Shown here piece by piece: positions 1 through 64,000 of a stretch of 64,000 nt of DNA (its first letter is position 1; every line of letters starts with the position of its first letter). Both the position numbers and the translations under genes were made by a program. Source of the DNA: Bacteroidota bacterium. GTDB taxonomy: Bacteria; Bacteroidota; Rhodothermia; Rhodothermales; Bin80. The DNA is taken from NCBI GenBank assembly GCA_028875125.1, contig JAPPGC010000095.1, positions 1-64,000 on the forward strand. Direction: 5' to 3'. Below the pieces are notes generated by a model. The model searched no databases. It saw only the letters and a list, made by a program, of their open reading frames with translations, and was not told the DNA's origin.

Positions 1-1148
1 TGAAAAACACTAATTTTAACTGTCGTCAACTGTAGTTTTAATTGTCGTTGGACATCGCGCGCCAATTCACGCCCCGCTGCAGTCAGCTCTAGGGATTCTC
101 CGACCGGATTCAGTAGTCTCTTTGCGGATGCGCGAGAGACTACATTCTCGGCGAAGGGTTTTTCCCAGGCAAGGTGGTCCTGAAGATGATCCACCCGACA
201 CTCGCGCTCAGCTTCAGGTGTGCCCTCATGTTGCAGCAAATGAATCACAAGCATCTTGATTGCAAACTGCCATCTTTGACGTTTTCTGCGCCGCCATGCA
301 GCCAGAAGCCCCTGATTGGGGGCTACACAAAGCAGGATTCCGAACTGGACGCCTACTATCGCAACCATACATCCTGCGATTGAAGCATCAAAGAGGTGTG
401 CAACCCAGTAACCCGAAACGGCGGCAGTAACCGCTAATAGGATACTATACAGGATCATGCGATCCAGTCGATTGGTAAGCAGGTATGCACTGATGGGAGG
501 GCCGACCATAAGTGCCACTACCAGAATAGACCCCACCGCATCAAACGCGGCGACCGCAGTCATGGATACGATCCCCATGAGTGCATAGTGCAGCAACCCC
601 GGCAGAAAACCCAGCGTTGCACAGAGTGCACTGTCAAACGTAGCCAACTTAAGCTCCTTGTAGAATAGCATTATGAACGCTGCACACAGCAATCCAACCA
701 AACCAGTGGAATACAGGGATTGGGGTCCCAGATCGTACCCTGCGATTTGCAGGCGGTCGAATGGTGCAAAGGCCAATTCCCCGAGGAGCACCGCATCAGT
801 GTCTAAGTGTACATCACCTGCATAGCGGGCAATCATAATTACTCCGGTCGCAAAGAGTGCCGAAAAAACCAACCCAATCGCAGCGTCTTCGCGTACACGA
901 TTTGTCTTTCGCATCCACTCAACCAGTACAACCGTAAGCAGCCCCGTCGCTGCACCACCGAGTATAAGAATTGGAGATGACAGGTTGCCGGTCAGGAAGA
1001 ATCCAACTACTATACCGGGCAGGATTGCATGGCTGATGGCATCGCTCATCATAGCCATTCGCCGCAGGACAAGAAAAGTACCTGGAAGCGCGCATGCAGC
1101 CGCAACTACGGCAGCGACCAATTGAATCTCAAGCTGAAACAGGCTCAT
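1..1148 (-). CDS. Metal ABC transporter permease 2 with C-terminal winged-helix domain (partial, runs off left edge)
   Basis: I translated this leftward frame by hand, because the ORF track omits it: it has a start but no stop inside the window. It begins MSLFQLEIQLVAAV and continues for at least 380 codons with no stop. The first ~280 residues are hydrophobic and match the ABC-3 family of Mn/Zn/Fe permeases (LRRMAMMSDAISHAILPG). The last ~90 visible residues are hydrophilic and resemble a winged-helix segment (RLLNPVGESLELTAAGRELA), parallel to the tail of permease 1. The start codon overlaps the stop of permease 1 as ATGA, so the two are translationally coupled. It probably forms a heteromeric channel with permease 1. 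The family is clear; the metal is not determined by sequence. Confidence 0.85.
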   Translation of the reverse strand, partial: MSLFQLEIQLVAAVVAAACALPGTFLVLRRMAMMSDAISHAILPGIVVGFFLTGNLSSPILILGGAATGLLTVVLVEWMRKTNRVREDAAIGLVFSALFATGVIMIARYAGDVHLDTDAVLLGELAFAPFDRLQIAGYDLGPQSLYSTGLVGLLCAAFIMLFYKELKLATFDSALCATLGFLPGLLHYALMGIVSMTAVAAFDAVGSILVVALMVGPPISAYLLTNRLDRMILYSILLAVTAAVSGYWVAHLFDASIAGCMVAIVGVQFGILLCVAPNQGLLAAWRRRKRQRWQFAIKMLVIHLLQHEGTPEAERECRVDHLQDHLAWEKPFAENVVSRASAKRLLNPVGESLELTAAGRELARDVQRQLKLQLTTVKISVF

Positions 1149-2257
1149 CGCACACGTTTGTCCAGAAGCCCCTTACAGGTGTTCATCCCCTCCTCTGTCA
1201 GTGCCCAGCCCCCGGTTGAATGCACACTTATCAGCCCTTTGGAATGTAGACTGCGCAACTGCCGGCGCAATGTGCTCGCATTGGGATGCATTACCTTCAA
1301 AGCAGCTTCCATATGCGGATGCTCATAGCTGTCATGCTTCCTTGCCAGTTCAAAGAGATCCAACAAAATGGCTTCACTCCTGAGTCTTCGGGCCTGAAGC
1401 GTCCGCCGGATCTGCTCCCAAACTAGTCCACGACGCGGAGCAATTATCACGGAAACCAACACAACTCCACTTGCACACAGAACAATCGTCGGGCCGGTTG
1501 GCAGATTAGACATGCTCGTACTCAGGAGGGCACCACCTACCCCGGATAATGCCCCTATCACCATCGAAACCAGCACCATGGTGCCCAGGTTATCGGTCCA
1601 CTGCCGCGCAGCAGCTGCGGGAGCAATGATCATTGCACTCATGAGCACAACGCCTACCGTCTGCAGTCCAATCACAATAGCAACGACCAGCAGCGTAGTC
1701 AGCCCGAGGTCCAAGCGACGCACAGGCAATACCAGACTGTTTGCAAATTCAGGGTCAAATGAGAGGAGTTTGAATTCTTTCCAGAACAAAACCAGCACGA
1801 CCAATGCCAAACCACCCAAGATTGCTATTGTAATCACATCTTGCTCAACGAGTGCGGCGGCTTGACCAAATAGAAACGAATCAAGCCCTGCCTGACTTGC
1901 ATCGGGAAATTTCTGAATGAATGTTAGCAGAACCAGACCAATACCAAAGAACACAGATAGTACAAAACCAAGTGCACCGTCGTACTTGATCCGCGTCGTT
2001 GTGGTTATGACTAAAACAACGACTGTTGCAAGCCATCCTGCGAGCCCTGCACCCACCATCAAAATTAGCGGAGCCTTGCTGCCGGTAATGATAAAAGCCA
2101 GGCCGACGCCCGGCAGGGCGGCATGCGACACTGCATCACCCAGCAGACTCTGCCGTCGCAGTACAGCAAAGGCGCCTAACGCACCGCTTATGGTACCTAA
2201 TATTGCCGTTCCAAGTGCAACTGTACGAAACGTATAGTCGCCTAAAAATTGCTCCAT
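1145..2257 (-). CDS. Metal ABC transporter permease 1 fused to a winged-helix domain
   Basis: This 370-residue protein is an inner-membrane subunit of a TroABCD/MntABC-type transporter importing Mn, Zn or Fe. Residues 1-285 hold about eight or nine hydrophobic helices and the family signature LRRQSLLGDAVSHAALPG. Residues ~290-370 are soluble and look like a DtxR/MntR-type winged helix (TLRRQLRSLHSKGLISV, then ALTEEG). Ordinary family members end near residue 280, so the tail is an extra domain. The gene lies 2 nt after the ATPase gene and overlaps permease 2 by 4 nt. I infer that the tail senses metal or binds DNA; the sequence shows only the fold-like pattern. Confidence 0.9.
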   Translation of the reverse strand: MEQFLGDYTFRTVALGTAILGTISGALGAFAVLRRQSLLGDAVSHAALPGVGLAFIITGSKAPLILMVGAGLAGWLATVVVLVITTTTRIKYDGALGFVLSVFFGIGLVLLTFIQKFPDASQAGLDSFLFGQAAALVEQDVITIAILGGLALVVLVLFWKEFKLLSFDPEFANSLVLPVRRLDLGLTTLLVVAIVIGLQTVGVVLMSAMIIAPAAAARQWTDNLGTMVLVSMVIGALSGVGGALLSTSMSNLPTGPTIVLCASGVVLVSVIIAPRRGLVWEQIRRTLQARRLRSEAILLDLFELARKHDSYEHPHMEAALKVMHPNASTLRRQLRSLHSKGLISVHSTGGWALTEEGMNTCKGLLDKRVR

Positions 2258-2259
2258 GG

Positions 2260-2994
2260 CTAGGATGCGCCCTTAATGATTGCAACACGGCCTCCGTAAG
2301 TAAGCCTCAAATTGGCTTCCGTGAATACCTCCGAAACAGGACCGCTTGCAATCCGACGTACATTCAGTAGCAGCACTTCATCGAAGTAGGAGGATACCGT
2401 TTGCAGGTCATGGTGCACGACCATGACCGTTTTGCCCAGTGATTGCAGCGTACGAAGGAGTTCAATGATCGTCCGTTCTGTCGTTGCATCCACGCCCTGA
2501 AGAGGTTCATCCATGAGGTAGATGCGGGCATCCTGCACTAGTGCCCGCGCAAGAAATACGCGTTGTTGCTGTCCACCGGACAATTGGCTGATCTGGCGAT
2601 GGGCATATTCAGCCATACCTACTTGGTCAAGTGCAGCCATTGCCTCCGTACGCTCATTGCGCCCTGGTCGACGAACCCATCCAAGACGACCATACAACCC
2701 CATCAGAACAACATCCATAACACTGGTTGGAAAATCCCAATCCACGCTCCCGCGCTGAGGAACGTAGCCTACGCTGGAGGCTACACTTCGATAAGGTTGG
2801 CCAAAGATGCGAATTTGGCCGGCAGCTGGCTTGATCAGCGATAGAATCGCCTGTATTAGCGTTGTTTTTCCCGCGCCGTTGGGACCGACAATGGCCATCA
2901 GTCCACCTGAGGGGACGTCCAGATCAATATCCCACAAAACCGGACTTTCCCGATAAGCTACCGTCAGGTCACGTACTTCAATTGCGTTCGCCAT
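2260..2994 (-). CDS. Metal ABC transporter ATP-binding protein
   Basis: This is the cytoplasmic ATPase of the metal importer. Walker A is GPNGAGKTT, the ABC signature is LSGGQQQR, Walker B is IYLMDEP, and the switch histidine is in MVVHHD. I chose the internal start [10 protein letters not shown] (244 residues), because family members begin at about this point; the longer ORF start at 3021 adds nine residues with no homology that I recognise. Either start overlaps the end of the binding-protein gene, by 17 or 44 nt, which implies coupled translation. Permease 1 follows after 2 nt. Confidence 0.92.
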
Positions 2995-3922
2995 TCGAGA
3001 GTGCCTCAACGATCGTATCAATATTGTAGCCGATCATATCCAGGTACGTGGATGCTGGTGTGGAGGGCCCGCCCAGCGCATCACCGTACAGCGTGCCACC
3101 GATACGGACATCAAAGCCCTTGGCCCTTACCGCTTCCTGAACGGCTACAATGCCACGTGGAGAAACTGACGACTCTATGAACATCGCAGGAATCCGCCGT
3201 TTAGTTACAAGTGCTGCCAGGTTCTGTACATCCGCCGCACCCGCTTCAGATGCAGTGGAGATTCCCTGAAGCCCACGAACCTCAAACCCATACGCAGCCC
3301 CGAAGTAACCGAACGCATCGTGAGAGGTTACGAGTACTCTCTGCTCCTTGGGGACCTTATCAGCTTTCTCACGCACGTAATCGTGTACGTCTAGAAGTTT
3401 GTCCGCGTAAGCATCTCCTCGTGCTACAAACGTAGCTTCACGTGTAGCATCCAGAGCGCCGAGGGCATCGGCGAGTGCACGTGCAGCACGAGCCCACAGC
3501 TCAGCGTCAAACCAGATATGTGGGTCATAATTACCTTGAAAAAGCTCCGAAGCCCGTAATAAACTATCTGGAACACTGACTTCAGCGATTGCGATGGTAG
3601 GCTTCCCACGTTCAGCCATCGCCTCAAACAGATCCCCCATTTTACCCTCAAGATGTAGACCATTATAAACCACGATATCAGACTCGACCATTTTACTGAC
3701 ATCGCGGGCACTGGCCTTATATAGATGCGGATCAACCCCAGGCCCCATCAGCGATTCAACACTTACCTCCGTCCCACCAACTGCACGTACCAGATCCGCA
3801 ACGATGCTTGTGGTCGCCACGACCCTGATCGCACGGTCCCCAAGTGGAGGAGCCTCCTCTTCTGCTGACGCGCAAGACATCAGCAGACCAAGCACCATGA
3901 TACATAGGGCAGCCGAGCGCAT
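2978..3922 (-). CDS. Metal ABC transporter substrate-binding lipoprotein (TroA/ZnuA/PsaA family)
   Basis: This 314-residue protein captures the metal ion outside the inner membrane and hands it to the permeases. The N-terminus is a lipoprotein signal with lipobox LLMSC. Candidate metal ligands are the histidines in [16 protein letters not shown] and YDPHIWFD, plus a late acidic residue; the DPHxW motif is typical of cluster A-I binding proteins. It is the first gene of a four-gene leftward operon and sits 13 nt downstream of a DtxR-like palindrome. The subfamily cannot separate Mn from Zn or Fe. It lacks the long His-rich loop of many ZnuA proteins, which mildly favours Mn or Fe. Confidence 0.9.
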
Positions 3923-3934
3923 TGATATTTCAAA

Positions 3935-3953
3935 TTTTTAGGCTAGGCTAAAA
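3935..3953. promoter_or_regulatory. Putative DtxR/MntR-family operator upstream of the metal transporter operon
   Basis: The stretch TTTTAGGCTAGGCTAAAA has eight of nine complementary base pairs around a CTAG centre, and its core TTAGGCTAGGCTAA matches most of the textbook DtxR box half (TTAGGTTAGGCTAA...). It lies 13-31 nt upstream of the binding-protein start codon, where a repressor would block transcription or initiation. The match is by eye; no regulator gene of this family is encoded in the window, apart from the permease tails. Confidence 0.55.
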
Positions 3954-4227
3954 CTGCAAAATACCAAAACTGTTGCACAGATGTGCATAGTCCATAGGAG
4001 CGCTCCATTGATCCCAGTAGACGTATGAACTACCAAAATTTTGACAGACTTCAGACAATGCGCCTCCAGCGTAGTACTGTTCCCGAGAAAACCGAGGCAC
4101 TCTACCCATACCCCAATAATGCGTCCACTTCGAATAAACTATCCCAGAGATCAGCCTGAAATTCATTCACAACGTCAACTGCAAATAGTGTTGTCGCCGG
4201 CTTAGAAAGTCTTGATGCCGGACAAAC
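3954..4227. other. Intergenic, no gene seen
   Basis: This stretch lies between the metal operon and the 100-bp repeat. Short open frames on the minus strand (for example 3948-4166) have no start context or family resemblance that I recognise. It should contain the promoter of the metal transporter operon; I could not fix the -35/-10 elements. Confidence 0.4.
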
Positions 4228-4328
4228 ACCGGATTGATTAGCCGTTGAAGCCGCCAAGCGCTTCTCCATGAGCCGAGCTGTGTATCGCTGAAGGAGTTGC
4301 AAAAACATAGCGCCTCATTAGCGCTTCC
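4228..4328 (+). repeat. ~100-bp dispersed repeat, copy 1
   Basis: This stretch aligns, with small indels and roughly three-quarters identity by eye, with 15489-15592 in the same orientation. Shared blocks are GAAGCCGCCAAG, TCTCCAT and AAAACATAGCGCCTCAT. On the minus strand both copies carry a GGAAG motif, an ATG, a conserved start MRRYVF and a conserved in-frame end LGGF(N/D)x-TAA. This copy encodes 26 residues from 4318 to 4238. It lies downstream of the T9SS zincin gene, whereas copy 2 lies upstream of the other T9SS metallopeptidase gene. Confidence 0.6.
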
Positions 4329-4450
4329 GAGTCATGGCGAGTCCTGCTGTACCAGGATAAGTGATGATCTGGACGAACTTGAGGGCATGCAGCGTACCGA
4401 CCTTGTCCTACGGCGTAAAGTCAAATTATTCAGATCTACTCAGAGTCCAG

Positions 4451-6502
4451 CTACCGAAGCACAACAAGCTTCCGCCCTACGGTGCCACGATTCAGCCTTG
4501 CACGAAGCAAGTAGATTCCCGGCGCCAACAGATTCACCGGAAGCAGAACTTCCGAGTGGCCCCGCCCCACCGTACTCTGGCGTACGCTCACCTGACGACG
4601 ACCTAACATATCGTAGAACTCAAGCTGTAGCGGTCCAGAGCGTTCAAGTGTAACAGGTAGCCATGCCCGGTCATGGGAGGGGTTTGGATATACTGCGCCT
4701 ATCCTTGCGTCCAATGGAAAAACCCGTGAAATCAATTGCGTTACGTACGCGCCACCCAGACCATAGAATGTCGCCGTACGGGAATCCTGCAGACCATCAA
4801 AGCCTTCAAGTTCCCAATAAGGCGACACACCCAAATCTACATCCAGGTCATCCTCTGTACCCAGAATTTTGTCTGGCCCCGCTCCCAGAAACCCCGCTGC
4901 TTCAGGACTTGCATCCATGATCTGCCAGGGATAGTCAGCATGTCCGGTGTGAAAACTAGCAATTAAATGTCCTGCTTCATGAGCAATTATATTGCCCAGC
5001 GCCAATCCGAGCAGGTCAGCCATCGATACACTCGGAGCACGCTGTACGGCAGAAAAAGAGGGCTCCCAAAGCGGATCTGTAATTCGATCCAGGAGCACAA
5101 CAGCGGTTTCATTCAAAACAAAGTTGCCTACATCCACACTTTCGGCAATGCCGATCGTTTCCAGGCCGAGTTCACTCCTGCTTCCACCAACAATCACACG
5201 ACTTACGTTGGGTGCACCCCAGGAATCCGGGTCATCTCTGCTGTTCTGGATATCCAAAAACACATCGGCCGCCAGCGCTTTCTGCACGTCATCAACCAGA
5301 TTTTCCTTGAGTGTAGCCAGCGCGAGATCAATGACGTAGTCTTCGTCCTGAGCAATACCCTGATTCTCCAAAAATTTACTCAATGGGGATAGCCGTGCAT
5401 CGGCACGACCTCCAAGAATACTCGCGTCAAAATCAACACCATCAAAATCCACAAATAAAACCTGCCTTGTGGACTCTGGCTCACGCCCCGCACGATGGGC
5501 GGTCAAGGTCGCCGAGTAGCTGCCGGCTCCATGAGCTACACGAAAAAAATATCTCCCTGTCTCAGCGATAACAAGTGCAAGGTTCGCATTTCCTCCCTTA
5601 AGCAATGGACTTGTGACGGGTAACAGATCGCTGCGGTCAAGGTCTGACGCCAAATGAACCGTACCGTCAGCACCAGCAAATACCAGGTGACGGGCAGAGT
5701 CTTCAACCGCTGCACTCAACACGTCTCCCTCCTGCATATCCACGCTATACCAGTCAAAGTCTTCTGCATCTACGCCAAGCGTGAGGATGTACGGACCTTC
5801 GCTACCTGCTTTTGGGCCTGAGGCTGGATCAAAAGGATCATCTGGCCACCAGGAGTTAGTTCCCCGAACAGCCGCGAAATAAGCCCCATCTACTGGAATG
5901 ACAACCTCCAAGTAGCTATTTCTATCACCGTCTCCACCATTCTTGCTGGCCCGCAGCCGCGTACCCGTGCTATCATAGAGAGCCACCTTGCTGTTAAGTC
6001 CGGGGGAAGCAGGAGAAGTATCTACTTCTATCGTAATTCTCTGTCCCGCAAGCAACGCCCCCATTCGGTAGAAGTCAAAATCTCCGGTGCCTCCGCCCCG
6101 GCTGCCGTGAAGACCATCGCCAATGATGCCCCGCACCCGCACACGGGTACCACTGGTTAGGTTCACCTCACGAGCTAACTGGATCGCTCCATCTTCAACC
6201 ACCTCCTCCTCCGAACCACCAAACAGAATTGGAGACTCCGGCGACAGCATTCCAGAAATTTGAACCCCTGAACTCCCCAATACGCCAAGTGGCTCAGCCG
6301 TGGCTGGGGTGTCGTTTGCACCCCGCACGCCTGCTGGTTCGTTTTCATGTATAGGTCGAGCGCCTGCCTTGCCTGTCACTGGTAAGGCAGCTCCCGCCCG
6401 AACATGCGTGTGCGTCAGACAGAAGACAGTCGTATCCTGCCCGAAAACAGGAGAGCTGAGAATGCCTAATAAGACGATCACTGCTATCGAACGAGTTCCC
6501 AT
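4451..6502 (-). CDS. Secreted zincin metallopeptidase with T9SS C-terminal sorting domain
   Basis: This 683-residue protein has a signal peptide (IAVIVLLGILSSPVFGQ) and two regions resembling bacterial pre-peptidase C-terminal (PPC) beta domains, around residues 110-340. At about residue 510 the motif HEAGHLIASFH gives the HExxHxxxxxH zinc site with metzincin spacing, although the usual glycine is alanine. The last ~80 residues (YPNPSHDRAWLPV, then LAPGIYLLRA) form a type IX secretion sorting domain, so the mature protein should be exported to the surface or medium. It overlaps the upstream heptaheme gene by 19 nt and is the last gene of that operon. Substrate unknown. Confidence 0.8.
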   Translation of the reverse strand: MGTRSIAVIVLLGILSSPVFGQDTTVFCLTHTHVRAGAALPVTGKAGARPIHENEPAGVRGANDTPATAEPLGVLGSSGVQISGMLSPESPILFGGSEEEVVEDGAIQLAREVNLTSGTRVRVRGIIGDGLHGSRGGGTGDFDFYRMGALLAGQRITIEVDTSPASPGLNSKVALYDSTGTRLRASKNGGDGDRNSYLEVVIPVDGAYFAAVRGTNSWWPDDPFDPASGPKAGSEGPYILTLGVDAEDFDWYSVDMQEGDVLSAAVEDSARHLVFAGADGTVHLASDLDRSDLLPVTSPLLKGGNANLALVIAETGRYFFRVAHGAGSYSATLTAHRAGREPESTRQVLFVDFDGVDFDASILGGRADARLSPLSKFLENQGIAQDEDYVIDLALATLKENLVDDVQKALAADVFLDIQNSRDDPDSWGAPNVSRVIVGGSRSELGLETIGIAESVDVGNFVLNETAVVLLDRITDPLWEPSFSAVQRAPSVSMADLLGLALGNIIAHEAGHLIASFHTGHADYPWQIMDASPEAAGFLGAGPDKILGTEDDLDVDLGVSPYWELEGFDGLQDSRTATFYGLGGAYVTQLISRVFPLDARIGAVYPNPSHDRAWLPVTLERSGPLQLEFYDMLGRRQVSVRQSTVGRGHSEVLLPVNLLAPGIYLLRARLNRGTVGRKLVVLR

Positions 6503-8364
6503 AGACGCCTGAATTGTGGATTAGCCCCGTCAAGCTGGATGAGACGCTGCGCATAAATGCGTGCATCTTCCAGACGATTTGTATTGTAGTACAGCGAGGC
6601 CAGGTTTGCTATGGCCATGACTATATCTGGATCCAGTGCAATTGCCGCCTTGAAGTCCTCCTCAGCCCTCTCAAAATCTCTGTTGAGCACATGTGCGTAG
6701 CCACGATTATTGTAGACCTCCGCCTGCTTGGGATTGCGTTCTAGTGCTTCATCAAACGTGGCGAGTGCCGCAGACACCTGCCCGGCATTGCTATACGCAA
6801 CCCCAAGCCGAACCATAAAGCGCAAATGCTCTGGCGCGAGCTGCAGCGCCTGCTCCAGGTATGTAATTGCAGACTCTGGAGTTTCCTGCATCAAGTAAGC
6901 CTCCCCAATACGATAAGCCGTCCAGGCATCAGATATACTCTCCTCCATATTGCGTGCAATTCGCAGCACGCTGGTTGCCTCACCCTTCAGGAAGTGCATT
7001 CTGATCAATTGAATATCTACATTTTCTCCAGCACGATCAGCGCGTCGCAGATATACTGCCGCGGAATCCAGGAAGCCCGGGGCATTGGTTATCGTTTCGT
7101 AATAGGTCAGGAATCCCGCGGCAATTTCGGCATCACTTGGGGATTTATCGATCAGGCTTGCCATACGCACAAAGTCTGCCTGAGCTTCCGAGCTAACAAC
7201 CTCCAAGACGTCAGAGCCGGGAGACCGAATAAAGTGATCCGTAATCGTGATATGCGGAATATCCTGTGAGCCAGATACGGGCATATGGCAACTTGTACAG
7301 TCCGCTCCTGCGGCGGCCTCTGGTGTTGGACAGACCAAACTGCTCTCGTTTCCCGTGTGACAAGACTGACAAACATCCCGGTAATGATCCTCTGCCATAG
7401 CCTCAATCGGGACATGCGGGTCATGGCAGGTGATACAGGTCATGGCCTCCGAAGCCTGAAAACACGCGCTCTGGCTTAACCGATCAGGATGAGAGGCCAT
7501 AACGAACTGGTGCAAACTGTCTGCGTAGCGCGGCCAGAAAACGTTCTCAATGTCCGAAAGCGGCATTCCCGGCCTGAAGTCTGCAAATGTGCGCCCAGGT
7601 TTGTTAACCGAAGCCCCTTGAAGATGGCATCCCTGACAAATGTCAAACTGTTGCTCAACAGACAGCCTGGCCGGGTTCACTATGGTATAGTCTGCTTCCA
7701 GGCTGGTGTTGACAGCGTTACCACTGGTCACCGATTCGATGTGCAGCGAACCGGGTCCGTGACAACGCTCACAGTCAATTCCGTGTGGAACGGAAACATA
7801 CCTGTTCTCCGAACCCTCCACATACGCTGGCATGGCATTGTGGCAGGCCATACACTTGAGCGGAATCGGTCGGTCAAATCGGTTATTATTCGGCCCCTTA
7901 AAACCTGGTGGAAGATCCCATTTACCCTCCTGTACATACCACGTCAAGGGCATCTGGTATAGATAACCGTTCACATTCATGATATGTGAATTCGTGTGAT
8001 GACCGCTACCTACGATATAATCTATTTGCTCCACCCGCTTGTGCACCGTATCCTGTCCGCTCAGCCGGTACTCGACTACATAAAGTTCTCCTCCTTTCCG
8101 AAGGGCCTCGTAGTAGAGATCATTGAAATCATCGTAAACAGGTGTGGGATTGTCAAAATCAGCCTTGCTGTTAATCGGTCGGGCAAGCTCCCAGGACCGC
8201 CCCATTTGCGATTGTGTAAATGTGGCAGCTTTATCCGGGTGACAGTTCGCACAAGCATCTATACCAACGTAGTCAGCACTCAGGTTCTGAAACGGACTCG
8301 GCGGCCGCCGCTCGCAGGCTACAAAAACGAGCAGAGGCACCAAAGCGATGATGGCATGCTTCAT
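6484..8364 (-). CDS. Heptaheme cytochrome c lipoprotein with TPR repeats (A)
   Basis: This 626-residue protein has seven CxxCH heme-binding motifs in its N-terminal ~370 residues (CANCH, CMACH, CERCH, CQGCH, CITCH, CQSCH, CTSCH), resembling the cytochrome c554/doubled-CXXCH group. From about residue 470 come tetratricopeptide repeats, for example AYSNAGQVSAALATFDEALE. The signal peptide ends in the lipobox VFVAC, so it is probably a periplasm-facing or surface lipoprotein. It follows a paralogue with a 4-nt ATGA overlap and precedes the T9SS zincin. Likely an electron-transfer or reductase component with a protein-docking tail; the substrate cannot be named. Confidence 0.85.
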   Translation of the reverse strand: MKHAIIALVPLLVFVACERRPPSPFQNLSADYVGIDACANCHPDKAATFTQSQMGRSWELARPINSKADFDNPTPVYDDFNDLYYEALRKGGELYVVEYRLSGQDTVHKRVEQIDYIVGSGHHTNSHIMNVNGYLYQMPLTWYVQEGKWDLPPGFKGPNNNRFDRPIPLKCMACHNAMPAYVEGSENRYVSVPHGIDCERCHGPGSLHIESVTSGNAVNTSLEADYTIVNPARLSVEQQFDICQGCHLQGASVNKPGRTFADFRPGMPLSDIENVFWPRYADSLHQFVMASHPDRLSQSACFQASEAMTCITCHDPHVPIEAMAEDHYRDVCQSCHTGNESSLVCPTPEAAAGADCTSCHMPVSGSQDIPHITITDHFIRSPGSDVLEVVSSEAQADFVRMASLIDKSPSDAEIAAGFLTYYETITNAPGFLDSAAVYLRRADRAGENVDIQLIRMHFLKGEATSVLRIARNMEESISDAWTAYRIGEAYLMQETPESAITYLEQALQLAPEHLRFMVRLGVAYSNAGQVSAALATFDEALERNPKQAEVYNNRGYAHVLNRDFERAEEDFKAAIALDPDIVMAIANLASLYYNTNRLEDARIYAQRLIQLDGANPQFRRLWELVR

Positions 8365-10442
8365 GTTGCAAAAGCGTCCAGTATGGCCTGCGCCAATTGG
8401 TTATTGGGATCCAGTTCCATAATCCGTTCTGCTGCCCGCACAGCGTCTACTCCGCGGTCCATACGGGCATAAGATAGTGCCAGGTTCTCCCATGCCCCAA
8501 TATATTCCGGTTCGATGGCAACTGCACGCTCCAAATAGGTAATTGCCTCCCCAAATTCCCCAACATTGAAGTACCAACTGCCCAGATTGCTGAGCGCGAT
8601 CGGATTCTCTGGAGCCGACACAACCGCCTGCCTAAAACGCGCACCCGCCTCTTGAATGCGATTCTCTGTCAGGAGAAATAGTCCAAGATTGCCAAATGCA
8701 TCAGCATGATCTGGGTCCAATACCAATGTCTGCGCAAGTACCGCTTCAGCCTCTGCAAACTCACCATTCTGCAGGAGTGCCGTACCCAGGTTATAGTGCG
8801 CCTGCACCAGCCATGGCTTTTCGCTGACAGCACGCCGATATTGCGCGATCGCGCCCGTAAGATCCCCCTCCAGTTCCAGAAAGCGCCCATAATTGATTCT
8901 GATGTCAGCAAGCGCCGGTTGAATTTCTAGTGCCCGTTCATATAGTCCTCTAATCTGATCGTGTTTTTCGTTTGCACCTTCATAGGCTTGTGCCAGGGCA
9001 TTTAAGCGTTCTGGAATATTGGGGCGAACAGCAACTGCGGCTTCCAAAGGAGCAATAGCTTCCTCTGAGCGCCCCAAACGCCAAAGTGAGACTCCCATTA
9101 AAAACCTGGCCTCCCCAGTAGTATCCGATGGCCCCAGCGAACGCACTAGATCAATGCCAGTCTCCATGGCGCTAACGTCGCTCGTTTGTGTCGCATGTAC
9201 AAGTGTCGCGATGGCTTCCATTTTTCCACTCCCCGTACGGTCACGGTCGTAATACGCAGTAAGCAACGGGGATTGATGGGCTGCCAGCGGGACTTCATCC
9301 TCAACTACACGAATCCAGTGATCCGTGAATGTAGCATGAGGTGTTCCATCGGCAACCTCTTTCGGCATATGACAACCCGCGCAATCAGTCCTTAATTCAT
9401 GTTCAGGGACGGCCTCGTGACACGAAATGCAAGTGTTGTTGAAGTATTCCGGTCCTTTGTCTCGAAAAGCTTCGTGCGGATTATGACATGTTGTACAGGT
9501 CATTTGCGGGATGCTCGCCAGATAGCAGGCGCTCTGGGCAAGCCGCTCGGCATGGGAAATTACATCCAGTCCACCGACTGAGTCACGTGCGGAGAATAAT
9601 GCAAGATGATCCTGCAATCTCTCTGATGGCCGAAAATCAAACGGCTCACGATCATCCCGAAGCACTGAAACGCTCGTATGTAAATGACATTGCTGGCAGA
9701 CATCCATCTGAAGATCGTGGGTCAGCCTGGCCGGATTGACAATTGAATAATCGGCATCTTCGGTGGGGCCGCCTCCTGCAAGACGTAAATCAACATGTGC
9801 ACTTCCCGGTCCATGACAACGTTCGCAGCTAATACCATTGGGGACTTCTCTATACTTGCCTTCAACCCATTCGACAGTGCTGGGATAGCTGTTGTGGCAA
9901 GCCATACAGCGATCAGGGATCAGACGTCCGAAGCGTTTGTTAGCAATGCCGTAACCCGGACTGAGATCCCACTGAGCCGTCTGACTATACCATGTAAGCG
10001 GAAGTTCATACAAACGTTCATTGGATTCAGACACATAGGTACGTGCCGCATTGCCACTCCCGATAACAAAATTCATACGCCGTTTCAAACTGTGAACCCG
10101 CTCTCTCTGGTTGTTTAGACGGTACTCTTCCTGCCAATAGGCCCCATCCTCTTCCAGAACCCTGTACCAGAATCCACTCTCTTCATGCCATATGGGATCT
10201 GCATTGAAATCTTCCACAACATTGTCACTGGTTAGTGGATAGAACGATCGTGCCATGCCATGATCCTGAAAGCCGGTCCATTCGGATTCATGACAATCAA
10301 AACAAACAGCATCTCCCACATATTCACTGTCAAGTCCCGTGAATACCGGAGATTCCGATTCATTTTCGCTCGAGCATGCCGCGATCAGCAGCAGGCTGCA
10401 TACCCATGGCAGGGCTGTGTACATTAACTTTACTGGATTCAT
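8361..10442 (-). CDS. Heptaheme cytochrome c lipoprotein with TPR repeats (B)
   Basis: This is the paralogue of the downstream gene, with the same order: lipoprotein signal (LLLIAAC), seven CxxCH motifs (CFDCH, CMACH, CERCH, CQQCH, CTTCH, CISCH, CAGCH), then a longer array of TPRs from about residue 430 to the end. I chose the start MNPVKLMYT (693 residues), because it places the signal peptide at the N-terminus; the ORF-track start at 10478 adds 12 residues and would nearly meet the divergent ggt start. It heads a three-gene leftward operon. Both proteins share KCMACHN/RCMACHN and CERCHGPGS blocks, so the pair arose by duplication. Confidence 0.85.
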   Translation of the reverse strand: MNPVKLMYTALPWVCSLLLIAACSSENESESPVFTGLDSEYVGDAVCFDCHESEWTGFQDHGMARSFYPLTSDNVVEDFNADPIWHEESGFWYRVLEEDGAYWQEEYRLNNQRERVHSLKRRMNFVIGSGNAARTYVSESNERLYELPLTWYSQTAQWDLSPGYGIANKRFGRLIPDRCMACHNSYPSTVEWVEGKYREVPNGISCERCHGPGSAHVDLRLAGGGPTEDADYSIVNPARLTHDLQMDVCQQCHLHTSVSVLRDDREPFDFRPSERLQDHLALFSARDSVGGLDVISHAERLAQSACYLASIPQMTCTTCHNPHEAFRDKGPEYFNNTCISCHEAVPEHELRTDCAGCHMPKEVADGTPHATFTDHWIRVVEDEVPLAAHQSPLLTAYYDRDRTGSGKMEAIATLVHATQTSDVSAMETGIDLVRSLGPSDTTGEARFLMGVSLWRLGRSEEAIAPLEAAVAVRPNIPERLNALAQAYEGANEKHDQIRGLYERALEIQPALADIRINYGRFLELEGDLTGAIAQYRRAVSEKPWLVQAHYNLGTALLQNGEFAEAEAVLAQTLVLDPDHADAFGNLGLFLLTENRIQEAGARFRQAVVSAPENPIALSNLGSWYFNVGEFGEAITYLERAVAIEPEYIGAWENLALSYARMDRGVDAVRAAERIMELDPNNQLAQAILDAFAT

Positions 10443-10483
10443 CGTATCAATCCATTCTGCCCTATAACTTAACCTCAACGAAC

Positions 10484-12187
10484 ATGGTGCGCTATTGTGC
10501 TGCGGTATTTACCGCGTTAATTCTGTTTGCAGGCTCGGTATCGGGCCAAGCCGGGCGTATTCCGGTTGCGGCTGACAGCGGTATGGTCGTTTCCAGTCAC
10601 TATCTGGCATCACAAGTGGGGATGGAAGTGCTCCGTGATGGGGGCAATTCCGTGGACGCTGCCATAGCAACAGCCTTTGCACTGGCCGTAACATTACCAT
10701 CGGCGGGTAACATAGGTGGAGGAGGATTTCTGGTGTACCACGGTGCAGATGGTTATGTAACCAGTTTCAATTTCAGGGAGAAAGCTCCATTGGCAGCTAC
10801 TGCAACCATGTTCCTGGGGCCTGATGGTAAAATTAAAGATAACTCCAACCATGAAGGTCCCCTTTCGGTTGGTGTGCCCGGCACAGTTGCAGGCCTTTGG
10901 CTTGCCCATCAGCGTCTGGGCAGTGCTGACTGGAGCGCCCTTTTAGAGCCGGCAATCCAGTTGGCCGCAGAAGGTTTCCCTTCTACGCGTGCAATGCAGG
11001 GCTTCCTGGGACATCTTGCGCAGACGTCTTCCCCTCTGTACTCGGCTACTCGCCAAGCCTTCCTTAAAAACGGAACTGACGTTTTTGAGCCTGGAGAAAT
11101 CTGGCAACAGCCCGACTTGGCAGCTTCTCTGGAACGTATTCGGGATCATGGACACGATGGCTTCTATGACGGCGAGACCGCACGACTTTTAAGCGAATTC
11201 ATGGCCCGGCACAACGGGCTTATCACCATGGAGGACCTAGCATCATACGAGGCGGAGGAGCAGGCACCCATACACGGCACCTTTGGTGAGTATGACATTT
11301 ATTCCATGAGCCCGCCCAGCAGCGGAGGGGTGGCACTGGTCACCATGCTAAACATTCTCGAACCCTATGATCTATCAGCGCTGGGACATAATTCCGCACA
11401 GTACCTGCATCTGGTGACCGAGGCGATGCGGCGTGCATTCGCTGACCGTGCGGAGCACCTGGGAGACCCAAATTTCAACCCGGATATGCCGATTGAACGC
11501 CTCATCAGCAAAGCCCACGCAGATAAGCTAAGAGAGTCCATCAATGACACACAAGCCTCCAAAAGCGACCCTGAACAGCTAAGCCAACTATATTTTCCGA
11601 CTGAAAGTGAAGAGACCACGCACCTGTCCGTCGTTGACGCTGCGGGAAATGCGGTTTCGCTGACCTACACACTTGAACACAGCTATGGATCTCAGATCGT
11701 AGCCGACGGAACGGGCTTTCTGCTCAACAATGAAATGGGGGACTTTAACCCGATCCCAGGCCACACGGATACAAATGGATACATCGGCACGCCGCCCAAC
11801 CTCGCTGCCCCACAAAAACGGATGCTGAGCAGCATGACCCCAACCATCGTAGCACAGGATGGTAAACCATTTCTGGTCGTAGGAACCCCTGGAGGGCGTA
11901 CAATCATTAATACCGTCCTCCAGATAATCCTGAACGTCCTGACCTTCGAGATGAATGTAGCGCAGGCTGTAGAATCTTCACGGATTCACCATCAATGGCT
12001 CCCGGATGTCACTAGCTTTGAGTCATTAGGGATTTCGCCGGATACGAAACGCCTTTACGAAGTCAAGGGACATACTGTACGTTATCGAGGCTCTCAGGGG
12101 CGTGCACATTGCATAATGATTAGAGACGATACATTCTACGGTGCTGCGGATTCACGCAGTTACGACGGGCGAGCCATCGGCTTCTGA
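10484..12187 (+). CDS. ggt: Gamma-glutamyltransferase
   Basis: This enzyme cleaves or transfers the gamma-glutamyl group of glutathione and related peptides in the periplasm. The 567-residue protein begins with a signal peptide (MVRYCAAVFTALILFAG), which is why I prefer this start to the ORF-track start at 10376. The large subunit carries the substrate-binding region GGNSVDAAIATAFALAV. Autocleavage should occur before the threonine in ETTHLSVVD, which becomes the nucleophile of the small subunit; GTPGGRTI is the conserved C-terminal glycine-rich block. It is divergent from the heptaheme operon with only ~40 nt between starts and is followed 5 nt later by an amino-acid permease, which suggests salvage of the released amino acids. 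Confidence 0.93.
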   Translation: MVRYCAAVFTALILFAGSVSGQAGRIPVAADSGMVVSSHYLASQVGMEVLRDGGNSVDAAIATAFALAVTLPSAGNIGGGGFLVYHGADGYVTSFNFREKAPLAATATMFLGPDGKIKDNSNHEGPLSVGVPGTVAGLWLAHQRLGSADWSALLEPAIQLAAEGFPSTRAMQGFLGHLAQTSSPLYSATRQAFLKNGTDVFEPGEIWQQPDLAASLERIRDHGHDGFYDGETARLLSEFMARHNGLITMEDLASYEAEEQAPIHGTFGEYDIYSMSPPSSGGVALVTMLNILEPYDLSALGHNSAQYLHLVTEAMRRAFADRAEHLGDPNFNPDMPIERLISKAHADKLRESINDTQASKSDPEQLSQLYFPTESEETTHLSVVDAAGNAVSLTYTLEHSYGSQIVADGTGFLLNNEMGDFNPIPGHTDTNGYIGTPPNLAAPQKRMLSSMTPTIVAQDGKPFLVVGTPGGRTIINTVLQIILNVLTFEMNVAQAVESSRIHHQWLPDVTSFESLGISPDTKRLYEVKGHTVRYRGSQGRAHCIMIRDDTFYGAADSRSYDGRAIGF

Positions 12188-12192
12188 CGAAC

Positions 12193-13536
12193 ATGTCCCA
12201 ACCTCCAAAACTCAGGCGAGTCCTGACCACGATTGACACCACAGCCGTACTCATCGGCATAACGATCGGGGCTGGTATCTTTGCTGTTCCGCAGCAAATA
12301 GCGCTGAACATGAGCTCGTTCAGCCAGATTATTTGGCTCTGGGTGGGTTGCGGCGCCCTTGCATTTGTTGGTCACCTCATCTATGCAGAGCTTGGCACAC
12401 GCCTGCCTGCTACTGGTGGAGAGTATGTGTATATCAATAAAGCCTTTGGGCCACTGGCTGGATTCATTTTTGGATGGGCGCAGATTTTTATTATCCGCTC
12501 CAGTCCACTGGCAGGCCTGTCATTGGTCACAGTTGCTTACTTCGAATTCTTCGTAGAACTGCTCCCCTGGCAGGAGACTGTTCTGGCACTGTGTATTATT
12601 GCTGCCCTTGGCTACCTGAACTATACAGGGATCCAATACGCCAAGATCTACCAGAATTTTTCGACCGTGGCCAAGGTCGGTGGGCTGCTGCTTCTGGTTA
12701 TCATTGGCCTTATCGCACTCCCTGGCAGTGAAAATAAACTTGGTGAGACCGCTGCAAGCCAAAGTCAACTCGGGTTCACCGGAAGTTTAGCTGATACCAT
12801 TCTTCTGATCCTGTTTGCTATGGTCGGCTGGGAACGAACCGGGTACGCCGCAGGCGAAATGAAAAACCCGAACCGCTCCCTTCCACGCGCACTATTCATG
12901 GGATTTGTTGTCGTGTTCGTTATTTACCTGGCCATAAACTTTGTCTACCACGGCATTCTAGGATTAGAAGCCATACGTGAAACGAACCGTGTGGGTGCAG
13001 ATCTAGCAACCGTACTTATGGGGCCTGTCGGCGCAGGGGCCATTGCGATCCTGATAATGATTTCAGCAACGGGAAGCGTAAACGGGACGATTATTGCCGC
13101 ACCGCGGGTTTACTATGCCATGGCAAAAGATGGTCTCTTCTTCCGCTGGCTCAACTATGTGCATCCAACTTACCGCACACCATCACGGGCTGTCCTGCTT
13201 CAATGCGGTTGGGGAGCGGTCATATTGTTGGTCCGTGGCTCATTTGAGTCAATTGCAACCGGTATGGTGTTCGTTATTCTGATCTTCTACGCAGTCACCA
13301 CGGCAGCACTATTTGTTTTGAGACACCGCAAGGTCGGCGAGTATAATTCGGTGTTCAAGGTGCCCGGCTATCCTGTACTTCCCGCGCTTTACTTTGTCTT
13401 GCTCGTGGTTCTAATTCTAGGCCGCGGCATACTGGATTGGCAGCAATCTTTGATTGACCTGTCCTTTGTGCTCTCCGGCCTGCCGGCAGCCGCGTATTTC
13501 TTTTGGAGACGTCGTGTGAATGCCCAGGCTTCGTAG
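12193..13536 (+). CDS. APC-family amino acid permease
   Basis: This 447-residue integral membrane protein has about 12 hydrophobic helices. The first carries the APC substrate-binding motif IGITIGAGIFAVP, and WVGCGALAFVGHLIYAELG follows in helix 2. Members take up amino acids or polyamines by proton or sodium symport, or by exchange. The gene starts 5 nt after ggt, so the two are probably co-transcribed and the permease may recover amino acids freed by gamma-glutamyltransferase. The substrate cannot be told from the sequence. Confidence 0.88.
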   Translation: MSQPPKLRRVLTTIDTTAVLIGITIGAGIFAVPQQIALNMSSFSQIIWLWVGCGALAFVGHLIYAELGTRLPATGGEYVYINKAFGPLAGFIFGWAQIFIIRSSPLAGLSLVTVAYFEFFVELLPWQETVLALCIIAALGYLNYTGIQYAKIYQNFSTVAKVGGLLLLVIIGLIALPGSENKLGETAASQSQLGFTGSLADTILLILFAMVGWERTGYAAGEMKNPNRSLPRALFMGFVVVFVIYLAINFVYHGILGLEAIRETNRVGADLATVLMGPVGAGAIAILIMISATGSVNGTIIAAPRVYYAMAKDGLFFRWLNYVHPTYRTPSRAVLLQCGWGAVILLVRGSFESIATGMVFVILIFYAVTTAALFVLRHRKVGEYNSVFKVPGYPVLPALYFVLLVVLILGRGILDWQQSLIDLSFVLSGLPAAAYFFWRRRVNAQAS

Positions 13537-13670
13537 TCCATCAAATATCTCACCTCACTGGGCACGCCTAGTCTTCGCCCACTTGCCTACGGTTCGAGCC
13601 GCGGTCGAGGTGATCAATGCCTTGGATAAGGCGTTACCGGTAACCTTATTACCAAAGTGACCACACCATT

Positions 13671-14732
13671 TTGCATCAGCCGCTTCGCATTTTAGTCACG
13701 GGGGGCGCCGGCTTTATCGGCGCAAATTTTCTGCACCTCATGGTTCCTCGGTTCCCCGAAACGACTATTGTCAACCTTGACAAATTGACCTATGCAGGAA
13801 ATCTTCAAAGCCTGCGTGCGATAGAGAGCGCTCCGAACTACACCTTTGTACATGGAGATATCTGCGACCTGGACCTGCTGCAACGATTATTTGCGCAATA
13901 CGGATTTACAACGGTTGTGCATTTTGCAGCAGAGAGCCATGTCGACCGATCAATCCATGCGCCCATTGATTTTGTAAAATCAAATGTGGAGGGCACCGTC
14001 TTTCTTTTGCAAGCTGCACGAGCTGCCTGGTCTGGTTCTGATCAACAGCAATATCGCTTTTTGCATGTGTCTACGGATGAGGTTTTTGGAGCGCTTGGAG
14101 CATCCGGCAAGTTTACGATTGATACGACCTATGCCCCCCGCTCGCCTTATGCTGCCTCCAAAGCTGCGGCGGATCACTTCGTTCGTGCATATTCGACTAC
14201 ATACAACCTTCCAGTGGTAATCTCGAACTGCTCCAACAACTACGGACCCTTCCAATTTCCAGAAAAACTCATCCCATTGGCAATCGTTCGTGCCCTCGAA
14301 ATGGCACCAATCCCCGTATACTCCCGGGGGGAAAATGTTCGTGACTGGCTTCACGTCGAGGATCACTGTGAGGCGCTCGCACTTATGCTGCATTGTGGCT
14401 TAAACGGAGAAACTTATTTGGTGGGAGGCAGCGGAGAATGCTCCAACCTGGAACTGCTTCGCCTCTTGCTCACTATTGTAGATGAAGAATTGGACCGACC
14501 GGAAGGAACCAGCTGGAGTCTCATAACTTTCGTCAAGGACCGTCCGGGACACGACTATCGGTATGCAATTGATGCCAGTAAGCTCATCACTGACTTGGGT
14601 TGGAAGCCCGATCACACGCTTGCAGCAGGACTTCGTACGACCGTCAGGTGGTATCTGGCAAATAGACCCTGGCTTAAGGCTGTCATGGATGAGTCCTACC
14701 GTACGTATCTGCAAAAGCAGTACTCAGAATGA
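13671..14732 (+). CDS. rfbB: dTDP-glucose 4,6-dehydratase
   Basis: This enzyme converts dTDP-glucose to dTDP-4-keto-6-deoxyglucose on the way to rhamnose and other deoxysugars. The 353-residue extended SDR has the NAD motif TGGAGFIG, the catalytic STDEVFG block, and YAASKAA with the YxxxK pair. The start is TTG (TTG CAT CAG CCG), which fits the family length. No rfbA, rfbC or rfbD lies next to it, which is unusual; the following gene is a HAD phosphatase overlapping by 4 nt. A related NDP-sugar dehydratase is possible, but the TDE motif favours RfbB. Confidence 0.9.
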   Translation: MHQPLRILVTGGAGFIGANFLHLMVPRFPETTIVNLDKLTYAGNLQSLRAIESAPNYTFVHGDICDLDLLQRLFAQYGFTTVVHFAAESHVDRSIHAPIDFVKSNVEGTVFLLQAARAAWSGSDQQQYRFLHVSTDEVFGALGASGKFTIDTTYAPRSPYAASKAAADHFVRAYSTTYNLPVVISNCSNNYGPFQFPEKLIPLAIVRALEMAPIPVYSRGENVRDWLHVEDHCEALALMLHCGLNGETYLVGGSGECSNLELLRLLLTIVDEELDRPEGTSWSLITFVKDRPGHDYRYAIDASKLITDLGWKPDHTLAAGLRTTVRWYLANRPWLKAVMDESYRTYLQKQYSE

Positions 14733-15472
14733 AGCTGCTCCTATTTGATATCGACGGAACGCTTGTCAAGCCTATTGGATCAGGCCGAGAGCATATTGAA
14801 TATGTACTCAGCAAACTCTGCGGTAAGCCAATCTCCACCGAGAGGGTGTCATTTTCTGGTCGCACTGACCCACAAATTCTGGAAGAGACCTTGACATTGG
14901 CCGGCCTTGAGTCAAAAAAGATTTCCGACTTGCTGCCGGTCGCACTGGCACGGTATTCGGATCACGCTACCTATGCCTCGAACGAAGTGCATCCCTCAGA
15001 TGGTGTGCGAGCACTCCTTGAACATCTGCGAACCATCAAAACTGTGCAGCTTGCACTGCTGACCGGCAATGTTCGCCTCACTGCTTATCGTAAACTGGCT
15101 GCGGCCTGGATGGATCACTTATTCCCATTTGGTGCGTTCGGGTGCGATCACGCCGATCGAAACCGACTTCCGGCTATTGCTGCTGCCCGAGCCCTTGAAT
15201 ACTGTGGAAAGGCGTTTCCTGGACACGAAATCGTAATTATTGGCGACTCCGTACACGACATAACCTGTGGACTGGACATTGGCGCCTTGTCCGTCGCCGT
15301 GGCGACCGGCTACACGAGTTACCAGGATCTCAAATCGGCAAATCCAGACGTGCTGCTACGAGACCTTACGGATATTGATCTCTTTTGCAACCAAATCGGC
15401 ATCAACAAACAACCAGGAATCAAAAAGAACAGCTACACCAGTGGGACTCTATGTGATCGGACTGTCCATTGA
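14729..15472 (+). CDS. HAD-superfamily phosphatase (phosphoglycolate phosphatase-like)
   Basis: This 247-residue cytoplasmic hydrolase has HAD motif I FDIDGTL at residues 5-11, motif II LLTGNVR, and motif IV IIGDSVHD. It overlaps rfbB by 4 nt (ATGA) and is therefore coupled to it. The closest recognised type is the PGP/Gph group that dephosphorylates small sugar phosphates; coupling to a sugar-nucleotide gene suggests a sugar phosphate, but this is inference. The tail after about residue 225 is low in recognisable structure. Confidence 0.8.
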   Translation: MKLLLFDIDGTLVKPIGSGREHIEYVLSKLCGKPISTERVSFSGRTDPQILEETLTLAGLESKKISDLLPVALARYSDHATYASNEVHPSDGVRALLEHLRTIKTVQLALLTGNVRLTAYRKLAAAWMDHLFPFGAFGCDHADRNRLPAIAAARALEYCGKAFPGHEIVIIGDSVHDITCGLDIGALSVAVATGYTSYQDLKSANPDVLLRDLTDIDLFCNQIGINKQPGIKKNSYTSGTLCDRTVH

Positions 15473-15488
15473 GACCAACCACACGAAT

Positions 15489-15592
15489 ACCGGACCGATT
15501 AGCAGTCGAAGCCGCCAAGTCGCATCTCCATAAGTCGAGTCAGATCGTTCTGATGTAGATTACGAAAAACATAGCGCCTCATGGGCTCTTCC
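15489..15592 (+). repeat. ~100-bp dispersed repeat, copy 2
   Basis: This is the second copy of the element at 4228-4328, in the same orientation. The homology ends within the first four codons of the T9SS gene starting at 15581. On the minus strand it encodes MRRYVFRNLHQNDLTRLMEM... (27 residues, 15582-15499) after a GGAAG motif. The middle part aligns with copy 1 only if a frame change is allowed, which suggests a decayed coding segment or a structured non-coding element rather than a conserved peptide. Confidence 0.6.
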
Positions 15593-17226
15593 TTAAAGTA
15601 TACGATCGCGTTTCTCGAATTACTTGCCCTGTTCCTTGTTATCACGTTCTTTGCGACCTTCCAGGCTGAGGGTCAGGCGACGCCACCATTTCGTGGGACT
15701 GTTTGGGTCACTCCGGACATACTTGTCTCGTCTGATCCGACGTCTTTTGATACACTAACCTATCTTGGGCGCGGAATGCGGGAAGTGTATGACCGACGTA
15801 TTAGCCGATGGGTCACGGTCAATGCCTACCTCTTTGATGCGAAATTCGGCGCACGAACGATGGAATTCCAGGTGAATCCTGAGTTCGGTAGCGTCGTGGC
15901 TGCACGCACGGAAGTCAACAAGTTCACGGAGGCAATCGGACGGTTGCCGAAGGCTCTATTGTCGCATCTCCGAGAAGTAGAAGTCAATGCTGGCCAAGGA
16001 TTATTCGGGGGCAGTTCTCACAATGGGAGCATATTGATCCACACCGAGGATCCCGTCACAGATTTGGCCATCCGAGAGGGATTTCTTGAGGAAGTCCTAT
16101 TTCACGAAGCAGCCCATGTGTCGCTTGATATGCCGCATGCCGAGTCTGCCGATTGGATGGCTGCACAGGTTGTAGACGGTACCTTCATTTCTGACTACGC
16201 ACGCAACTATCCGCGGAGAGAAGATGTTGCGGAGACTATTCTTATGTACTTCGCGGTCCGGTACATGCCAGACCGATTGTCATCGCAGGTTCATCATTCG
16301 ATTGTTACCACGATACCACATCGCATCGACTACTTTGTCGGACAACAACTAGACATGTCGCCGTATGCGCGGGCCAGCCTGACCATGTCGAGCAACATTG
16401 CTGACCGAATCTTCACAGTTGGCACGGCGATCCGACCTCTGGCGCTGCCCACCGCCCAAGGCGGTGTTGGCCCCTATACCTACACTTTGACGCCCACGCT
16501 GCCGGCGGGCCTCTCATTAGATGCCACCACGCGCACCATCACCGGGACGCCGACGGTGGTCACAACTGCAACGACATACACGTACACGGCCACCGACGCA
16601 AATGGTGCCTCCGCCAGTCAGCAATTCACAATTGAGGTCCATTCAAGAATAGCTCTACCCGGCAATATTGCCAACCAGGCATTTGCGCGGGCGCAACGTA
16701 TAACGCCCCTTGTATTGCCCGAAGCCACCGGCGGCGCGTCGCCGATTACGTATAGTCTGACCCCTGCGCTACCGACGGGACTTTCCTTTAATGCCGCCAC
16801 GCGCACCATCAGCGGGACGCCGATGGTGGTCACGACTACCACGCAATACGCGTACACGGCCACCGACGCGAATGGTGCCTCCGCCAGCCAGCAGTTCAAC
16901 ATTGAAGTGTATTCTCCTGTACATGCAGAGCAAGCTTCCTTGCCGGAATCCTTCACGGTGCGTGGCAACTACCCCAATCCGTTCCGGCATGCCACGCGGC
17001 TTGTGTTTGATCTTCCCTGGCGTGCACGTGTGAGCGTTGAAGTAATGGACTTGATGGGGCGACGCGTCGCCGCAACGCCTGTCAGCGAATTGGCTGCCGG
17101 TTGGGGCGCAGCATAGAGCTAAGCACATATTCGGCTACTTCTTCCGGAGTATACGTGTACCGGGTGCATATCGCGTCGCCGGCGGGTGATGCCGTTCACA
17201 CGGGTCGGTTTGTGCGCATCCGATGA
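15581..17226 (+). pseudogene. Secreted HExxH protein with two Ig-like repeats and frameshifted T9SS domain
   Basis: The open frame as given (511 residues) ends at 17116 with a stop inside what should be a T9SS sorting domain: it reads GNYPNPFRHATRLVF... and then stops after AAGWGAA. Reading on in another frame gives SIELSTYSATSSGVYVYRVH and ends FVRIR-stop at 17224-17226, exactly the missing end of the domain. A one-base change near GGTTGGGGCGC explains this. Before it come a signal peptide (residues ~10-33), a zinc-site-like HEAAHVSLDMPH near residue 180, and two 90-residue Ig-like (He_PIG) repeats sharing TATDANGASASQQF. It could be a sequencing error in the G-run, phase variation, or real decay. 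Confidence 0.7.
16391..16921 (+). repeat. Two tandem 270-bp Ig-domain repeats
   Basis: Units begin at AGCAACATTG (16391) and GGCAATATTG (16661), giving a 270-bp, 90-residue period. Long stretches are almost identical at the DNA level (for example around GCCACCGACGC), which indicates recent duplication or gene conversion and makes the region prone to copy-number change. Confidence 0.75.
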
Positions 17227-17536
17227 AGGATTCGAATGGAGCCGTTTGGCACAAGGAGGTTGGCAAATATGATACCCATGAGCGTATTGCAAAAAACATT
17301 ATTTGCCTCCAATCCCCGTCTATTTCGGGACATAAGTTGTCCTAATTTGTCTGTACTTCGTGAAGGATCGGGATAGGCTCGCTGCTCTTTACAATCCTGC
17401 CAGTGATTCGTTACACGTGAAGCCGCGACGTGGTGAATTTTGTCCACGATGGGTGCGGATTTCCCGCGCCTATCCCATGATTCCTGTGATTCAGAACCTT
17501 TAGATTCTGTATTTCGGCGCTGGATGATCTGGTCTG
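17227..17536. other. Intergenic, no gene seen
   Basis: Between the end of the T9SS domain and the decayed transposase I see only short overlapping frames without family resemblance (for example 17196-17639 minus). Probably flanking debris of the insertion sequence; I found no terminal inverted repeat here by eye. Confidence 0.4.
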
Positions 17537-18332
17537 CTAGATCATGCGCAGTAGTCGATGCACGGCAAGTACCACCACGCCGAATGTGAGATGGCACAAG
17601 ACCTTCTGATAGCCGCACACCCGGACATGACGTGCCCAAAACTCGTCATAGAGGCTTCAAAGCTCGCTGCTCTGCCTCTAAGAAAACAACTTTTCACCAT
17701 GAAACTACAGGAAACCTGCTACTGTAGTAAGCTTTGTTGTCAACAGTAGAAAGTTTTGTCGTTGAACAGCGCTGTGCCTGCGGTTCACGGGTATATGTTG
17801 CTTTTCGATTGCGCGGATTCGTAACAATGATCAAGACATGCTTCAATTTACGACTGTGTGCTTGAATCCCTTTTGCGTCATACGCGCTGTCCATGAGATC
17901 ATAGCAGTTGGTCACCCGTTGCTTCGTCATGGTCGCTAACGGAATGGCGGCCTGACTATCGTGCAACTAGGCAAAAGAAACCGGACAACTGATCGGAACC
18001 CCGACGTCTGCCACAACCATGTGCAGCGTATAGCCCGTCCACTTCTGCGTTTATCCTGTCGCCTTCTTCCTATATCCAACCGTACAGTCACTGGGTAAAT
18101 CGCCCAACATCTGCGCCAGGCCCATCGTGGACTGGACTCCCAAGCGACTGGGGGCTTGGGTCGTTCTTCTCGCTTCTTCGGACGTCCGTGCTTGCGTTTC
18201 TTCGGTAGAGAGTCCCCCCGCCTTGATTTTCGGCCCAAAACAAACCATTATTGGGCCGCTCGGGACAGAAACAAGCCTCGGAAAACCTCGTTGATTCGAC
18301 ACAGATTCATCAATCAGAACCAGAGACCGCAA
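17537..18332 (-). pseudogene. Decayed DDE transposase (IS4/IS5-like)
   Basis: No single frame is intact, but leftward pieces in different frames join into one transposase. From 18332 the pieces read KIKAGGLSTEETQAR and STMGLAQMLGDLPSDCTVG, then WTGYTLHMVVADVGVPIS, LHDSQAAIPLATMTKQRVTN, YDLMDSAYDAKGIQAHSRKL, and finally WARHVRVCGYQKVLCHL and FGVVVLAVHRLLRM-stop near 17537. These are the familiar blocks of an IS4/IS5-superfamily DDE transposase, with several frameshifts and stops. The element is dead. Its ends were not found. Confidence 0.75.
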
Positions 18333-18444
18333 AAGACTAAATGCGCGAAAATTTCCCCGGATTCGGATTATTGTAAGAGGCTCAAGGGTGATTTAGATTT
18401 GTATGTCTCCTTATCAGTACAAACATACTCCACTCGGTAGATTT

Positions 18445-19629
18445 CTACGACCGCAGCAGATCAGGCTGCGAAAACAGTAGGGCCATTTCGCGGAGTCCGA
18501 TGACTTCGATTGATTTCCCGACCGGATAGCGTTCTTCGCCCGCATACACTACAAAGGCACGCTCCGGCTCAATATCACTAATGGCACTGTGGAACCCTTT
18601 GCCGAGGCTTGGGGTAAGTGAGCGCTTGATTTCTATGGCTATGGGCCGTTGGAATCCGGGAATCTCCAGTACAAGGTCAAGTTCAGCTCCCGCGGACGTT
18701 CGGTAAAAGCTGGCACGCGTTCGCGGGTAAGCATCAGAAAGAAGATTCTCAATTACAAATCCTTCCCAACTGGCTCCGACGACGGGGTGTCCTACAAGGT
18801 CGTGAAACTGTTTGATGCCTAAGAGAGCATGCATCAGGCCGCTGTCGCGGACGTAGATCTTGGGAGACCTGACAAGCCGCTTGCGCGTGTTCGCCGAATA
18901 GGGTGTAAGTCGCCGTACGAGAAGTAAGCGAGTCAGTACATCAATGTACTGAGATACGGAGGGGGCACTCATGGCTAGGTTGCTCGCCAACTGTGCCATG
19001 TTCAGGAGTCCCCCCTGGCTGTGAGCCAACATGATCCAGAATCGTTCGAGGGTTTTAGCAGGTATTCGAACCTGCACAAATTCCGCCAAATCACGCTCCA
19101 GATACGTGCGAATGAAACTCTGGCGGAATACCAGGCTATCCTCGTCAGTGACTGCGAGGTAACTGTCTGGAAAACCGCCACGAACCCATAGAGAATCCTG
19201 GGCATTCACGTCCGTTTCAAGGACACTGAGAGGATTGAGAGACACAAATTCGATTCGACCCGCCAGACTCTCTCCAGGCTGTTTAAGCAGATCCATAGTT
19301 GCTGACCCGATGACGAGAAACCTCCCGGTTCTCAGGCCGCGCCGCCTCCCTTCGTCTATGAGACCGCGCAATTCAGAAAATAGATCAGGCACACGATGGA
19401 TTTCGTCCAGAATCACAAGTCGATCTTTGTAACGACGCAGATACCACCTAGGGTCAATCAGCCGTGCCCGATCACTGCCGGACTGCAGGTCGAGATACAG
19501 TGCTTCAGTCATGCCTGCAATCTCCAAGGCCAGCGTAGTCTTGCCCACTTGGCGGGGCCCAAGCAGTGCCGTGGTTGCCTGTCGATTCAGTGCTTTACGC
19601 ACCTGCGGTAATGCGTTACGGGACAACAT
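18445..19629 (-). CDS. AAA-family ATPase with DUF4143 domain
   Basis: This 394-residue protein has Walker A LLGPRQVGKTTLALE near residue 22, Walker B RLVILDEIHRVPD near residue 70, and from about residue 190 a DUF4143 region (VSQYIDVLTRLLLVRRLTPY; RASFYRTSAGAELDLVLE), which includes a PD-(D/E)xK-like D..E.K pattern. Such proteins are abundant and mobile in Bacteroidota and archaea; their biochemical role is not settled. It lies beside a decayed insertion sequence and is not in an operon. Confidence 0.85.
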   Translation of the reverse strand: MLSRNALPQVRKALNRQATTALLGPRQVGKTTLALEIAGMTEALYLDLQSGSDRARLIDPRWYLRRYKDRLVILDEIHRVPDLFSELRGLIDEGRRRGLRTGRFLVIGSATMDLLKQPGESLAGRIEFVSLNPLSVLETDVNAQDSLWVRGGFPDSYLAVTDEDSLVFRQSFIRTYLERDLAEFVQVRIPAKTLERFWIMLAHSQGGLLNMAQLASNLAMSAPSVSQYIDVLTRLLLVRRLTPYSANTRKRLVRSPKIYVRDSGLMHALLGIKQFHDLVGHPVVGASWEGFVIENLLSDAYPRTRASFYRTSAGAELDLVLEIPGFQRPIAIEIKRSLTPSLGKGFHSAISDIEPERAFVVYAGEERYPVGKSIEVIGLREMALLFSQPDLLRS

Positions 19630-19997
19630 CCTTGTAAATATCGAATCATATTTTCGATTTGCACGGATAAGCGATTAACTATATAAGTTGTTTCCGTCTG
19701 TAGGCAATAGAGTTATACATTTCTCAACAATTAACGCACATGATTATCAGGGGGCATCAGAGAGCTGAATAAGTCTGCCGTGGCTGTGAAAACCGATGCC
19801 TCGGCATCACAAGGGCTACACCAAAACCTTGTAGCCCAAGTTCACCGTGCGCATAGAAAGACGCTTCTCTTTGGCCAATGTGAACCCCGCCGAATATAAT
19901 ACCCGTTGTTCGTGTGAAGATTACGCGTCTTATTAGAAAAAATCAGCCCGAATACATCTCGGCACACTGATCTTCTGTAGGAACTAGCATAACTAAT
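19630..19997. other. Intergenic, possible short coding relic
   Basis: The stretch between the AAA ATPase and the phosphatase gene holds no complete gene. A minus-strand open segment around 19770-19930 reads FGGVHIGQREASFYAHGELG and ends at a stop; it may be a relic of a larger protein, but I do not recognise it. Confidence 0.3.
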
Positions 19998-20501
19998 CTA
20001 GCCAGTAGGTGCTCCGAGTGAGCTTTTGATCTCTTCCAACAGGGAATCACAGGCGCGGGATACAATCTCATAGACCTCCTCAAAGATTCCACTGTAATAC
20101 GGATCTGGTATTTCATCATCCACGGAGGACAGATCGAAAGTGCGCAAGAGTCTCACTTTCTCAGTGTAACGGCCATCCCTGTCTAATGAATGCACATCTC
20201 TCAGATTCGATCTGTCCATGACCAGAATAAGGTCACATGTCCGCAGGTCAGCTTTTGTGATCTTCTGTCCTCTGATATGATCCAGGCCGAAACCGTGTCG
20301 TCTTGCAACCCAACAAATCCGTGAATCCGGGGCTTCACCTATGTGCCAACCGCTCGTCCCTGAGGAAACCACTTCTATATAATCCTCCAGTCCATGTTTC
20401 TCCACGAGATTCTGGAAATAACCGTGAGCGAGCGGACTTCTGCAATGATTGCCCAAACACACGAACATGATGCGTTTGGGCTTTTTTGGTGTGGATAACA
20501 T
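19998..20501 (-). CDS. Low-molecular-weight protein-tyrosine phosphatase
   Basis: This cytoplasmic phosphatase removes phosphate from tyrosine, often opposing bacterial tyrosine kinases in polysaccharide export. I chose the start MLSTPKKPKRIMF (167 residues): the P-loop CLGNHCRS then falls near residue 15, as in all family members, whereas the 300-residue ORF adds an N-terminal part that overlaps the divergent xseA. The catalytic acid loop is DPYYSG near residue 137. The P-loop has His at a position that is usually Ile or Thr. Confidence 0.9.
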   Translation of the reverse strand: MLSTPKKPKRIMFVCLGNHCRSPLAHGYFQNLVEKHGLEDYIEVVSSGTSGWHIGEAPDSRICWVARRHGFGLDHIRGQKITKADLRTCDLILVMDRSNLRDVHSLDRDGRYTEKVRLLRTFDLSSVDDEIPDPYYSGIFEEVYEIVSRACDSLLEEIKSSLGAPTG

Positions 20502-20672
20502 CGACCCGTGTACTTGCAGAATCGTTGTAGGTTTGTGTATATTTTGTGCGCGCGACCGCACGAACTGGCCTGACATGTGTACACACAGTGCCTTGGAGGT
20601 CCTTTCGTACAAGTAATGTCGCGTCTTCGTTGGAGCAGGCGATTTGTGTGTTTCAATAATTGGGCAGTATCC

Positions 20673-21875
20673 ATGAGCATAAACTCGAGAGAGGCGGCCA
20701 TCCCCGTAGGCAAGTACATGGCAGCCCTGCGCGAGTATATTGAAGCTGACGGATTTGCCTGGGTTGAGGGGGAGCTTTCCGAGCATAAATCTTCCCGGGG
20801 ACACTGGTATTTTACAATTGCAGACGACTCCAGCGCGCTCAAATGCGTAATGTGGAAAAGTCGAACACTGTATGTGGGATTCACGCCTGAACCGGGGCAA
20901 TTACTGCGCGTGTATGGATCCCCTACTGTTTATCCGAAGTTTGGCAATCTCCAGTTCAACGTCCAAAGAATTGAGCGCCGACACACCACCGGCGAACTCC
21001 AGAAACGCTTTCTTGAGCTTCGGCGGAAACTTTCTGAGGATGGGCTTTTTGACGACAGTAAGAAAATATCCCTGCCCGCAATACCCCGGCGCATTGGAAT
21101 TGTTACTTCTGGGGAAGGAGCAGCATTACAAGATATCCTGCGTATCCTGCGGGATCGCTTTCCAGTTGCTGAGGTCATCCTGGCACCGGTCCGTGTTCAG
21201 GGTCCATACGCCGCGCCGGATATTATGGATGCTATTGCACAATTCAATCGTTTAGCGGCAAACCGTCGTCCTGATGTGCTTATTGTTGGACGTGGGGGTG
21301 GTTCGCTCGAAGACCTCTGGGCGTTCAACGAAGAGCCAGTCGCACGCGCTATATTCGATTCAAGGATCCCCATTATCAGTGCGGTTGGACATGAAACCGA
21401 CACAACCATTGCAGACTTGGTGGCTGACGTGCGCGCTGCTACCCCCACACATGCCGCCCAAACCTGTGTACCAGATCTCTCGTCCCTCGTCTGGAATATT
21501 CAAGGATGCACGCAACAGATGCATCAATCATACATCGCCCGAATAATCGGGCTGCGCCAGCGAATTGTCCAGATTACTGAATCATATACATTCAATTCAC
21601 CGATCAATCGAGTGCGCGACGCACAACAGACACTGAACAACTACGTAGACCTGTTGAATGAGTCCCTGAACAGTCGCATTCAGAGAAGTAGACACCAAGT
21701 GAAGTTGCTCAATGGACAAATAACCGCACTGAACCCGCGCCGATACCTAAGGCGCGGCTTCGCTCGTATAGAACGGGAGGGAAAAGTTGTGCGTTCCAGT
21801 CACGAACTTAATAGACACGACCACGTGGCTCTCCATTTTGCCGACGGGCATCGGGAAGCTATAATCAGCGACTGA
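20673..21875 (+). CDS. xseA: Exodeoxyribonuclease VII large subunit
   Basis: This is the catalytic subunit of ExoVII, which degrades single-stranded DNA in both directions. I chose the start MSINSREAAIPVG (400 residues), which puts the OB-fold (WVEGELSEHKSSRGHWYF) at the expected N-terminal position. The conserved core follows: VTSGEGAALQDI, VGRGGGSLEDLWAFNEE and ISAVGHETDTTIADLVAD. A coiled-coil segment and a short C-terminal PRRYLRRGFA block follow. The small subunit xseB is about 2 kb downstream, on the same strand but separated by two genes, which is unusual since the two are often adjacent. Confidence 0.94.
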   Translation: MSINSREAAIPVGKYMAALREYIEADGFAWVEGELSEHKSSRGHWYFTIADDSSALKCVMWKSRTLYVGFTPEPGQLLRVYGSPTVYPKFGNLQFNVQRIERRHTTGELQKRFLELRRKLSEDGLFDDSKKISLPAIPRRIGIVTSGEGAALQDILRILRDRFPVAEVILAPVRVQGPYAAPDIMDAIAQFNRLAANRRPDVLIVGRGGGSLEDLWAFNEEPVARAIFDSRIPIISAVGHETDTTIADLVADVRAATPTHAAQTCVPDLSSLVWNIQGCTQQMHQSYIARIIGLRQRIVQITESYTFNSPINRVRDAQQTLNNYVDLLNESLNSRIQRSRHQVKLLNGQITALNPRRYLRRGFARIEREGKVVRSSHELNRHDHVALHFADGHREAIISD

Positions 21876-21974
21876 AAATATTCGTCCTTTTTCCCCAAAT
21901 ACGATAGTCCCATTCCTAATCAACCCACAATAGCAACCACACTCCAGATCTCCCCCCGATCCCGGCTTGATATA

Positions 21975-23015
21975 TTGAACGTTGGAGAAAATGTGGAGAA
22001 CGTAGACTCCGGTATCTTCTCCAAATTTGACAGGATTGCGTTCTGTTCGGTTCATACTACGGCAGGATTTCTGGAGCAGCCTCTTGCCCTGAAACTGGGA
22101 AACACTCGCGAAGGTATTGAATCACTTGTTCGCTCGGCTCGCAGACTCTTTCCGGAAGGCGCGCCCTACTGGCATGATCGCATGGAACTCCGAAGTGAAT
22201 TGACTGCTGAGCAACGCAAACACGAACCCCTGAACGCGGATTCGCACCTGGCTTTCATATGCCTCGGGCTTTGCAATTGCGTCCTGTACAAATTTGCTCC
22301 AGATCAGCCCGTCTACTTCATTGATCTTGATGGTGAGTCCAATGAGACTTTTCGATCCAGAAAATCAATAGCCGTGGGATACAACAATGCTACCTGCGTG
22401 CACGAAGAAACATTGAAGGTTGACCTGCCCAAGAAAAATCAGTGTGCAGTGGATCTGAACAACAGCCTACCCGACCTGCAGGCACTCGTAGCCAAATACC
22501 AGATTCATCGGGGGCTTGTTACTCTTGAACTGGCTCCAGGCGAGAAACATGCAGGGGTAACAGTGAATGAGTTTGAATCACTGCTTGTCGAGCGTGATAT
22601 CACCGATGTACTTATGAATCCACTGAGATATACGCTGTCCAATGCTCCCCGGTTTGCACGAAATCCGCTGAGGGTTCCAGGTAAGGCCAAGAATATGCTC
22701 CAGTATGAAATACACCTAGCCATCAGGGATGGACTGAGAGTCGCAAATCGAAGTGTCTCAATACTTGAGTACATGGTGGAACGTCTGGGTATGCATCTAC
22801 CCCTGTTGGAACATGTAATTGACCGGATTGCATCTCCTCTGGAAGCACGGTGGATGAATTTGGGCAGTTCAATCCAAATGCTCATCAACGCAAAAGATGA
22901 AGATCCTCTGGGACGCGTAGTGATCGGCACTTACCAGAGCCCAATACTAATTCAATGGAGGCGTCCTGAATCGGATGTCCGTGAGATGCACCTGCGTCTA
23001 TTGCGCTTCACATAG
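21975..23015 (+). CDS. Hypothetical protein with YjbQ/UPF0047-like N-terminal half
   Basis: This 346-residue protein is not firmly recognised. Its first ~150 residues show the pattern of the YjbQ/UPF0047 family: SVHTTAGF, then YWHDRMELR, then NADSHLAF, then VYFIDLDGE. These correspond to the family's HT.., HD.ER, SH and closing strand. The second half (about 180 residues) has no match that I know; it includes RFARNPLRVPGKAKNMLQYE. No signal peptide is visible. It ends 3 nt from the convergent SDR gene. Function unknown. Confidence 0.6.
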   Translation: MNVGENVENVDSGIFSKFDRIAFCSVHTTAGFLEQPLALKLGNTREGIESLVRSARRLFPEGAPYWHDRMELRSELTAEQRKHEPLNADSHLAFICLGLCNCVLYKFAPDQPVYFIDLDGESNETFRSRKSIAVGYNNATCVHEETLKVDLPKKNQCAVDLNNSLPDLQALVAKYQIHRGLVTLELAPGEKHAGVTVNEFESLLVERDITDVLMNPLRYTLSNAPRFARNPLRVPGKAKNMLQYEIHLAIRDGLRVANRSVSILEYMVERLGMHLPLLEHVIDRIASPLEARWMNLGSSIQMLINAKDEDPLGRVVIGTYQSPILIQWRRPESDVREMHLRLLRFT

Positions 23016-23017
23016 AA

Positions 23018-23797
23018 TCAGATTAGAGACCGTGACTGGCCGCCATCAACATTCAGACAGGCCCCGGTAATCAGACTCGCCCGCTCAGAAAGAAGGAATG
23101 CAGCGACGTCTGCAATTTCTTCTGCTGTCCCAAACCGGCCAATCGGCAGATTGTCTGCTATAAAGACCTTCATCCCTTCCGGGTCGCTTTTTACCCGTCT
23201 GTCCCAAGATCCTCCAGGAAATTGAATAGATCCAGGAGCCAGTGTATTTACGCGAATGTTATCCGGCGCCAGTTCCAACGCCATGATTTTGGCGGCACTT
23301 GTGAGTGCAGACTTGGTCGCGTTGTAGATCGACAACCCGGGACCACCAGCTTCACGACCGAAGATGGAGCCTATAAAAAGAATGGCGCCACCTCCGGCTG
23401 TTTTCATGAATGGAATTACTGCGCGACTGGCCCGTAGGTGCATCTTCAAATTCAAGGTTAATATGTCATCCCAATCCTGGTCTGACAAATCAGCGAACTT
23501 GCCCCGACGATTGCCACCAGCGTTATTAACCAGAAGTTGAACCCCTCCAAAGTGGTCGGCCGCAGTTTTAATCAAGGCTTCCGGTTCTCCAGGCACCGCT
23601 AAATCTGCCTGCTTTGCCAGTACAGGCACACCATGTAGTCTAGTGATCTCTTCTCTCACAGCCTCCAGTGCTTCCTGGCCACGGGCACAAACAACAAGAC
23701 GACATCCTTCTGCCGCAAGCCCCATTGCAATGGCTCTGCCCAATCCACGACTGGCGCCAGTAACAACCGCAACCTTCCCTTTGAGACCTAAATTCAT
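23018..23797 (-). CDS. SDR-family oxidoreductase (FabG-like)
   Basis: This 259-residue classical SDR has the cofactor motif TGASRGLG, the NNAGG motif, the catalytic Ser in LFIGSIFG, YNATKSA with the YxxxK pair, and a C-terminal GACLNVDGG. It resembles 3-oxoacyl-ACP reductase and related sugar or alcohol dehydrogenases. It stands alone on the minus strand, converging on the YjbQ-like gene and divergent from xseB, so context does not give its substrate. Confidence 0.88.
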   Translation of the reverse strand: MNLGLKGKVAVVTGASRGLGRAIAMGLAAEGCRLVVCARGQEALEAVREEITRLHGVPVLAKQADLAVPGEPEALIKTAADHFGGVQLLVNNAGGNRRGKFADLSDQDWDDILTLNLKMHLRASRAVIPFMKTAGGGAILFIGSIFGREAGGPGLSIYNATKSALTSAAKIMALELAPDNIRVNTLAPGSIQFPGGSWDRRVKSDPEGMKVFIADNLPIGRFGTAEEIADVAAFLLSERASLITGACLNVDGGQSRSLI

Positions 23798-23865
23798 CTT
23801 TCTAAGACTTTAAGAGTACAATTTATTGATCGTTTGCGTACGTCCCTTTACCATTGCCTGATCCT

Positions 23866-24114
23866 ATGAGCAATACAACAGAGACCGAAGAATCGCTTGA
23901 TACGCTTCTGCAGCGCTTGGAGTCCATTGCAAAGGACTTATCCGAAGATTCCGGTACAATGGAATCGGCCTTGAAAAAATACGAGGAAGGCATCGGCCTT
24001 GCTAAAGAATGTATGAAACGGCTGGATACAGCCGAACAACGGGTCACTGAATTGCGCAGTATTCTTGAGGCCGACACGGATGCTCCATCTGACGAATTTA
24101 CTCTTCCCAACTGA
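23866..24114 (+). CDS. xseB: Exodeoxyribonuclease VII small subunit
   Basis: This small helical protein (82 residues from MSNTTETEE) is the regulatory subunit of ExoVII. The pattern SLDTLLQRLESIAKDLSED, then ALKKYEEGIGL, is the standard XseB signature. The acidic, mostly alpha-helical composition fits. I prefer the start at MSNTTE to the ORF start four codons earlier. It overlaps the next gene by one base (TGATG). Confidence 0.92.
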   Translation: MSNTTETEESLDTLLQRLESIAKDLSEDSGTMESALKKYEEGIGLAKECMKRLDTAEQRVTELRSILEADTDAPSDEFTLPN

Positions 24115-24629
24115 TGTCACCTGCATCTGATCATATCCTGCACGACCTGTCCGACGAAGCCCGCCTTTGGGTCATAGCACTTGACGGGGATGAGACTGGA
24201 CTACAGGGCCTACTTACCCGAACACAACAATTTATCGAACAATGGGTCTCGCACGGCCGCCCTGTTCAGGGAGCTGCTGTGCTTGAAGCGAACCGTTTCC
24301 TGTTGGTTGCCGGCGAGGTTGCTGGCGGTGCCATCAGCGGCTGTGGCATTGACGCGCTTATGCATGCGATTCAGGAAGCTTCCATGATTGAAAACTGTCG
24401 ACTACTTTCATCTATGTTGATTTATTACAGATCCGAGAGCGGTCAAGTAAATTATACTTCGCGCGCGAACTTCAGAAAAATAGTTTCTGAAGGCCTGATA
24501 AGCTCCACTACCAGGGTGTTTAACCCCGGGATCTATACCTTGGGGGCACTACGGGCCAAGGAATTTGAGCTTCCGCTTGCAGATTCTGTCTACAGCCGAA
24601 TGTATCGTGCACCTGTGGCCGCGACATAG
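24114..24629 (+). CDS. Conserved Bacteroidota protein ('ABC transporter ATPase'-like, function unknown)
   Basis: This 171-residue protein matches a family found mostly in Bacteroidota, often mislabelled 'ABC transporter ATPase' though it has no Walker motifs. Recognisable blocks are VIALDGDET, FIEQWVSHG, NRFLLVAGE, SGCGIDALMHAIQE and VFNPGIYTLG, ending LPLADSVYSRMY. No signal peptide or membrane helix. It is coupled to xseB by a 1-nt overlap, which suggests co-expression rather than a shared reaction. Confidence 0.75.
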   Translation: MSPASDHILHDLSDEARLWVIALDGDETGLQGLLTRTQQFIEQWVSHGRPVQGAAVLEANRFLLVAGEVAGGAISGCGIDALMHAIQEASMIENCRLLSSMLIYYRSESGQVNYTSRANFRKIVSEGLISSTTRVFNPGIYTLGALRAKEFELPLADSVYSRMYRAPVAAT

Positions 24630-25016
24630 GAGCATGCCTCAGTAATTGTACTCGGCGCGTTCAAAGCAATTTGCAGGTGGTAGCAAGTATCGGAGTAACA
24701 ATCAGAGCGGTGGAGGAGCATGTTTAGATGCCAGGCTTCCCAGAGCAACAAACTTCAGAATCCACCCTTTTCTTTTCGTGAAAGTTAGGTATGAACCTGG
24801 GCGCGAGTAGACCTCCAAATGACAACGGAACCTGCCCTGATAAGGGGGTAAAGCGGGAACCAAAATCGTCCAGACCGATACGGTGACTCGCAGTGGGCCA
24901 TAGCCACCGAAAAACGATCGAAACGGAAATGAAGGGGGTCTGTATTTTTAGGGCACTACAAATGGCGAACTTGTTGGGAGGGATGAAGCGTCCTCCAGCA
25001 TAAGCTCCTTCATATA
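24630..25016. other. 387-bp intergenic stretch, no gene recognised
   Basis: No open frame here resembles a protein. The middle part (about 24830-24930) is rich in short G/C blocks and A-runs (GGGGGTAAAGCGGGAACC, CGAAAAACGATCGAAACGG), a texture that could be a structured RNA. It does not match the landmarks of tmRNA, RNase P, SRP RNA or the common riboswitches as I know them. Confidence 0.35.
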
Positions 25017-26090
25017 ATGTTTAGGACGCCTCGTTGGCAATTGCGCGACCGAATTCCTCAAAGGCGCGAGATCACCTACAGCACGCTATTTTTGACTGCC
25101 TGGATGGGAGTCGGCACTGTAGGGTATGCTGTCCTTGAAGGTTGGGGGCTGCTGGACTCGCTCTATATGGCGTTCATAACGTTATCTACAATTGGGTTTA
25201 CCGAAGTACGAGAGCTATCAAGTGCGGGAAGGGTCTTTACAATCCTTTTTGCATCCATCGGGATAGGCTTCTTAGCTATTGTGGCGACACGATGGACACG
25301 TCTGCTTGTAGCAGGTACGCTGATCCGAAACCGTCGCCGGATTCATAGAATCAAAAACATGCGAAATCACTATATCATCTGCGGGTATGGGCGTGTGGGA
25401 AAGGATGTTACAGAATTGCTCCTGAGAGCCGGGAAATCCCTCGTAGTTCTAGATAAGAATGAAAAGCTCGTAAAGCATCTGTCTGAAAACGGAATAAATG
25501 CACTTGTTGGAGATGCTACCCAGGACAGCGCCCTGCTTTCGGTGGGCATAACGAATGCAACTGCGCTTATCACGCTGCTGCCCAACGACGCCCAAAACGT
25601 CTACGTCGCGCTTGTCGCACGGGAGAATAACCCTGAGTTATTTATTCTGGCGCGTGCGTCCGATGCTGCCAGCCGACGGCGCATACTCCAGGCTGGTGCC
25701 ACAAAAGTGGTATCGCCCGTGCAGGTTGGAGCCGAAAGAATGGCTCAAGTGGTTTTGCGCCCTCACGTAGACCGGTTTATGTCTTACGTATTGCAGGCAG
25801 ATGACCTGGGATTGAGTATGGAGCAGGTAATGATAGAAGAAGGGGCCCCCTTGGCTGGTAAAACCCTCAAAGAAGCAGATTTTCGTGGGTTCTGGGAAAC
25901 TATTGTCATCGCTATCGTCAAAGGAGATACTGATAAAGACATGCATTTCTATCCAGGACCTGATGATCTGATTGAAGCGGGGAACATCCTGATAGTGCTC
26001 GGAAGTATCGAGATGATTGGAAAACTCATCAGCGAGGGATGCCTGCCTCCCAAAAGAACCTCAAACAACATCTTGCGAAAATCATCGTAA
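25017..26090 (+). CDS. Potassium channel with cytoplasmic RCK (TrkA-N/TrkA-C) domain
   Basis: This 357-residue protein has two membrane helices around a pore loop (residues ~22-95), then a TrkA-N/RCK domain with the Rossmann motif IICGYGRVGKDV near residue 118 and a TrkA-C domain from about residue 250. The filter reads TLSTIGFTEV, where most channels have T-V/I-G-Y/F-G-D/E; the second glycine is threonine. Ligand- or nucleotide-gated K+ flux is the family role. The L,D-transpeptidase gene starts just after its stop codon. Confidence 0.85.
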   Translation: MFRTPRWQLRDRIPQRREITYSTLFLTAWMGVGTVGYAVLEGWGLLDSLYMAFITLSTIGFTEVRELSSAGRVFTILFASIGIGFLAIVATRWTRLLVAGTLIRNRRRIHRIKNMRNHYIICGYGRVGKDVTELLLRAGKSLVVLDKNEKLVKHLSENGINALVGDATQDSALLSVGITNATALITLLPNDAQNVYVALVARENNPELFILARASDAASRRRILQAGATKVVSPVQVGAERMAQVVLRPHVDRFMSYVLQADDLGLSMEQVMIEEGAPLAGKTLKEADFRGFWETIVIAIVKGDTDKDMHFYPGPDDLIEAGNILIVLGSIEMIGKLISEGCLPPKRTSNNILRKSS

Positions 26091-26092
26091 CC

Positions 26093-27058
26093 ATGCAGAT
26101 GCGCTCGCTTCAACTACTTTGGATTCTCTTATTTGTACCGGCTTCCTACGCCCAGTCGGGCGGGTACATTGACCAGGATGCAGTTGCAGACCTGCTTAAC
26201 CTGCGCTTCGAAAGCCTTGAACATATCCCGGAGGTTTTCTACAGGTACCATGTCCTCGAAAATGATCGGAACAACAGCGTTCTGGCCCGAAATGTGTTCT
26301 ATCGTACAATTGGTGATGGCAATACCCAACTTGGTGCTCGACGCTCAATGGTTGTAGAAATGATCAACCGGCGCATGATGCAGACTTATACCGTCGGCGA
26401 TACCATCATCACACCAACACGGTTTGAATTGGATTTCAGGGCTTATTCACCGTTTCCACGCTACTATGCCGGCGGACGTGAGTTTGACAAGCTCTTCATT
26501 ATGGACAAGACGATTCAGGCCTTTGCCGCTTACGAGTACGGACGCCTTATGCGGTGGGGGATCATCAATACCGGTAACCCGGATGAATCGCCAACCCCCT
26601 ATGGCCGCTACAATTTCAATTGGCGTGAGGAGTACCGAGTATCATCGGAGAGCCCCGAAGGTGAGCCCTGGGAAATGTACTGGGTCATGAACTTCCATGC
26701 TGGCGATGGCATGCATGTCCACCAATACGAAATGCCCACCGGCGGCCCGATGAGCCACGGATGTGTGCGACTCGTTGATGCTGATGCACAATGGGTTTAC
26801 AACTGGGCGGACATATGGCAAACTACCAGCACATCCGAGGGAATTGCATCTATGGGGGCAAAAATCCTGAAACAGGGTACTACTGTGTTGGTCATCGGTA
26901 CAGAACCGCGCGGCAAGCCGCAACCATTTGAGCAAGCTCGCCGCTATCCTGTCCTGAAGCTTGTTGATCTGCCCGCCCATCCTTATGACGTGCCTCCCGC
27001 CACTCCCCAGCAGATCAGGTTTGACGAACTTCGCAAATCACAGCAGATTGACCCCTGA
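26093..27058 (+). CDS. L,D-transpeptidase (YkuD family), secreted
   Basis: This enzyme cross-links peptidoglycan, or attaches proteins to it, outside the inner membrane. The start MQMRSLQLLWILLF gives a 321-residue protein with a signal peptide ending at YAQ. The catalytic motif is HVHQYEMPTGGPMSHGCVRL, with the nucleophile Cys in SHGC and the upstream His about 14 residues before. The longer ORF start at 26039 overlaps the channel gene and hides the signal peptide. It follows the channel gene with only 2 nt between and converges on lepB. Confidence 0.88.
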   Translation: MQMRSLQLLWILLFVPASYAQSGGYIDQDAVADLLNLRFESLEHIPEVFYRYHVLENDRNNSVLARNVFYRTIGDGNTQLGARRSMVVEMINRRMMQTYTVGDTIITPTRFELDFRAYSPFPRYYAGGREFDKLFIMDKTIQAFAAYEYGRLMRWGIINTGNPDESPTPYGRYNFNWREEYRVSSESPEGEPWEMYWVMNFHAGDGMHVHQYEMPTGGPMSHGCVRLVDADAQWVYNWADIWQTTSTSEGIASMGAKILKQGTTVLVIGTEPRGKPQPFEQARRYPVLKLVDLPAHPYDVPPATPQQIRFDELRKSQQIDP

Positions 27059-27081
27059 GCGTGTGCTGATACGTTGGACTT

Positions 27082-28224
27082 TTACTGGATAGCACGAAAC
27101 ATTCGCTTACCGCGAATTTGGCCCAGTATGAACGGACTGCCTACGCTGTTCCACGAAAAATAAACAGCGACTGCACGCCCAACCACATGGTCCATTGGAA
27201 CAAAGCCCCAAAAACGGCTGTCCTCGGAATTGTCCCTATTGTCACCCATTACAAAGAAATAGTCCTGCGCGAAGGTATAAGTATCTCGTGCCTCGCCGTT
27301 GATTCGAATCGTGCTATCACTGCTCAGGGATGCAGTATGTCCCTCAAATTTGGTGATCACAGGCTCATAAATCGGCCAGTTTTCCAGCGTCAGATCTACA
27401 GTGAGATCTTTGCCCGGGATCGTGATTGGCCCGTAGTTATCGGTAGAATGGTTGCTGCTCGGGGGATACAGTGAGTAGGTCCGATTCACGGCTGGTTCCC
27501 TGACAACGGGGTTGACCGCCGTCACATATTCCCAGGCTTCGATGGCCTTCGCGGCAGCATCGGTAGCCTGGATCCGTACGACCGTGGGATTCATGGTCGG
27601 CCAATGTTCGGAGACACCCAATTCTTCCAGGCGTGCACTTGGTAGACGCATACGCGGATCCTCCTTATAGACATACCAGAAGCGCTGCATGGTATCCTTG
27701 AAGGGTTCCGTTGTCTCCTTGAAAAACAACGTATCACCGCCGACGTGTACAATTTTGTCAATTATCTCAAGCGTATCACCCGGTATGCCAATGATCCGTT
27801 TGATGTAGTACGTCTTGCGATCAATGGGCTTGTCATCATCATCCGCCGGCCAGTTGAACACAACGGCATCGAAACGCTTAGGCTCAGAAAAACCGGGGAA
27901 CCGGGTCCACGGAAGATCAAGCCCCCGCACGTATATCTGGGTGAAGGGAATGCCTATGGTCATCGGGGTTCTCATACCGTAATGCAGCTTTGACACTACG
28001 ATGTAGTCCCCAACGAGTAAACTCTTCTCCATGGAGGGGGTTGGAATCTGAAACAGATCAAAGAACACCGTCCGCATAATGACCATGAAGATGATCGCAA
28101 ACACTACGGCATCTAGCCATTCTCTCAGCGGCCCCTTTTTCTTTTTCTTACTCTTACCGCTGCGCTGTGCCGCTCTTTCTGCACGTCGCTTTTGTCTTTC
28201 CTTCTTGCCAAGTGATTCAGGCAT
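27082..28224 (-). CDS. lepB: Signal peptidase I
   Basis: This membrane serine protease removes signal peptides from exported proteins. After a lysine-rich N-terminus (KKKKKGPLREW), one membrane helix follows (VVFAIIFMVIMRTVFF), then box B with the catalytic Ser in PTPSMEKSLLVGD, box D with the catalytic Lys in YYIKRIIGIPGD, and box E GDNRDNSEDSRFWG. At 380 residues it is longer than E. coli LepB because of an insert between boxes D and E, as in many Bacteroidota. It heads a group of leftward genes with the neighbouring hypothetical gene and lepA upstream. Confidence 0.94.
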   Translation of the reverse strand: MPESLGKKERQKRRAERAAQRSGKSKKKKKGPLREWLDAVVFAIIFMVIMRTVFFDLFQIPTPSMEKSLLVGDYIVVSKLHYGMRTPMTIGIPFTQIYVRGLDLPWTRFPGFSEPKRFDAVVFNWPADDDDKPIDRKTYYIKRIIGIPGDTLEIIDKIVHVGGDTLFFKETTEPFKDTMQRFWYVYKEDPRMRLPSARLEELGVSEHWPTMNPTVVRIQATDAAAKAIEAWEYVTAVNPVVREPAVNRTYSLYPPSSNHSTDNYGPITIPGKDLTVDLTLENWPIYEPVITKFEGHTASLSSDSTIRINGEARDTYTFAQDYFFVMGDNRDNSEDSRFWGFVPMDHVVGRAVAVYFSWNSVGSPFILGQIRGKRMFRAIQ

Positions 28225-28262
28225 CAGTTAGTTCCTCGGTGAAATTCGTCTGTCTTGGACTG

Positions 28263-29057
28263 TTATGATGAGGCTTGAACCGGTCTTCCCAATGTCAGAT
28301 TTGGTCGACATATTTGATTCAGAAAATACTCCGAACCATCGTATCCTGTCGAATACCATTTCTCCGTAACAAAATTATAATAGTAATCTACATAAGGTGC
28401 TGGCTCTGTGCGCATCGCCACCGCAAGAAGTGATTGTCGCATGCGATACAGGAATGATCGAAACCGCTGATCCGTTGCTACAATTACTCCACGGTCAAAC
28501 GGCCCCCGAACATCCATGACCATCATTGGAATCGAGTCATTGACCACGAACCAGTACTCAAACTGACCATTCTCGTCAGAAGGGGTTTCATCGCCTTGTT
28601 TCGTTTCCACGGCTGTCTGCGAAGGCGGACCAAAGTATGACTCGAGGTAAGCACGTATTTCGGGCGTGGCCACTGTGTCAAGCGGTGTAAAAAAATTATT
28701 CCCCAGATATGCCCATTTTACTTCTCCAAACCGTGTCAGCCAATCCGTTCGAGCATCGATTGACGCCAGCGTCCATGCATGAATTTCTCCTTGAAACGGC
28801 TTGGACAAAGATGGATCAGGCATGCCCATAACTTCCCTGATCCATCCAAACAGAGAGTCACTGGCTACTGGAAATCGGACCGGCTCAAGAGGGCCGACAT
28901 ATTCTCCATAGGTCTCCAGATACGTCCGATAGGTTCGTTGAAATTTCTCTTGAGCGTAAACAAAGCCGACCTCATCCCAGGCTACACGCTCATTTTGCGC
29001 ATGGGTATGCAAGGTTAGCATGAGCAGCATCAATAAAATGCAGAAGCTTCGCTGCAT
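28263..29057 (-). CDS. Secreted hypothetical protein
   Basis: This 264-residue protein has a signal peptide (MQRSFCILLMLLMLTLHTHAQ); I chose that start over the ORF start at 29114, which would overlap lepA. The mature part has no motif that I know; it is rich in aromatics (YYYNFVTEKWYSTGYDGSEY) and contains GVIVATDQRFRSF. It sits 4 nt after lepA and 38 nt before lepB, so it is probably transcribed with them. Only a periplasmic or outer-membrane-facing location can be claimed. Confidence 0.65.
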   Translation of the reverse strand: MQRSFCILLMLLMLTLHTHAQNERVAWDEVGFVYAQEKFQRTYRTYLETYGEYVGPLEPVRFPVASDSLFGWIREVMGMPDPSLSKPFQGEIHAWTLASIDARTDWLTRFGEVKWAYLGNNFFTPLDTVATPEIRAYLESYFGPPSQTAVETKQGDETPSDENGQFEYWFVVNDSIPMMVMDVRGPFDRGVIVATDQRFRSFLYRMRQSLLAVAMRTEPAPYVDYYYNFVTEKWYSTGYDGSEYFLNQICRPNLTLGRPVQASS

Positions 29058-29061
29058 GACG

Positions 29062-30867
29062 TCAGTTCTCCATGGAAAGTACAGCCAGGAATGCTTCCTG
29101 TGGAACTTCAACATTGCCTACATGCTTCATGCGTTTCTTGCCCTCTTTCTGTTTCTCCAGAAGCTTGCGTTTTCGTGTAATGTCCCCCCCATAGCATTTA
29201 GCGGTTACATCTTTGCGAATTGCTTTCACATTTGTTCGTGCGATCACACGGCTGCCGATAGCTGCCTGTATGGCCACCTCAAACATTTGGCGTGGAATCA
29301 GATTTTTGAGCTTTGCCGTAAGCTTGCGGCCCATTTCATAAGCCTTGCTTCGGTGGACAATTGCACTCAACGCATCCACCGGGTCACCATTTATAAGTAC
29401 ATCAAGCTTGACTAAATCACTTCGGCGGTAACCGGAGAAATCGTAGTCAAACGATGCATAACCGCGGGAGAAACTCTTGAGCTTATCGTAGAAGTCGAAA
29501 ACGATTTCTGCCAGCGGCAACTGGTACTCAAGCGTAGCCCGTTCCGTACCTAGATACGTCTGATTAACGAATTCTCCCCTTCGATCCATGCATAGCTTCA
29601 TGATATTGCCAATGTACTCTGAAGGGGAGATAATTTCTGCCTTTACGAACGGTTCTTTTATATGATCTAACTTACCTGCTGCCGGTACTTTGTTGGGATT
29701 TTCAATTATTTCAATGTCTCCATCATTCGTTACGACCTCATACTTAACGTTTGGTAGTGTCGTAATGATATCCAGGTTGAATTCGCGGTCGAGCCGTTCC
29801 TGGACGATTTCCATGTGAAGGAGACCCAAAAAACCCACACGAAACCCAAAACCAAGAGCTGCTGAGGTCTCTGGCTCATATCCTATGGCAGAATCGTTGA
29901 GCTGAAGTCTTTCTAGCGAGGCGCGAAGATCCTCAAAGTCCTCGGTGTTCGTGGGATACACACCGGAGAACACCATCGGTTTAACCTCTCGAAATCCCGC
30001 AATCTCGTTAGCGGCAGGCCGATTTGCATGCGTGATCGTATCTCCCACACGCGTATCTCTGACATCTTTGATCGACCCGATAACATACCCGACGTCTCCG
30101 GCTGTTAGTTCTTCCGTCGGTTGCATTCCGAGTCTCAGCACACCGATTTCTTCCGCTAGATACTCACATTTTGCAGCCATAAACCTGAGTGCCTCCCGCC
30201 TTCGCAGTGTGCCTTCAAAGATGCGTACGTAGGCTATGGCACCACGATACTGATTAAAGATTGAGTCGAAGATCAAGGCTTGCAGTGGGCTATCAGGATG
30301 CCCTTCGGGAGGTGGTACCCGTTGAATGATGGTTTCCAGCAACTCCTGGACCCCTTCGCCCGTCTTCGCACTGATAGAGAGGACATCTTCGGCCGGTTCG
30401 CCGATCAAGCTCTCGACAGACATCGCCACTACATCAGCGCGCGCCCCAGGCAGGTCCACCTTGTTTAGTACAGGGATGATTTCCAGATCACTATCCAGCG
30501 CCAGATACAGGTTGCTGATTGTCTGGGCTTCAATTCCTTGCGCTGCATCCACGACTAAAATAGCCCCCTCACAGGCTTTCAGGGCCCGAGATACTTCGTA
30601 GGTGAAGTCCACATGGCCCGGCGTATCAATCAGGTTCAGGGTATAGTCTAAACCATCCGCGGCCCGGTACGTCATCTGGATGGCATGACTCTTGATCGTT
30701 ATGCCACGCTCACGCTCCAGGTCCATGGAGTCCAGCACCTGATCCTGCATATCGCGTTTTGCGACAGTTCCGGTTATTTCCAGCAGGCGATCAGCAAGCG
30801 TGCTCTTGCCATGATCGATGTGGGCGACAATGCAGAAGTTGCGGATACGACTCTTATGTAAAGTCAT
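29062..30867 (-). CDS. lepA: Elongation factor 4
   Basis: This ribosomal back-translocase GTPase helps clear stalled ribosomes. The 601-residue protein has G1 [10 protein letters not shown]3 DTPGH, G4 NKVD and G5 SAKTG motifs, then the EF-G-like domains and the LepA-specific C-terminal domain ([18 protein letters not shown]). Length and motif order match the family. It is upstream of the secreted hypothetical protein and lepB on the same strand, the common lepA-lepB neighbourhood. Confidence 0.96.
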
Positions 30868-30989
30868 GAGCAGATTCGCAACCTGACGCCGCCATGGTGT
30901 AGATTAAATTAGTAAGCGGCAACAATGCTCAAAAGCTATGGAAATGACCAAATTACCCCAGCGGACTGAAGCCCACATGGATCAGCGAG

Positions 30990-31073
30990 TGCCCTGGAGA
31001 GGACTCGAACCTCCACGCCCGTACGGGCACAGCATCCTGAATGCTGCGCGTCTACCAGTTCCGCCACCAGGGC
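30990..31073 (-). tRNA. tRNA-Leu (anticodon CAG)
   Basis: Read on the minus strand, the 84-nt sequence folds with acceptor stem GCCCTGG/CCAGGGC, anticodon stem CAGCA/TGCTG with loop TTCAGGA (anticodon CAG), a long variable arm (CCCGTACGGG), and T-loop GGTTCGAGTCC. The long arm and discriminator A are leucine identity features. CCA is not encoded. Confidence 0.95.
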
Positions 31074-31167
31074 AAGGTCAACGTGATACCATATTGTGGC
31101 TCAAAGTTCCCTGATATAACCTCATGGCTTGGAACAAGGAGCAACCTAAGTGGTTATTGCGCGCGTT

Positions 31168-31239
31168 TCCTCGGTAGCTCAATGGTAGAGCATGCGGCTG
31201 TTAACCGCAGGGTTGTAGGTTCGAGTCCTACCCGGGGAG
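31168..31239 (+). tRNA. tRNA-Asn (anticodon GTT)
   Basis: The 72-nt sequence pairs TCCTCGG with CCGGGGA (one G-T), has D-arm GCTCAATGGTAGAGC, anticodon stem GCGGC/ACCGC around CTGTTAA (anticodon GTT), and T-arm GTAGGTTCGAGTCCTAC. CCA is not encoded. It is divergent from tRNA-Leu with ~95 bp between them. Confidence 0.95.
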
Positions 31240-31443
31240 CTGCTCCCAGTTGTCCAGTCAATCCCAAGGGACCCAAAACAAGTTGTCCTTACCTTGGCTG
31301 AATCGCCCCGGGGTTGGTCTTACCGTGTGACGCTCCTGATTCCCAGACTCCCAGACCGATCAACTCAATGGTAAAAGTCCCGTATGTTTCCGGGGACAAT
31401 TGGTGAGTGAGGCTATATCCACAAATTATTTATTCATAGAGAA

Positions 31444-32097
31444 ATGTCGGTATCAATTTCTTGGAGAAGGTCAGATTTTTTTCTTTTTGGTGATGTTCGC
31501 GGAAGAATCGATAGCCCAAGTAGTGCGACTTTTCATAACCTGATTAGCTCGGAGATCAAGCCTGACGACTTGAGCTTGATTTTGGATTTTTCCAAGGTCT
31601 CGTTTATTTCCAGTGCAGGGCTGCGCATTTTGCTTATCGTAGCAAAGGAATATGCTAATTCGGAGAAGTTGTTTGGACTATGTTCGCTCCCGAGTATAGT
31701 TCAAGAGGTGATGGGGGTCAGCGGCTTCAAAAGGATTGTCCGGATATTTGACTCTTTGGAAGAGTCTCTTAAAGAGATCGGGATTGAGTTACCTGTAGAA
31801 GAAGATGACTCGCCTGATATGGGACAAAAAGAAACCAGCGATTCTCCTCGCTTTCTGGATACCTTCAGTCAAAATGTCTTAACTGAAAGATTCATCGATG
31901 TAGCCCTGTATTCTATTCAGAAGTACGAGAACGAAACGGGCGAAAAACTCTCACCAGAAGTGCAGGAACAGGCCATTAGAGAAATAGAGGCTGAGCTTGC
32001 CGAAATTCGTGAAGAGATTCGACGGAAGGTCTGGGGATATCGCATGAAGATATTCTACGCGTCCGACATTAAACTCAGAAAATTTCTGGGTAAATAG
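31444..32097 (+). CDS. STAS-domain protein (anti-sigma factor antagonist-like) with helical extension
   Basis: Residues 1-115 form a STAS domain: LSLILDFSKVSFISSAGLRIL contains the serine (in SSAG) that partner kinases phosphorylate in SpoIIAA/RsbV proteins. The remaining ~100 residues are acidic and helical (VQEQAIREIEAELAEIREEI) and are not part of ordinary STAS antagonists, which end near residue 110. No anti-sigma kinase or phosphatase is adjacent; a Cache lipoprotein 1 kb downstream is the only other signalling-type gene. Regulatory role inferred from the family. Confidence 0.75.
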   Translation: MSVSISWRRSDFFLFGDVRGRIDSPSSATFHNLISSEIKPDDLSLILDFSKVSFISSAGLRILLIVAKEYANSEKLFGLCSLPSIVQEVMGVSGFKRIVRIFDSLEESLKEIGIELPVEEDDSPDMGQKETSDSPRFLDTFSQNVLTERFIDVALYSIQKYENETGEKLSPEVQEQAIREIEAELAEIREEIRRKVWGYRMKIFYASDIKLRKFLGK

Positions 32098-32290
32098 TGT
32101 CGACCATGGCAGGGCCTGATTCGTAGTAAAATGGATGGTACAGCCGTTTGTGTTAGGCATTGAATCCCCCGTTGTGAACTCCAGATGAGGGAGTAGTTGA
32201 CCTACTGGAAGCAACGCGATTGAGAGATAGTTCAATTGCCGGCCTTCTATACCACAACCTGCTTAATCCAAAATACCCCGACCCAAAGGA

Positions 32291-33088
32291 CTACTCCAAT
32301 TCGCTTTGTGGCATCGCACGGATAGCCCCAATGGATACTCCCCCGTCGACAAGGTAGGTTTGGCCCGTGACATAACGACTGGATTCAGACGCTAGAAAAA
32401 CTACCATACCGTCCAAGTCATCCGGTCGGCCTGGTCGGGCCATTGGTATCCGTTCCTTGAGCATAGAGAGCCAAGTCTCGTCTTCGTAAAGCATCCTGCT
32501 TTGCTCTGTCTTGAACCAGCCCGGAGCCAGACAATTGACCGTGATTCCGTATTCGGCCCAGTCATGGGCCAACGACATCGTAAGCTGCTTGATACCACCC
32601 CGGCTTGCGCAATAGGGCCCCATCCCTGCATAACCCGCAACACAAGTCACTGACCCAATATTAATCACCCGTCCCCAATGCTGCGCCTTCATGATACGCG
32701 CCGCGGCCTGTGCCACAAAAAAAGCACCTCGGAGATTTGTATTGACCACCTTGTCCCAATCCTCCGCAGTGACCTCCAAGGCACGGCGGCGGACGTTACA
32801 ACCAGCGTTGTTCACCAATACATCCAATCTTCCAAAATGCGCTTCCACATCTTGGACGGCTGACTGAATTCTGGACAGATTCAGAACATCCAGTTCCACT
32901 GAAAGTACTCGACCTCCGATGTCCAGAATATCTTCTGCGGTTTCCGCAAGTCTCGCTTGATCACGACTTGTGATCGCGATATCAGCCCCGGCCCGCGCCA
33001 AAGCCTTCGCCATGTACTGGCCCAGTCCACGACTGGCACCGGTAACCAGTGCAACCCGTCCAGAAAGATCAAAAAGTTGCTGTAACAT
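32291..33088 (-). CDS. SDR-family oxidoreductase (gluconate 5-dehydrogenase-like)
   Basis: This 265-residue SDR has TGASRGLG, NNAGC, the Ser in INIGSVTC, YCASRGGIK with the YxxxK position replaced as Y-C-A-S-R, and VTGQTYLVDGG at the end. Arg at the catalytic Lys position is notable (Y-x-x-x-R), so activity may be altered, although nearby K could serve. It resembles gluconate 5-dehydrogenase/2-deoxygluconate dehydrogenase proteins. It is not in an operon and is divergent from the Cache lipoprotein. Confidence 0.82.
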   Translation of the reverse strand: MLQQLFDLSGRVALVTGASRGLGQYMAKALARAGADIAITSRDQARLAETAEDILDIGGRVLSVELDVLNLSRIQSAVQDVEAHFGRLDVLVNNAGCNVRRRALEVTAEDWDKVVNTNLRGAFFVAQAAARIMKAQHWGRVINIGSVTCVAGYAGMGPYCASRGGIKQLTMSLAHDWAEYGITVNCLAPGWFKTEQSRMLYEDETWLSMLKERIPMARPGRPDDLDGMVVFLASESSRYVTGQTYLVDGGVSIGAIRAMPQSELE

Positions 33089-33147
33089 CGGAAACAACCG
33101 TTATTTCTGGGAATTATATGCGTCATTTCATAAATGATTCCCAAACT

Positions 33148-33654
33148 ATGCGTTCCACTTTCATCCCAGGTCTCTTCTTGCTCGCCCTTTTAATTACTCA
33201 AGCCTGCCGCCTAGATGAGGTGGTTCAAGAGGCATTACAGGCCGCCGTGGTTGTCGCCCTCGATTCCTTGGCGGAGGAGTTGACGGCAGAACAGCTGACC
33301 GATGCAGACGCGTATACGGAGCGTTTGCAGGTGTACCTGGGGGCGCATCCCATGTTCTATGGGGCTGCTGTGGCGCTGTTGGACGAGGCTCGCACCGTCA
33401 CGACGAGCCTCTACGTATATCGCACCGCTGATGGCTATCAAGTTCTTGATCTTGTCCAGCCCGAATACGATATCGATGAGCAGGATTGGATCACGATGCC
33501 ATTGGCGGCCAACGCAGGTGTATGGACACCCCCCTACTTCGATGCGGGCGGCGGTGAAATCTGGATGATTACGCGTTCTGTTCCGGTACTGGATTCGGGG
33601 AACATCATCGCCATCGTGACCACCGATCTGCCTGTGGATGCCCCCGATCAGTGA
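33148..33654 (+). CDS. Stand-alone Cache-domain lipoprotein
   Basis: The 168-residue protein has a lipoprotein signal (LLALLITQAC) and then a single Cache/PDC sensor-type domain: LGAHPMFYGAAVALLDE, YVYRTADGYQVLDL, then PPYFDAGGGEIWMITRSVPV and IVTTDLPV. These domains normally sit outside the membrane in chemoreceptors, histidine kinases or SpoIIE-type phosphatases, but here no membrane helix or output domain follows. I chose the third Met as start, because it puts the lipobox at residue 20. It may be a periplasmic ligand-binding subunit or a remnant of a receptor. Confidence 0.7.
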   Translation: MRSTFIPGLFLLALLITQACRLDEVVQEALQAAVVVALDSLAEELTAEQLTDADAYTERLQVYLGAHPMFYGAAVALLDEARTVTTSLYVYRTADGYQVLDLVQPEYDIDEQDWITMPLAANAGVWTPPYFDAGGGEIWMITRSVPVLDSGNIIAIVTTDLPVDAPDQ

Positions 33655-33721
33655 TTTCGTGGATGCGTCTCCGCAACAGGCAGGCGCGTTCCGGGACCGA
33701 GAAGCCCGCAGGGACCCCGCG

Positions 33722-34822
33722 ATGAGGATGTGGGTGATATGGATGTTCATCGGATCCGCCAACCTCGCCTTTGCCGCATCCCCGGTTGCTGCCGTCGGAC
33801 AATTGTCATTCGAGCGAGTCGATGCTTTTGTTGGAGGCCCTACCAATGCGATCCGAGCTCACGACGTGAATGAAGACGAGCGGCTTGACATCGTGGTCTC
33901 CGGAGGCCAACACGTTTTCGTGTTGACTGGTCGGGGTGATGGCCGCTTCGATGTGTCGTGGTCCGGTGTCGCTGGCGAGAATCCGGTGGACCTGGCCATC
34001 GCGGACCTCGACTCCGACGGACTTGCCGATCTCGCGGTCGCAAACCACGAGACTGACTATGTCACGCTGCTCTTCGGCAACACTGGAGCAAGCTTCGAAC
34101 GCCGGGACCACTCCCGATTCCGCGTCAACGTCTCGCCACATCCGCACGCCGTTGACTTGCGAGACATCGATTCCGATGGCCATGTGGATCTCTTGGTCGA
34201 CGACCGGTCGCCCGAGGCCATCCGACTGTTCCGAGGTCACGGGGATGGCGCATTCTCAGGGCCGACGCTGATTGACGTCGGTGGGGACCCGTACCGGGGC
34301 ATGAGCTTGGCCGATGTAACGGATGACGGCCTCGCGGACCTGATGACGCCGAATCCCGACCATGTCGCCGTCCTTGTCGCCGACGGGGACGGCGGCTTTC
34401 GGCCGAGAGCAACCTTGGCGGCACGTTTCCATCCGTTCTCGGTCGTGTCCGCGGATCTCAACGGTGACGGTCGTCCAGATGTGGCGGCCGCGTCCGGCGA
34501 AGGTCAGGGCTCGCTTGCCACATGGCATGGGCTTGCCGACGGGTCGTTTCGCGCCGCCGCCGTCTATTCAATCGCAAGCGGGCCGACGAAGAGCGCGGTG
34601 GCGGATCTGACGGGTGACGGAATCGCCGAGGTGCTGGTCGCGTGCTACGCTGGCGGTGAGGTCGCCGTGCTGATCGGAGGCGACTCACCTCTGCTTCAAC
34701 GGATCGAGATCGAAGGGAGTCCCTACGGCCTGGCGACCGGCGACTTTGATGGCGATGGGCGGATGGACTTCGCAATGGCAAACGACGCGGCGAATTACGT
34801 CAGCGTTTTCTTGACGAGGTAG
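33722..34822 (+). CDS. Secreted FG-GAP/VCBS repeat protein
   Basis: The 366-residue protein has a signal peptide (MRMWVIWMFIGSANLAFA) and then six or seven ~55-residue repeats with calcium-binding loops such as DLDSDGLADLAV, DIDSDGHVDLLV, DLNGDGRPDVAA and DFDGDGRMDFAM, the integrin-alpha/VCBS beta-propeller type. It is probably a surface or secreted binding protein. Its DNA is clearly more GC-rich than the flanks (near two-thirds GC in a sampled 60-base stretch) and it directly follows the Cache lipoprotein, so both may have come in together. No T9SS tail is present. The longer ORF start at 33638 would overlap the Cache gene. Confidence 0.8.
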   Translation: MRMWVIWMFIGSANLAFAASPVAAVGQLSFERVDAFVGGPTNAIRAHDVNEDERLDIVVSGGQHVFVLTGRGDGRFDVSWSGVAGENPVDLAIADLDSDGLADLAVANHETDYVTLLFGNTGASFERRDHSRFRVNVSPHPHAVDLRDIDSDGHVDLLVDDRSPEAIRLFRGHGDGAFSGPTLIDVGGDPYRGMSLADVTDDGLADLMTPNPDHVAVLVADGDGGFRPRATLAARFHPFSVVSADLNGDGRPDVAAASGEGQGSLATWHGLADGSFRAAAVYSIASGPTKSAVADLTGDGIAEVLVACYAGGEVAVLIGGDSPLLQRIEIEGSPYGLATGDFDGDGRMDFAMANDAANYVSVFLTR

Positions 34823-35191
34823 CCCACACTGGATGGCTGGATGCATCCGTTGTTCCGCCGTGCTCGGGGCAGGACGACAAGGGAAAAAGGTGGGGCCTAC
34901 GGGACGATCGATGGTCTCGGCCGTCGGGGGTGGCCGGAGGGATGTAGCTACCGCGCACGCAAGGGTGATCGACGGGGTGACCGCAATCAAGTGATTGTCT
35001 ACATAAACTGCTTTACCACATAGGTTTATACCTTCAAAGTTAGCCGTGCGCCGCTCCGCTATTGCATGATCCAGAGGAATTTTCCAGACTTGCGTCTACT
35101 GACACAAAGGCACCCTATAATTCCCTTATTTTATACGTCGCTGAAACGTCAAACGTCTACCTTTGTGCAGACGTAAATATCTGCTATAATC
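34823..35191. other. Intergenic; GC falls sharply, candidate promoter region of the sugar-acid operon
   Basis: The first ~170 bp keep the high GC of the FG-GAP gene, and the rest is AT-richer. No gene is seen. TATAAT hexamers occur at 35116-35121 and at 35185-35190. The second is 1 nt before the SDR start codon and is preceded 16 nt upstream by TTGTGC, so it would fit a sigma70-like promoter only if translation began elsewhere. The first is the more plausible -10 element. Confidence 0.35.
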
Positions 35192-35959
35192 ATGTTCAGT
35201 CTCGAATCCAAAATAGCTATCGTCACAGGTGGTGCCAAGGGGATTGGTGAAGCTACTTGCCGTGCGTTCATTCAGCTGGGAGCAACCGTGCACTTGCTTG
35301 ATATTGATATGCCAAACGCTCCCAGGGTTGCAAACGATCTAGGTGCGCGCTGCGAGGCGCACTGCTGCGATGTTACGGATTCAAACGCTGTAACAGATAC
35401 CATAAACACCATCGCCCAAACACATAACGGACTAGATATTCTAGTAAACAATGCCGGAGCGGGCCACATTGGCAGCATTGATAAGGCAACAGAGGAGGAT
35501 ATGGACCGCATGTATACAATCAATGTAAAGAGCGTGTACTACGGCATGCTTGCAGCTCTGCCCCATATGAAAGAATCAGGTGGAGGAAGCATTATCAACC
35601 TTTCTTCAATTGTCTCAATTGTTGGCATCCCTGATCGTTTTGCATATTCCACGAGCAAAGGAGCCGTGGCGGCTATGACTCGCAGCATGGCCGTGGACAG
35701 CTTAAAAGACGGTATCCGTTGCAATAGCGTCGCACCTGCACGCGTACATACTCCATTTGTGGACGCATACCTGGAGAAGTACTACCCGGATACGAAGGAA
35801 GAGATGTTCAGCAGATTATCCAAAGCTCAGCCCATCGGGCGAATGGCCACGCCTGAGGAGGTCGCCGCATTGATTTGCTACCTTGCTTCCGATGAAAGTG
35901 CATTTCTGACAGGGGTCTCGCTTCCTATGGATGGAGGCGCCTTCACACTACAACCTTAA
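35192..35959 (+). CDS. SDR dehydrogenase, probable 2-keto-3-deoxy-sugar-acid dehydrogenase
   Basis: This 255-residue SDR has TGGAKGIG, NNAGA, LSSIV, YSTSKGA (YxxxK), and the C-terminal GVSLPMDGG. The segment CNSVAPARVHTPFVDAYLEKYYP resembles the subgroup that includes 2-keto-3-deoxy-L-fuconate dehydrogenase and HSD17B14-like enzymes. It overlaps the first codons of the FAH-family ORF frame and is the first gene of a five-gene run with GntP permease, dehydratase and alcohol dehydrogenase. That context supports oxidation of a keto-deoxy sugar acid derived from a deoxyhexose; the substrate is inferred. Confidence 0.85.
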   Translation: MFSLESKIAIVTGGAKGIGEATCRAFIQLGATVHLLDIDMPNAPRVANDLGARCEAHCCDVTDSNAVTDTINTIAQTHNGLDILVNNAGAGHIGSIDKATEEDMDRMYTINVKSVYYGMLAALPHMKESGGGSIINLSSIVSIVGIPDRFAYSTSKGAVAAMTRSMAVDSLKDGIRCNSVAPARVHTPFVDAYLEKYYPDTKEEMFSRLSKAQPIGRMATPEEVAALICYLASDESAFLTGVSLPMDGGAFTLQP

Positions 35960-35972
35960 TGCTTGTGTAACT

Positions 35973-36821
35973 ATGAAACTTATTCGTATTGGACCCTCTG
36001 GACAAGAAAAACCCGGACTGCTAGTGGATGATGGTCGGCGTATTGACGCTACCCCGGTTGTAGACGACTACGATGAGCAATTCTTTGACCAGGGCGGACT
36101 AGCAAGGCTACGTGCATGGTTCAATGGAAGTACATCGCATCAGGAACTGGATCCCGATTTACGTATGGGTCCTCCTATTGCCCGCCCTTCAAAAATTGTT
36201 TGCGTTGGACTTAACTATGCACTGCACGCCAAAGAAAGCGGAATGAACCCCCCAACGGAACCTGTTCTGTTCTTTAAGGCCAGTTCTGCCATTTGCGGTC
36301 CTTATGATGATGTTATAATTCCCGATGACAAAACCGACTGGGAAGTCGAATTAGCCGTGGTCATTGGCAAACGTGCCAGCTATATTACCGTCGAACAAGC
36401 TCCAGATTATGTCGCAGGCTATGTAATACACAACGACTACAGTGAGCGTATAAGCCAGTTGGAACGTGGCGGCCAGTGGGTTAAGGGAAAGAGCTTTGAC
36501 ACATTTGCGCCACTGGGGCCCTTCCTTGCAACCGCCGACGAAATCCCCGACCCCAATAGCCTCAAACTATGGTTGTCGGTCAATGGAACTATGCTGCAAG
36601 ACAGCACTACGGCCGATTTTATATTCAACGTGTGGGAGGTGATCAGTTACACGAGCCAGTTCATGACTCTCTTGCCTGGAGATGTGATTTCTACTGGCAC
36701 ACCTGCCGGGGTAGGCCTGGGATTGAAACCTCAGCGATTCCTGCAGCCAGGTGATATTGTCGAACTCGGTATAGACGGGCTAGGCACGGCCCGGCAGGTT
36801 GCACGTTCACTCAATCCATAA
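35973..36821 (+). CDS. Fumarylacetoacetate hydrolase-family protein (diketo-deoxy-sugar-acid hydrolase-like)
   Basis: The 282-residue protein (start MKLIRIGPSG) has the FAH catalytic core: IVCVGLNYALHAKESG, then the metal-binding EPVLFFKASSA and DWEVELAVVIG with the E-x-E pattern, then GYVIHNDYSER and ISTGTPAGVGLG. Members with this N-terminal extension include 2,4-diketo-3-deoxy-L-fuconate hydrolase and ureidoglycolate lyase. After the SDR gene by 13 nt, it fits a pathway in which the dehydrogenase makes a 2,4-diketo acid that this enzyme splits into pyruvate and a hydroxy acid. That assignment is inference. Confidence 0.87.
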   Translation: MKLIRIGPSGQEKPGLLVDDGRRIDATPVVDDYDEQFFDQGGLARLRAWFNGSTSHQELDPDLRMGPPIARPSKIVCVGLNYALHAKESGMNPPTEPVLFFKASSAICGPYDDVIIPDDKTDWEVELAVVIGKRASYITVEQAPDYVAGYVIHNDYSERISQLERGGQWVKGKSFDTFAPLGPFLATADEIPDPNSLKLWLSVNGTMLQDSTTADFIFNVWEVISYTSQFMTLLPGDVISTGTPAGVGLGLKPQRFLQPGDIVELGIDGLGTARQVARSLNP

Positions 36822-36826
36822 TCGCG

Positions 36827-38179
36827 ATGACTCCCATCCTGATTCTATTGCTCGGAATCATCATTGTCGTAGGCTTGATTGTAGGCCTGCGAATCAATGC
36901 ATTTGTCGCGCTTATTGCCGCGGCCATCGTGATCAGTATTCTTTCCCCCGGAGAATGGTCAACCAAGATTACACGCGTGGCCACCGCTTTTGGAACAACT
37001 GCAGGAAGCATTGGCATCGTGATTGCCATGGCAGCAATGATTGGCGTAACCATGATGAACAGTGGTGCGGCCGACCGTGTCGTTCAGGCCTTTATTCGTT
37101 TACTGGGACAGGAGCGGGGCAGTCCTGCCCTAGCAGCCAGCGGTTTCATGCTGTCGATTCCAGTATTCTTTGATACGGTATTCTACTTGCTGATTCCCCT
37201 CGCCCGCTCACTGTTTACACAGACCAAGCGAAATTATCTCACATATGTCGTCGCAATCGCCGCCGGAGCAGCAGCTACACATGCACTGGTACCTCCTACA
37301 CCAGGGCCGTTGATTATCGCCGAAAACCTGAGTGTGGACTTGGGTACCATGATTTTGGTGGGAATCACTGTGGCACTGCCGGCCGCAATCCTGGGATTGC
37401 TGTATGCTGGCTGGCTGAATCGAAGAATGACCGTCCCCATGCGAGACGTTCCGGGGGTAGATACCGATGCAACTGTGCTTGACCAGCTTCCTGGCTTAGG
37501 CTTCTCTGTACTGCCCATTGTTCTCCCAATATTCCTGATTGCGGGCAAAACGGTCTTTCTCCCACTCCTGGATAACGACACGATTCTCGCTCGCTGGATC
37601 ATCGTACTGGGTGACCCAAATATGGCGCTACTCTTAGCAGCGGCGGTATCTACGGCAGTGTATATCCAAATGCGACGACCCTCGCGAGAAAATCTTGGCA
37701 AACTGATTGAGCAGTCACTGATGAGCGGTGGACTCATCATTCTCATCACCGCCGCAGGCGGGACGTTCGGTGCCATGCTTAAAGAAGCCCAAATTGGACC
37801 CGCAATCAGCGATCTGTTTGCCGGCGCCTCGGGAACATCGGGGCTGGGGATGCTCATACTCGGTTTTGGTATTGCCAGTCTGCTCAAATTTGCCCAGGGA
37901 TCGTCAGCAGTCGCAATGATCACGGCCTCAGCTATGCTGGCGGCGATGATCACACCCGAACAAGATCTTGGATTCAATGTGGTATATCTGGGGACCGCCA
38001 TTGGCGCAGGCTCACTGGTTGGATCCTGGATGAATGACAGTGGATTCTGGATATACTCAAAAATGAGCGGCCTGACCGAGGTAGAGACACTCAAGTCTTG
38101 GTCAGCGCTGCTAGTCATTCTGGGGATTTCTGCAGGCTTGATGTCCGTGATCTTATCACTTCTTCTCCCTCTCACATAG
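36827..38179 (+). CDS. GntP-family gluconate/sugar-acid permease
   Basis: This 450-residue inner-membrane protein has about 12-14 hydrophobic segments and GntP-family features: ALVPPTPGPLIIAENL, SLLKFAQGSSAVAMITASAM and GAGSLVGSWMNDSGFW. Family members are proton symporters for gluconate and related sugar acids. It starts 5 nt after the FAH-family gene and is followed 6 nt later by the dehydratase, so it is in the same operon and most likely imports the sugar acid the cluster degrades. The antisense 376-residue ORF is a shadow. Confidence 0.92.
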   Translation: MTPILILLLGIIIVVGLIVGLRINAFVALIAAAIVISILSPGEWSTKITRVATAFGTTAGSIGIVIAMAAMIGVTMMNSGAADRVVQAFIRLLGQERGSPALAASGFMLSIPVFFDTVFYLLIPLARSLFTQTKRNYLTYVVAIAAGAAATHALVPPTPGPLIIAENLSVDLGTMILVGITVALPAAILGLLYAGWLNRRMTVPMRDVPGVDTDATVLDQLPGLGFSVLPIVLPIFLIAGKTVFLPLLDNDTILARWIIVLGDPNMALLLAAAVSTAVYIQMRRPSRENLGKLIEQSLMSGGLIILITAAGGTFGAMLKEAQIGPAISDLFAGASGTSGLGMLILGFGIASLLKFAQGSSAVAMITASAMLAAMITPEQDLGFNVVYLGTAIGAGSLVGSWMNDSGFWIYSKMSGLTEVETLKSWSALLVILGISAGLMSVILSLLLPLT

Positions 38180-38185
38180 TAAAAA

Positions 38186-39865
38186 ATGAACCGGTACAGT
38201 AGGCAGGTGACACAAAACCCTCTGCAAAGTGGCGCGCGCGCCATGCTGCACGCCGTCGGCCTGACAGAAAAAGATCTTGAAAAACCACAGGTTGGCATCG
38301 TGAGCATGGGCTGGGAAGGAAACCCATGCAACATGCACCTCAATGACTTGGCAAAGAGCATCAAGAGCAGCGTTCAGACACAGGATCTGGTTGGTCTGAT
38401 CTACCACACGATTGGGGTAAGCGACGGTATATCCATGGGCTCTTCGGGTATGCGTTTCTCGCTTCCTTCTCGCGATCTCATAGCTGAATCTATTGAGACG
38501 GTCGCGTCAGCTCAATGGTATGATGCCGTGATAGCCGTTGCAGGTTGTGATAAAAATATGCCCGGATCCATCATGGCATTGGCGAGACTCAATCGCCCCG
38601 GGCTCATGGTGTACGGCGGCACAATCAAGCCTGGATGCTGGAATGGAAAACCGATTGATATTATATCCGCATTTGAAGCGGCTGGCCAACGCGCGACCGG
38701 ATCCATAACCGATAAGGATTTTCGGGAAATTGCCCGTCACGCTTGCCCGGGCGCCGGCGCCTGCGGGGGCATGTATACGGCGAACACGATGGCTTCTGCC
38801 ATAGAAGCCCTGGGGATGACAGTGCCTTTTGACTCGTCATACCCTGCAGTCAGCGACGAAAAACAGGCAGAAACAGGGCAAATAGGTGAGGTGATTTATC
38901 AGCTCCTGGAAAAGGACCTCAAACCAAAAGATATTCTCACCCGCGAAGCATTCGAAAATGCTCTGCGCGTGGTCATTGTGCTTGGGGGATCAACTAACGC
39001 TGCCCTTCACCTAATTGCCATGGCCAGGGCTGCCCAAGTGCCGCTGACTCTGAACGACTTTCAGACGATGAGCAATAAAACTCCCCTTCTTGGTGATCTG
39101 AAACCCAGCGGGCGTTTTGTAATGGAAGATCTCTATAACGTGGGGGGAGTCCCCGCTGTGATGAAGATGCTCCTTGAAAATGATCTGCTGCACGGCAGCT
39201 GCATGACCATCACTGGTCGTACGGTGGAAGAAAATTTGGCAGAAGTGCCCGCCCTGACAGCAGGACAGGAAGTGATAAAACCACTTGATCAACCTGTAAA
39301 AACGACCGGGCACCTGCAGATTCTCTACGGAAATTTGGCCACAGAAGGGGCCGTCGCTAAAATTACAGGTAAGGAAGGAGATCGGTTCGACGGATCTGCA
39401 CGTGTGTTTGATACGGAAGAAGAAGCTATGGAAGCTATTCTCGGAGGAAAAATCAAAACCGGAGATGTGCTCGTCCTACGCTACTGCGGCCCCAAAGGAG
39501 GACCCGGTATGCCCGAAATGCTCCGCCCAACCAGTGCAATCGTGGGTGCTGGTCTGGGGGACAAAGTCGCGCTAATCACCGATGGTCGCTTCTCAGGCGC
39601 TACACATGGGTTCGTGGTCGGTCATATTACACCTGAGGCACAGGTTGGCGGCATGATCGCGCTGGTGGAAGATGGGGATCCCATTACCATTGACACGGTC
39701 AACCGTGTCCTGACACTTGGAGTCAGTGAGCCAGTATTGAATGCGAGACGAGAGAGTTGGTCAGCCCCGCCGCTTAAAGCGGATGCCGGTGTACTCCTAC
39801 GGTATGCGCGAACCGTGTCCTCGGCCAGTGACGGATGTATTACTGACGCGGCCTCCGCAACTTGA
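38186..39865 (+). CDS. IlvD/Edd-family dehydratase
   Basis: This 559-residue protein belongs to the dihydroxy-acid/sugar-acid dehydratases. Three cysteine sites expected for the Fe-S cluster are present: [16 protein letters not shown] and [16 protein letters not shown]; the C-terminal block [14 protein letters not shown] is also standard. Length fits dihydroxy-acid dehydratase (IlvD, branched-chain amino acids). However, the neighbours (GntP permease, FAH hydrolase, SDR, sugar alcohol dehydrogenase) and absence of other ilv genes favour a sugar-acid dehydratase making a 2-keto-3-deoxy acid. Sequence alone does not decide between them. Confidence 0.88.
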
Positions 39866-39868
39866 TCT

Positions 39869-40867
39869 ATGCGTGCGCTTGTTTATAAGGGAGCATTCCA
39901 GATTGACCTGCAACAGGTACCTGATCCGCGGCCGCTTCCCCACGAAGTGCTTGTACGAATAGACGCTGTTGGTATTTGTGGGTCTGATGTACATGGATAC
40001 ACAGGAACAACCGGGCGTCGTCTTCCCCCACTTATTATGGGGCATGAGGCGGCTGGGCGAGTCGCAGAACCCGCCAATGGATTTGAAGCAGGCGAAGAAG
40101 TTTGCTTTGACTCTACTGTTGGATGCACCGAGTGCTCCGAATGTGCTTCCGGCCAGGTGAACCGCTGCACCAAACGAACGGTGTTCGGTGTGAGCACGCC
40201 TCGTTTTAGACGTGATGGTGCGATGGCAGATTTCGTTTGTGTGCCCGCCCATGTGCTCAGGCGCGTACCCGACGGGCTGCCGCTCAATATTGCGGCCATG
40301 TTTGAGCCACTCTCGGTTGGCTCGCACGCAGTACGCAGAGGCGGCAATGCCCAAAACGCCCGGGTTCTGATTATTGGCGCAGGAATGATCGGCCTGAGCA
40401 TCCTACTTTGTGTGCAATTGCAGGAGCCGAGCGAAATCATTGTCATTGAGCCCCATGAGAATCGAAAAGCAATGGCACGTCAGATTGGCGCTGACCGCGT
40501 GCTTGATCCCGAGAACAGTGCACAGACCATTGATGCGGATCTCACTTTTGAGGCAGTAGGGGCTAGCTCAACCGTTGCCCAAGCCATCCATCATACTAAG
40601 CCAGGCGGGAGAATTGTGCTTGTTGGAAATACCTCTCAACACCCTCCGGTTGATGTTCAACGTATTGTCGCGAAGGAGTTGACCCTGACCGGGACTTACG
40701 CAAATGCGGGGGAATACGACGAAATCATTAACCTCGTATCCCGACAACAACTGGATCCCTCCCCGCTAATTAGCACAACACTGCCGCTTGAGGATGGACC
40801 CGAAGCCTTTGACCGATTATACAGACAGGCGGAGCCGGAATGGATTAAGGTGCTCCTGCATACCTGA
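39869..40867 (+). CDS. Zinc-dependent alcohol (sugar) dehydrogenase
   Basis: This 332-residue MDR-type dehydrogenase has the catalytic zinc ligands in AVGICGSDVHGY and MGHEAAGRV, the structural-zinc cysteines in TVGCTECSECASGQVNRCTK, and the Rossmann motif VLIIGAGMIGLS. It resembles sorbitol/threonine dehydrogenases. It begins 3 nt after the dehydratase and is the last gene of the rightward sugar-acid run. Its 3' end is echoed by a diverged copy at about 42596-42625. A role in oxidising the entering sugar or alcohol is likely. Confidence 0.9.
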   Translation: MRALVYKGAFQIDLQQVPDPRPLPHEVLVRIDAVGICGSDVHGYTGTTGRRLPPLIMGHEAAGRVAEPANGFEAGEEVCFDSTVGCTECSECASGQVNRCTKRTVFGVSTPRFRRDGAMADFVCVPAHVLRRVPDGLPLNIAAMFEPLSVGSHAVRRGGNAQNARVLIIGAGMIGLSILLCVQLQEPSEIIVIEPHENRKAMARQIGADRVLDPENSAQTIDADLTFEAVGASSTVAQAIHHTKPGGRIVLVGNTSQHPPVDVQRIVAKELTLTGTYANAGEYDEIINLVSRQQLDPSPLISTTLPLEDGPEAFDRLYRQAEPEWIKVLLHT

Positions 40868-41087
40868 GCATAATGGTCTACGGAGACTCCCATGATGGAT
40901 GTGTCGGGGAGCCTTGCCCTGAGCTCACCTATGAGGTCATTCTCTGCGCCCCCAGTACTGACCAAAGAGAGCCCAACCCGGTGCTTCATTCAACAAACAT
41001 TACTAGGATAATTCTTCGTCACTGGGAAGGATTGGAAAGAAAGATGCATTCACGCTTTTGGCCGCACGATAGTCATCGAATGCATCT
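40835..41087 (+). repeat. Dehydrogenase-HAD junction repeat, copy A
   Basis: This direct repeat aligns with 42596-42850 over ~250 bp, including the 3' end of the dehydrogenase gene (CCGGAATGGAT, then CTCCTGCATACCTGAG) and continuing into the 3' end of the HAD gene. In copy A the dehydrogenase part is intact and the HAD part is broken; in copy B the reverse holds. Identity by eye is about 70-80% with indels. Confidence 0.75.
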
Positions 41088-41140
41088 TAACATCAGTGCT
41101 CGCCCTGCTGATCCGATGTATACCAGCACGGACCGCCCAG
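40878..41140 (-). pseudogene. Relic of the HAD phosphatase 3' end
   Basis: Leftward frames here reproduce the end of the intact HAD gene at 42639-43514 with frameshifts and stops: DAFDDYRAAKSVNA after stops where the intact gene has DAFGDYRAAQSVNA, then ENDLIGELRARLP against EDDLIGELSARLP, then PTHPSWESP-stop against PKHPHWESQ-stop. Weaker resemblance may continue to about 41300. It is not functional. Confidence 0.8.
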
Positions 41141-41299
41141 ATGATATTCCCGTAACCCTATCAGCGCGCCAGCATTGCCCAAACCCATAATTCGGAAACC
41201 GCCATTGAGCATCAACTCAATGAAAGCAGTCCGGTTACCCGCCAAGTATTTAACGTAGCCGTTTGATTGGGTCGAATGGTGGTGGATCACCACCCGGGA

Positions 41300-41594
41300 A
41301 ACACTCGATCAGGTTTCACGCAACGGTCTCCCGGACTGGAATTATCCTTGCCGACTACGCTCGGGGCATCAGTTCATCCCGCGAGTAATAGTGGTACTAC
41401 AGCAAGATTTTTATGATGTGATATAATCCCCTTGGTGGCTAAGCCAACGGTATCTGTGCGATAATCCCATATAGCATAGCCCTTCTCCTACTATCTGTCG
41501 TGCGTGCTTCTCGTTTGTCCCGTGCGAATGAAGATTACATGGTATTGTACTGCTTACCGTCACCTTCACGGTACATAACCATGTTGGCGGCTGC
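41300..41594. other. Intergenic, no gene seen
   Basis: This low-complexity-free stretch lies between the HAD relic and the retropepsin gene. It contains the hexamer-rich text GATGTGATATAATCCCC but no open frame with family resemblance. Confidence 0.35.
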
Positions 41595-42059
41595 TTACCG
41601 CTCCCCTTCGGCTTGGCTTCGCCTTCTTATTACTACCCTCCCCGTATCCCCCTCGTATATCAAAACGAACCAACGCAGTATATCGCGCCCAATTAGGAAT
41701 TCGTGCGGGAAGCTGCTTCTCGCCAGTGGGAGTCCGGCGAGATGCATTATTCTCACACAGGATAGTCCTGATATATCAATGAGGGCAGCATAGTAATTCG
41801 TTTGCTGCGGTCCGTGAACCCCATTCACTGTTTGCGTGTCGCAAATCTCTAATTCGAGCTTCTTCGCTAAGTCTATATCAATGCAACTCTTGTCAGCTCC
41901 AGTGTCCACCAAGGCGTCACAAGGCCCACTCTTTCGCTCTGCTGGGGCAACCCTACCAACCTGCTCAACCCTAATCGATAGCGTCGGGCCACTAAGCTCT
42001 AACTCGTCTTGCCCAGTACGATAGTAGTCACTATCAAAGCCGCACTCAACCTCAAGCAT
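41595..42059 (-). CDS. Retropepsin-like (clan AA) aspartic protease
   Basis: The 154-residue protein has one half of a pepsin fold, as in retroviral proteases: the active-site triad ALVDTGADKSCID near residue 50 (Asp-Thr-Gly) and the second conserved block FLIGRDIL near residue 120 (hydrophobic-Gly-Arg-Asp). Such single-domain proteins act as dimers. No signal peptide or membrane helix is seen, so it is probably cytoplasmic. The upstream DUF5678 gene overlaps it by 8 nt. The pair sits between two copies of a duplicated junction, which points to insertion. Target unknown. Confidence 0.8.
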   Translation of the reverse strand: MLEVECGFDSDYYRTGQDELELSGPTLSIRVEQVGRVAPAERKSGPCDALVDTGADKSCIDIDLAKKLELEICDTQTVNGVHGPQQTNYYAALIDISGLSCVRIMHLAGLPLARSSFPHEFLIGRDILRWFVLIYEGDTGRVVIRRRSQAEGER

Positions 42060-42288
42060 GAAGGCTCGCGAACCGAACGCTGGCAGGAACGCCTTTCTGG
42101 CCTACCTTACGTATCAGACAGGGTCTAATCTTCCGCTTTTCGTACGCATCATTAACCGCAAGAGCGAAGGTGTCGTATGCCCCTACTAATTTCCGGTCGT
42201 GAAAAACGACCCATTTGCCCATAAAATCGCGCTCCAGTTCGGGCTGCATATCGTTAAAGACCTCAATTTCCCTGTTGAGTGTCTCCAT
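42052..42288 (-). CDS. DUF5678-like small protein, partner of the retropepsin
   Basis: The 78-residue protein from METLNREIEVF resembles DUF5678: a short helix, then GKWVVFHDRKLVGAYDTF, a helical AVNDAYEKRKIRPCLIRKVG segment, and a tail. The ORF track starts 14 residues earlier, but the Met before ETLNRE is the better start. It overlaps the retropepsin gene by 8 nt. Small proteins of this kind adjacent to clan-AA proteases recur in other bacteria as I recall; their function is not known. A regulator or substrate of the protease is possible. Confidence 0.7.
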   Translation of the reverse strand: METLNREIEVFNDMQPELERDFMGKWVVFHDRKLVGAYDTFALAVNDAYEKRKIRPCLIRKVGQKGVPASVRFASLHA

Positions 42289-42638
42289 TACGACACCTCT
42301 TGGATCATGTTTGCAGGTTGATGTACGCAAGATGTCCCTAAGAGTTCTTCGTAGCTTCGTGGTATCCGCACGGCAAATCGCAGGAAAAGACCTATTCCAC
42401 GTGAGAGATTATCGTTCGGATACAGCCAACCTGCTAAGCAGATAGAGTAGGTGGGTTAGTTCCGTTCATTTCAAGGAAACATTCAGAAACAGATAAACTC
42501 CTGACACGGTGAAGAATAATGGCAAGGGCATCGTGACGGCCGGAACATACTTTTGAGTTGGCTCGGTGCTATTGAACTTCCTACTATGCCAGAAACCGGA
42601 ATGGATCCAGATACTCCTGCATACCTGAGATTTTTGGG
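42289..42638. other. Intergenic containing the start of junction copy B
   Basis: It holds no gene. From 42596 it is a diverged copy of the dehydrogenase 3' end (CCGGAATGGAT, CTCCTGCATACCTGAG). It should also contain the promoter of the DUF5678-retropepsin pair, which I could not locate. Confidence 0.4.
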
Positions 42639-42850
42639 CTACTGCGACTCCCAGTGTGGATGCTTCGGGAGTCTTGCGCTGAGCTCACCTATTAGGTCAT
42701 CCTCGTACGCTCCCCGATACCGACCAAGAAGAAACCGATCCAGCGCTTCATTGAAAAACCGCTCCCAGGACGATTCTTCGTCACCTGGAAGGATAGGAAA
42801 GAAACATGCATTAACACTTTGGGCCGCACGATAGTCACCGAATGCATCTC
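42596..42850 (+). repeat. Dehydrogenase-HAD junction repeat, copy B
   Basis: This is the partner of the repeat at 40835-41087. Here the HAD part (42639 onward) is the intact gene's 3' end and the dehydrogenase part is only a fragment. The two copies bracket the retropepsin/DUF5678 pair, about 1.5 kb apart. Confidence 0.75.
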
Positions 42851-43514
42851 CAATCATGAGCATTTGTTCAGGAGCGTACTGACTTGCGGCAGCGGTAGAT
42901 AACTGGTACGATTTAGGGCCCATTTCCTGGCCCGCAATCAACCCGACATAGCCCGAAAGTCCATGTTCACTCCATTCCCGTCGCAATGCCTCTACCGGTG
43001 TACTGGAAGCTACCATCATATCCGCGTGTTCGGCCGCCCGAGCCAGTGAATCGTGTACATATGGGAATGGAGGAACCCCGTGCACCATCTCAGTCACCGC
43101 TTCATTAACGGCCTCGCTCCAAAGCAGGGCGTCTGCCAGCGCCTCGTTGCCTACGGCCGCATTTGCGAGAGCGGGGTTGCCCAGTTTGGGTTTTGATTTG
43201 ATCCAGTCTTGGAGCGCTTCCAAAACTGGCACCGACACGTTGCGACGCAAAACTTCAGGCCGTTTACGCAACTGATCCATTACTTCCACCAGTGCAGGGA
43301 AGCGATTCATGCCCCGATGTACGGAATAAAGGTTCACAAACTCCCAGGATTGTCTGGCGAATTTACTGACAGCCTGTAAGCCATAATGGCGGATCGTCAC
43401 CGGGCAGAAGCATTCCTTGTGCTTGATTTCCATCGTATCAAACACACAGCCATCGGAGTCAATGGCAATAAAAAAGTCCTTTTCTCTCTGAGGAGCTGAC
43501 AATGATTGACCCAT
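42639..43514 (-). CDS. HAD-superfamily phosphatase
   Basis: The 291-residue protein has motif I AIDSDGCVFDTM (D-x-D), motif II in VASSTPVEALR, a likely Lys in QEMGPKSYQL, and motif IV MIGDAFGDYRAA. A large helical cap lies between residues 30 and 170. It is the last gene of a leftward three-gene set with the TIM-barrel isomerase (60 nt upstream) and the AroE-like dehydrogenase. It may dephosphorylate a sugar phosphate made by that set; the substrate is unknown. Its 3' end is duplicated as a relic at 40878-41140. Confidence 0.82.
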   Translation of the reverse strand: MGQSLSAPQREKDFFIAIDSDGCVFDTMEIKHKECFCPVTIRHYGLQAVSKFARQSWEFVNLYSVHRGMNRFPALVEVMDQLRKRPEVLRRNVSVPVLEALQDWIKSKPKLGNPALANAAVGNEALADALLWSEAVNEAVTEMVHGVPPFPYVHDSLARAAEHADMMVASSTPVEALRREWSEHGLSGYVGLIAGQEMGPKSYQLSTAAASQYAPEQMLMIGDAFGDYRAAQSVNACFFPILPGDEESSWERFFNEALDRFLLGRYRGAYEDDLIGELSARLPKHPHWESQ

Positions 43515-43574
43515 CTCGGATACGTAATTCGGGCCAGTTGAACGTACATCAACGACCCTGGATACACCGCCGCC

Positions 43575-44513
43575 CTACCGAAGGAAGGGTATAAACTGAC
43601 GCAAATAGGTGCTGCTCTGCATTAAGGCACACTTCCGCAGTTCCAGCGATCCTTCGTAGGCACGATCCTCTACCTCAACACAGACAGCTCCACTATATCC
43701 TACATCCGTGAGCAACGAAAAAAACTTCCCCCAATTCACATCTCCCAATCCAGGCAGCTTGGGGGTATGGTAGGAGTTGGGAGTTGCCATGATACCGACT
43801 TCGTCCAGACGATCTTGATCCAGTCGAACATCCTTTGCGTGAATGTGAAAGAGTCGATCCGAAAAATTTCGTATGGGTCTCAGGTAATCCATATGCTGCC
43901 AAATCATATGGGAGGGATCGTAGTTGAGTCCAATGGATGAACTCCCTAGGTCAGTAAAGAGTCGACGCCAAATGGCTGGTGTATGGGCAATGTTTTTGCC
44001 TGCGGGCCATTCGTCATCCGTAAAGTACATCGGACAGTTTTCGATCCCTATTCGAACCCCCCTCTCCTCAGCAAAATCTACAATGGGCTTCCATACCTCC
44101 AGTAAACGCGGCCAGTTGTCATCAACCGAGCGGTTCCAATCACGACCAATAAATGTGTTCACTGTATCCAGTTCAAGCACTGTTGCCGCCTCAATCATGC
44201 GTAGAATATGCGTGATATATACCTCTCCTTCTTCAATATCTGGGCACAATGGGTTGGGATAGTATCCCAATGCACTGATTGAACATCCATGGTCATCTGC
44301 CAACTCCCGCAATTCCCGGGCCTTCGCCGAATTCATTGATCTCACATCTACATGCGTAACCCCGGCATAGCGGCGTGTGGCTTTTCCCAGCGGCCAACAC
44401 ATAAGCTCTACGCAGTCGTAGGAAAACTGTGAAGCCCAATCAAAAAGATCTTTCACCGAACATTCGGGAAGTATGGCACTGACGAATCCTAGTTGTAAGT
44501 TGTTTGCATTCAT
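43575..44513 (-). CDS. Sugar phosphate isomerase/epimerase (TIM barrel, AP-endonuclease-2 fold)
   Basis: The 312-residue protein has the xylose-isomerase-like barrel with metal ligands typical of the family: GIENCPMYF, then [12 protein letters not shown], then HIHAKDV, and CVEVED near the end. The starting segment [17 protein letters not shown] is the common N-terminal strand and helix. Members isomerise or epimerise sugars such as hydroxypyruvate, inosose or tagatose. It is 47 nt downstream of the AroE-like gene and 60 nt upstream of the HAD gene on the same strand, so a shared pathway is likely. Confidence 0.85.
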
Positions 44514-44560
44514 GTCCGAATTTACAAGTTAGAGTAAGCCACAAGTTAAGCCGAACGCCG

Positions 44561-45484
44561 TTAGCGATGCGTAACTTTGCAAAACGCGTTGAGTCGCTCA
44601 TTTGTCATGGGGATATCAAATACGAGTCCCATCACACTTGACCAACCACGTATAAAATAATCCCAGCCATCAACCACCTTAATGGGGCGAGTCGCTTGTT
44701 GCAACTGCCCACTGACCAGGAATTCGCGTGGGCCACGATAGTTTAGATCCCACACCACTGTATGATCCGGGAAGTATACGTTATCGGTCACAGGAGATCC
44801 AGGAAGATCTTTACCCATTCCGGTAGCATTAATCACTAGAGAGTATGTGGGCAGCTTAGCCACCAGGGAATCACAAACCGCGGGGTCACTTGTATGAAAG
44901 AATTCCAGCTTGACTGCTCCTGAGTCTATGCGACTAGTGATATTTTTGCAGTGATGCAGATTGTCTGAACGCTTTTCCACAATCTGTAGGAAGGCAGGTT
45001 TATCTATGGCCTGCTTCAACAAATAAACTATGAGAGCGACGGTGGCTCCCCCTCCCCCAAGCGACAGGATCCCTGCCCCTTCATGTTTTGCCCACCAATC
45101 ATTAGATAGAACCTGTGTTATTGCCAGCCCATAGTTCTCGGGGTCAACCGCGTGCCCCCACAGTTCATCTCCGCGTTTATAAAGTGCAGAAACCTCTCCT
45201 GTCAATTCCGAAGCCGGTGTGCGCCGGTCAATGAGATCATCGGCTGCCCGTACAATCGCTAGTTTGTGTGAAGTAACGAGAGCACCCCGAATTTCTCGAT
45301 CCTTCTTCAGGCGCAGGACCGCTTCACGATGCGCATCAAGTGTTCCGTCAATGGGTAAATTCACGCCGCGCAACTCCGCGCCCCGAACACCAAGCGCCCG
45401 GGTCCAATCGGGAAAATACTGTGCAGACAACGAATCCTCGGTCCTGACGCCGAAGAATTCCATTATTTTTCTGCCTTCCTCCAT
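44561..45484 (-). CDS. Shikimate dehydrogenase-like (AroE-fold) oxidoreductase
   Basis: The 307-residue protein shows the AroE plan: substrate domain with GALVTSHKLAIV (where AroE has NVTxPHK, so the invariant Lys is kept and the Asn-Val-Thr differs), then Rossmann motif ILSLGGGGATVAL, then VINATGMG and WDLNYRG, and the closing GWDYFIRGWSSVMGLVF. The substrate-contacting residues differ enough that shikimate is not certain. It is first in the leftward operon with the isomerase and HAD phosphatase, and diverges from a sulfatase with 39 nt between starts. I infer action on a sugar-derived or cyclitol-like acid. Confidence 0.8.
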   Translation of the reverse strand: MEEGRKIMEFFGVRTEDSLSAQYFPDWTRALGVRGAELRGVNLPIDGTLDAHREAVLRLKKDREIRGALVTSHKLAIVRAADDLIDRRTPASELTGEVSALYKRGDELWGHAVDPENYGLAITQVLSNDWWAKHEGAGILSLGGGGATVALIVYLLKQAIDKPAFLQIVEKRSDNLHHCKNITSRIDSGAVKLEFFHTSDPAVCDSLVAKLPTYSLVINATGMGKDLPGSPVTDNVYFPDHTVVWDLNYRGPREFLVSGQLQQATRPIKVVDGWDYFIRGWSSVMGLVFDIPMTNERLNAFCKVTHR

Positions 45485-45523
45485 AAATATTTGTAGCTTT
45501 CAGGCCGCTGATTTTATAAGCCT

Positions 45524-47257
45524 ATGAAAAAAGTTCGTTTACTTTCAGTTCTTTTTCTTCTCGGCGCCTGCTCGTCTGCTGAGCAGGAAATCTCGCCAAA
45601 CTATGATTCACTGATCTTGCCGCATCAGCCCAACATACTATGGCTTGTAGCCGAAGACATGAGCCCCACCATTGCGGCTTATGGTGACTCGACAATCCAT
45701 ACTCCAAACCTTGACCGACTGTTCAACGAGGGTGTGCGATATACACACATGTTTTCTGTTTCGGGGGTCTGTGCACCCAGCCGCTTTTCTATTGCAACGG
45801 GAATCTACACTACCCGCGGAGGCGCACAGCACATGCGTACGTCTTCCCGACCCGAATACATGGAGAAAATTGGGGTAATCCCTTACGAAGCGACACCGGA
45901 TCCACCGGTACGCATGATGAGCGAGGTGATGCGCGAGAACGGCTACTATACGACCAATAGAAGCAAACAGGACTACCAATTCAAAGCGCCTGTTACCGCA
46001 TGGGATGAAAACAGCCCACGTGCTCATTGGAGGAATCGACCTGAAGGCATGCCATTCTTTTCAATTGTCAACTTTGGTGTAACCCACGAATCTCAAATCT
46101 GGGCACGGGCGAACGATACACTTTTAGTCGCAGCTGACGCAGAAGTACCTGTTCCCCCCTACCTTCCAAAGACGGATCTGGTCTATCAGGATGTGCGGCG
46201 GATGTACTCCAATATTCTCAGACTGGACGCACGTATCGGAGACGTTTTCGAGGAACTTGAGTCTGAGAATCTACTGGAGGAGACCATCATCGTGTTTTAC
46301 TCGGATCATGGTGGTCCCCTGCCCCGCCAGAAGCGCCAACTCTATGATTCAGGCCTGCATGTTCCTTTGGCGATACGATTTCCGAACCAACAACTTGCAG
46401 GCATGACGGATGATCAGCTTATCAGCTTCGTTGACCTGGCGCCCACGACATTTTCAATTGCAGGGATACCCTTACCGGAATATCTGGATGGACAGGCGTT
46501 TCTGGGCACCCAACGGTCAGTTAATCCGAGGCCGTTTATCCATGCTGCTGCCGACCGATTTGACGCCGAGTATGATACCAAACGGGCAATCAGAGATCAG
46601 CGATACAAGTACATCCTCAACCTCCGACCAGACCTCGGCTATTATTTGGCCGTCACTTACCGAGAACAGATGGCTACCATGCAGGAGTTCCTCCGCCTTA
46701 GGGATCTGGGGGAACTCGATGAATATCAAGCGCAATGGTTCAGGGAGTCTAAACCGGAAGAGGAACTCTTTGACACAGAAAACGACCCTTTTGAGTTGCG
46801 CAACCTGGCTGACGATCCGAGTTACTCAGAGCGTCTTGCCTTAATGCGTACTGAATTAGAAGACTGGATGGCAGACACGGGGGATCCCGGTGCCATGGAT
46901 GAAATGGAGTTTGTCGCCACATTGTGGCCCAATCATACACAACTCCAGACCGCTGATGCGGTGATAGAGATAATTGCCGGAGGCGAATTGGCCAGCAGCT
47001 TCATGGAGGAGCCTCTGCTGTACGAAGTCTTGGTTGATCTGGGCAAGGAGACGGTGCGTTTGAGGCTTGAAAGTTCGACTGAGGGCGCTTCAATTGGGTA
47101 TCAGATCCTTGAAGCCGGTGAATCATTGCAAGACCGCTGGCTGCTTTACACATCCTCAATCACCCTTCCCGTTGGCCATACTTTGAAAGCGGTTGCACAT
47201 CGTATCGGCTACGCACCCAGTACTGTCGTCACAGCGACAAGCAGGCTGAGAGAGTAA
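45524..47257 (+). CDS. Sulfatase (S1 family), lipoprotein
   Basis: The 577-residue protein has a lipoprotein signal (LFLLGAC) and the sulfatase active-site sequence VCAPSRFSIATG, whose Cys must be converted to formylglycine by a maturation enzyme. WLVAEDMSPT holds the first metal-binding Asp of the sulfatase fold, and YSDHGGPL the second. It should act on sulfate esters at the cell surface or in the periplasm. It is divergent from the AroE-like operon and 243 nt before the second sulfatase. The carbohydrate substrate cannot be assigned from sequence alone. No formylglycine-generating enzyme lies in the window. Confidence 0.92.
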   Translation: MKKVRLLSVLFLLGACSSAEQEISPNYDSLILPHQPNILWLVAEDMSPTIAAYGDSTIHTPNLDRLFNEGVRYTHMFSVSGVCAPSRFSIATGIYTTRGGAQHMRTSSRPEYMEKIGVIPYEATPDPPVRMMSEVMRENGYYTTNRSKQDYQFKAPVTAWDENSPRAHWRNRPEGMPFFSIVNFGVTHESQIWARANDTLLVAADAEVPVPPYLPKTDLVYQDVRRMYSNILRLDARIGDVFEELESENLLEETIIVFYSDHGGPLPRQKRQLYDSGLHVPLAIRFPNQQLAGMTDDQLISFVDLAPTTFSIAGIPLPEYLDGQAFLGTQRSVNPRPFIHAAADRFDAEYDTKRAIRDQRYKYILNLRPDLGYYLAVTYREQMATMQEFLRLRDLGELDEYQAQWFRESKPEEELFDTENDPFELRNLADDPSYSERLALMRTELEDWMADTGDPGAMDEMEFVATLWPNHTQLQTADAVIEIIAGGELASSFMEEPLLYEVLVDLGKETVRLRLESSTEGASIGYQILEAGESLQDRWLLYTSSITLPVGHTLKAVAHRIGYAPSTVVTATSRLRE

Positions 47258-47500
47258 CCCTCCCAACCAGAACTCAAACCAGTAATGACCAAGGAGGCAG
47301 TGGCTACACTGCACTCGTATAATCATGGAACCGGCGTGATACCTTGTGGCCCTATAAATCGCGTCGTGAATTCCGTTACCTAGAACCCTAAATCACGCCC
47401 CCTCTTGCCAAAGGAATGCGTGCGTATCCCGCATCAACTGTTGCATGATCATTTACACATCAGTAACGCTATCTTGACCTTCAAGCTTAATCAAATTACA

Positions 47501-48913
47501 ATGTTGAGACCCTATTGGCTATTGCTACTTCTTTTTCCTGCCTGTACGCAGGAGTCCACAACGGATCTACCCAACGTCGTCATCATGTTCGTAGATGATA
47601 TGGGCTACGGTGACATTGGGGCCTTTGGATCACCCAGCTACGCAACGCCAAACCTTGACAGGATGGCCGCACAAGGCATCCGGTTTACAGATTTCTACGT
47701 TAGCCAGCCAGTTTGCTCGGCTTCTAGAGCATCACTGCTGACCGGAACTTATTCAAACCGAATCGGAATTCACGGTGCGCTTGGCCCGAGAAGCTCGCAC
47801 GGAATTCACGAAGACGAGGTTACACTTGGCGAATTGTTCAAGTCGCATGGCTATGCTACTGCGGCTTATGGAAAATGGCATCTGGGGCACCACCCACAAT
47901 TCCTGCCGTCACAGCATGGATTTGATGACTATTACGGTATCCCCTACTCAAACGACATGTGGCCGTTTCATCCCGAAAGCCCGGACGCCTGGGGAGATCT
48001 ACCCACTATTGAGCAGGATTCGATCGTCGGGTACAACACAGACCAGACTCGCTTCACAACCGACTTTACACTTCGGGGAACTGAATTTATCCGATCCCAA
48101 ACGGCAACTGGGCAACCCTTTTTTCTGTATATCGCACACCCGATGCCGCATGTACCGCTGTTCGTATCTGAAGAGCGTGCAGGAGACAGTGGCTCCGGGC
48201 TCTATGGAGATGTGATCCACGAAATCGATTGGTCAATGGGTCAGATCCTACAGACTCTACAGGAAACCGGGGTAGATGATAATACCCTTGTCCTGTTCAC
48301 CAGCGACAACGGCCCCTGGCTTAGCTATGGCAACCATTCCGGTACCGCAGGTCCCCTGCGTGAAGGGAAGGGAACGATCTGGGAGGGCGGTGTGAGAGTG
48401 CCCTTCATTGCCCGTTGGCCCGGAGTGCTGTCCGAGGGAACATCGGTGCATACCCCGGCCATGACCATTGATATCTTCCCCACGCTGGCTCATCTAATTG
48501 GTGCTCCATTGCCTGAGAACCCCATAGACGGCCGTAATATCTGGCCACTCATGACCGGCAATTCCACCGAGTCACCTCACGCGGCCTACTTCTTCTGGTA
48601 CAGAACCAATGATCTGCATGCCCTGCGCAGCGGGCGCTGGAAGCTTTACTTTCCGCATCGGTATCGAAGCATGCTTGGCCAGGAACTCGGCGTGGATGGT
48701 ATCCCAGGTAAATACACCAGTCTCGAGGTTGGGTTGGAACTTTACGATCTCACTGAGGACATCGGAGAGACTACAGACGTATCTACCAGCCATCCCGATG
48801 TAGTAGCGCGGCTAAGTGCAATCGCAGACAGCATGCGGACGATCCTTGGAGACAGATTGACGGATGTTGAGGGCGCCCAAATACGCGAGCCTGGGCGAAC
48901 CCCGACTAATTGA
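47501..48913 (+). CDS. Arylsulfatase (S1 family), lipoprotein
   Basis: The 470-residue protein is read from MLRPYWLLLLLFPAC, which supplies the lipobox; the ORF start at 47405 adds 32 residues with no signal. Metal and catalytic motifs are VIMFVDDMGYGD, the maturation site PVCSASRASLLTG, and FTSDNGPWL. The last region DLTEDIGETTDV is the family tail. It is in line with the preceding sulfatase but has a gap of over 200 nt, so it may have its own promoter. Substrate unknown, probably an algal or host glycan. Confidence 0.92.
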   Translation: MLRPYWLLLLLFPACTQESTTDLPNVVIMFVDDMGYGDIGAFGSPSYATPNLDRMAAQGIRFTDFYVSQPVCSASRASLLTGTYSNRIGIHGALGPRSSHGIHEDEVTLGELFKSHGYATAAYGKWHLGHHPQFLPSQHGFDDYYGIPYSNDMWPFHPESPDAWGDLPTIEQDSIVGYNTDQTRFTTDFTLRGTEFIRSQTATGQPFFLYIAHPMPHVPLFVSEERAGDSGSGLYGDVIHEIDWSMGQILQTLQETGVDDNTLVLFTSDNGPWLSYGNHSGTAGPLREGKGTIWEGGVRVPFIARWPGVLSEGTSVHTPAMTIDIFPTLAHLIGAPLPENPIDGRNIWPLMTGNSTESPHAAYFFWYRTNDLHALRSGRWKLYFPHRYRSMLGQELGVDGIPGKYTSLEVGLELYDLTEDIGETTDVSTSHPDVVARLSAIADSMRTILGDRLTDVEGAQIREPGRTPTN

Positions 48914-49410
48914 TCAACAAATCTATTCCTCTGAGATCTATCCAGATCAATGACTCGGCCGGCATTGAAATTTCAAGATTGAAGAGATATCTTACGGCTT
49001 CTGGTGAGAAGCTGTGAGAGGAGTCTGAAAATCTTCCGGGCAGTGACACGAACGAAGTGAAGTCATGAAGTTTGACCACCCGACACTCCCGTAAGAAGAA
49101 CCGGCGACCGCTTCATGCACAGATTGAACAATATCAAGGGCCTCAAGAGAGGTATCGTGACCTGCACCTGTATGGATAATACGCATCCCGGCGGGCCACA
49201 GAAACGGGTCACTGAGCTCCATGCTCCCTTGGTAGTTGTGACCGGGAAGAAGACTAATCCGAAGCATGAGCGTTCATTGAAGCGGTCAAGCAAATGGAGG
49301 GTACGGGGCTTTTCTTAACCTCAGCGCGTTTAACCGCCCGCTCAAGCTGACCTGAATGAGCACAATTGAACTGCCGTCGCAAAACAGAAAAACGTTATTG
49401 ACTCAAATCC
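48914..49410. other. 497-bp intergenic with a decayed coding relic
   Basis: The minus strand from about 49310 to 48992 holds two overlapping frames that read on from each other if one frameshift is allowed: LLDRFNERSCFGLVFFP, then PGHNYQGSMELSDPFLWP, GMRIIHTGAGHDTSLEALDI and HEAVAGSSYGS. This looks like an old coding sequence but I do not recognise the family. The 91-residue ORF at 48992-49267 is the largest piece. Confidence 0.4.
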
Positions 49411-50868
49411 ATGAGTGATCACCCCACTGCCGACATTGGTGTGATAGGGTTGGCCGTAATGGGTCAGAACCTGGTTCTGAACATGAACGATCACGGGTTC
49501 TCCGTAACCGTGTACAACCGTACAGTTTCCAAGGTGGCGGATTTTATTGCGGGACCAGCATCCGGCACATCCATTGAGGGCGCATATTCACTGCCAGAAC
49601 TTGTGGCTGCACTCAAACGACCTCGACGCGTAATGCTGATGGTGAAAGCCGGAGCACCTACCGACCAGACAATCCTGGATCTGATACCACTGCTGGAGCC
49701 TGGAGATATTATCATTGACGGGGGAAATTCAAACTACCACGATACCATCCGACGCACACATGAGCTGGAAGCACATGGCTTGCGTTTCATTGGAACGGGT
49801 GTATCTGGAGGCGAGGAAGGCGCCCGAACTGGTCCTAGCATCATGCCGGGGGGAAGCTCCGATGCTTGGTCGCATGTGAAGCATATCCTGCAAAGCGTTG
49901 CCGCCAAGGTGGATGGATCCCCATGTTGTGAATGGATCGGCCCCAATGGAGCCGGCCATTTTGTCAAAATGGTTCATAACGGCATTGAGTATGGCGACAT
50001 GCAAATTATTGCCGAATCGTACCACATCATGAAAGAACTCCTGGAACTCTCAAATCAAGAGATGTATGAGGTCTATGCACGCTGGAATACCGGAAAGCTT
50101 GATTCATATTTGATCCAGATCACAAGGGATATTCTTGCTTATCAGGACAAAAATGGAGAATCCACACTGGATATGATCCTTGACAGCGCCGGACAAAAAG
50201 GGACCGGAAAATGGACCGCCATCGCCGCGCTCGATACCGGAATCCCGCTCACACTAATTGGAGAAGCAGTCTTCGCCCGCTTCGTCTCCTCGCTCACCGC
50301 TGAACGGGCTCGTGCCGAAAAGGTACTGCCTGGGCCTCCACCGGCACACCAACACGACCGCACCGCACTGATACGTGACCTACATGAAGCCGTGTATGCC
50401 TCCAAAATCATGTCCTATGCACAGGGGTACATGCTTCTTCGTGCTGCGGCTGATACCTACGACTGGCCCCTGAACTACGGCAGTATCGCCCTCATGTGGA
50501 GAGGCGGTTGCATTATCAGGTCTGCCTTCCTAGGAAAAATTAAACAGGCTTTTGACACCGATGCAGGTATGGAAAGTTTGCTGGTAGCCCCCTATTTTTC
50601 GGAAGCGCTTTCAGAGGCACAGCGCGCATGGCGCCGCACAGTTGCAACAGCCACTATGTACGGTATCCCTATCCCAGCTATCAGCAGTGCACTCGCCTTC
50701 TATGATGGCTATAGACGTGCACGCGGCCCGGCTAATTTAATTCAAGCTCAAAGGGATTATTTTGGTGCACATACCTACGAACGACTTGATCACGCGCGTG
50801 GAAACTTTTTTCATACCGACTGGACGGGTTCAGGAGGACCCGCAACTGCAGGATCTTACCAAGCCTGA
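49411..50868 (+). CDS. gnd: 6-phosphogluconate dehydrogenase, decarboxylating
   Basis: This enzyme oxidises 6-phosphogluconate to ribulose 5-phosphate with CO2 and NADPH. The 485-residue protein has the NADP motif VIGLAVMGQNLVLN, IIDGGNSNYHDT, GTGVSGGEEGARTGPSIMPG, KMVHNGIEYGDMQ and the C-terminal FHTDWTGSGG. Length matches the family. It overlaps the nucleoside hydrolase start by a base, so both are co-expressed, and it links pentose phosphate flow to the sugar-acid cluster. Confidence 0.95.
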   Translation: MSDHPTADIGVIGLAVMGQNLVLNMNDHGFSVTVYNRTVSKVADFIAGPASGTSIEGAYSLPELVAALKRPRRVMLMVKAGAPTDQTILDLIPLLEPGDIIIDGGNSNYHDTIRRTHELEAHGLRFIGTGVSGGEEGARTGPSIMPGGSSDAWSHVKHILQSVAAKVDGSPCCEWIGPNGAGHFVKMVHNGIEYGDMQIIAESYHIMKELLELSNQEMYEVYARWNTGKLDSYLIQITRDILAYQDKNGESTLDMILDSAGQKGTGKWTAIAALDTGIPLTLIGEAVFARFVSSLTAERARAEKVLPGPPPAHQHDRTALIRDLHEAVYASKIMSYAQGYMLLRAAADTYDWPLNYGSIALMWRGGCIIRSAFLGKIKQAFDTDAGMESLLVAPYFSEALSEAQRAWRRTVATATMYGIPIPAISSALAFYDGYRRARGPANLIQAQRDYFGAHTYERLDHARGNFFHTDWTGSGGPATAGSYQA

Positions 50869-51815
50869 TGATGCCCCGCAAAAACATTATAGTTGATACG
50901 GACGCTGGCCCCGACGATCTATTGGCACTGGGATACCTACTGGTGAACCCCGATATCACGGTAGAGGCCATCACGCTTACGTACGGCCTTGCTCATGCTG
51001 AACGCGCCGCGGTAAATATTTCACGCATGGTTGCTGCATTCAGCACCGGACATGTTCCGGTTTACATCGGACATGCAGAACCCCTTGCAGGCAATGCAGC
51101 CTTTCCCGAACGCTGGCGCGCGTTGTCAGATAACCTCCCCGGTGTAAGTCTGCCAAAGGCTTATGTCCCACCTCAGGAAGAGCACGCGGTCTCTTTTCTG
51201 GAACGCCGGCTCTCGCGGGCTTCACGCCCCGTTCGCGTGCTGGCACTCGGTGCGCTTACAAATCTGACTACGCTGACGTGCGCCTCAGCTCCTGCATTAG
51301 AAGAACTGGTTATCATGGGGGGAGCAGTGGACGTACCCGGTAATGTTAACGATTCAGATGAGTTCGTATCCCCCAATGGAAAAGCCGAATGGAATTTTTT
51401 CGTAGACCCGTTAGCGGCATCAAAAGTTTTTGCATCAGATCTGCCCATCACACTTATCCCCCTGGATGCCACCAACCAGGTGCCGGTAAAAATCCCCTTT
51501 ATTGATGAATTCATTCGAATGGCGCGTTGCCCCATTGGGCGCATGACTTCTCAGGTACTGGAATCCATTCGCCCGTTTGCAGCGCAAGGCGTGTTTTACG
51601 CCTGGGATCCCCTAGCAGCAGTATATCTTGTCAACCCCGATATCGTAACGCTGACCCGTTTCCCGGTTGAAGTCAAAGCCTCTGGACCCGACGCCGGCAA
51701 CTCCTGCAGATCTGAAGCCGGATGCATATGCTTCGTTGCTACCAGCGCACAGGGCAAACTATTCACGCGTTATTTCACCGCCCCTTTTGAGGATAGTGCC
51801 CGCGCGTACAGCTGA
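50868..51815 (+). CDS. Nucleoside hydrolase (inosine/uridine-preferring family)
   Basis: The 315-residue protein has the calcium-binding signature VDTDAGPDDLLALGYLL, where the second Asp pair coordinates Ca2+, and later EWNFFVDPLAASKVF and FYAWDPLAAVYL with the conserved DP-LA. It hydrolyses the N-glycosidic bond of nucleosides to give ribose and base. The gene overlaps gnd by one base (its ATG begins at the last base of the TGA), so translation is coupled and the ribose may enter the same pentose pathway. Confidence 0.88.
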   Translation: MMPRKNIIVDTDAGPDDLLALGYLLVNPDITVEAITLTYGLAHAERAAVNISRMVAAFSTGHVPVYIGHAEPLAGNAAFPERWRALSDNLPGVSLPKAYVPPQEEHAVSFLERRLSRASRPVRVLALGALTNLTTLTCASAPALEELVIMGGAVDVPGNVNDSDEFVSPNGKAEWNFFVDPLAASKVFASDLPITLIPLDATNQVPVKIPFIDEFIRMARCPIGRMTSQVLESIRPFAAQGVFYAWDPLAAVYLVNPDIVTLTRFPVEVKASGPDAGNSCRSEAGCICFVATSAQGKLFTRYFTAPFEDSARAYS

Positions 51816-51909
51816 ACCTCTTTCTGGAACCTTGATATTGGTCTACCGGCGCTAAGCCAGCTGCCCCCAATAGCAGAAATCCTCAAAACCCCAAGAGCGG
51901 CCTTCTCGG

Positions 51910-52380
51910 TTACCTGCTCCGGAAAACTGAGAGTAAAAAAGCGACAAATGTGGTGTAAAGCGTACCCCCAACGCAGATCGCCCACACAAGACTACCCCTG
52001 CCCGTACCCGATTGCAACATAACAAAAAGCACCAGGATAGCGTTATGCACCAGAGTAGTCACAAAAGTAGCCTCAACCGTACGGAGTATAAGCTTCTCCA
52101 TGACCTCACTTCGAATGTTCGCAACGAGACCCACCAGGAAGCCCATCAATGTCTTGACAAACATCTGGATCCCCCATAGACCATAAATAGCATCAAGCGC
52201 GAATCCCACCAAAAAACCTCCTACCGCCCCATACACCCGACCATGCCGTACCGCCAGCCAAATCAAAAAAAGCAGAACCACATCGGGGTAAGCTCCCCAG
52301 ATTTCCAGTCTGCCGAAGAAAAGCCACTGAAGAAGAACAACTACGGCGCCTGCCAAAATCAGATTCAGCACTCTAGACAT
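51910..52380 (-). CDS. mreD: Rod shape-determining protein MreD
   Basis: The 156-residue membrane protein has five or six hydrophobic helices. Typical MreD features include GAYPDVVLLFLIWLAVRHG and VGGFLVGFALDAIYG. MreD works with MreB and MreC in elongation of the cell wall. MreB and MreC are not nearby in this window, which is unusual since the three are often linked; the assignment rests on the topology and this central block. Confidence 0.75.
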   Translation of the reverse strand: MSRVLNLILAGAVVVLLQWLFFGRLEIWGAYPDVVLLFLIWLAVRHGRVYGAVGGFLVGFALDAIYGLWGIQMFVKTLMGFLVGLVANIRSEVMEKLILRTVEATFVTTLVHNAILVLFVMLQSGTGRGSLVWAICVGGTLYTTFVAFLLSVFRSR

Positions 52381-52437
52381 ATTCTAGAAACTTAAATCGC
52401 GTGGATTGGTGCAAACAGCGATAGGCCGCTATTATAC

Positions 52438-52710
52438 ATGCCCCGTAAACGTACTCGATCCCGGTCCAGAAAACGTCGCGCTGTGAGGCGTGCCATGATC
52501 TTCTCAGTGCACAATTACGTACTGATTGCACTTGGGGTGCTGGCAATCGTGATCGGATATGCTGTCATGCGACTGGAAAATGAGGTTGACGGCATACTCT
52601 CGCTTTACGTTGCTCCATTGCTGATTCTCGGCGGATACTTGGAGATCATCTACGCCATTCTTTGGCGTAGCCCTAGTCATAAAGGTAGTAGTGCTCGCTC
52701 CGCTGAGTAA
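52438..52710 (+). CDS. DUF3098-like small membrane protein
   Basis: The 90-residue protein starts with an arginine/lysine-rich segment (RKRTRSRSRKRRAVRRAM) and has two hydrophobic helices, HNYVLIALGVLAIVIGYAVM and SLYVAPLLILGGYLEIIYAI. This arrangement matches DUF3098, a small two-helix family common in Bacteroidota. Its role is unknown. It is divergent from mreD, and its 3' end overlaps the 3' end of the DUF1343 gene by 38 nt. Confidence 0.7.
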   Translation: MPRKRTRSRSRKRRAVRRAMIFSVHNYVLIALGVLAIVIGYAVMRLENEVDGILSLYVAPLLILGGYLEIIYAILWRSPSHKGSSARSAE

Positions 52711-53905
52711 ACGTAGCCGTGTCACTCTCCCATGACGCTATAATGGCTTCCGGGGTCAACGAAGCAAGCATCTCCAATAGCCTCGACGTACCCGAGAGTC
52801 TAGCGAGCCATTCTGGTCTACTCAGGAATTGATCTGCATCTGGTGATGCGTGATAGTATGCATGCAGGATATGGATTCCAACTTCGAGCGGCTGATAGCT
52901 CTTCCGATCCGTGACCGTAATCCCCAAGCCTCGAATAGTCTGACCATTAAGCTTGGGGGCCGAATCCATACTTGACAGGGGCGATGGTGTGAACTCCACT
53001 CCCTCAAAGCGCACCCCGGGAAGTGATTTCTTGTTGAGCTCCTCAGCTATCCGCCTCCCGTCTACCTCGATTGATCCTACCTGAAGGAATGGAGTAAGGG
53101 TTCCGCGCCCCTCGCTCGCGGAAGTGGCTTCAAAGAAACAGGTTCCAGGATACACTAGGGCGTTGTCAAACCGGGGAATGTTTGGGCTGGTGGCAACCCA
53201 AGGGCGCCCAGTGTCCGGCCACTGCATACTCCGATCCCAACCCTCCATAGAGACCACCTCCAGTTCCAGAGATTCCAAACCCGGCATCAACCCCTCCCCC
53301 TGGATCATCATAGCTAATTCTGCCACGGTCAGACCATGTGCGACAGGGATAGCGTACTGACCCACAAAAGATTCCTGATCAGACTCCAGAACAAACCCCG
53401 ATACATATGCACCAGAGAGTGGGTTTGGGCGATCCAAAACTATGAACGGGATTCCTGCTTCCGCGGCTGCCTGCATTGATAATCCCATCGTGGAGATAAA
53501 CGTGTAAAACCGTGCCCCTACGTCCTGTATATCAAAAATCAGAACATCCAGGCCGGCCAACATCGTACTTGTGGGCTTACGGGTAGCTCCGTAAAGGCTG
53601 TATACCGGTGCACCGGTGAGCAGGTCTTTACCGTCACTTACAGCCTCTCCATCCTCTGCCGTTCCCCGCAGCCCATGCTCTGGCCCGAAGATCGCTCCCA
53701 CCCGGACATTCGGCGCGGCATGAACCAGATTGATCAGATGTTCGTCATCCACCAGCGCAGTGTGATTCACGACCAACCCTACCGTCTTGCCGTCCAGGCG
53801 ATCAAAATTCGAGGCAGCCAACACATCTGCACCCGTCCGAACGGTTTCCTGAGCAAAGGCAGCTCCTGCTCCAAAGAACATCAGTATCACCAGATAGCGC
53901 ATCAT
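52673..53905 (-). CDS. DUF1343/NamZ-type exo-beta-N-acetylmuramidase, secreted
   Basis: The 410-residue protein has a signal peptide ([15 protein letters not shown]) and the DUF1343 core: [49 protein letters not shown] and [17 protein letters not shown]. This family includes NamZ, which releases N-acetylmuramic acid from the ends of peptidoglycan glycans. It therefore probably serves cell-wall recycling or scavenging. ndk lies upstream on the same strand, overlapping by 4 nt. Confidence 0.87.
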
Positions 53906-54333
53906 TCGGCATCCGCGGGAATACCCGACTCACTAAAAAAGTACGCGATTTCTTTTTGTGCATTTTCGGGGGAATCCGAACCGTGCACGATATTCTCCCC
54001 TTTGTTCTCTGCGTAAAGCCTGCGGATAGTACCCTTCGCTGCCGCTGCTGGATCGGTAGCCCCAATTAGCTGCCGAAAACTTTCCACAGCGTTTCTTTTC
54101 TCAAGCACCATCGGCACGCAGGGTCCACTTGTCATAAAGTCAATCAAATCACCAAAGAACGGACGATCCCGGTGTACTTCATAGAAACCCTCCGCATGCG
54201 CCCGCGTGAGTATTATCATTTTCAACGCACAGACCTTGAATCCAGCAATTTCGATCTTGCGGAGTACTTCCCCCGTTAATCCTCTGCGTACGCAGTCCGG
54301 CTTCAGAATTGACAGTGTACGATCGTTTCTCAT
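53902..54333 (-). CDS. ndk: Nucleoside diphosphate kinase
   Basis: The 143-residue enzyme transfers the terminal phosphate from ATP to other nucleoside diphosphates. It begins [19 protein letters not shown] and contains the phosphorylated His in [21 protein letters not shown]. Length is standard. It overlaps the DUF1343 gene by 4 nt; the pairing looks accidental, since the products share no pathway that I know. Confidence 0.96.
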
Positions 54334-54461
54334 TGTATAAAATAATCGGTTAAAACTTGCAAAAGGTACGGCTACTCATGCTTGAACTACAGCATTCAGC
54401 AAATACTGCCAAAAAAATCCTTAGGTTTGAACGGCTGACTTCTAAACATAAATAGCCCATC

Positions 54462-56006
54462 ATGAAATCCCTACGATTCGCCCCTTTACTCATTTTGTTG
54501 GTGACTGGTTGCACACCAGAAACCACACCCCCAGACGAAGCTGCTACACCAAACATCGTCTTCATATTTACAGATGATCATACTGCCCGCGCACTAAGCG
54601 CGTACGGCTCAGTTGTGAATGAAACGCCCCACCTCGATCGGATTGCCAACGAAGGCATGCGTTTCAATAACTGTCTGGTTACCAATTCGATTTGTGCCCC
54701 CAGCCGCGCAGTAATCTTGACTGGAAAGCACAGTCATATCAACGGACAACTGACAAACGGGAATCGATTTGATGGTGCCCAACAAACTTTCCCTAAACTA
54801 CTGCAAGCTGCCGGATACGAAACAAGCATCATCGGTAAGTGGCACCTGCAAAGCGAACCAACTGGTTTCGATCACTGGCAGGTACTCATTGGTCAGGGAC
54901 CATACTATAACCCGCGTTTCCTGGTCCCCGGAGATACGATCCGGATTGAAGGATACACCACAGATATCATTACCGATCTGACGCTGGATTGGCTGGGCAC
55001 ACAACGAGACGTATCAAAACCCTTCATGCTCATGTACCAGCACAAGGCACCCCATCGGGAATGGCATCCGGGCCCAGACCATTTCGAACTCTATGCCGAC
55101 GAAGATATCCCAGAGCCGGCCAACCTGTTTGATGACTACTCCAATCGTGCATCCCCCGCGGCTGAACAGGGCATGACCATTGCGAGGCATATGAATGTGG
55201 ATGATCTGAAGCTGACCGCCCCCCGAAGCATGAATGAAGAACAGGCAGCAGGCTGGGAGGAAGTTTATGGCCCACGCAACGAAGAATTTCGTGCAGCAAA
55301 CCTGGAAGGCGACGATCTGACGCGCTGGAAATATCAGCGCTATGCCAAAGAATATCTGCGTACCGTCGCTGGTGTGGATGATAACGTGGGGCGACTGCTG
55401 GATTACCTTGAAGAGAATAACCTTGCAGAAAACACCGTCGTAATCTATTCATCTGATCAAGGATGGTACCTGGGTGAACATGGCTGGTACGATAAGCGCT
55501 GGATGTATGAAGAGTCGCTGGTGGCTCCATTACTCGTCCGTTGGCCAGGAAAAATTCAGCCCGGCAGCATAAACAACGCCATGGTGTCCAACCTTGATTT
55601 TGCCGCGACCTTTCTCGACCTGGCAGGTGTGGAAGTACCTGACGATATTCAGGGTCGTAGCCTCAAACCCCTGTTTTTGGGAGAAACGCCAGAAGACTGG
55701 CGCACCAGCCACTATTACCAATACTATGAATACCCCGGCTACCACTGTGTTGAGCGCCACTATGGCGTTCGAACCGAACGCTACAAGCTCATTCATTTCT
55801 ATACGCGGGATGAATGGGAGCTGTTTGACCTGGAAACCGATCCCATGGAGATGAACAGCGTGTACGACGATGAAGCGTATGCAGAAACTGTGGCTGAACT
55901 GAAAATGGAACTCACGAGACTGCGCGAGCACTATGCTGTGCCTGAGGATGAGCGGCCAACCGGCCCGTGTATCCCGAATGAGCGCGGTGCACCCATAAGA
56001 CAGTGA
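54462..56006 (+). CDS. Sulfatase (S1 family), lipoprotein, sulfatase 3
   Basis: The 514-residue protein has lipobox LLVTGC, the metal motif [17 protein letters not shown], the maturation site [18 protein letters not shown] with CAPSR, and [23 protein letters not shown], a block typical of S1 sulfatases such as S1_7 and S1_8 types; I do not assign the subfamily. The C-terminus is soluble, with no T9SS domain. It overlaps the start region of the M14 peptidase gene, so they are co-transcribed. As the third sulfatase in 11 kb it supports a sulfated-glycan degradation role. Confidence 0.92.
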
Positions 56007-56017
56007 ACCTCATCAAC

Positions 56018-58609
56018 ATGAAACCGCTCCGCATATTCGCGCTGCTATTTTTGTGTCTTGCCGGCACAGATTCACTCGGCCAAGTCCCCCATCCCCAGGA
56101 TGAGTTTGGGTTTATGCCCGGCGACGATTACAAACTGGCCCGGTATGATCAGATGGAATCGTACTTCCGGTCCCTGGCAGATGCCAGCAAGCGCGTCATT
56201 CTGCGTGAGATTGGCACCTCCGTGCTTGGTGAGCCGCTCCTTCTCCTGATTATATCCAGTGAAGAAAACCTGGCATCGCTGGACAGATGGCAGGAGATCA
56301 GTACTTCGCTCGCCCGTGCAAGGATTGCTGAGAAAGAGGCCACGGCACTCTCAAAAGAAGGACGAGCCGTCGTCTGGATTGATGGCGGACTACACGCTAC
56401 TGAGGTTGCTGGCGCACAAATGACACCGCTCCTTGCCTGGCGGGTAGCTACGGAAGAATCAGCAGAGATGGCGCATATCCGGGATAATGTGATCCTGCTC
56501 CTCATGCCTGTCATGAACCCCGACGGACTGGACATCATCGCTTCCTGGTATGATCTCACGGTCAATACCCCTTACGAAGCTACGCGTCCCCCTTGGCTGT
56601 ATCACTACTACGTGGGGCATGACAACAACCGGGACTGGTTCATGAATAACATGCCCGAATCAAAGGCGGTCACCGAAGTGCTCTATAATGAGTGGTATCC
56701 CCAAATCGTCTACAACCACCACCAGACCAGTCCAAGTTGGACCCGAATCTTTCTACCCCCCTTCACAGATCCGGTCAACCCTCGCATCCATCCAGGCGTG
56801 ACCACCGCTGTGAATCTGGTTGGATCGGCAATGGCCAATCGATTTGCCATGAAAGATATGCCGGGGGTGATATCGGGCGTCACTTTCAGTATGTGGTGGA
56901 ATGGTGGAATGCGCACGGTGCCCTATTTTCACAACATGGTGGGGATCCTGACCGAGGTCGGACATGCAACGCCAAGCCCCCGTTTCTTTGACCCCGATTC
57001 CATTCCCCCGTATGTGAGCGGTCGCAATCCGACGACTGGAACGAACATCTTTTATCCCAACCCCTGGAAGGGAGGCTGGTCCCATTTTGCGGACCCCGTT
57101 CGCTATATGATCACAGGATCTATGGCTGTCCTGCGTTTGGCGGCCGACCGCCGCGAAAGCTGGCTCTATAACATCTGGCAAATGGGACGAGATGCGATCA
57201 CCGAGACCGATTCGGTTGCCGCCTATGTGATTCCTTCCGACCAATGGAATGCCGGGGAAGAACTAAAACTGATCAACCTGCTACGCGTCGGGGGCATTGA
57301 AATCGAATATACCGCACATGCATTCAGTGTCGGGGATACCGCCTATGCTCCTGGTTCATTCATCATACCCAAAGCGCAGGCATTCAGACCCTATCTGGAA
57401 GACTTGCTGGAAGCTCAGCATTACCCCGACCGCCGATCGCAGTCAGGAGCACCAATTGTTCCCTACGACCTGGCAGGATGGACACTCCCCCTCCAGATGG
57501 GGGTTCAAGTCGACCGGGTAAATACATTACCTGTTGTAGATACAGTCCCGGTCACAGTAAGTCTGACCTCTATTCCCGGGACCATTGCCGGTGGGCGCAA
57601 CAGGAATTATGTGGTAGATTCACGGGAAAACCGTAGTCGCCATGCGGTCAATAAGGCGCTGAGTGCTGGCCTCACGGTTCAGGTTGTAACCGATTCAATC
57701 ACGGTAGGGGATCATACCTGGCCCGCCGGAGCCTTCTTCGTGGAGTCTGATCAAGATCTTTACAGCATTGCCGAAATTACTGGTGTGAATTTTCACAGCG
57801 TACCCGAACATGTTCCTGCATTGCACGAATTAAGGGCTCCACGGATCGGACTATACAAATCCTGGGTTGCCAACATGGATGAAGGCTGGACGCGCTGGCT
57901 CCTGGAATCGTATGCATTTGACGTCGACACCCTGCATGATGCAGATATCCGAGCAGGAGAGCTGTCTGCCTATACAGCAATCCTCTTGCCCAGCCAAGGC
58001 GGCGAAAGCCTGCTGCATGGCCATCGTACAGGAATGATGCCCGAGGCCTATACGGGTGGGCTCGGACTGGATGGAACGCTTGCGCTCAAGCAATATGTGG
58101 AAAATGGCGGAACGCTTGTGGCCCTGGATGCGGCAAGTGATTTTGTTATTGATCACTTTGGATTGCCAGTGGAGAACATTGTGGATGGTGTTTCCGGATC
58201 TTCATTCTTTATCCCGGGCTCCCTGGTGCGCCTAGAAGTGGATACCACCCATCCTATCGGTTATGGCATGCGTCCTGAAGCAGCCGCCTCATTTGTGAGG
58301 AGTCGAGCCTTTTCGTCCGTCCGTCGCTCAAACCGCCAAGAGGGAGGGCGGATTACACTGACCCCAGGCCCGGATCCTCCTGTTGAAGTAGTGGCCAGTT
58401 ATGCCGAAGAGGATCTATTGATGAGCGGCTGGGCCTTGGGGGAAGAGGAGTACCTAGGTGGTAAGGCCGCAATTGTGAGAGTGGGCGTCGGTGACGGGAA
58501 TGTAATACTGTTTGGATTTCGCCCACAGTTCAGGGGGCAATCGCGCGGAACCTACAAACTGCTCTTCAATGCGTTGACACTTGGGGATCTGCATGCAAAT
58601 CGGCAATAA
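56018..58609 (+). CDS. M14-family zinc carboxypeptidase, large secreted form
   Basis: I use the start MKPLRIFALLFLC (863 residues), which begins a signal peptide; the GTG five codons upstream is the ORF-track start. The catalytic domain has the zinc motif WIDGGLHATEV (HxxE), MNPDGLDIIA, and NNRDWFMNN, with the third zinc His in YNHHQTSPS. About 450 residues after residue ~380 form a C-terminal region with dispersed beta-strand character that I do not recognise. Large M14 proteins of this type are common in Bacteroidota. It follows the sulfatase directly. Confidence 0.85.
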   Translation: MKPLRIFALLFLCLAGTDSLGQVPHPQDEFGFMPGDDYKLARYDQMESYFRSLADASKRVILREIGTSVLGEPLLLLIISSEENLASLDRWQEISTSLARARIAEKEATALSKEGRAVVWIDGGLHATEVAGAQMTPLLAWRVATEESAEMAHIRDNVILLLMPVMNPDGLDIIASWYDLTVNTPYEATRPPWLYHYYVGHDNNRDWFMNNMPESKAVTEVLYNEWYPQIVYNHHQTSPSWTRIFLPPFTDPVNPRIHPGVTTAVNLVGSAMANRFAMKDMPGVISGVTFSMWWNGGMRTVPYFHNMVGILTEVGHATPSPRFFDPDSIPPYVSGRNPTTGTNIFYPNPWKGGWSHFADPVRYMITGSMAVLRLAADRRESWLYNIWQMGRDAITETDSVAAYVIPSDQWNAGEELKLINLLRVGGIEIEYTAHAFSVGDTAYAPGSFIIPKAQAFRPYLEDLLEAQHYPDRRSQSGAPIVPYDLAGWTLPLQMGVQVDRVNTLPVVDTVPVTVSLTSIPGTIAGGRNRNYVVDSRENRSRHAVNKALSAGLTVQVVTDSITVGDHTWPAGAFFVESDQDLYSIAEITGVNFHSVPEHVPALHELRAPRIGLYKSWVANMDEGWTRWLLESYAFDVDTLHDADIRAGELSAYTAILLPSQGGESLLHGHRTGMMPEAYTGGLGLDGTLALKQYVENGGTLVALDAASDFVIDHFGLPVENIVDGVSGSSFFIPGSLVRLEVDTTHPIGYGMRPEAAASFVRSRAFSSVRRSNRQEGGRITLTPGPDPPVEVVASYAEEDLLMSGWALGEEEYLGGKAAIVRVGVGDGNVILFGFRPQFRGQSRGTYKLLFNALTLGDLHANRQ

Positions 58610-58795
58610 ACGTATCCGGGCTACACGGTGACCAATCTGCATTTGAACTGTTGGGATACAATCTTCCGATTTGCGTATTAAGTCTTGGAGTTGATTCCTT
58701 TCAGTAAGCGCAACTGCAAACCTGATATTGTATATTCTACTGTTGCCCATAAATAGTTACGGGCATTTTGATTTTCCACTGAGTAACTCGTAACA

Positions 58796-60226
58796 ATGAA
58801 GTCCAAACTTGATCGTCGTTCATTCCTCACACAATCTGCAGCACTGGCAACTGGTGTTCTTGTCCTGCCACGTCATGTGCTTGGTGGATCCGGGTATCGT
58901 GCACCAAGCGACCAGCTCAATGTGGCTGCAATAGGAGCTGGTGGCCGCGGCCAGGGTGTCCTGCGGGGAGTAACAGGATACAATGAAGAGACCAGCACGA
59001 TGCTTGAAAACGTCGTTGCCCTGTGTGATGTGGACGATGAGCGCGCCGCAAACTCCTATGAGCGCTATGCTGATGCAAAGAGATATCGCGATTATCGCGT
59101 TATGCTTGATGAAATGCATGACAGCATTGATGCCGTAATCATTGCTACTCCCGATCATATGCACGCTGCACCGGCTATGGCTGCCATGCAGCTCGGTAAG
59201 CATGTCTACGTGGAAAAGCCGCTTACGCATGACGTGTATGAAGCGCGAAAGCTTACAGAAGCCGCCCGGGAGTATGGTGTAGTCACCCAGATGGGTAACC
59301 AGGGTAATTCCGGTGAGGGAATCCGACAGATCTGCGAGTGGATCTGGTCTGGCGTTATCGGAGATGTAACAGAAGTGTACACCTGGACCAATCGCCCAGT
59401 GTGGCCACAAGGTTTGGTCAGACCTGCCGAAACTCCCCCTGTACCAGCAACGCTCGACTGGGACCTGTGGCTAGGCACCGCCCCCTATAGACCCTATCAT
59501 CCTGCGTATCTGCCTTTCAGCTGGCGTGGATGGTGGGACTTTGGCACTGGGGCCCTCGGCGATATGGCCTGCCATATTGTCGATCCTGTCTTCAAAGCAC
59601 TCAAGCTGGGCTACCCCGATAGTGTTGAGGCCAGTGCATCCGTATTTGTCGAGAACTGGTCGCCAATCGACAACCTTGAGAGTGCGCCAAATTCATCCAT
59701 GATCCGATTCAGATTCCCAGGTAGAGACGAGATGCCTCCGGTAGAGGTCGCATGGCTTGATGGTGGATTGCTTCCCCCACGACCTGACGGATTAAAGGAC
59801 GACGAAAACATGGGGGATGGTGGAGGAGGATGCCTGTTCCATGGCTCCAAAGGAACGATCATGTGCGGAACCTATGGCGCCGAGCCCACCTTGTTGCCCA
59901 CTTCAGACATGCAAGATTTTGAGGCGCCAGGTCAGATGCTCGACCGCGTTGAAGGCGGTTCCGCCGGTCACCAGCGTGTCTGGGTGGAAGCTTGTAAGGG
60001 TGGTCCGCCGTGCAGCTCCAACTTTGATTACGCCGGCCCTCTTACCGAAATGATCCTCATCGGAAATCTAGCGATCCGGAGCTTTATGACTCCCGATGAA
60101 GGGAACGGACGGTCGTATTCCGGCCGCAAGAGGCTGTACTGGGACAGCGAAAACCTCAGAGTTACCAACCACGAAGCGGCTAACCAGTTTGTTCGTAGAG
60201 AGTACCGCGAAGGCTGGAGCTTATAG
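58796..60226 (+). CDS. Gfo/Idh/MocA-family oxidoreductase with Tat signal
   Basis: The 476-residue protein begins KLDRRSFLTQSAALATG, a twin-arginine signal, so it is probably exported folded with its cofactor. The Rossmann motif is AAIGAGGRGQGVL, the conserved central EKPLTHDVYEA is typical of the family, and the long C-terminal half fits exported sugar oxidoreductases of Bacteroidota and Planctomycetes. Such proteins oxidise or rearrange sugars from polysaccharide breakdown; the specific sugar is unknown. It lies 190 nt downstream of the M14 gene and probably has its own promoter. Confidence 0.88.
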   Translation: MKSKLDRRSFLTQSAALATGVLVLPRHVLGGSGYRAPSDQLNVAAIGAGGRGQGVLRGVTGYNEETSTMLENVVALCDVDDERAANSYERYADAKRYRDYRVMLDEMHDSIDAVIIATPDHMHAAPAMAAMQLGKHVYVEKPLTHDVYEARKLTEAAREYGVVTQMGNQGNSGEGIRQICEWIWSGVIGDVTEVYTWTNRPVWPQGLVRPAETPPVPATLDWDLWLGTAPYRPYHPAYLPFSWRGWWDFGTGALGDMACHIVDPVFKALKLGYPDSVEASASVFVENWSPIDNLESAPNSSMIRFRFPGRDEMPPVEVAWLDGGLLPPRPDGLKDDENMGDGGGGCLFHGSKGTIMCGTYGAEPTLLPTSDMQDFEAPGQMLDRVEGGSAGHQRVWVEACKGGPPCSSNFDYAGPLTEMILIGNLAIRSFMTPDEGNGRSYSGRKRLYWDSENLRVTNHEAANQFVRREYREGWSL

Positions 60227-60291
60227 CCCGCAGTGCTGATTAGAGGTTGACCTGCAGAGCATTAATCGCAGTGCGCGCTTGCCCTTCTCGG

Positions 60292-61275
60292 CTATACGTG
60301 GCGCTCGGCGTGGTATGAGCTGCGTACCAGCGGACCGCTCTCAACGTGCTCAATACCCTTGGCCTCCCCAATTTCTTTGTACCGTTCGAACTGATCGGGG
60401 TGAATAAACTCCTCTACCGGTAAGTGCATGCGCGTCGGTTGTAAGTATTGCCCAATGGTCATTACATCAACCCCCACGCGCACAAAATCGTCCATTAGTG
60501 TGAGTACTTCGTCTTCTGTCTCTCCCAGGCCAACCATAATGCCGCTCTTGGTGCGCAGCCCTTGATCCTTTGAAATCTCCAGTACCCTCAATGAGCGTTC
60601 ATAGTCCGCTTGTGGGCGGACTCGACGGTATAGGCGCGGTACGCTCTCCACATTGTGGTTAAGGATCTCTGGACGCTCATCCAGAACGATCTGCAGCGCA
60701 CTCCATATACCTCTAAAATCCGGGATCAGTACCTCTACGGTGCAGCCCGGGATTTCTTCTCGGATGCGACGAATGGTTTCCGCGAAGATGGGCGCACCTC
60801 CATCTTCTCTCTCATCGCGATTTACAGAGGTCACCACCGCATGCTTCAAACCCATAATGCGCGCAGCATTGGCTACACGACGTGGTTCATCATAATCCAG
60901 GCCCGGCTCAGGCCTCCCGGTCTGAACAGCACAGAAGCCACAGGATCTTGTGCATACATTACCAAGAATCATGAAGGTTGCGGTTCCTGCGGTCCAACAC
61001 TCGCCCATATTTGGGCAACGGGCACTCTGGCATACGGTATGCAGATCATGCTCATCGATCAACTCGACAAGATTCTTGTACACAGGGCCATAGGGCAGCT
61101 TAACACGCAACCAGTCAGGGCGTCGAACACGCGGCTGTGTCTCGACAACCGGCAGACCAACGAAACCCGGGGCAGCATCCCCTATTGCACCTGATACCTT
61201 TTTCAACGTAACTTCCCCGGGGAGAGATGGACGCACTGTAGAATTCAACGGCTTAAGAATCTGCTCTAGTGCCAC
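60292..61275 (-). CDS. lipA: Lipoyl synthase
   Basis: This radical SAM enzyme inserts two sulfurs into the octanoyl group on lipoyl-dependent proteins. The 327-residue protein has the auxiliary-cluster cysteines in [13 protein letters not shown] and the radical SAM motif [10 protein letters not shown], then [12 protein letters not shown]. The final RSSYHAE is the typical end of LipA. It is convergent with the Gfo/Idh gene and divergent from lat, with 61 nt between starts. Confidence 0.96.
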
Positions 61276-61336
61276 GCGTACCTTTCAGTGTCGCCATTGA
61301 TCCATAAAACCATTACTCAACCAATCCCCGCAATCC

Positions 61337-62710
61337 ATGCACATTCGCTCAGGACAGGTGCCGGATATATTTGGCAAACATCTCAATGCTAAAGGTATGA
61401 TGCCCATCGTGTTGGATATGCGGGCGAGTCAGGGCGTCACACTGGTGGACGGCCTTACCGGTAAGTCCTATATAGACTTTTTTGGTTTCTTTGCCAGCAA
61501 TATGCTGGGAATGAATCATCCCAAACTTGAATCTGATGAGGCCGCGCTCAAGCGACTCAAAGATGCCGCATTGAATAAGGTTTCAAACTCGGACGTGCAA
61601 ACCGCTCATATGGCACGATTCCTTGAGACCTTCAGCCGTGTTGCGCAGCCCAGCACTTTACCTTATGCATTCTTTATTTCTGGTGGTGCACTCGCAGTTG
61701 AGAACACATTAAAGGCTGCCTTCGACTGGAAGGTGCGCAAAAATCTTGCTAAAGGCATTTCCAGCGAACACGGCCAAGATGTCATGCACCTGCGCGAAGC
61801 CTTCCATGGGCGAAGCGGCTACACATTATCCCTTACCAACACGTCTGAACCGTGGAAAACAAGGTATTTTCCCAAGTTCAACTGGCCCCGCATTCTAAAT
61901 CCAAAAATCACATTTCCATTAGCGGATCACCTGGAGCATGTGGTTAGCCTGGAAGCACAGGCGCTGGACGAAGCTAAATCATATTTCTTTGAGCGTAAAA
62001 ATGAGATCGCTTGTATCATTCTGGAGCCCATTCAGGGTGAAGGAGGGGATAATCATTTTCGGCCAGAATTTCTAAGGGCACTCAAGGAACTGTGTCTGGA
62101 AAACGATGCGCTGCTCATTTTGGATGAGGTACAATGCGGTGCGGGAATCACAGGCACGTTCTGGGCTTGGGAGCAATTGGGGGTTACTCCTGATCTGATC
62201 GCCTTTGGGAAAAAAACACAGGTGTGTGGGGTTCTTGCAGGTCACCGGCTTGATGAGGTCGAAGAGCACGTATTTGTCAAATCCGGGCGAATTAACTCAA
62301 CCTGGGGAGGCAATCTGGTAGACATGGTGAGATTTGACCGCATCATGGAGATCATGGAGGAAGATGCACTCCTCCTTAATACCCGCACCGTAGGAAATCA
62401 CCTCCTTGGGCGTCTCGAAAAAATTGCCGATTCCAATGATCACCTCTCAAATGCACGTGGTCGCGGTCTCATGTGCGCTATTGATGTTTCAACAAGAACG
62501 CTCCGAGATGAACTGCTCAAGCTTTGCCGCGAGAGCGGCTTATTGGTGATCGGTTGTGGCCAATCAACCATCCGTTTCCGACCACCTCTCATCATTACGC
62601 AAATCGAGTTGGATTTTGGAATGGATATAATGGAGCGGGTTGTACGAGCCGGGTGTACTGCACAAACGAAGACATTTCCAAACGACTCGGGGATCTTGTC
62701 CCCCAAGTGA
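61337..62710 (+). CDS. lat: L-lysine 6-transaminase
   Basis: This PLP enzyme moves the epsilon-amino group of lysine to 2-oxoglutarate, giving alpha-aminoadipate semialdehyde. The 457-residue class-III aminotransferase has FFGFFASNMLGMNHPKL at the N-terminus, AFHGRSGYTLSLTNTS, LILDEVQCGAGITG and FGKKTQVCGVLAG, with the PLP Lys in that block. These blocks match lysine epsilon-aminotransferases more than ornithine or acetylornithine types. No lysine-catabolism partner is next to it. Confidence 0.88.
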   Translation: MHIRSGQVPDIFGKHLNAKGMMPIVLDMRASQGVTLVDGLTGKSYIDFFGFFASNMLGMNHPKLESDEAALKRLKDAALNKVSNSDVQTAHMARFLETFSRVAQPSTLPYAFFISGGALAVENTLKAAFDWKVRKNLAKGISSEHGQDVMHLREAFHGRSGYTLSLTNTSEPWKTRYFPKFNWPRILNPKITFPLADHLEHVVSLEAQALDEAKSYFFERKNEIACIILEPIQGEGGDNHFRPEFLRALKELCLENDALLILDEVQCGAGITGTFWAWEQLGVTPDLIAFGKKTQVCGVLAGHRLDEVEEHVFVKSGRINSTWGGNLVDMVRFDRIMEIMEEDALLLNTRTVGNHLLGRLEKIADSNDHLSNARGRGLMCAIDVSTRTLRDELLKLCRESGLLVIGCGQSTIRFRPPLIITQIELDFGMDIMERVVRAGCTAQTKTFPNDSGILSPK

Positions 62711-63043
62711 AGAAGCGATCTGATTAGGTAAGTCGCCCCGGCCTGTGTTCAACAACAAATGTTTTGACACTCGGACTCCGAGGGGAGTGTAGTACATAAT
62801 TCGTATACGCGGGATAGAGCCGTAGCTCTCCATCCTGCACCAGGGATCTATATCCACGTTTACTGTTTTCCGGTGAGGAGACGCAAGGGAGGACGCCTTC
62901 ACTAAGGCCGTCCGTTCATCCTCGCCACAGTTGAGCTGCACCGGCGTTCGGGTCGCTCCCCCACGATTTTACCAGCAACTATGCCTAACCGCGGGAGGAG
63001 ACGGTTGGCGCGATCGATTCAATCTAGCTACACCTGCAAGGGA
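62711..63043. other. 333-bp intergenic, no gene seen
   Basis: The stretch between lat and the 3' end of gyrA has only short frames without resemblance. A GGAGGACGCCTT...AAGGCCGTCC inverted arrangement near 62890-62915 can form a hairpin but has no T-run, so I do not call a terminator. Confidence 0.4.
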
Positions 63044-64000
63044 CTATTCCGTTGATTCCTCCTCTTCCTCAACCACGCGTGTAACGTCGGCAATGGCATC
63101 ATCCTCTTCAAGGCGGATCGTGCGCACACCTATCGTATACCTTGCCATCTGCGAAATTTTATTTACAGACTGACGAATCAGTTTGCCATTCTGTGTGATG
63201 ATCATCAGATCGTCCGAATCTGTAACGCCGTGGAGCGCCACAAGTACTCCTGTCTTCTCATTGATTTTGTGCGTTATAACCCCCTTCCCCGCATTCAAAT
63301 GTAGCGGATAATTGCTTATGCCTGTGCGCTTCCCGTAACCATTTGCAGTGATCGTTAGAAGCGTACGATCGGTATCCTCGGGAATCTCCACCATTCCAAT
63401 CACACGTTCACCTTCCCCGAGCCTTATCCCAATCACCCCCATTGTAACACGCCCAGTTGCCCGTATCCGCTCTTCACTGCGCCGGTTTGCCCGGCCAGCG
63501 GATGTCGCCAGAATAATCTCCCCTTTACCGTCGGTCAGGCAAGTCTCCAGTACTGCATCACCTTCTCGAACAACAATGGCTATAATGCCCGCTTGCCGGG
63601 GATAGCGATACGCCCAAAGAGTCGTTTTCTTGAGCATACCCCGGCGTGTGGCCATCAGCACATAATGCGATTTCAGATACTCTTCGCTCAAGAAGTCCTC
63701 TCGACTGATCGGTAATATGGCCCGAATACGATCATCTGCTGAAATGGAAATAAGGTTACGAATGCTGCGACCGCGTGCCGCACGCCCACCAGCCGGAATG
63801 CGGAACACCCGCAACCAGTAGCACTTACCGTGATCCGTGAAAATCAGCAGGTAATCCAGATTGTACGAAACAAACAGGTGCTCAATGTAATCGTCCCTTC
63901 GCAGGCTGCTCCCCCGTGAACCTTTTCCACCACGCCCCTGAGCCTGAAATTCCTGCACAGCCGTGCGTTTGATGATTCCCTGGTGAGATATCGTAACGAC
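63044..64000 (-). CDS. gyrA: DNA gyrase subunit A, C-terminal part (runs off right edge)
   Basis: The ORF track starts at Met 63958, but the frame continues to the window end (ISHQGIIKRTAVQEF upstream of it), so only the C-terminal beta-pinwheel of GyrA is present. The GyrA box needed for DNA wrapping is QGRGGKG. Later blocks SRGSSLRRDDYIEHLFV and MATRRGMLKKT repeat the propeller blade pattern. The tail DDAIADVTRVVEEEEESTE is acidic, as in other gyrases. The catalytic N-terminal half lies beyond the right edge. Confidence 0.93.
   Translation of the reverse strand, partial: VVTISHQGIIKRTAVQEFQAQGRGGKGSRGSSLRRDDYIEHLFVSYNLDYLLIFTDHGKCYWLRVFRIPAGGRAARGRSIRNLISISADDRIRAILPISREDFLSEEYLKSHYVLMATRRGMLKKTTLWAYRYPRQAGIIAIVVREGDAVLETCLTDGKGEIILATSAGRANRRSEERIRATGRVTMGVIGIRLGEGERVIGMVEIPEDTDRTLLTITANGYGKRTGISNYPLHLNAGKGVITHKINEKTGVLVALHGVTDSDDLMIITQNGKLIRQSVNKISQMARYTIGVRTIRLEEDDAIADVTRVVEEEEESTE

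Follow-up and report, generated by a model that had tools for sequence, protein, structure and literature searches.

That bacteria have gained genes through illegitimate recombination is usually concluded by elimination, nothing else being present. A microdiversity survey described bacterial variable segments flanked by direct repeats, which it put down to illegitimate recombination; 10–18% of the segments were repeat-flanked, and the flanking repeats were mostly (66–94%) shorter than 30 bp (PMC2884548). In homology-facilitated illegitimate recombination, known from Acinetobacter, Pseudomonas stutzeri and pneumococcus, there is homology at one end of the DNA and illegitimate joining at the other (PMC2884548, PMC3240628). 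In plants and animals, patch-mediated or fill-in repair of breaks makes tandem duplications, and the mammalian fill-in system relies on Ku-dependent end joining and operates without foreign filler (PMC7971508, PMC8355091). Here, we describe a locus at which a small gene module lies between two copies of one gene junction, and we consider it probable that a single ancient illegitimate insertion, which recopied about 270 bp of its target, produced this arrangement.

The window, that is, the whole stretch of DNA analysed, comprises 64,000 nucleotides of a 79-kb contig from genome G000, the genome of an uncultured marine bacterium. Sixteen genomes of the family were compared, including the relatives G004, G008 and G009; all genomes are MAGs, and the named close relatives are Rhodothermaceae/Rhodothermales MAGs. 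A sequence-only reading of the window had reported that about 250 bp occur twice, with one of two genes intact and the other a relic in each copy, and both observations held. Copy 1 (40835–41087) and copy 2 (42596–42850, aligned to 42849 or 42850) form a direct repeat with 79.6% identity over 255 bp (E = 1.1e-58 in a self-comparison), the sole such pair in the contig. Pairwise alignment of the copies placed their similarity far above chance: the local alignment scored 247, whereas 1000 dinucleotide-preserving shuffles averaged 17.6 and never exceeded 31.

Copy 1 contains the 3' end of an intact gene of the zinc-binding alcohol dehydrogenase family (39869–40867, plus strand; PF08240, E 9.8e-25; PF00107, E 1.2e-18), whose dN/dS between species is 0.10–0.19. 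The remainder of copy 1 is a relic of the 3' end of a HAD gene (40878–41087, minus strand), recognized by tblastn to HAD and interrupted by internal stops; the tblastn match, which is wider than the relic (40892–41173), contains three TGA, one TAG and two TAA codons. In copy 2 the situation is reversed. Of the dehydrogenase 3' end, only ~11 codons are left (42596–42628, plus strand), ending in ...CTCCTGCATACCTGA just as in copy 1, and they face the 3' end of an intact HAD-like hydrolase gene (42639–43514, minus strand; PF13419, E 2e-4, and PF00702, E 3.7e-4, both slightly below the cut-off). Orthologues of this hydrolase were found in 16/16 family genomes, with a dN/dS of ~0.1. Comparison with G008, G004 and G009 indicates that the ancestral duplication measured ~270 bp, its left edge lying 17–20 bp further left, near 40816–40818, and that the corresponding left edge of copy 2 (~20 bp) has been lost in G000. 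The bracketing genes belong to a larger group at 36827–45484 of the window, which includes a GntP permease, an IlvD/EDD dehydratase and a xylose-isomerase-like gene and resembles a family-wide conserved cluster for sugar-acid catabolism. Sulfatase-like genes adjoin this cluster.

Using the HAD protein as a query, we located the same locus in the relatives. In the sister species G009 (L024, 89% HAD identity), the dehydrogenase and HAD genes are convergent with 12 bp between their stop codons, and neither the module nor the repeat is present. The gene pair is likewise adjacent and without the module in G010, which belongs to a different genus of the family. Because G009 and a member of another genus are both empty, the empty state is ancestral. 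The module and the duplication are both present in G008 and G004, where the copies are 80.7% and 86.8% identical to each other; thus, both other module-bearing species have the duplication as well, and the refuting case named in the sequence-only reading, relatives with the module but unduplicated, did not arise. This distribution agrees with the earlier proposal that a duplication or recombination event put the module between once adjacent convergent genes, a proposal that we sharpen to foreign insertion with local duplication. The HAD part of both copies lies at a distance of 0.11–0.23 from G009, compared with 0.29–0.45 from the HAD genes of G007, G005 and G003, and because it is near the former and far from the latter, both flanking copies are native.

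The left part of the insert (41088–41410, plus strand) derives from the 3' end of a DUF1501 gene, T9SS sorting tail included, and has decayed; it was identified by its DNA identity to a G007 gene that matches Pfam PF07394 and PF18962. Over ~320 bp it is 75–76% identical to the G007 gene, 64% to that of G003, 53% to the intact orthologue in its own genome (at C49) and 51–56% to the orthologues of the sister species. Because it shares 75% with G007 but only 53% with its own genome's copy, this part is foreign and comes from a G007-like lineage. The cargo starts mid-gene, directly at the edge of copy 1, where four bases (ATCT) are common to the native and the donor-type sequence; a microhomology of 4 bp is a weak mark of the joining mechanism. 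Given that the DUF1501 scrap is retained in G000 only, we infer rather than observe that it arrived together with the retropepsin, and it may have entered at this edge only later. The T9SS sorting tail is heavily repeated in this genus, with 19–52 protein matches per genome, mostly to the tail, in ten genomes.

Of the module genes that the sequence-only reading had placed in the ~1.5 kb between the copies, the retropepsin stood, while the DUF5678 assignment was weakened to a resemblance. The full-length retropepsin-like aspartic protease gene (41595–42059, minus strand) scores 28 bits against PF00077 and 29 bits against PF13650, both above the cut-off, and its protein has both motifs, VDTGAD and FLIGRD (DTGAD, LIGRD); we assign it to the retropepsin family (Pfam RVP / Asp_protease_2) as a putative protease. 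No sequence relative was found in the PDB at E values up to 1. The second gene (42052–42330, minus strand) overlaps the retropepsin start by 8 bp and reaches 15.8 bits against PF18929, below the cut-off of 23.2, hence the name DUF5678-like. It is kept in G008 and G004 with a dN/dS of 0.32–0.82, and the literature on DUF5678 yielded one paper, which was uninformative. The right part of the insert (42331–42595) is noncoding in G000 and 87% and 79% identical to G008 and G004, and it joins copy 2 at the short shared stretch GAAAC(C/A)GGA(A/T)TGG. Pfam searches of the insert detected no recombinase, transposase, integrase, plasmid or phage gene, no inverted-repeat pair was found at the insert ends, and Rfam gave no RNA element or group II intron at 40000–43600. 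A defence-system reading was dropped, there being no match in PADLOC. The locus thus combines what identifies an illegitimate insertion, namely a single-copy empty site, a native duplicated segment with non-native left cargo, and the lack of conserved ends or a recombinase.

Silent changes, from which the sequence-only reading had suggested estimating the age, allow the event to be placed relative to speciation. HAD dS values are 0.36–0.38 among G000, G008 and G004 and 0.47–0.57 to G009. The HAD parts of the two copies differ by 0.215 (Jukes–Cantor ~0.25), and their distances to G009, 0.234 for copy 1 and 0.143 for copy 2, are as expected for a pseudogene versus a gene. Assuming that the gene copy evolves at roughly a third of the neutral rate, we estimate an age of ~0.19 neutral substitutions per site per lineage (error ~0.035, our own estimate). 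Because this value falls between half the dS among G000, G008 and G004 (0.18–0.19) and half the dS to G009 (0.23–0.28), it places the event at the radiation of the three species, before they diverged and later than the G009 split. In copy 1, G000 and G008 have in common six relic-specific changes and a 1-nt deletion, which argues for a single event. The trees are short and weakly supported, with 68–82% for the A0–A8 grouping, and copy 1 of G004 looks to have been partly converted by its copy 2.

The filled loci have since changed. In G008 and G004, a Sel1-repeat gene, absent from G000, lies between the DUF5678-like gene and copy 2. It has 15 repeats in G004, inside the insert (L023:1198–3102), and is far shorter in G008, suggesting rapid expansion of the repeats. 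Given that the insert of G000 joins copy 2 at a short shared stretch and that ~20 bp of the edge are missing, G000 probably lost the Sel1 gene by deletion; the right edge of the original insert was taken from G008 and G004. Both of these genomes carry a second copy of the Sel1 gene's 3' end on the far side of the module. Their retropepsin genes break off after DTGADKS and lack the second motif (G008 C93, L022:7182–7505; G004 C115, L023:3649–3834), although the DUF5678-like gene is still open. The retropepsin stump of G008 is followed by a small coiled-coil/transmembrane peptide. G004 also has a third partial junction copy (a''), joined to mid-retropepsin, which matches copy 2 including ~8–11 bp of insert-side sequence. 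Since a'' carries these insert-side bases, we rejected a second target duplication as the source of the nested X/X' repeats in G004 and G008, which are explained more simply by a later tandem duplication that ran from the middle of the retropepsin to a point 110 bp inside copy 2 and was followed by decay.

Under the origin that we propose, the ancestor shared by G000, G004 and G008 would, once the G009 lineage had branched off, have received a fragment of a relative's chromosome in the 12-bp gap. The cargo of this fragment would have consisted of the 3' end of the DUF1501/T9SS gene, the retropepsin and DUF5678 genes and probably the Sel1-repeat gene. While joining, ~270 bp of native target would have been copied twice, leaving each gene intact on its own side and as a relic on the other. 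The likeliest route may be template switching during replication repair, with exit at 41087, copying of foreign DNA and return ~270 bp upstream; alternatively, a break with long staggered ends may have been filled in on both sides before joining. Afterwards, the relics would have decayed, the Sel1 gene would have disappeared from G000, as would the left edge of its copy 2, and in G004 and G008 an internal tandem duplication and deletions would have halved the retropepsin. The enzymology, as well as the arrival of the whole insert at once, we infer; template switching or staggered-end fill-in is the simplest account, as unproven as its rivals.

The main rival is a Campbell-type insertion-duplication, in which a circle carrying the junction segment and the module integrates by one homologous crossover. 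Although this would yield exactly the anatomy seen, and method papers describe insertion-duplication as routine in the laboratory for competent bacteria, it requires a chimeric circle made of native junction and G007-like DNA, and in G007 there is no dehydrogenase gene beside HAD. The insert, moreover, is without plasmid or phage genes, and the DNA uptake channel ComEC was not found in the family, so we regard this route as unlikely. Searches with the family profiles of Ku (PF02735) and ComEC (PF03772) gave no match in the 16 draft MAGs of the family and were positive in control genomes, which weakens both Ku end joining and natural transformation. The absence of ComEC from this Rhodothermales family is unusual.

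An origin as a dedicated mobile retropepsin–DUF5678 module that inserts with long target duplications was suggested by the three nested repeats in G004/G008 and the repeats flanking a different retropepsin gene of G006, which looked like one reused mechanism. However, long repeats bracket only two of the ~13 retropepsin loci in the 16 family genomes, the inner repeat in G006 is a group II intron domain, the nested repeats fit later tandem duplication, and the insert starts within an unrelated gene without shared ends, making such a module highly improbable. More familiar elements were also rejected: a transposon or insertion sequence, as the insert has no transposase and no terminal inverted repeats and the duplication, at ~270 bp, is not short; a site-specific integrative element using a 3'-end att site, as there is no integrase in the insert and the duplication spans two genes; and a group II intron, which Rfam detected in G006 and not at 40000–43600. 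It is marginally less probable still that the gene pair was duplicated in tandem and then partly lost, with the module already present. Such duplications arise frequently, and the G004/G008 insert probably underwent one at a later time, but a module beside a single junction would interrupt the HAD or the dehydrogenase gene, which favours foreign insertion with local duplication; empty relatives show a 12-bp gap, and the second full gene left no remnant. An assembly or binning artefact might be suspected because every genome is a MAG, yet it is barely credible considering that the copies are ~20% different and that three MAGs, assembled separately in different projects, have the same structure.

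A comparable arrangement was found in G003 (L027:2638–3770) and G005 (L026:2553–3679), where a convergent junction between an AlbA_2-family gene and a short-chain dehydrogenase (SDR) gene is duplicated over ~175 bp (80–81% identity). Each copy again has one intact and one relic end, and the 0.8-kb insert carries a DUF1902-like small gene. No relative with exactly this pair in the empty state was found; an orthologue of the short-chain dehydrogenase lies in the window at ~32297–33097, and G000 has no close orthologue of the AlbA_2 gene. A pair of retropepsin and DUF5678-like genes in G006 (C32), located between two group II intron 3' domains (RF00029; L059:1545–1772 and 3424–3645) with RF01999 further on, was rejected as a parallel, as the inner repeat consists of group II intron RNA and the outer one corresponds to an ATPase 5' end, unlike a simple target duplication. 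Across the ~460 kb of G000 that we surveyed, simple bracketing pairs numbered only three: the dehydrogenase/HAD junction, a SpoIIE fragment (L070) and transposase-like fragments (C6). In the SpoIIE case (C9), an internal fragment of a SpoIIE/GAF phosphatase-like gene is repeated 1.7 kb upstream (L070:4849–4972 and 6524–6647). Insertion at a duplicated junction is therefore a genuine but infrequent phenomenon, and a pair of cases falls short of a system. We give little credence to the idea that this Rhodothermaceae genus has a recurrent Ku- and ComEC-independent route that puts small accessory modules into convergent junctions with native duplications of 175–270 bp and leaves the neighbours unharmed, the dehydrogenase/HAD and AlbA_2/SDR loci being two of its products.

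What this single locus offers is an empty site, a duplicated native target, a foreign cargo end, a readable chronology and decayed spare halves, all in one place, and it illustrates how an insertion can enter a 12-bp intergenic gap with both genes unharmed. It also provides a rule for finding such cases systematically, namely to look for inserts that have, on each side, one gene 3' end intact and another reduced to a relic.

Compared with described systems, the locus resembles the variable segments of the microdiversity survey (PMC2884548) in being a small segment present or absent between strains, with direct repeats and no known mobile element; it differs in its repeat, which is ~270 bp long, covers the ends of two genes and has existed for long enough that its spare halves have decayed. 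As in homology-facilitated illegitimate recombination, foreign DNA was joined without homology on at least one side, but here both sides carry a copy of the target, and the family genomes yielded no ComEC. With Campbell integration, as used in insertion-duplication mutagenesis, it shares foreign DNA between two direct native copies, whereas there is no vector here, no sign of a junction-bearing circle, and one end of the cargo falls within an unrelated gene. Patch-mediated or fill-in repair likewise doubles a target stretch at a staggered-end break, but that system is eukaryotic, and no Ku was found here. The dehydrogenase/HAD locus is, then, not a new system but a member of an ordinary and well-documented class, the repeat-flanked illegitimate insertion; what sets it apart is the unusual length of its duplication and the unusual completeness of its evidence.
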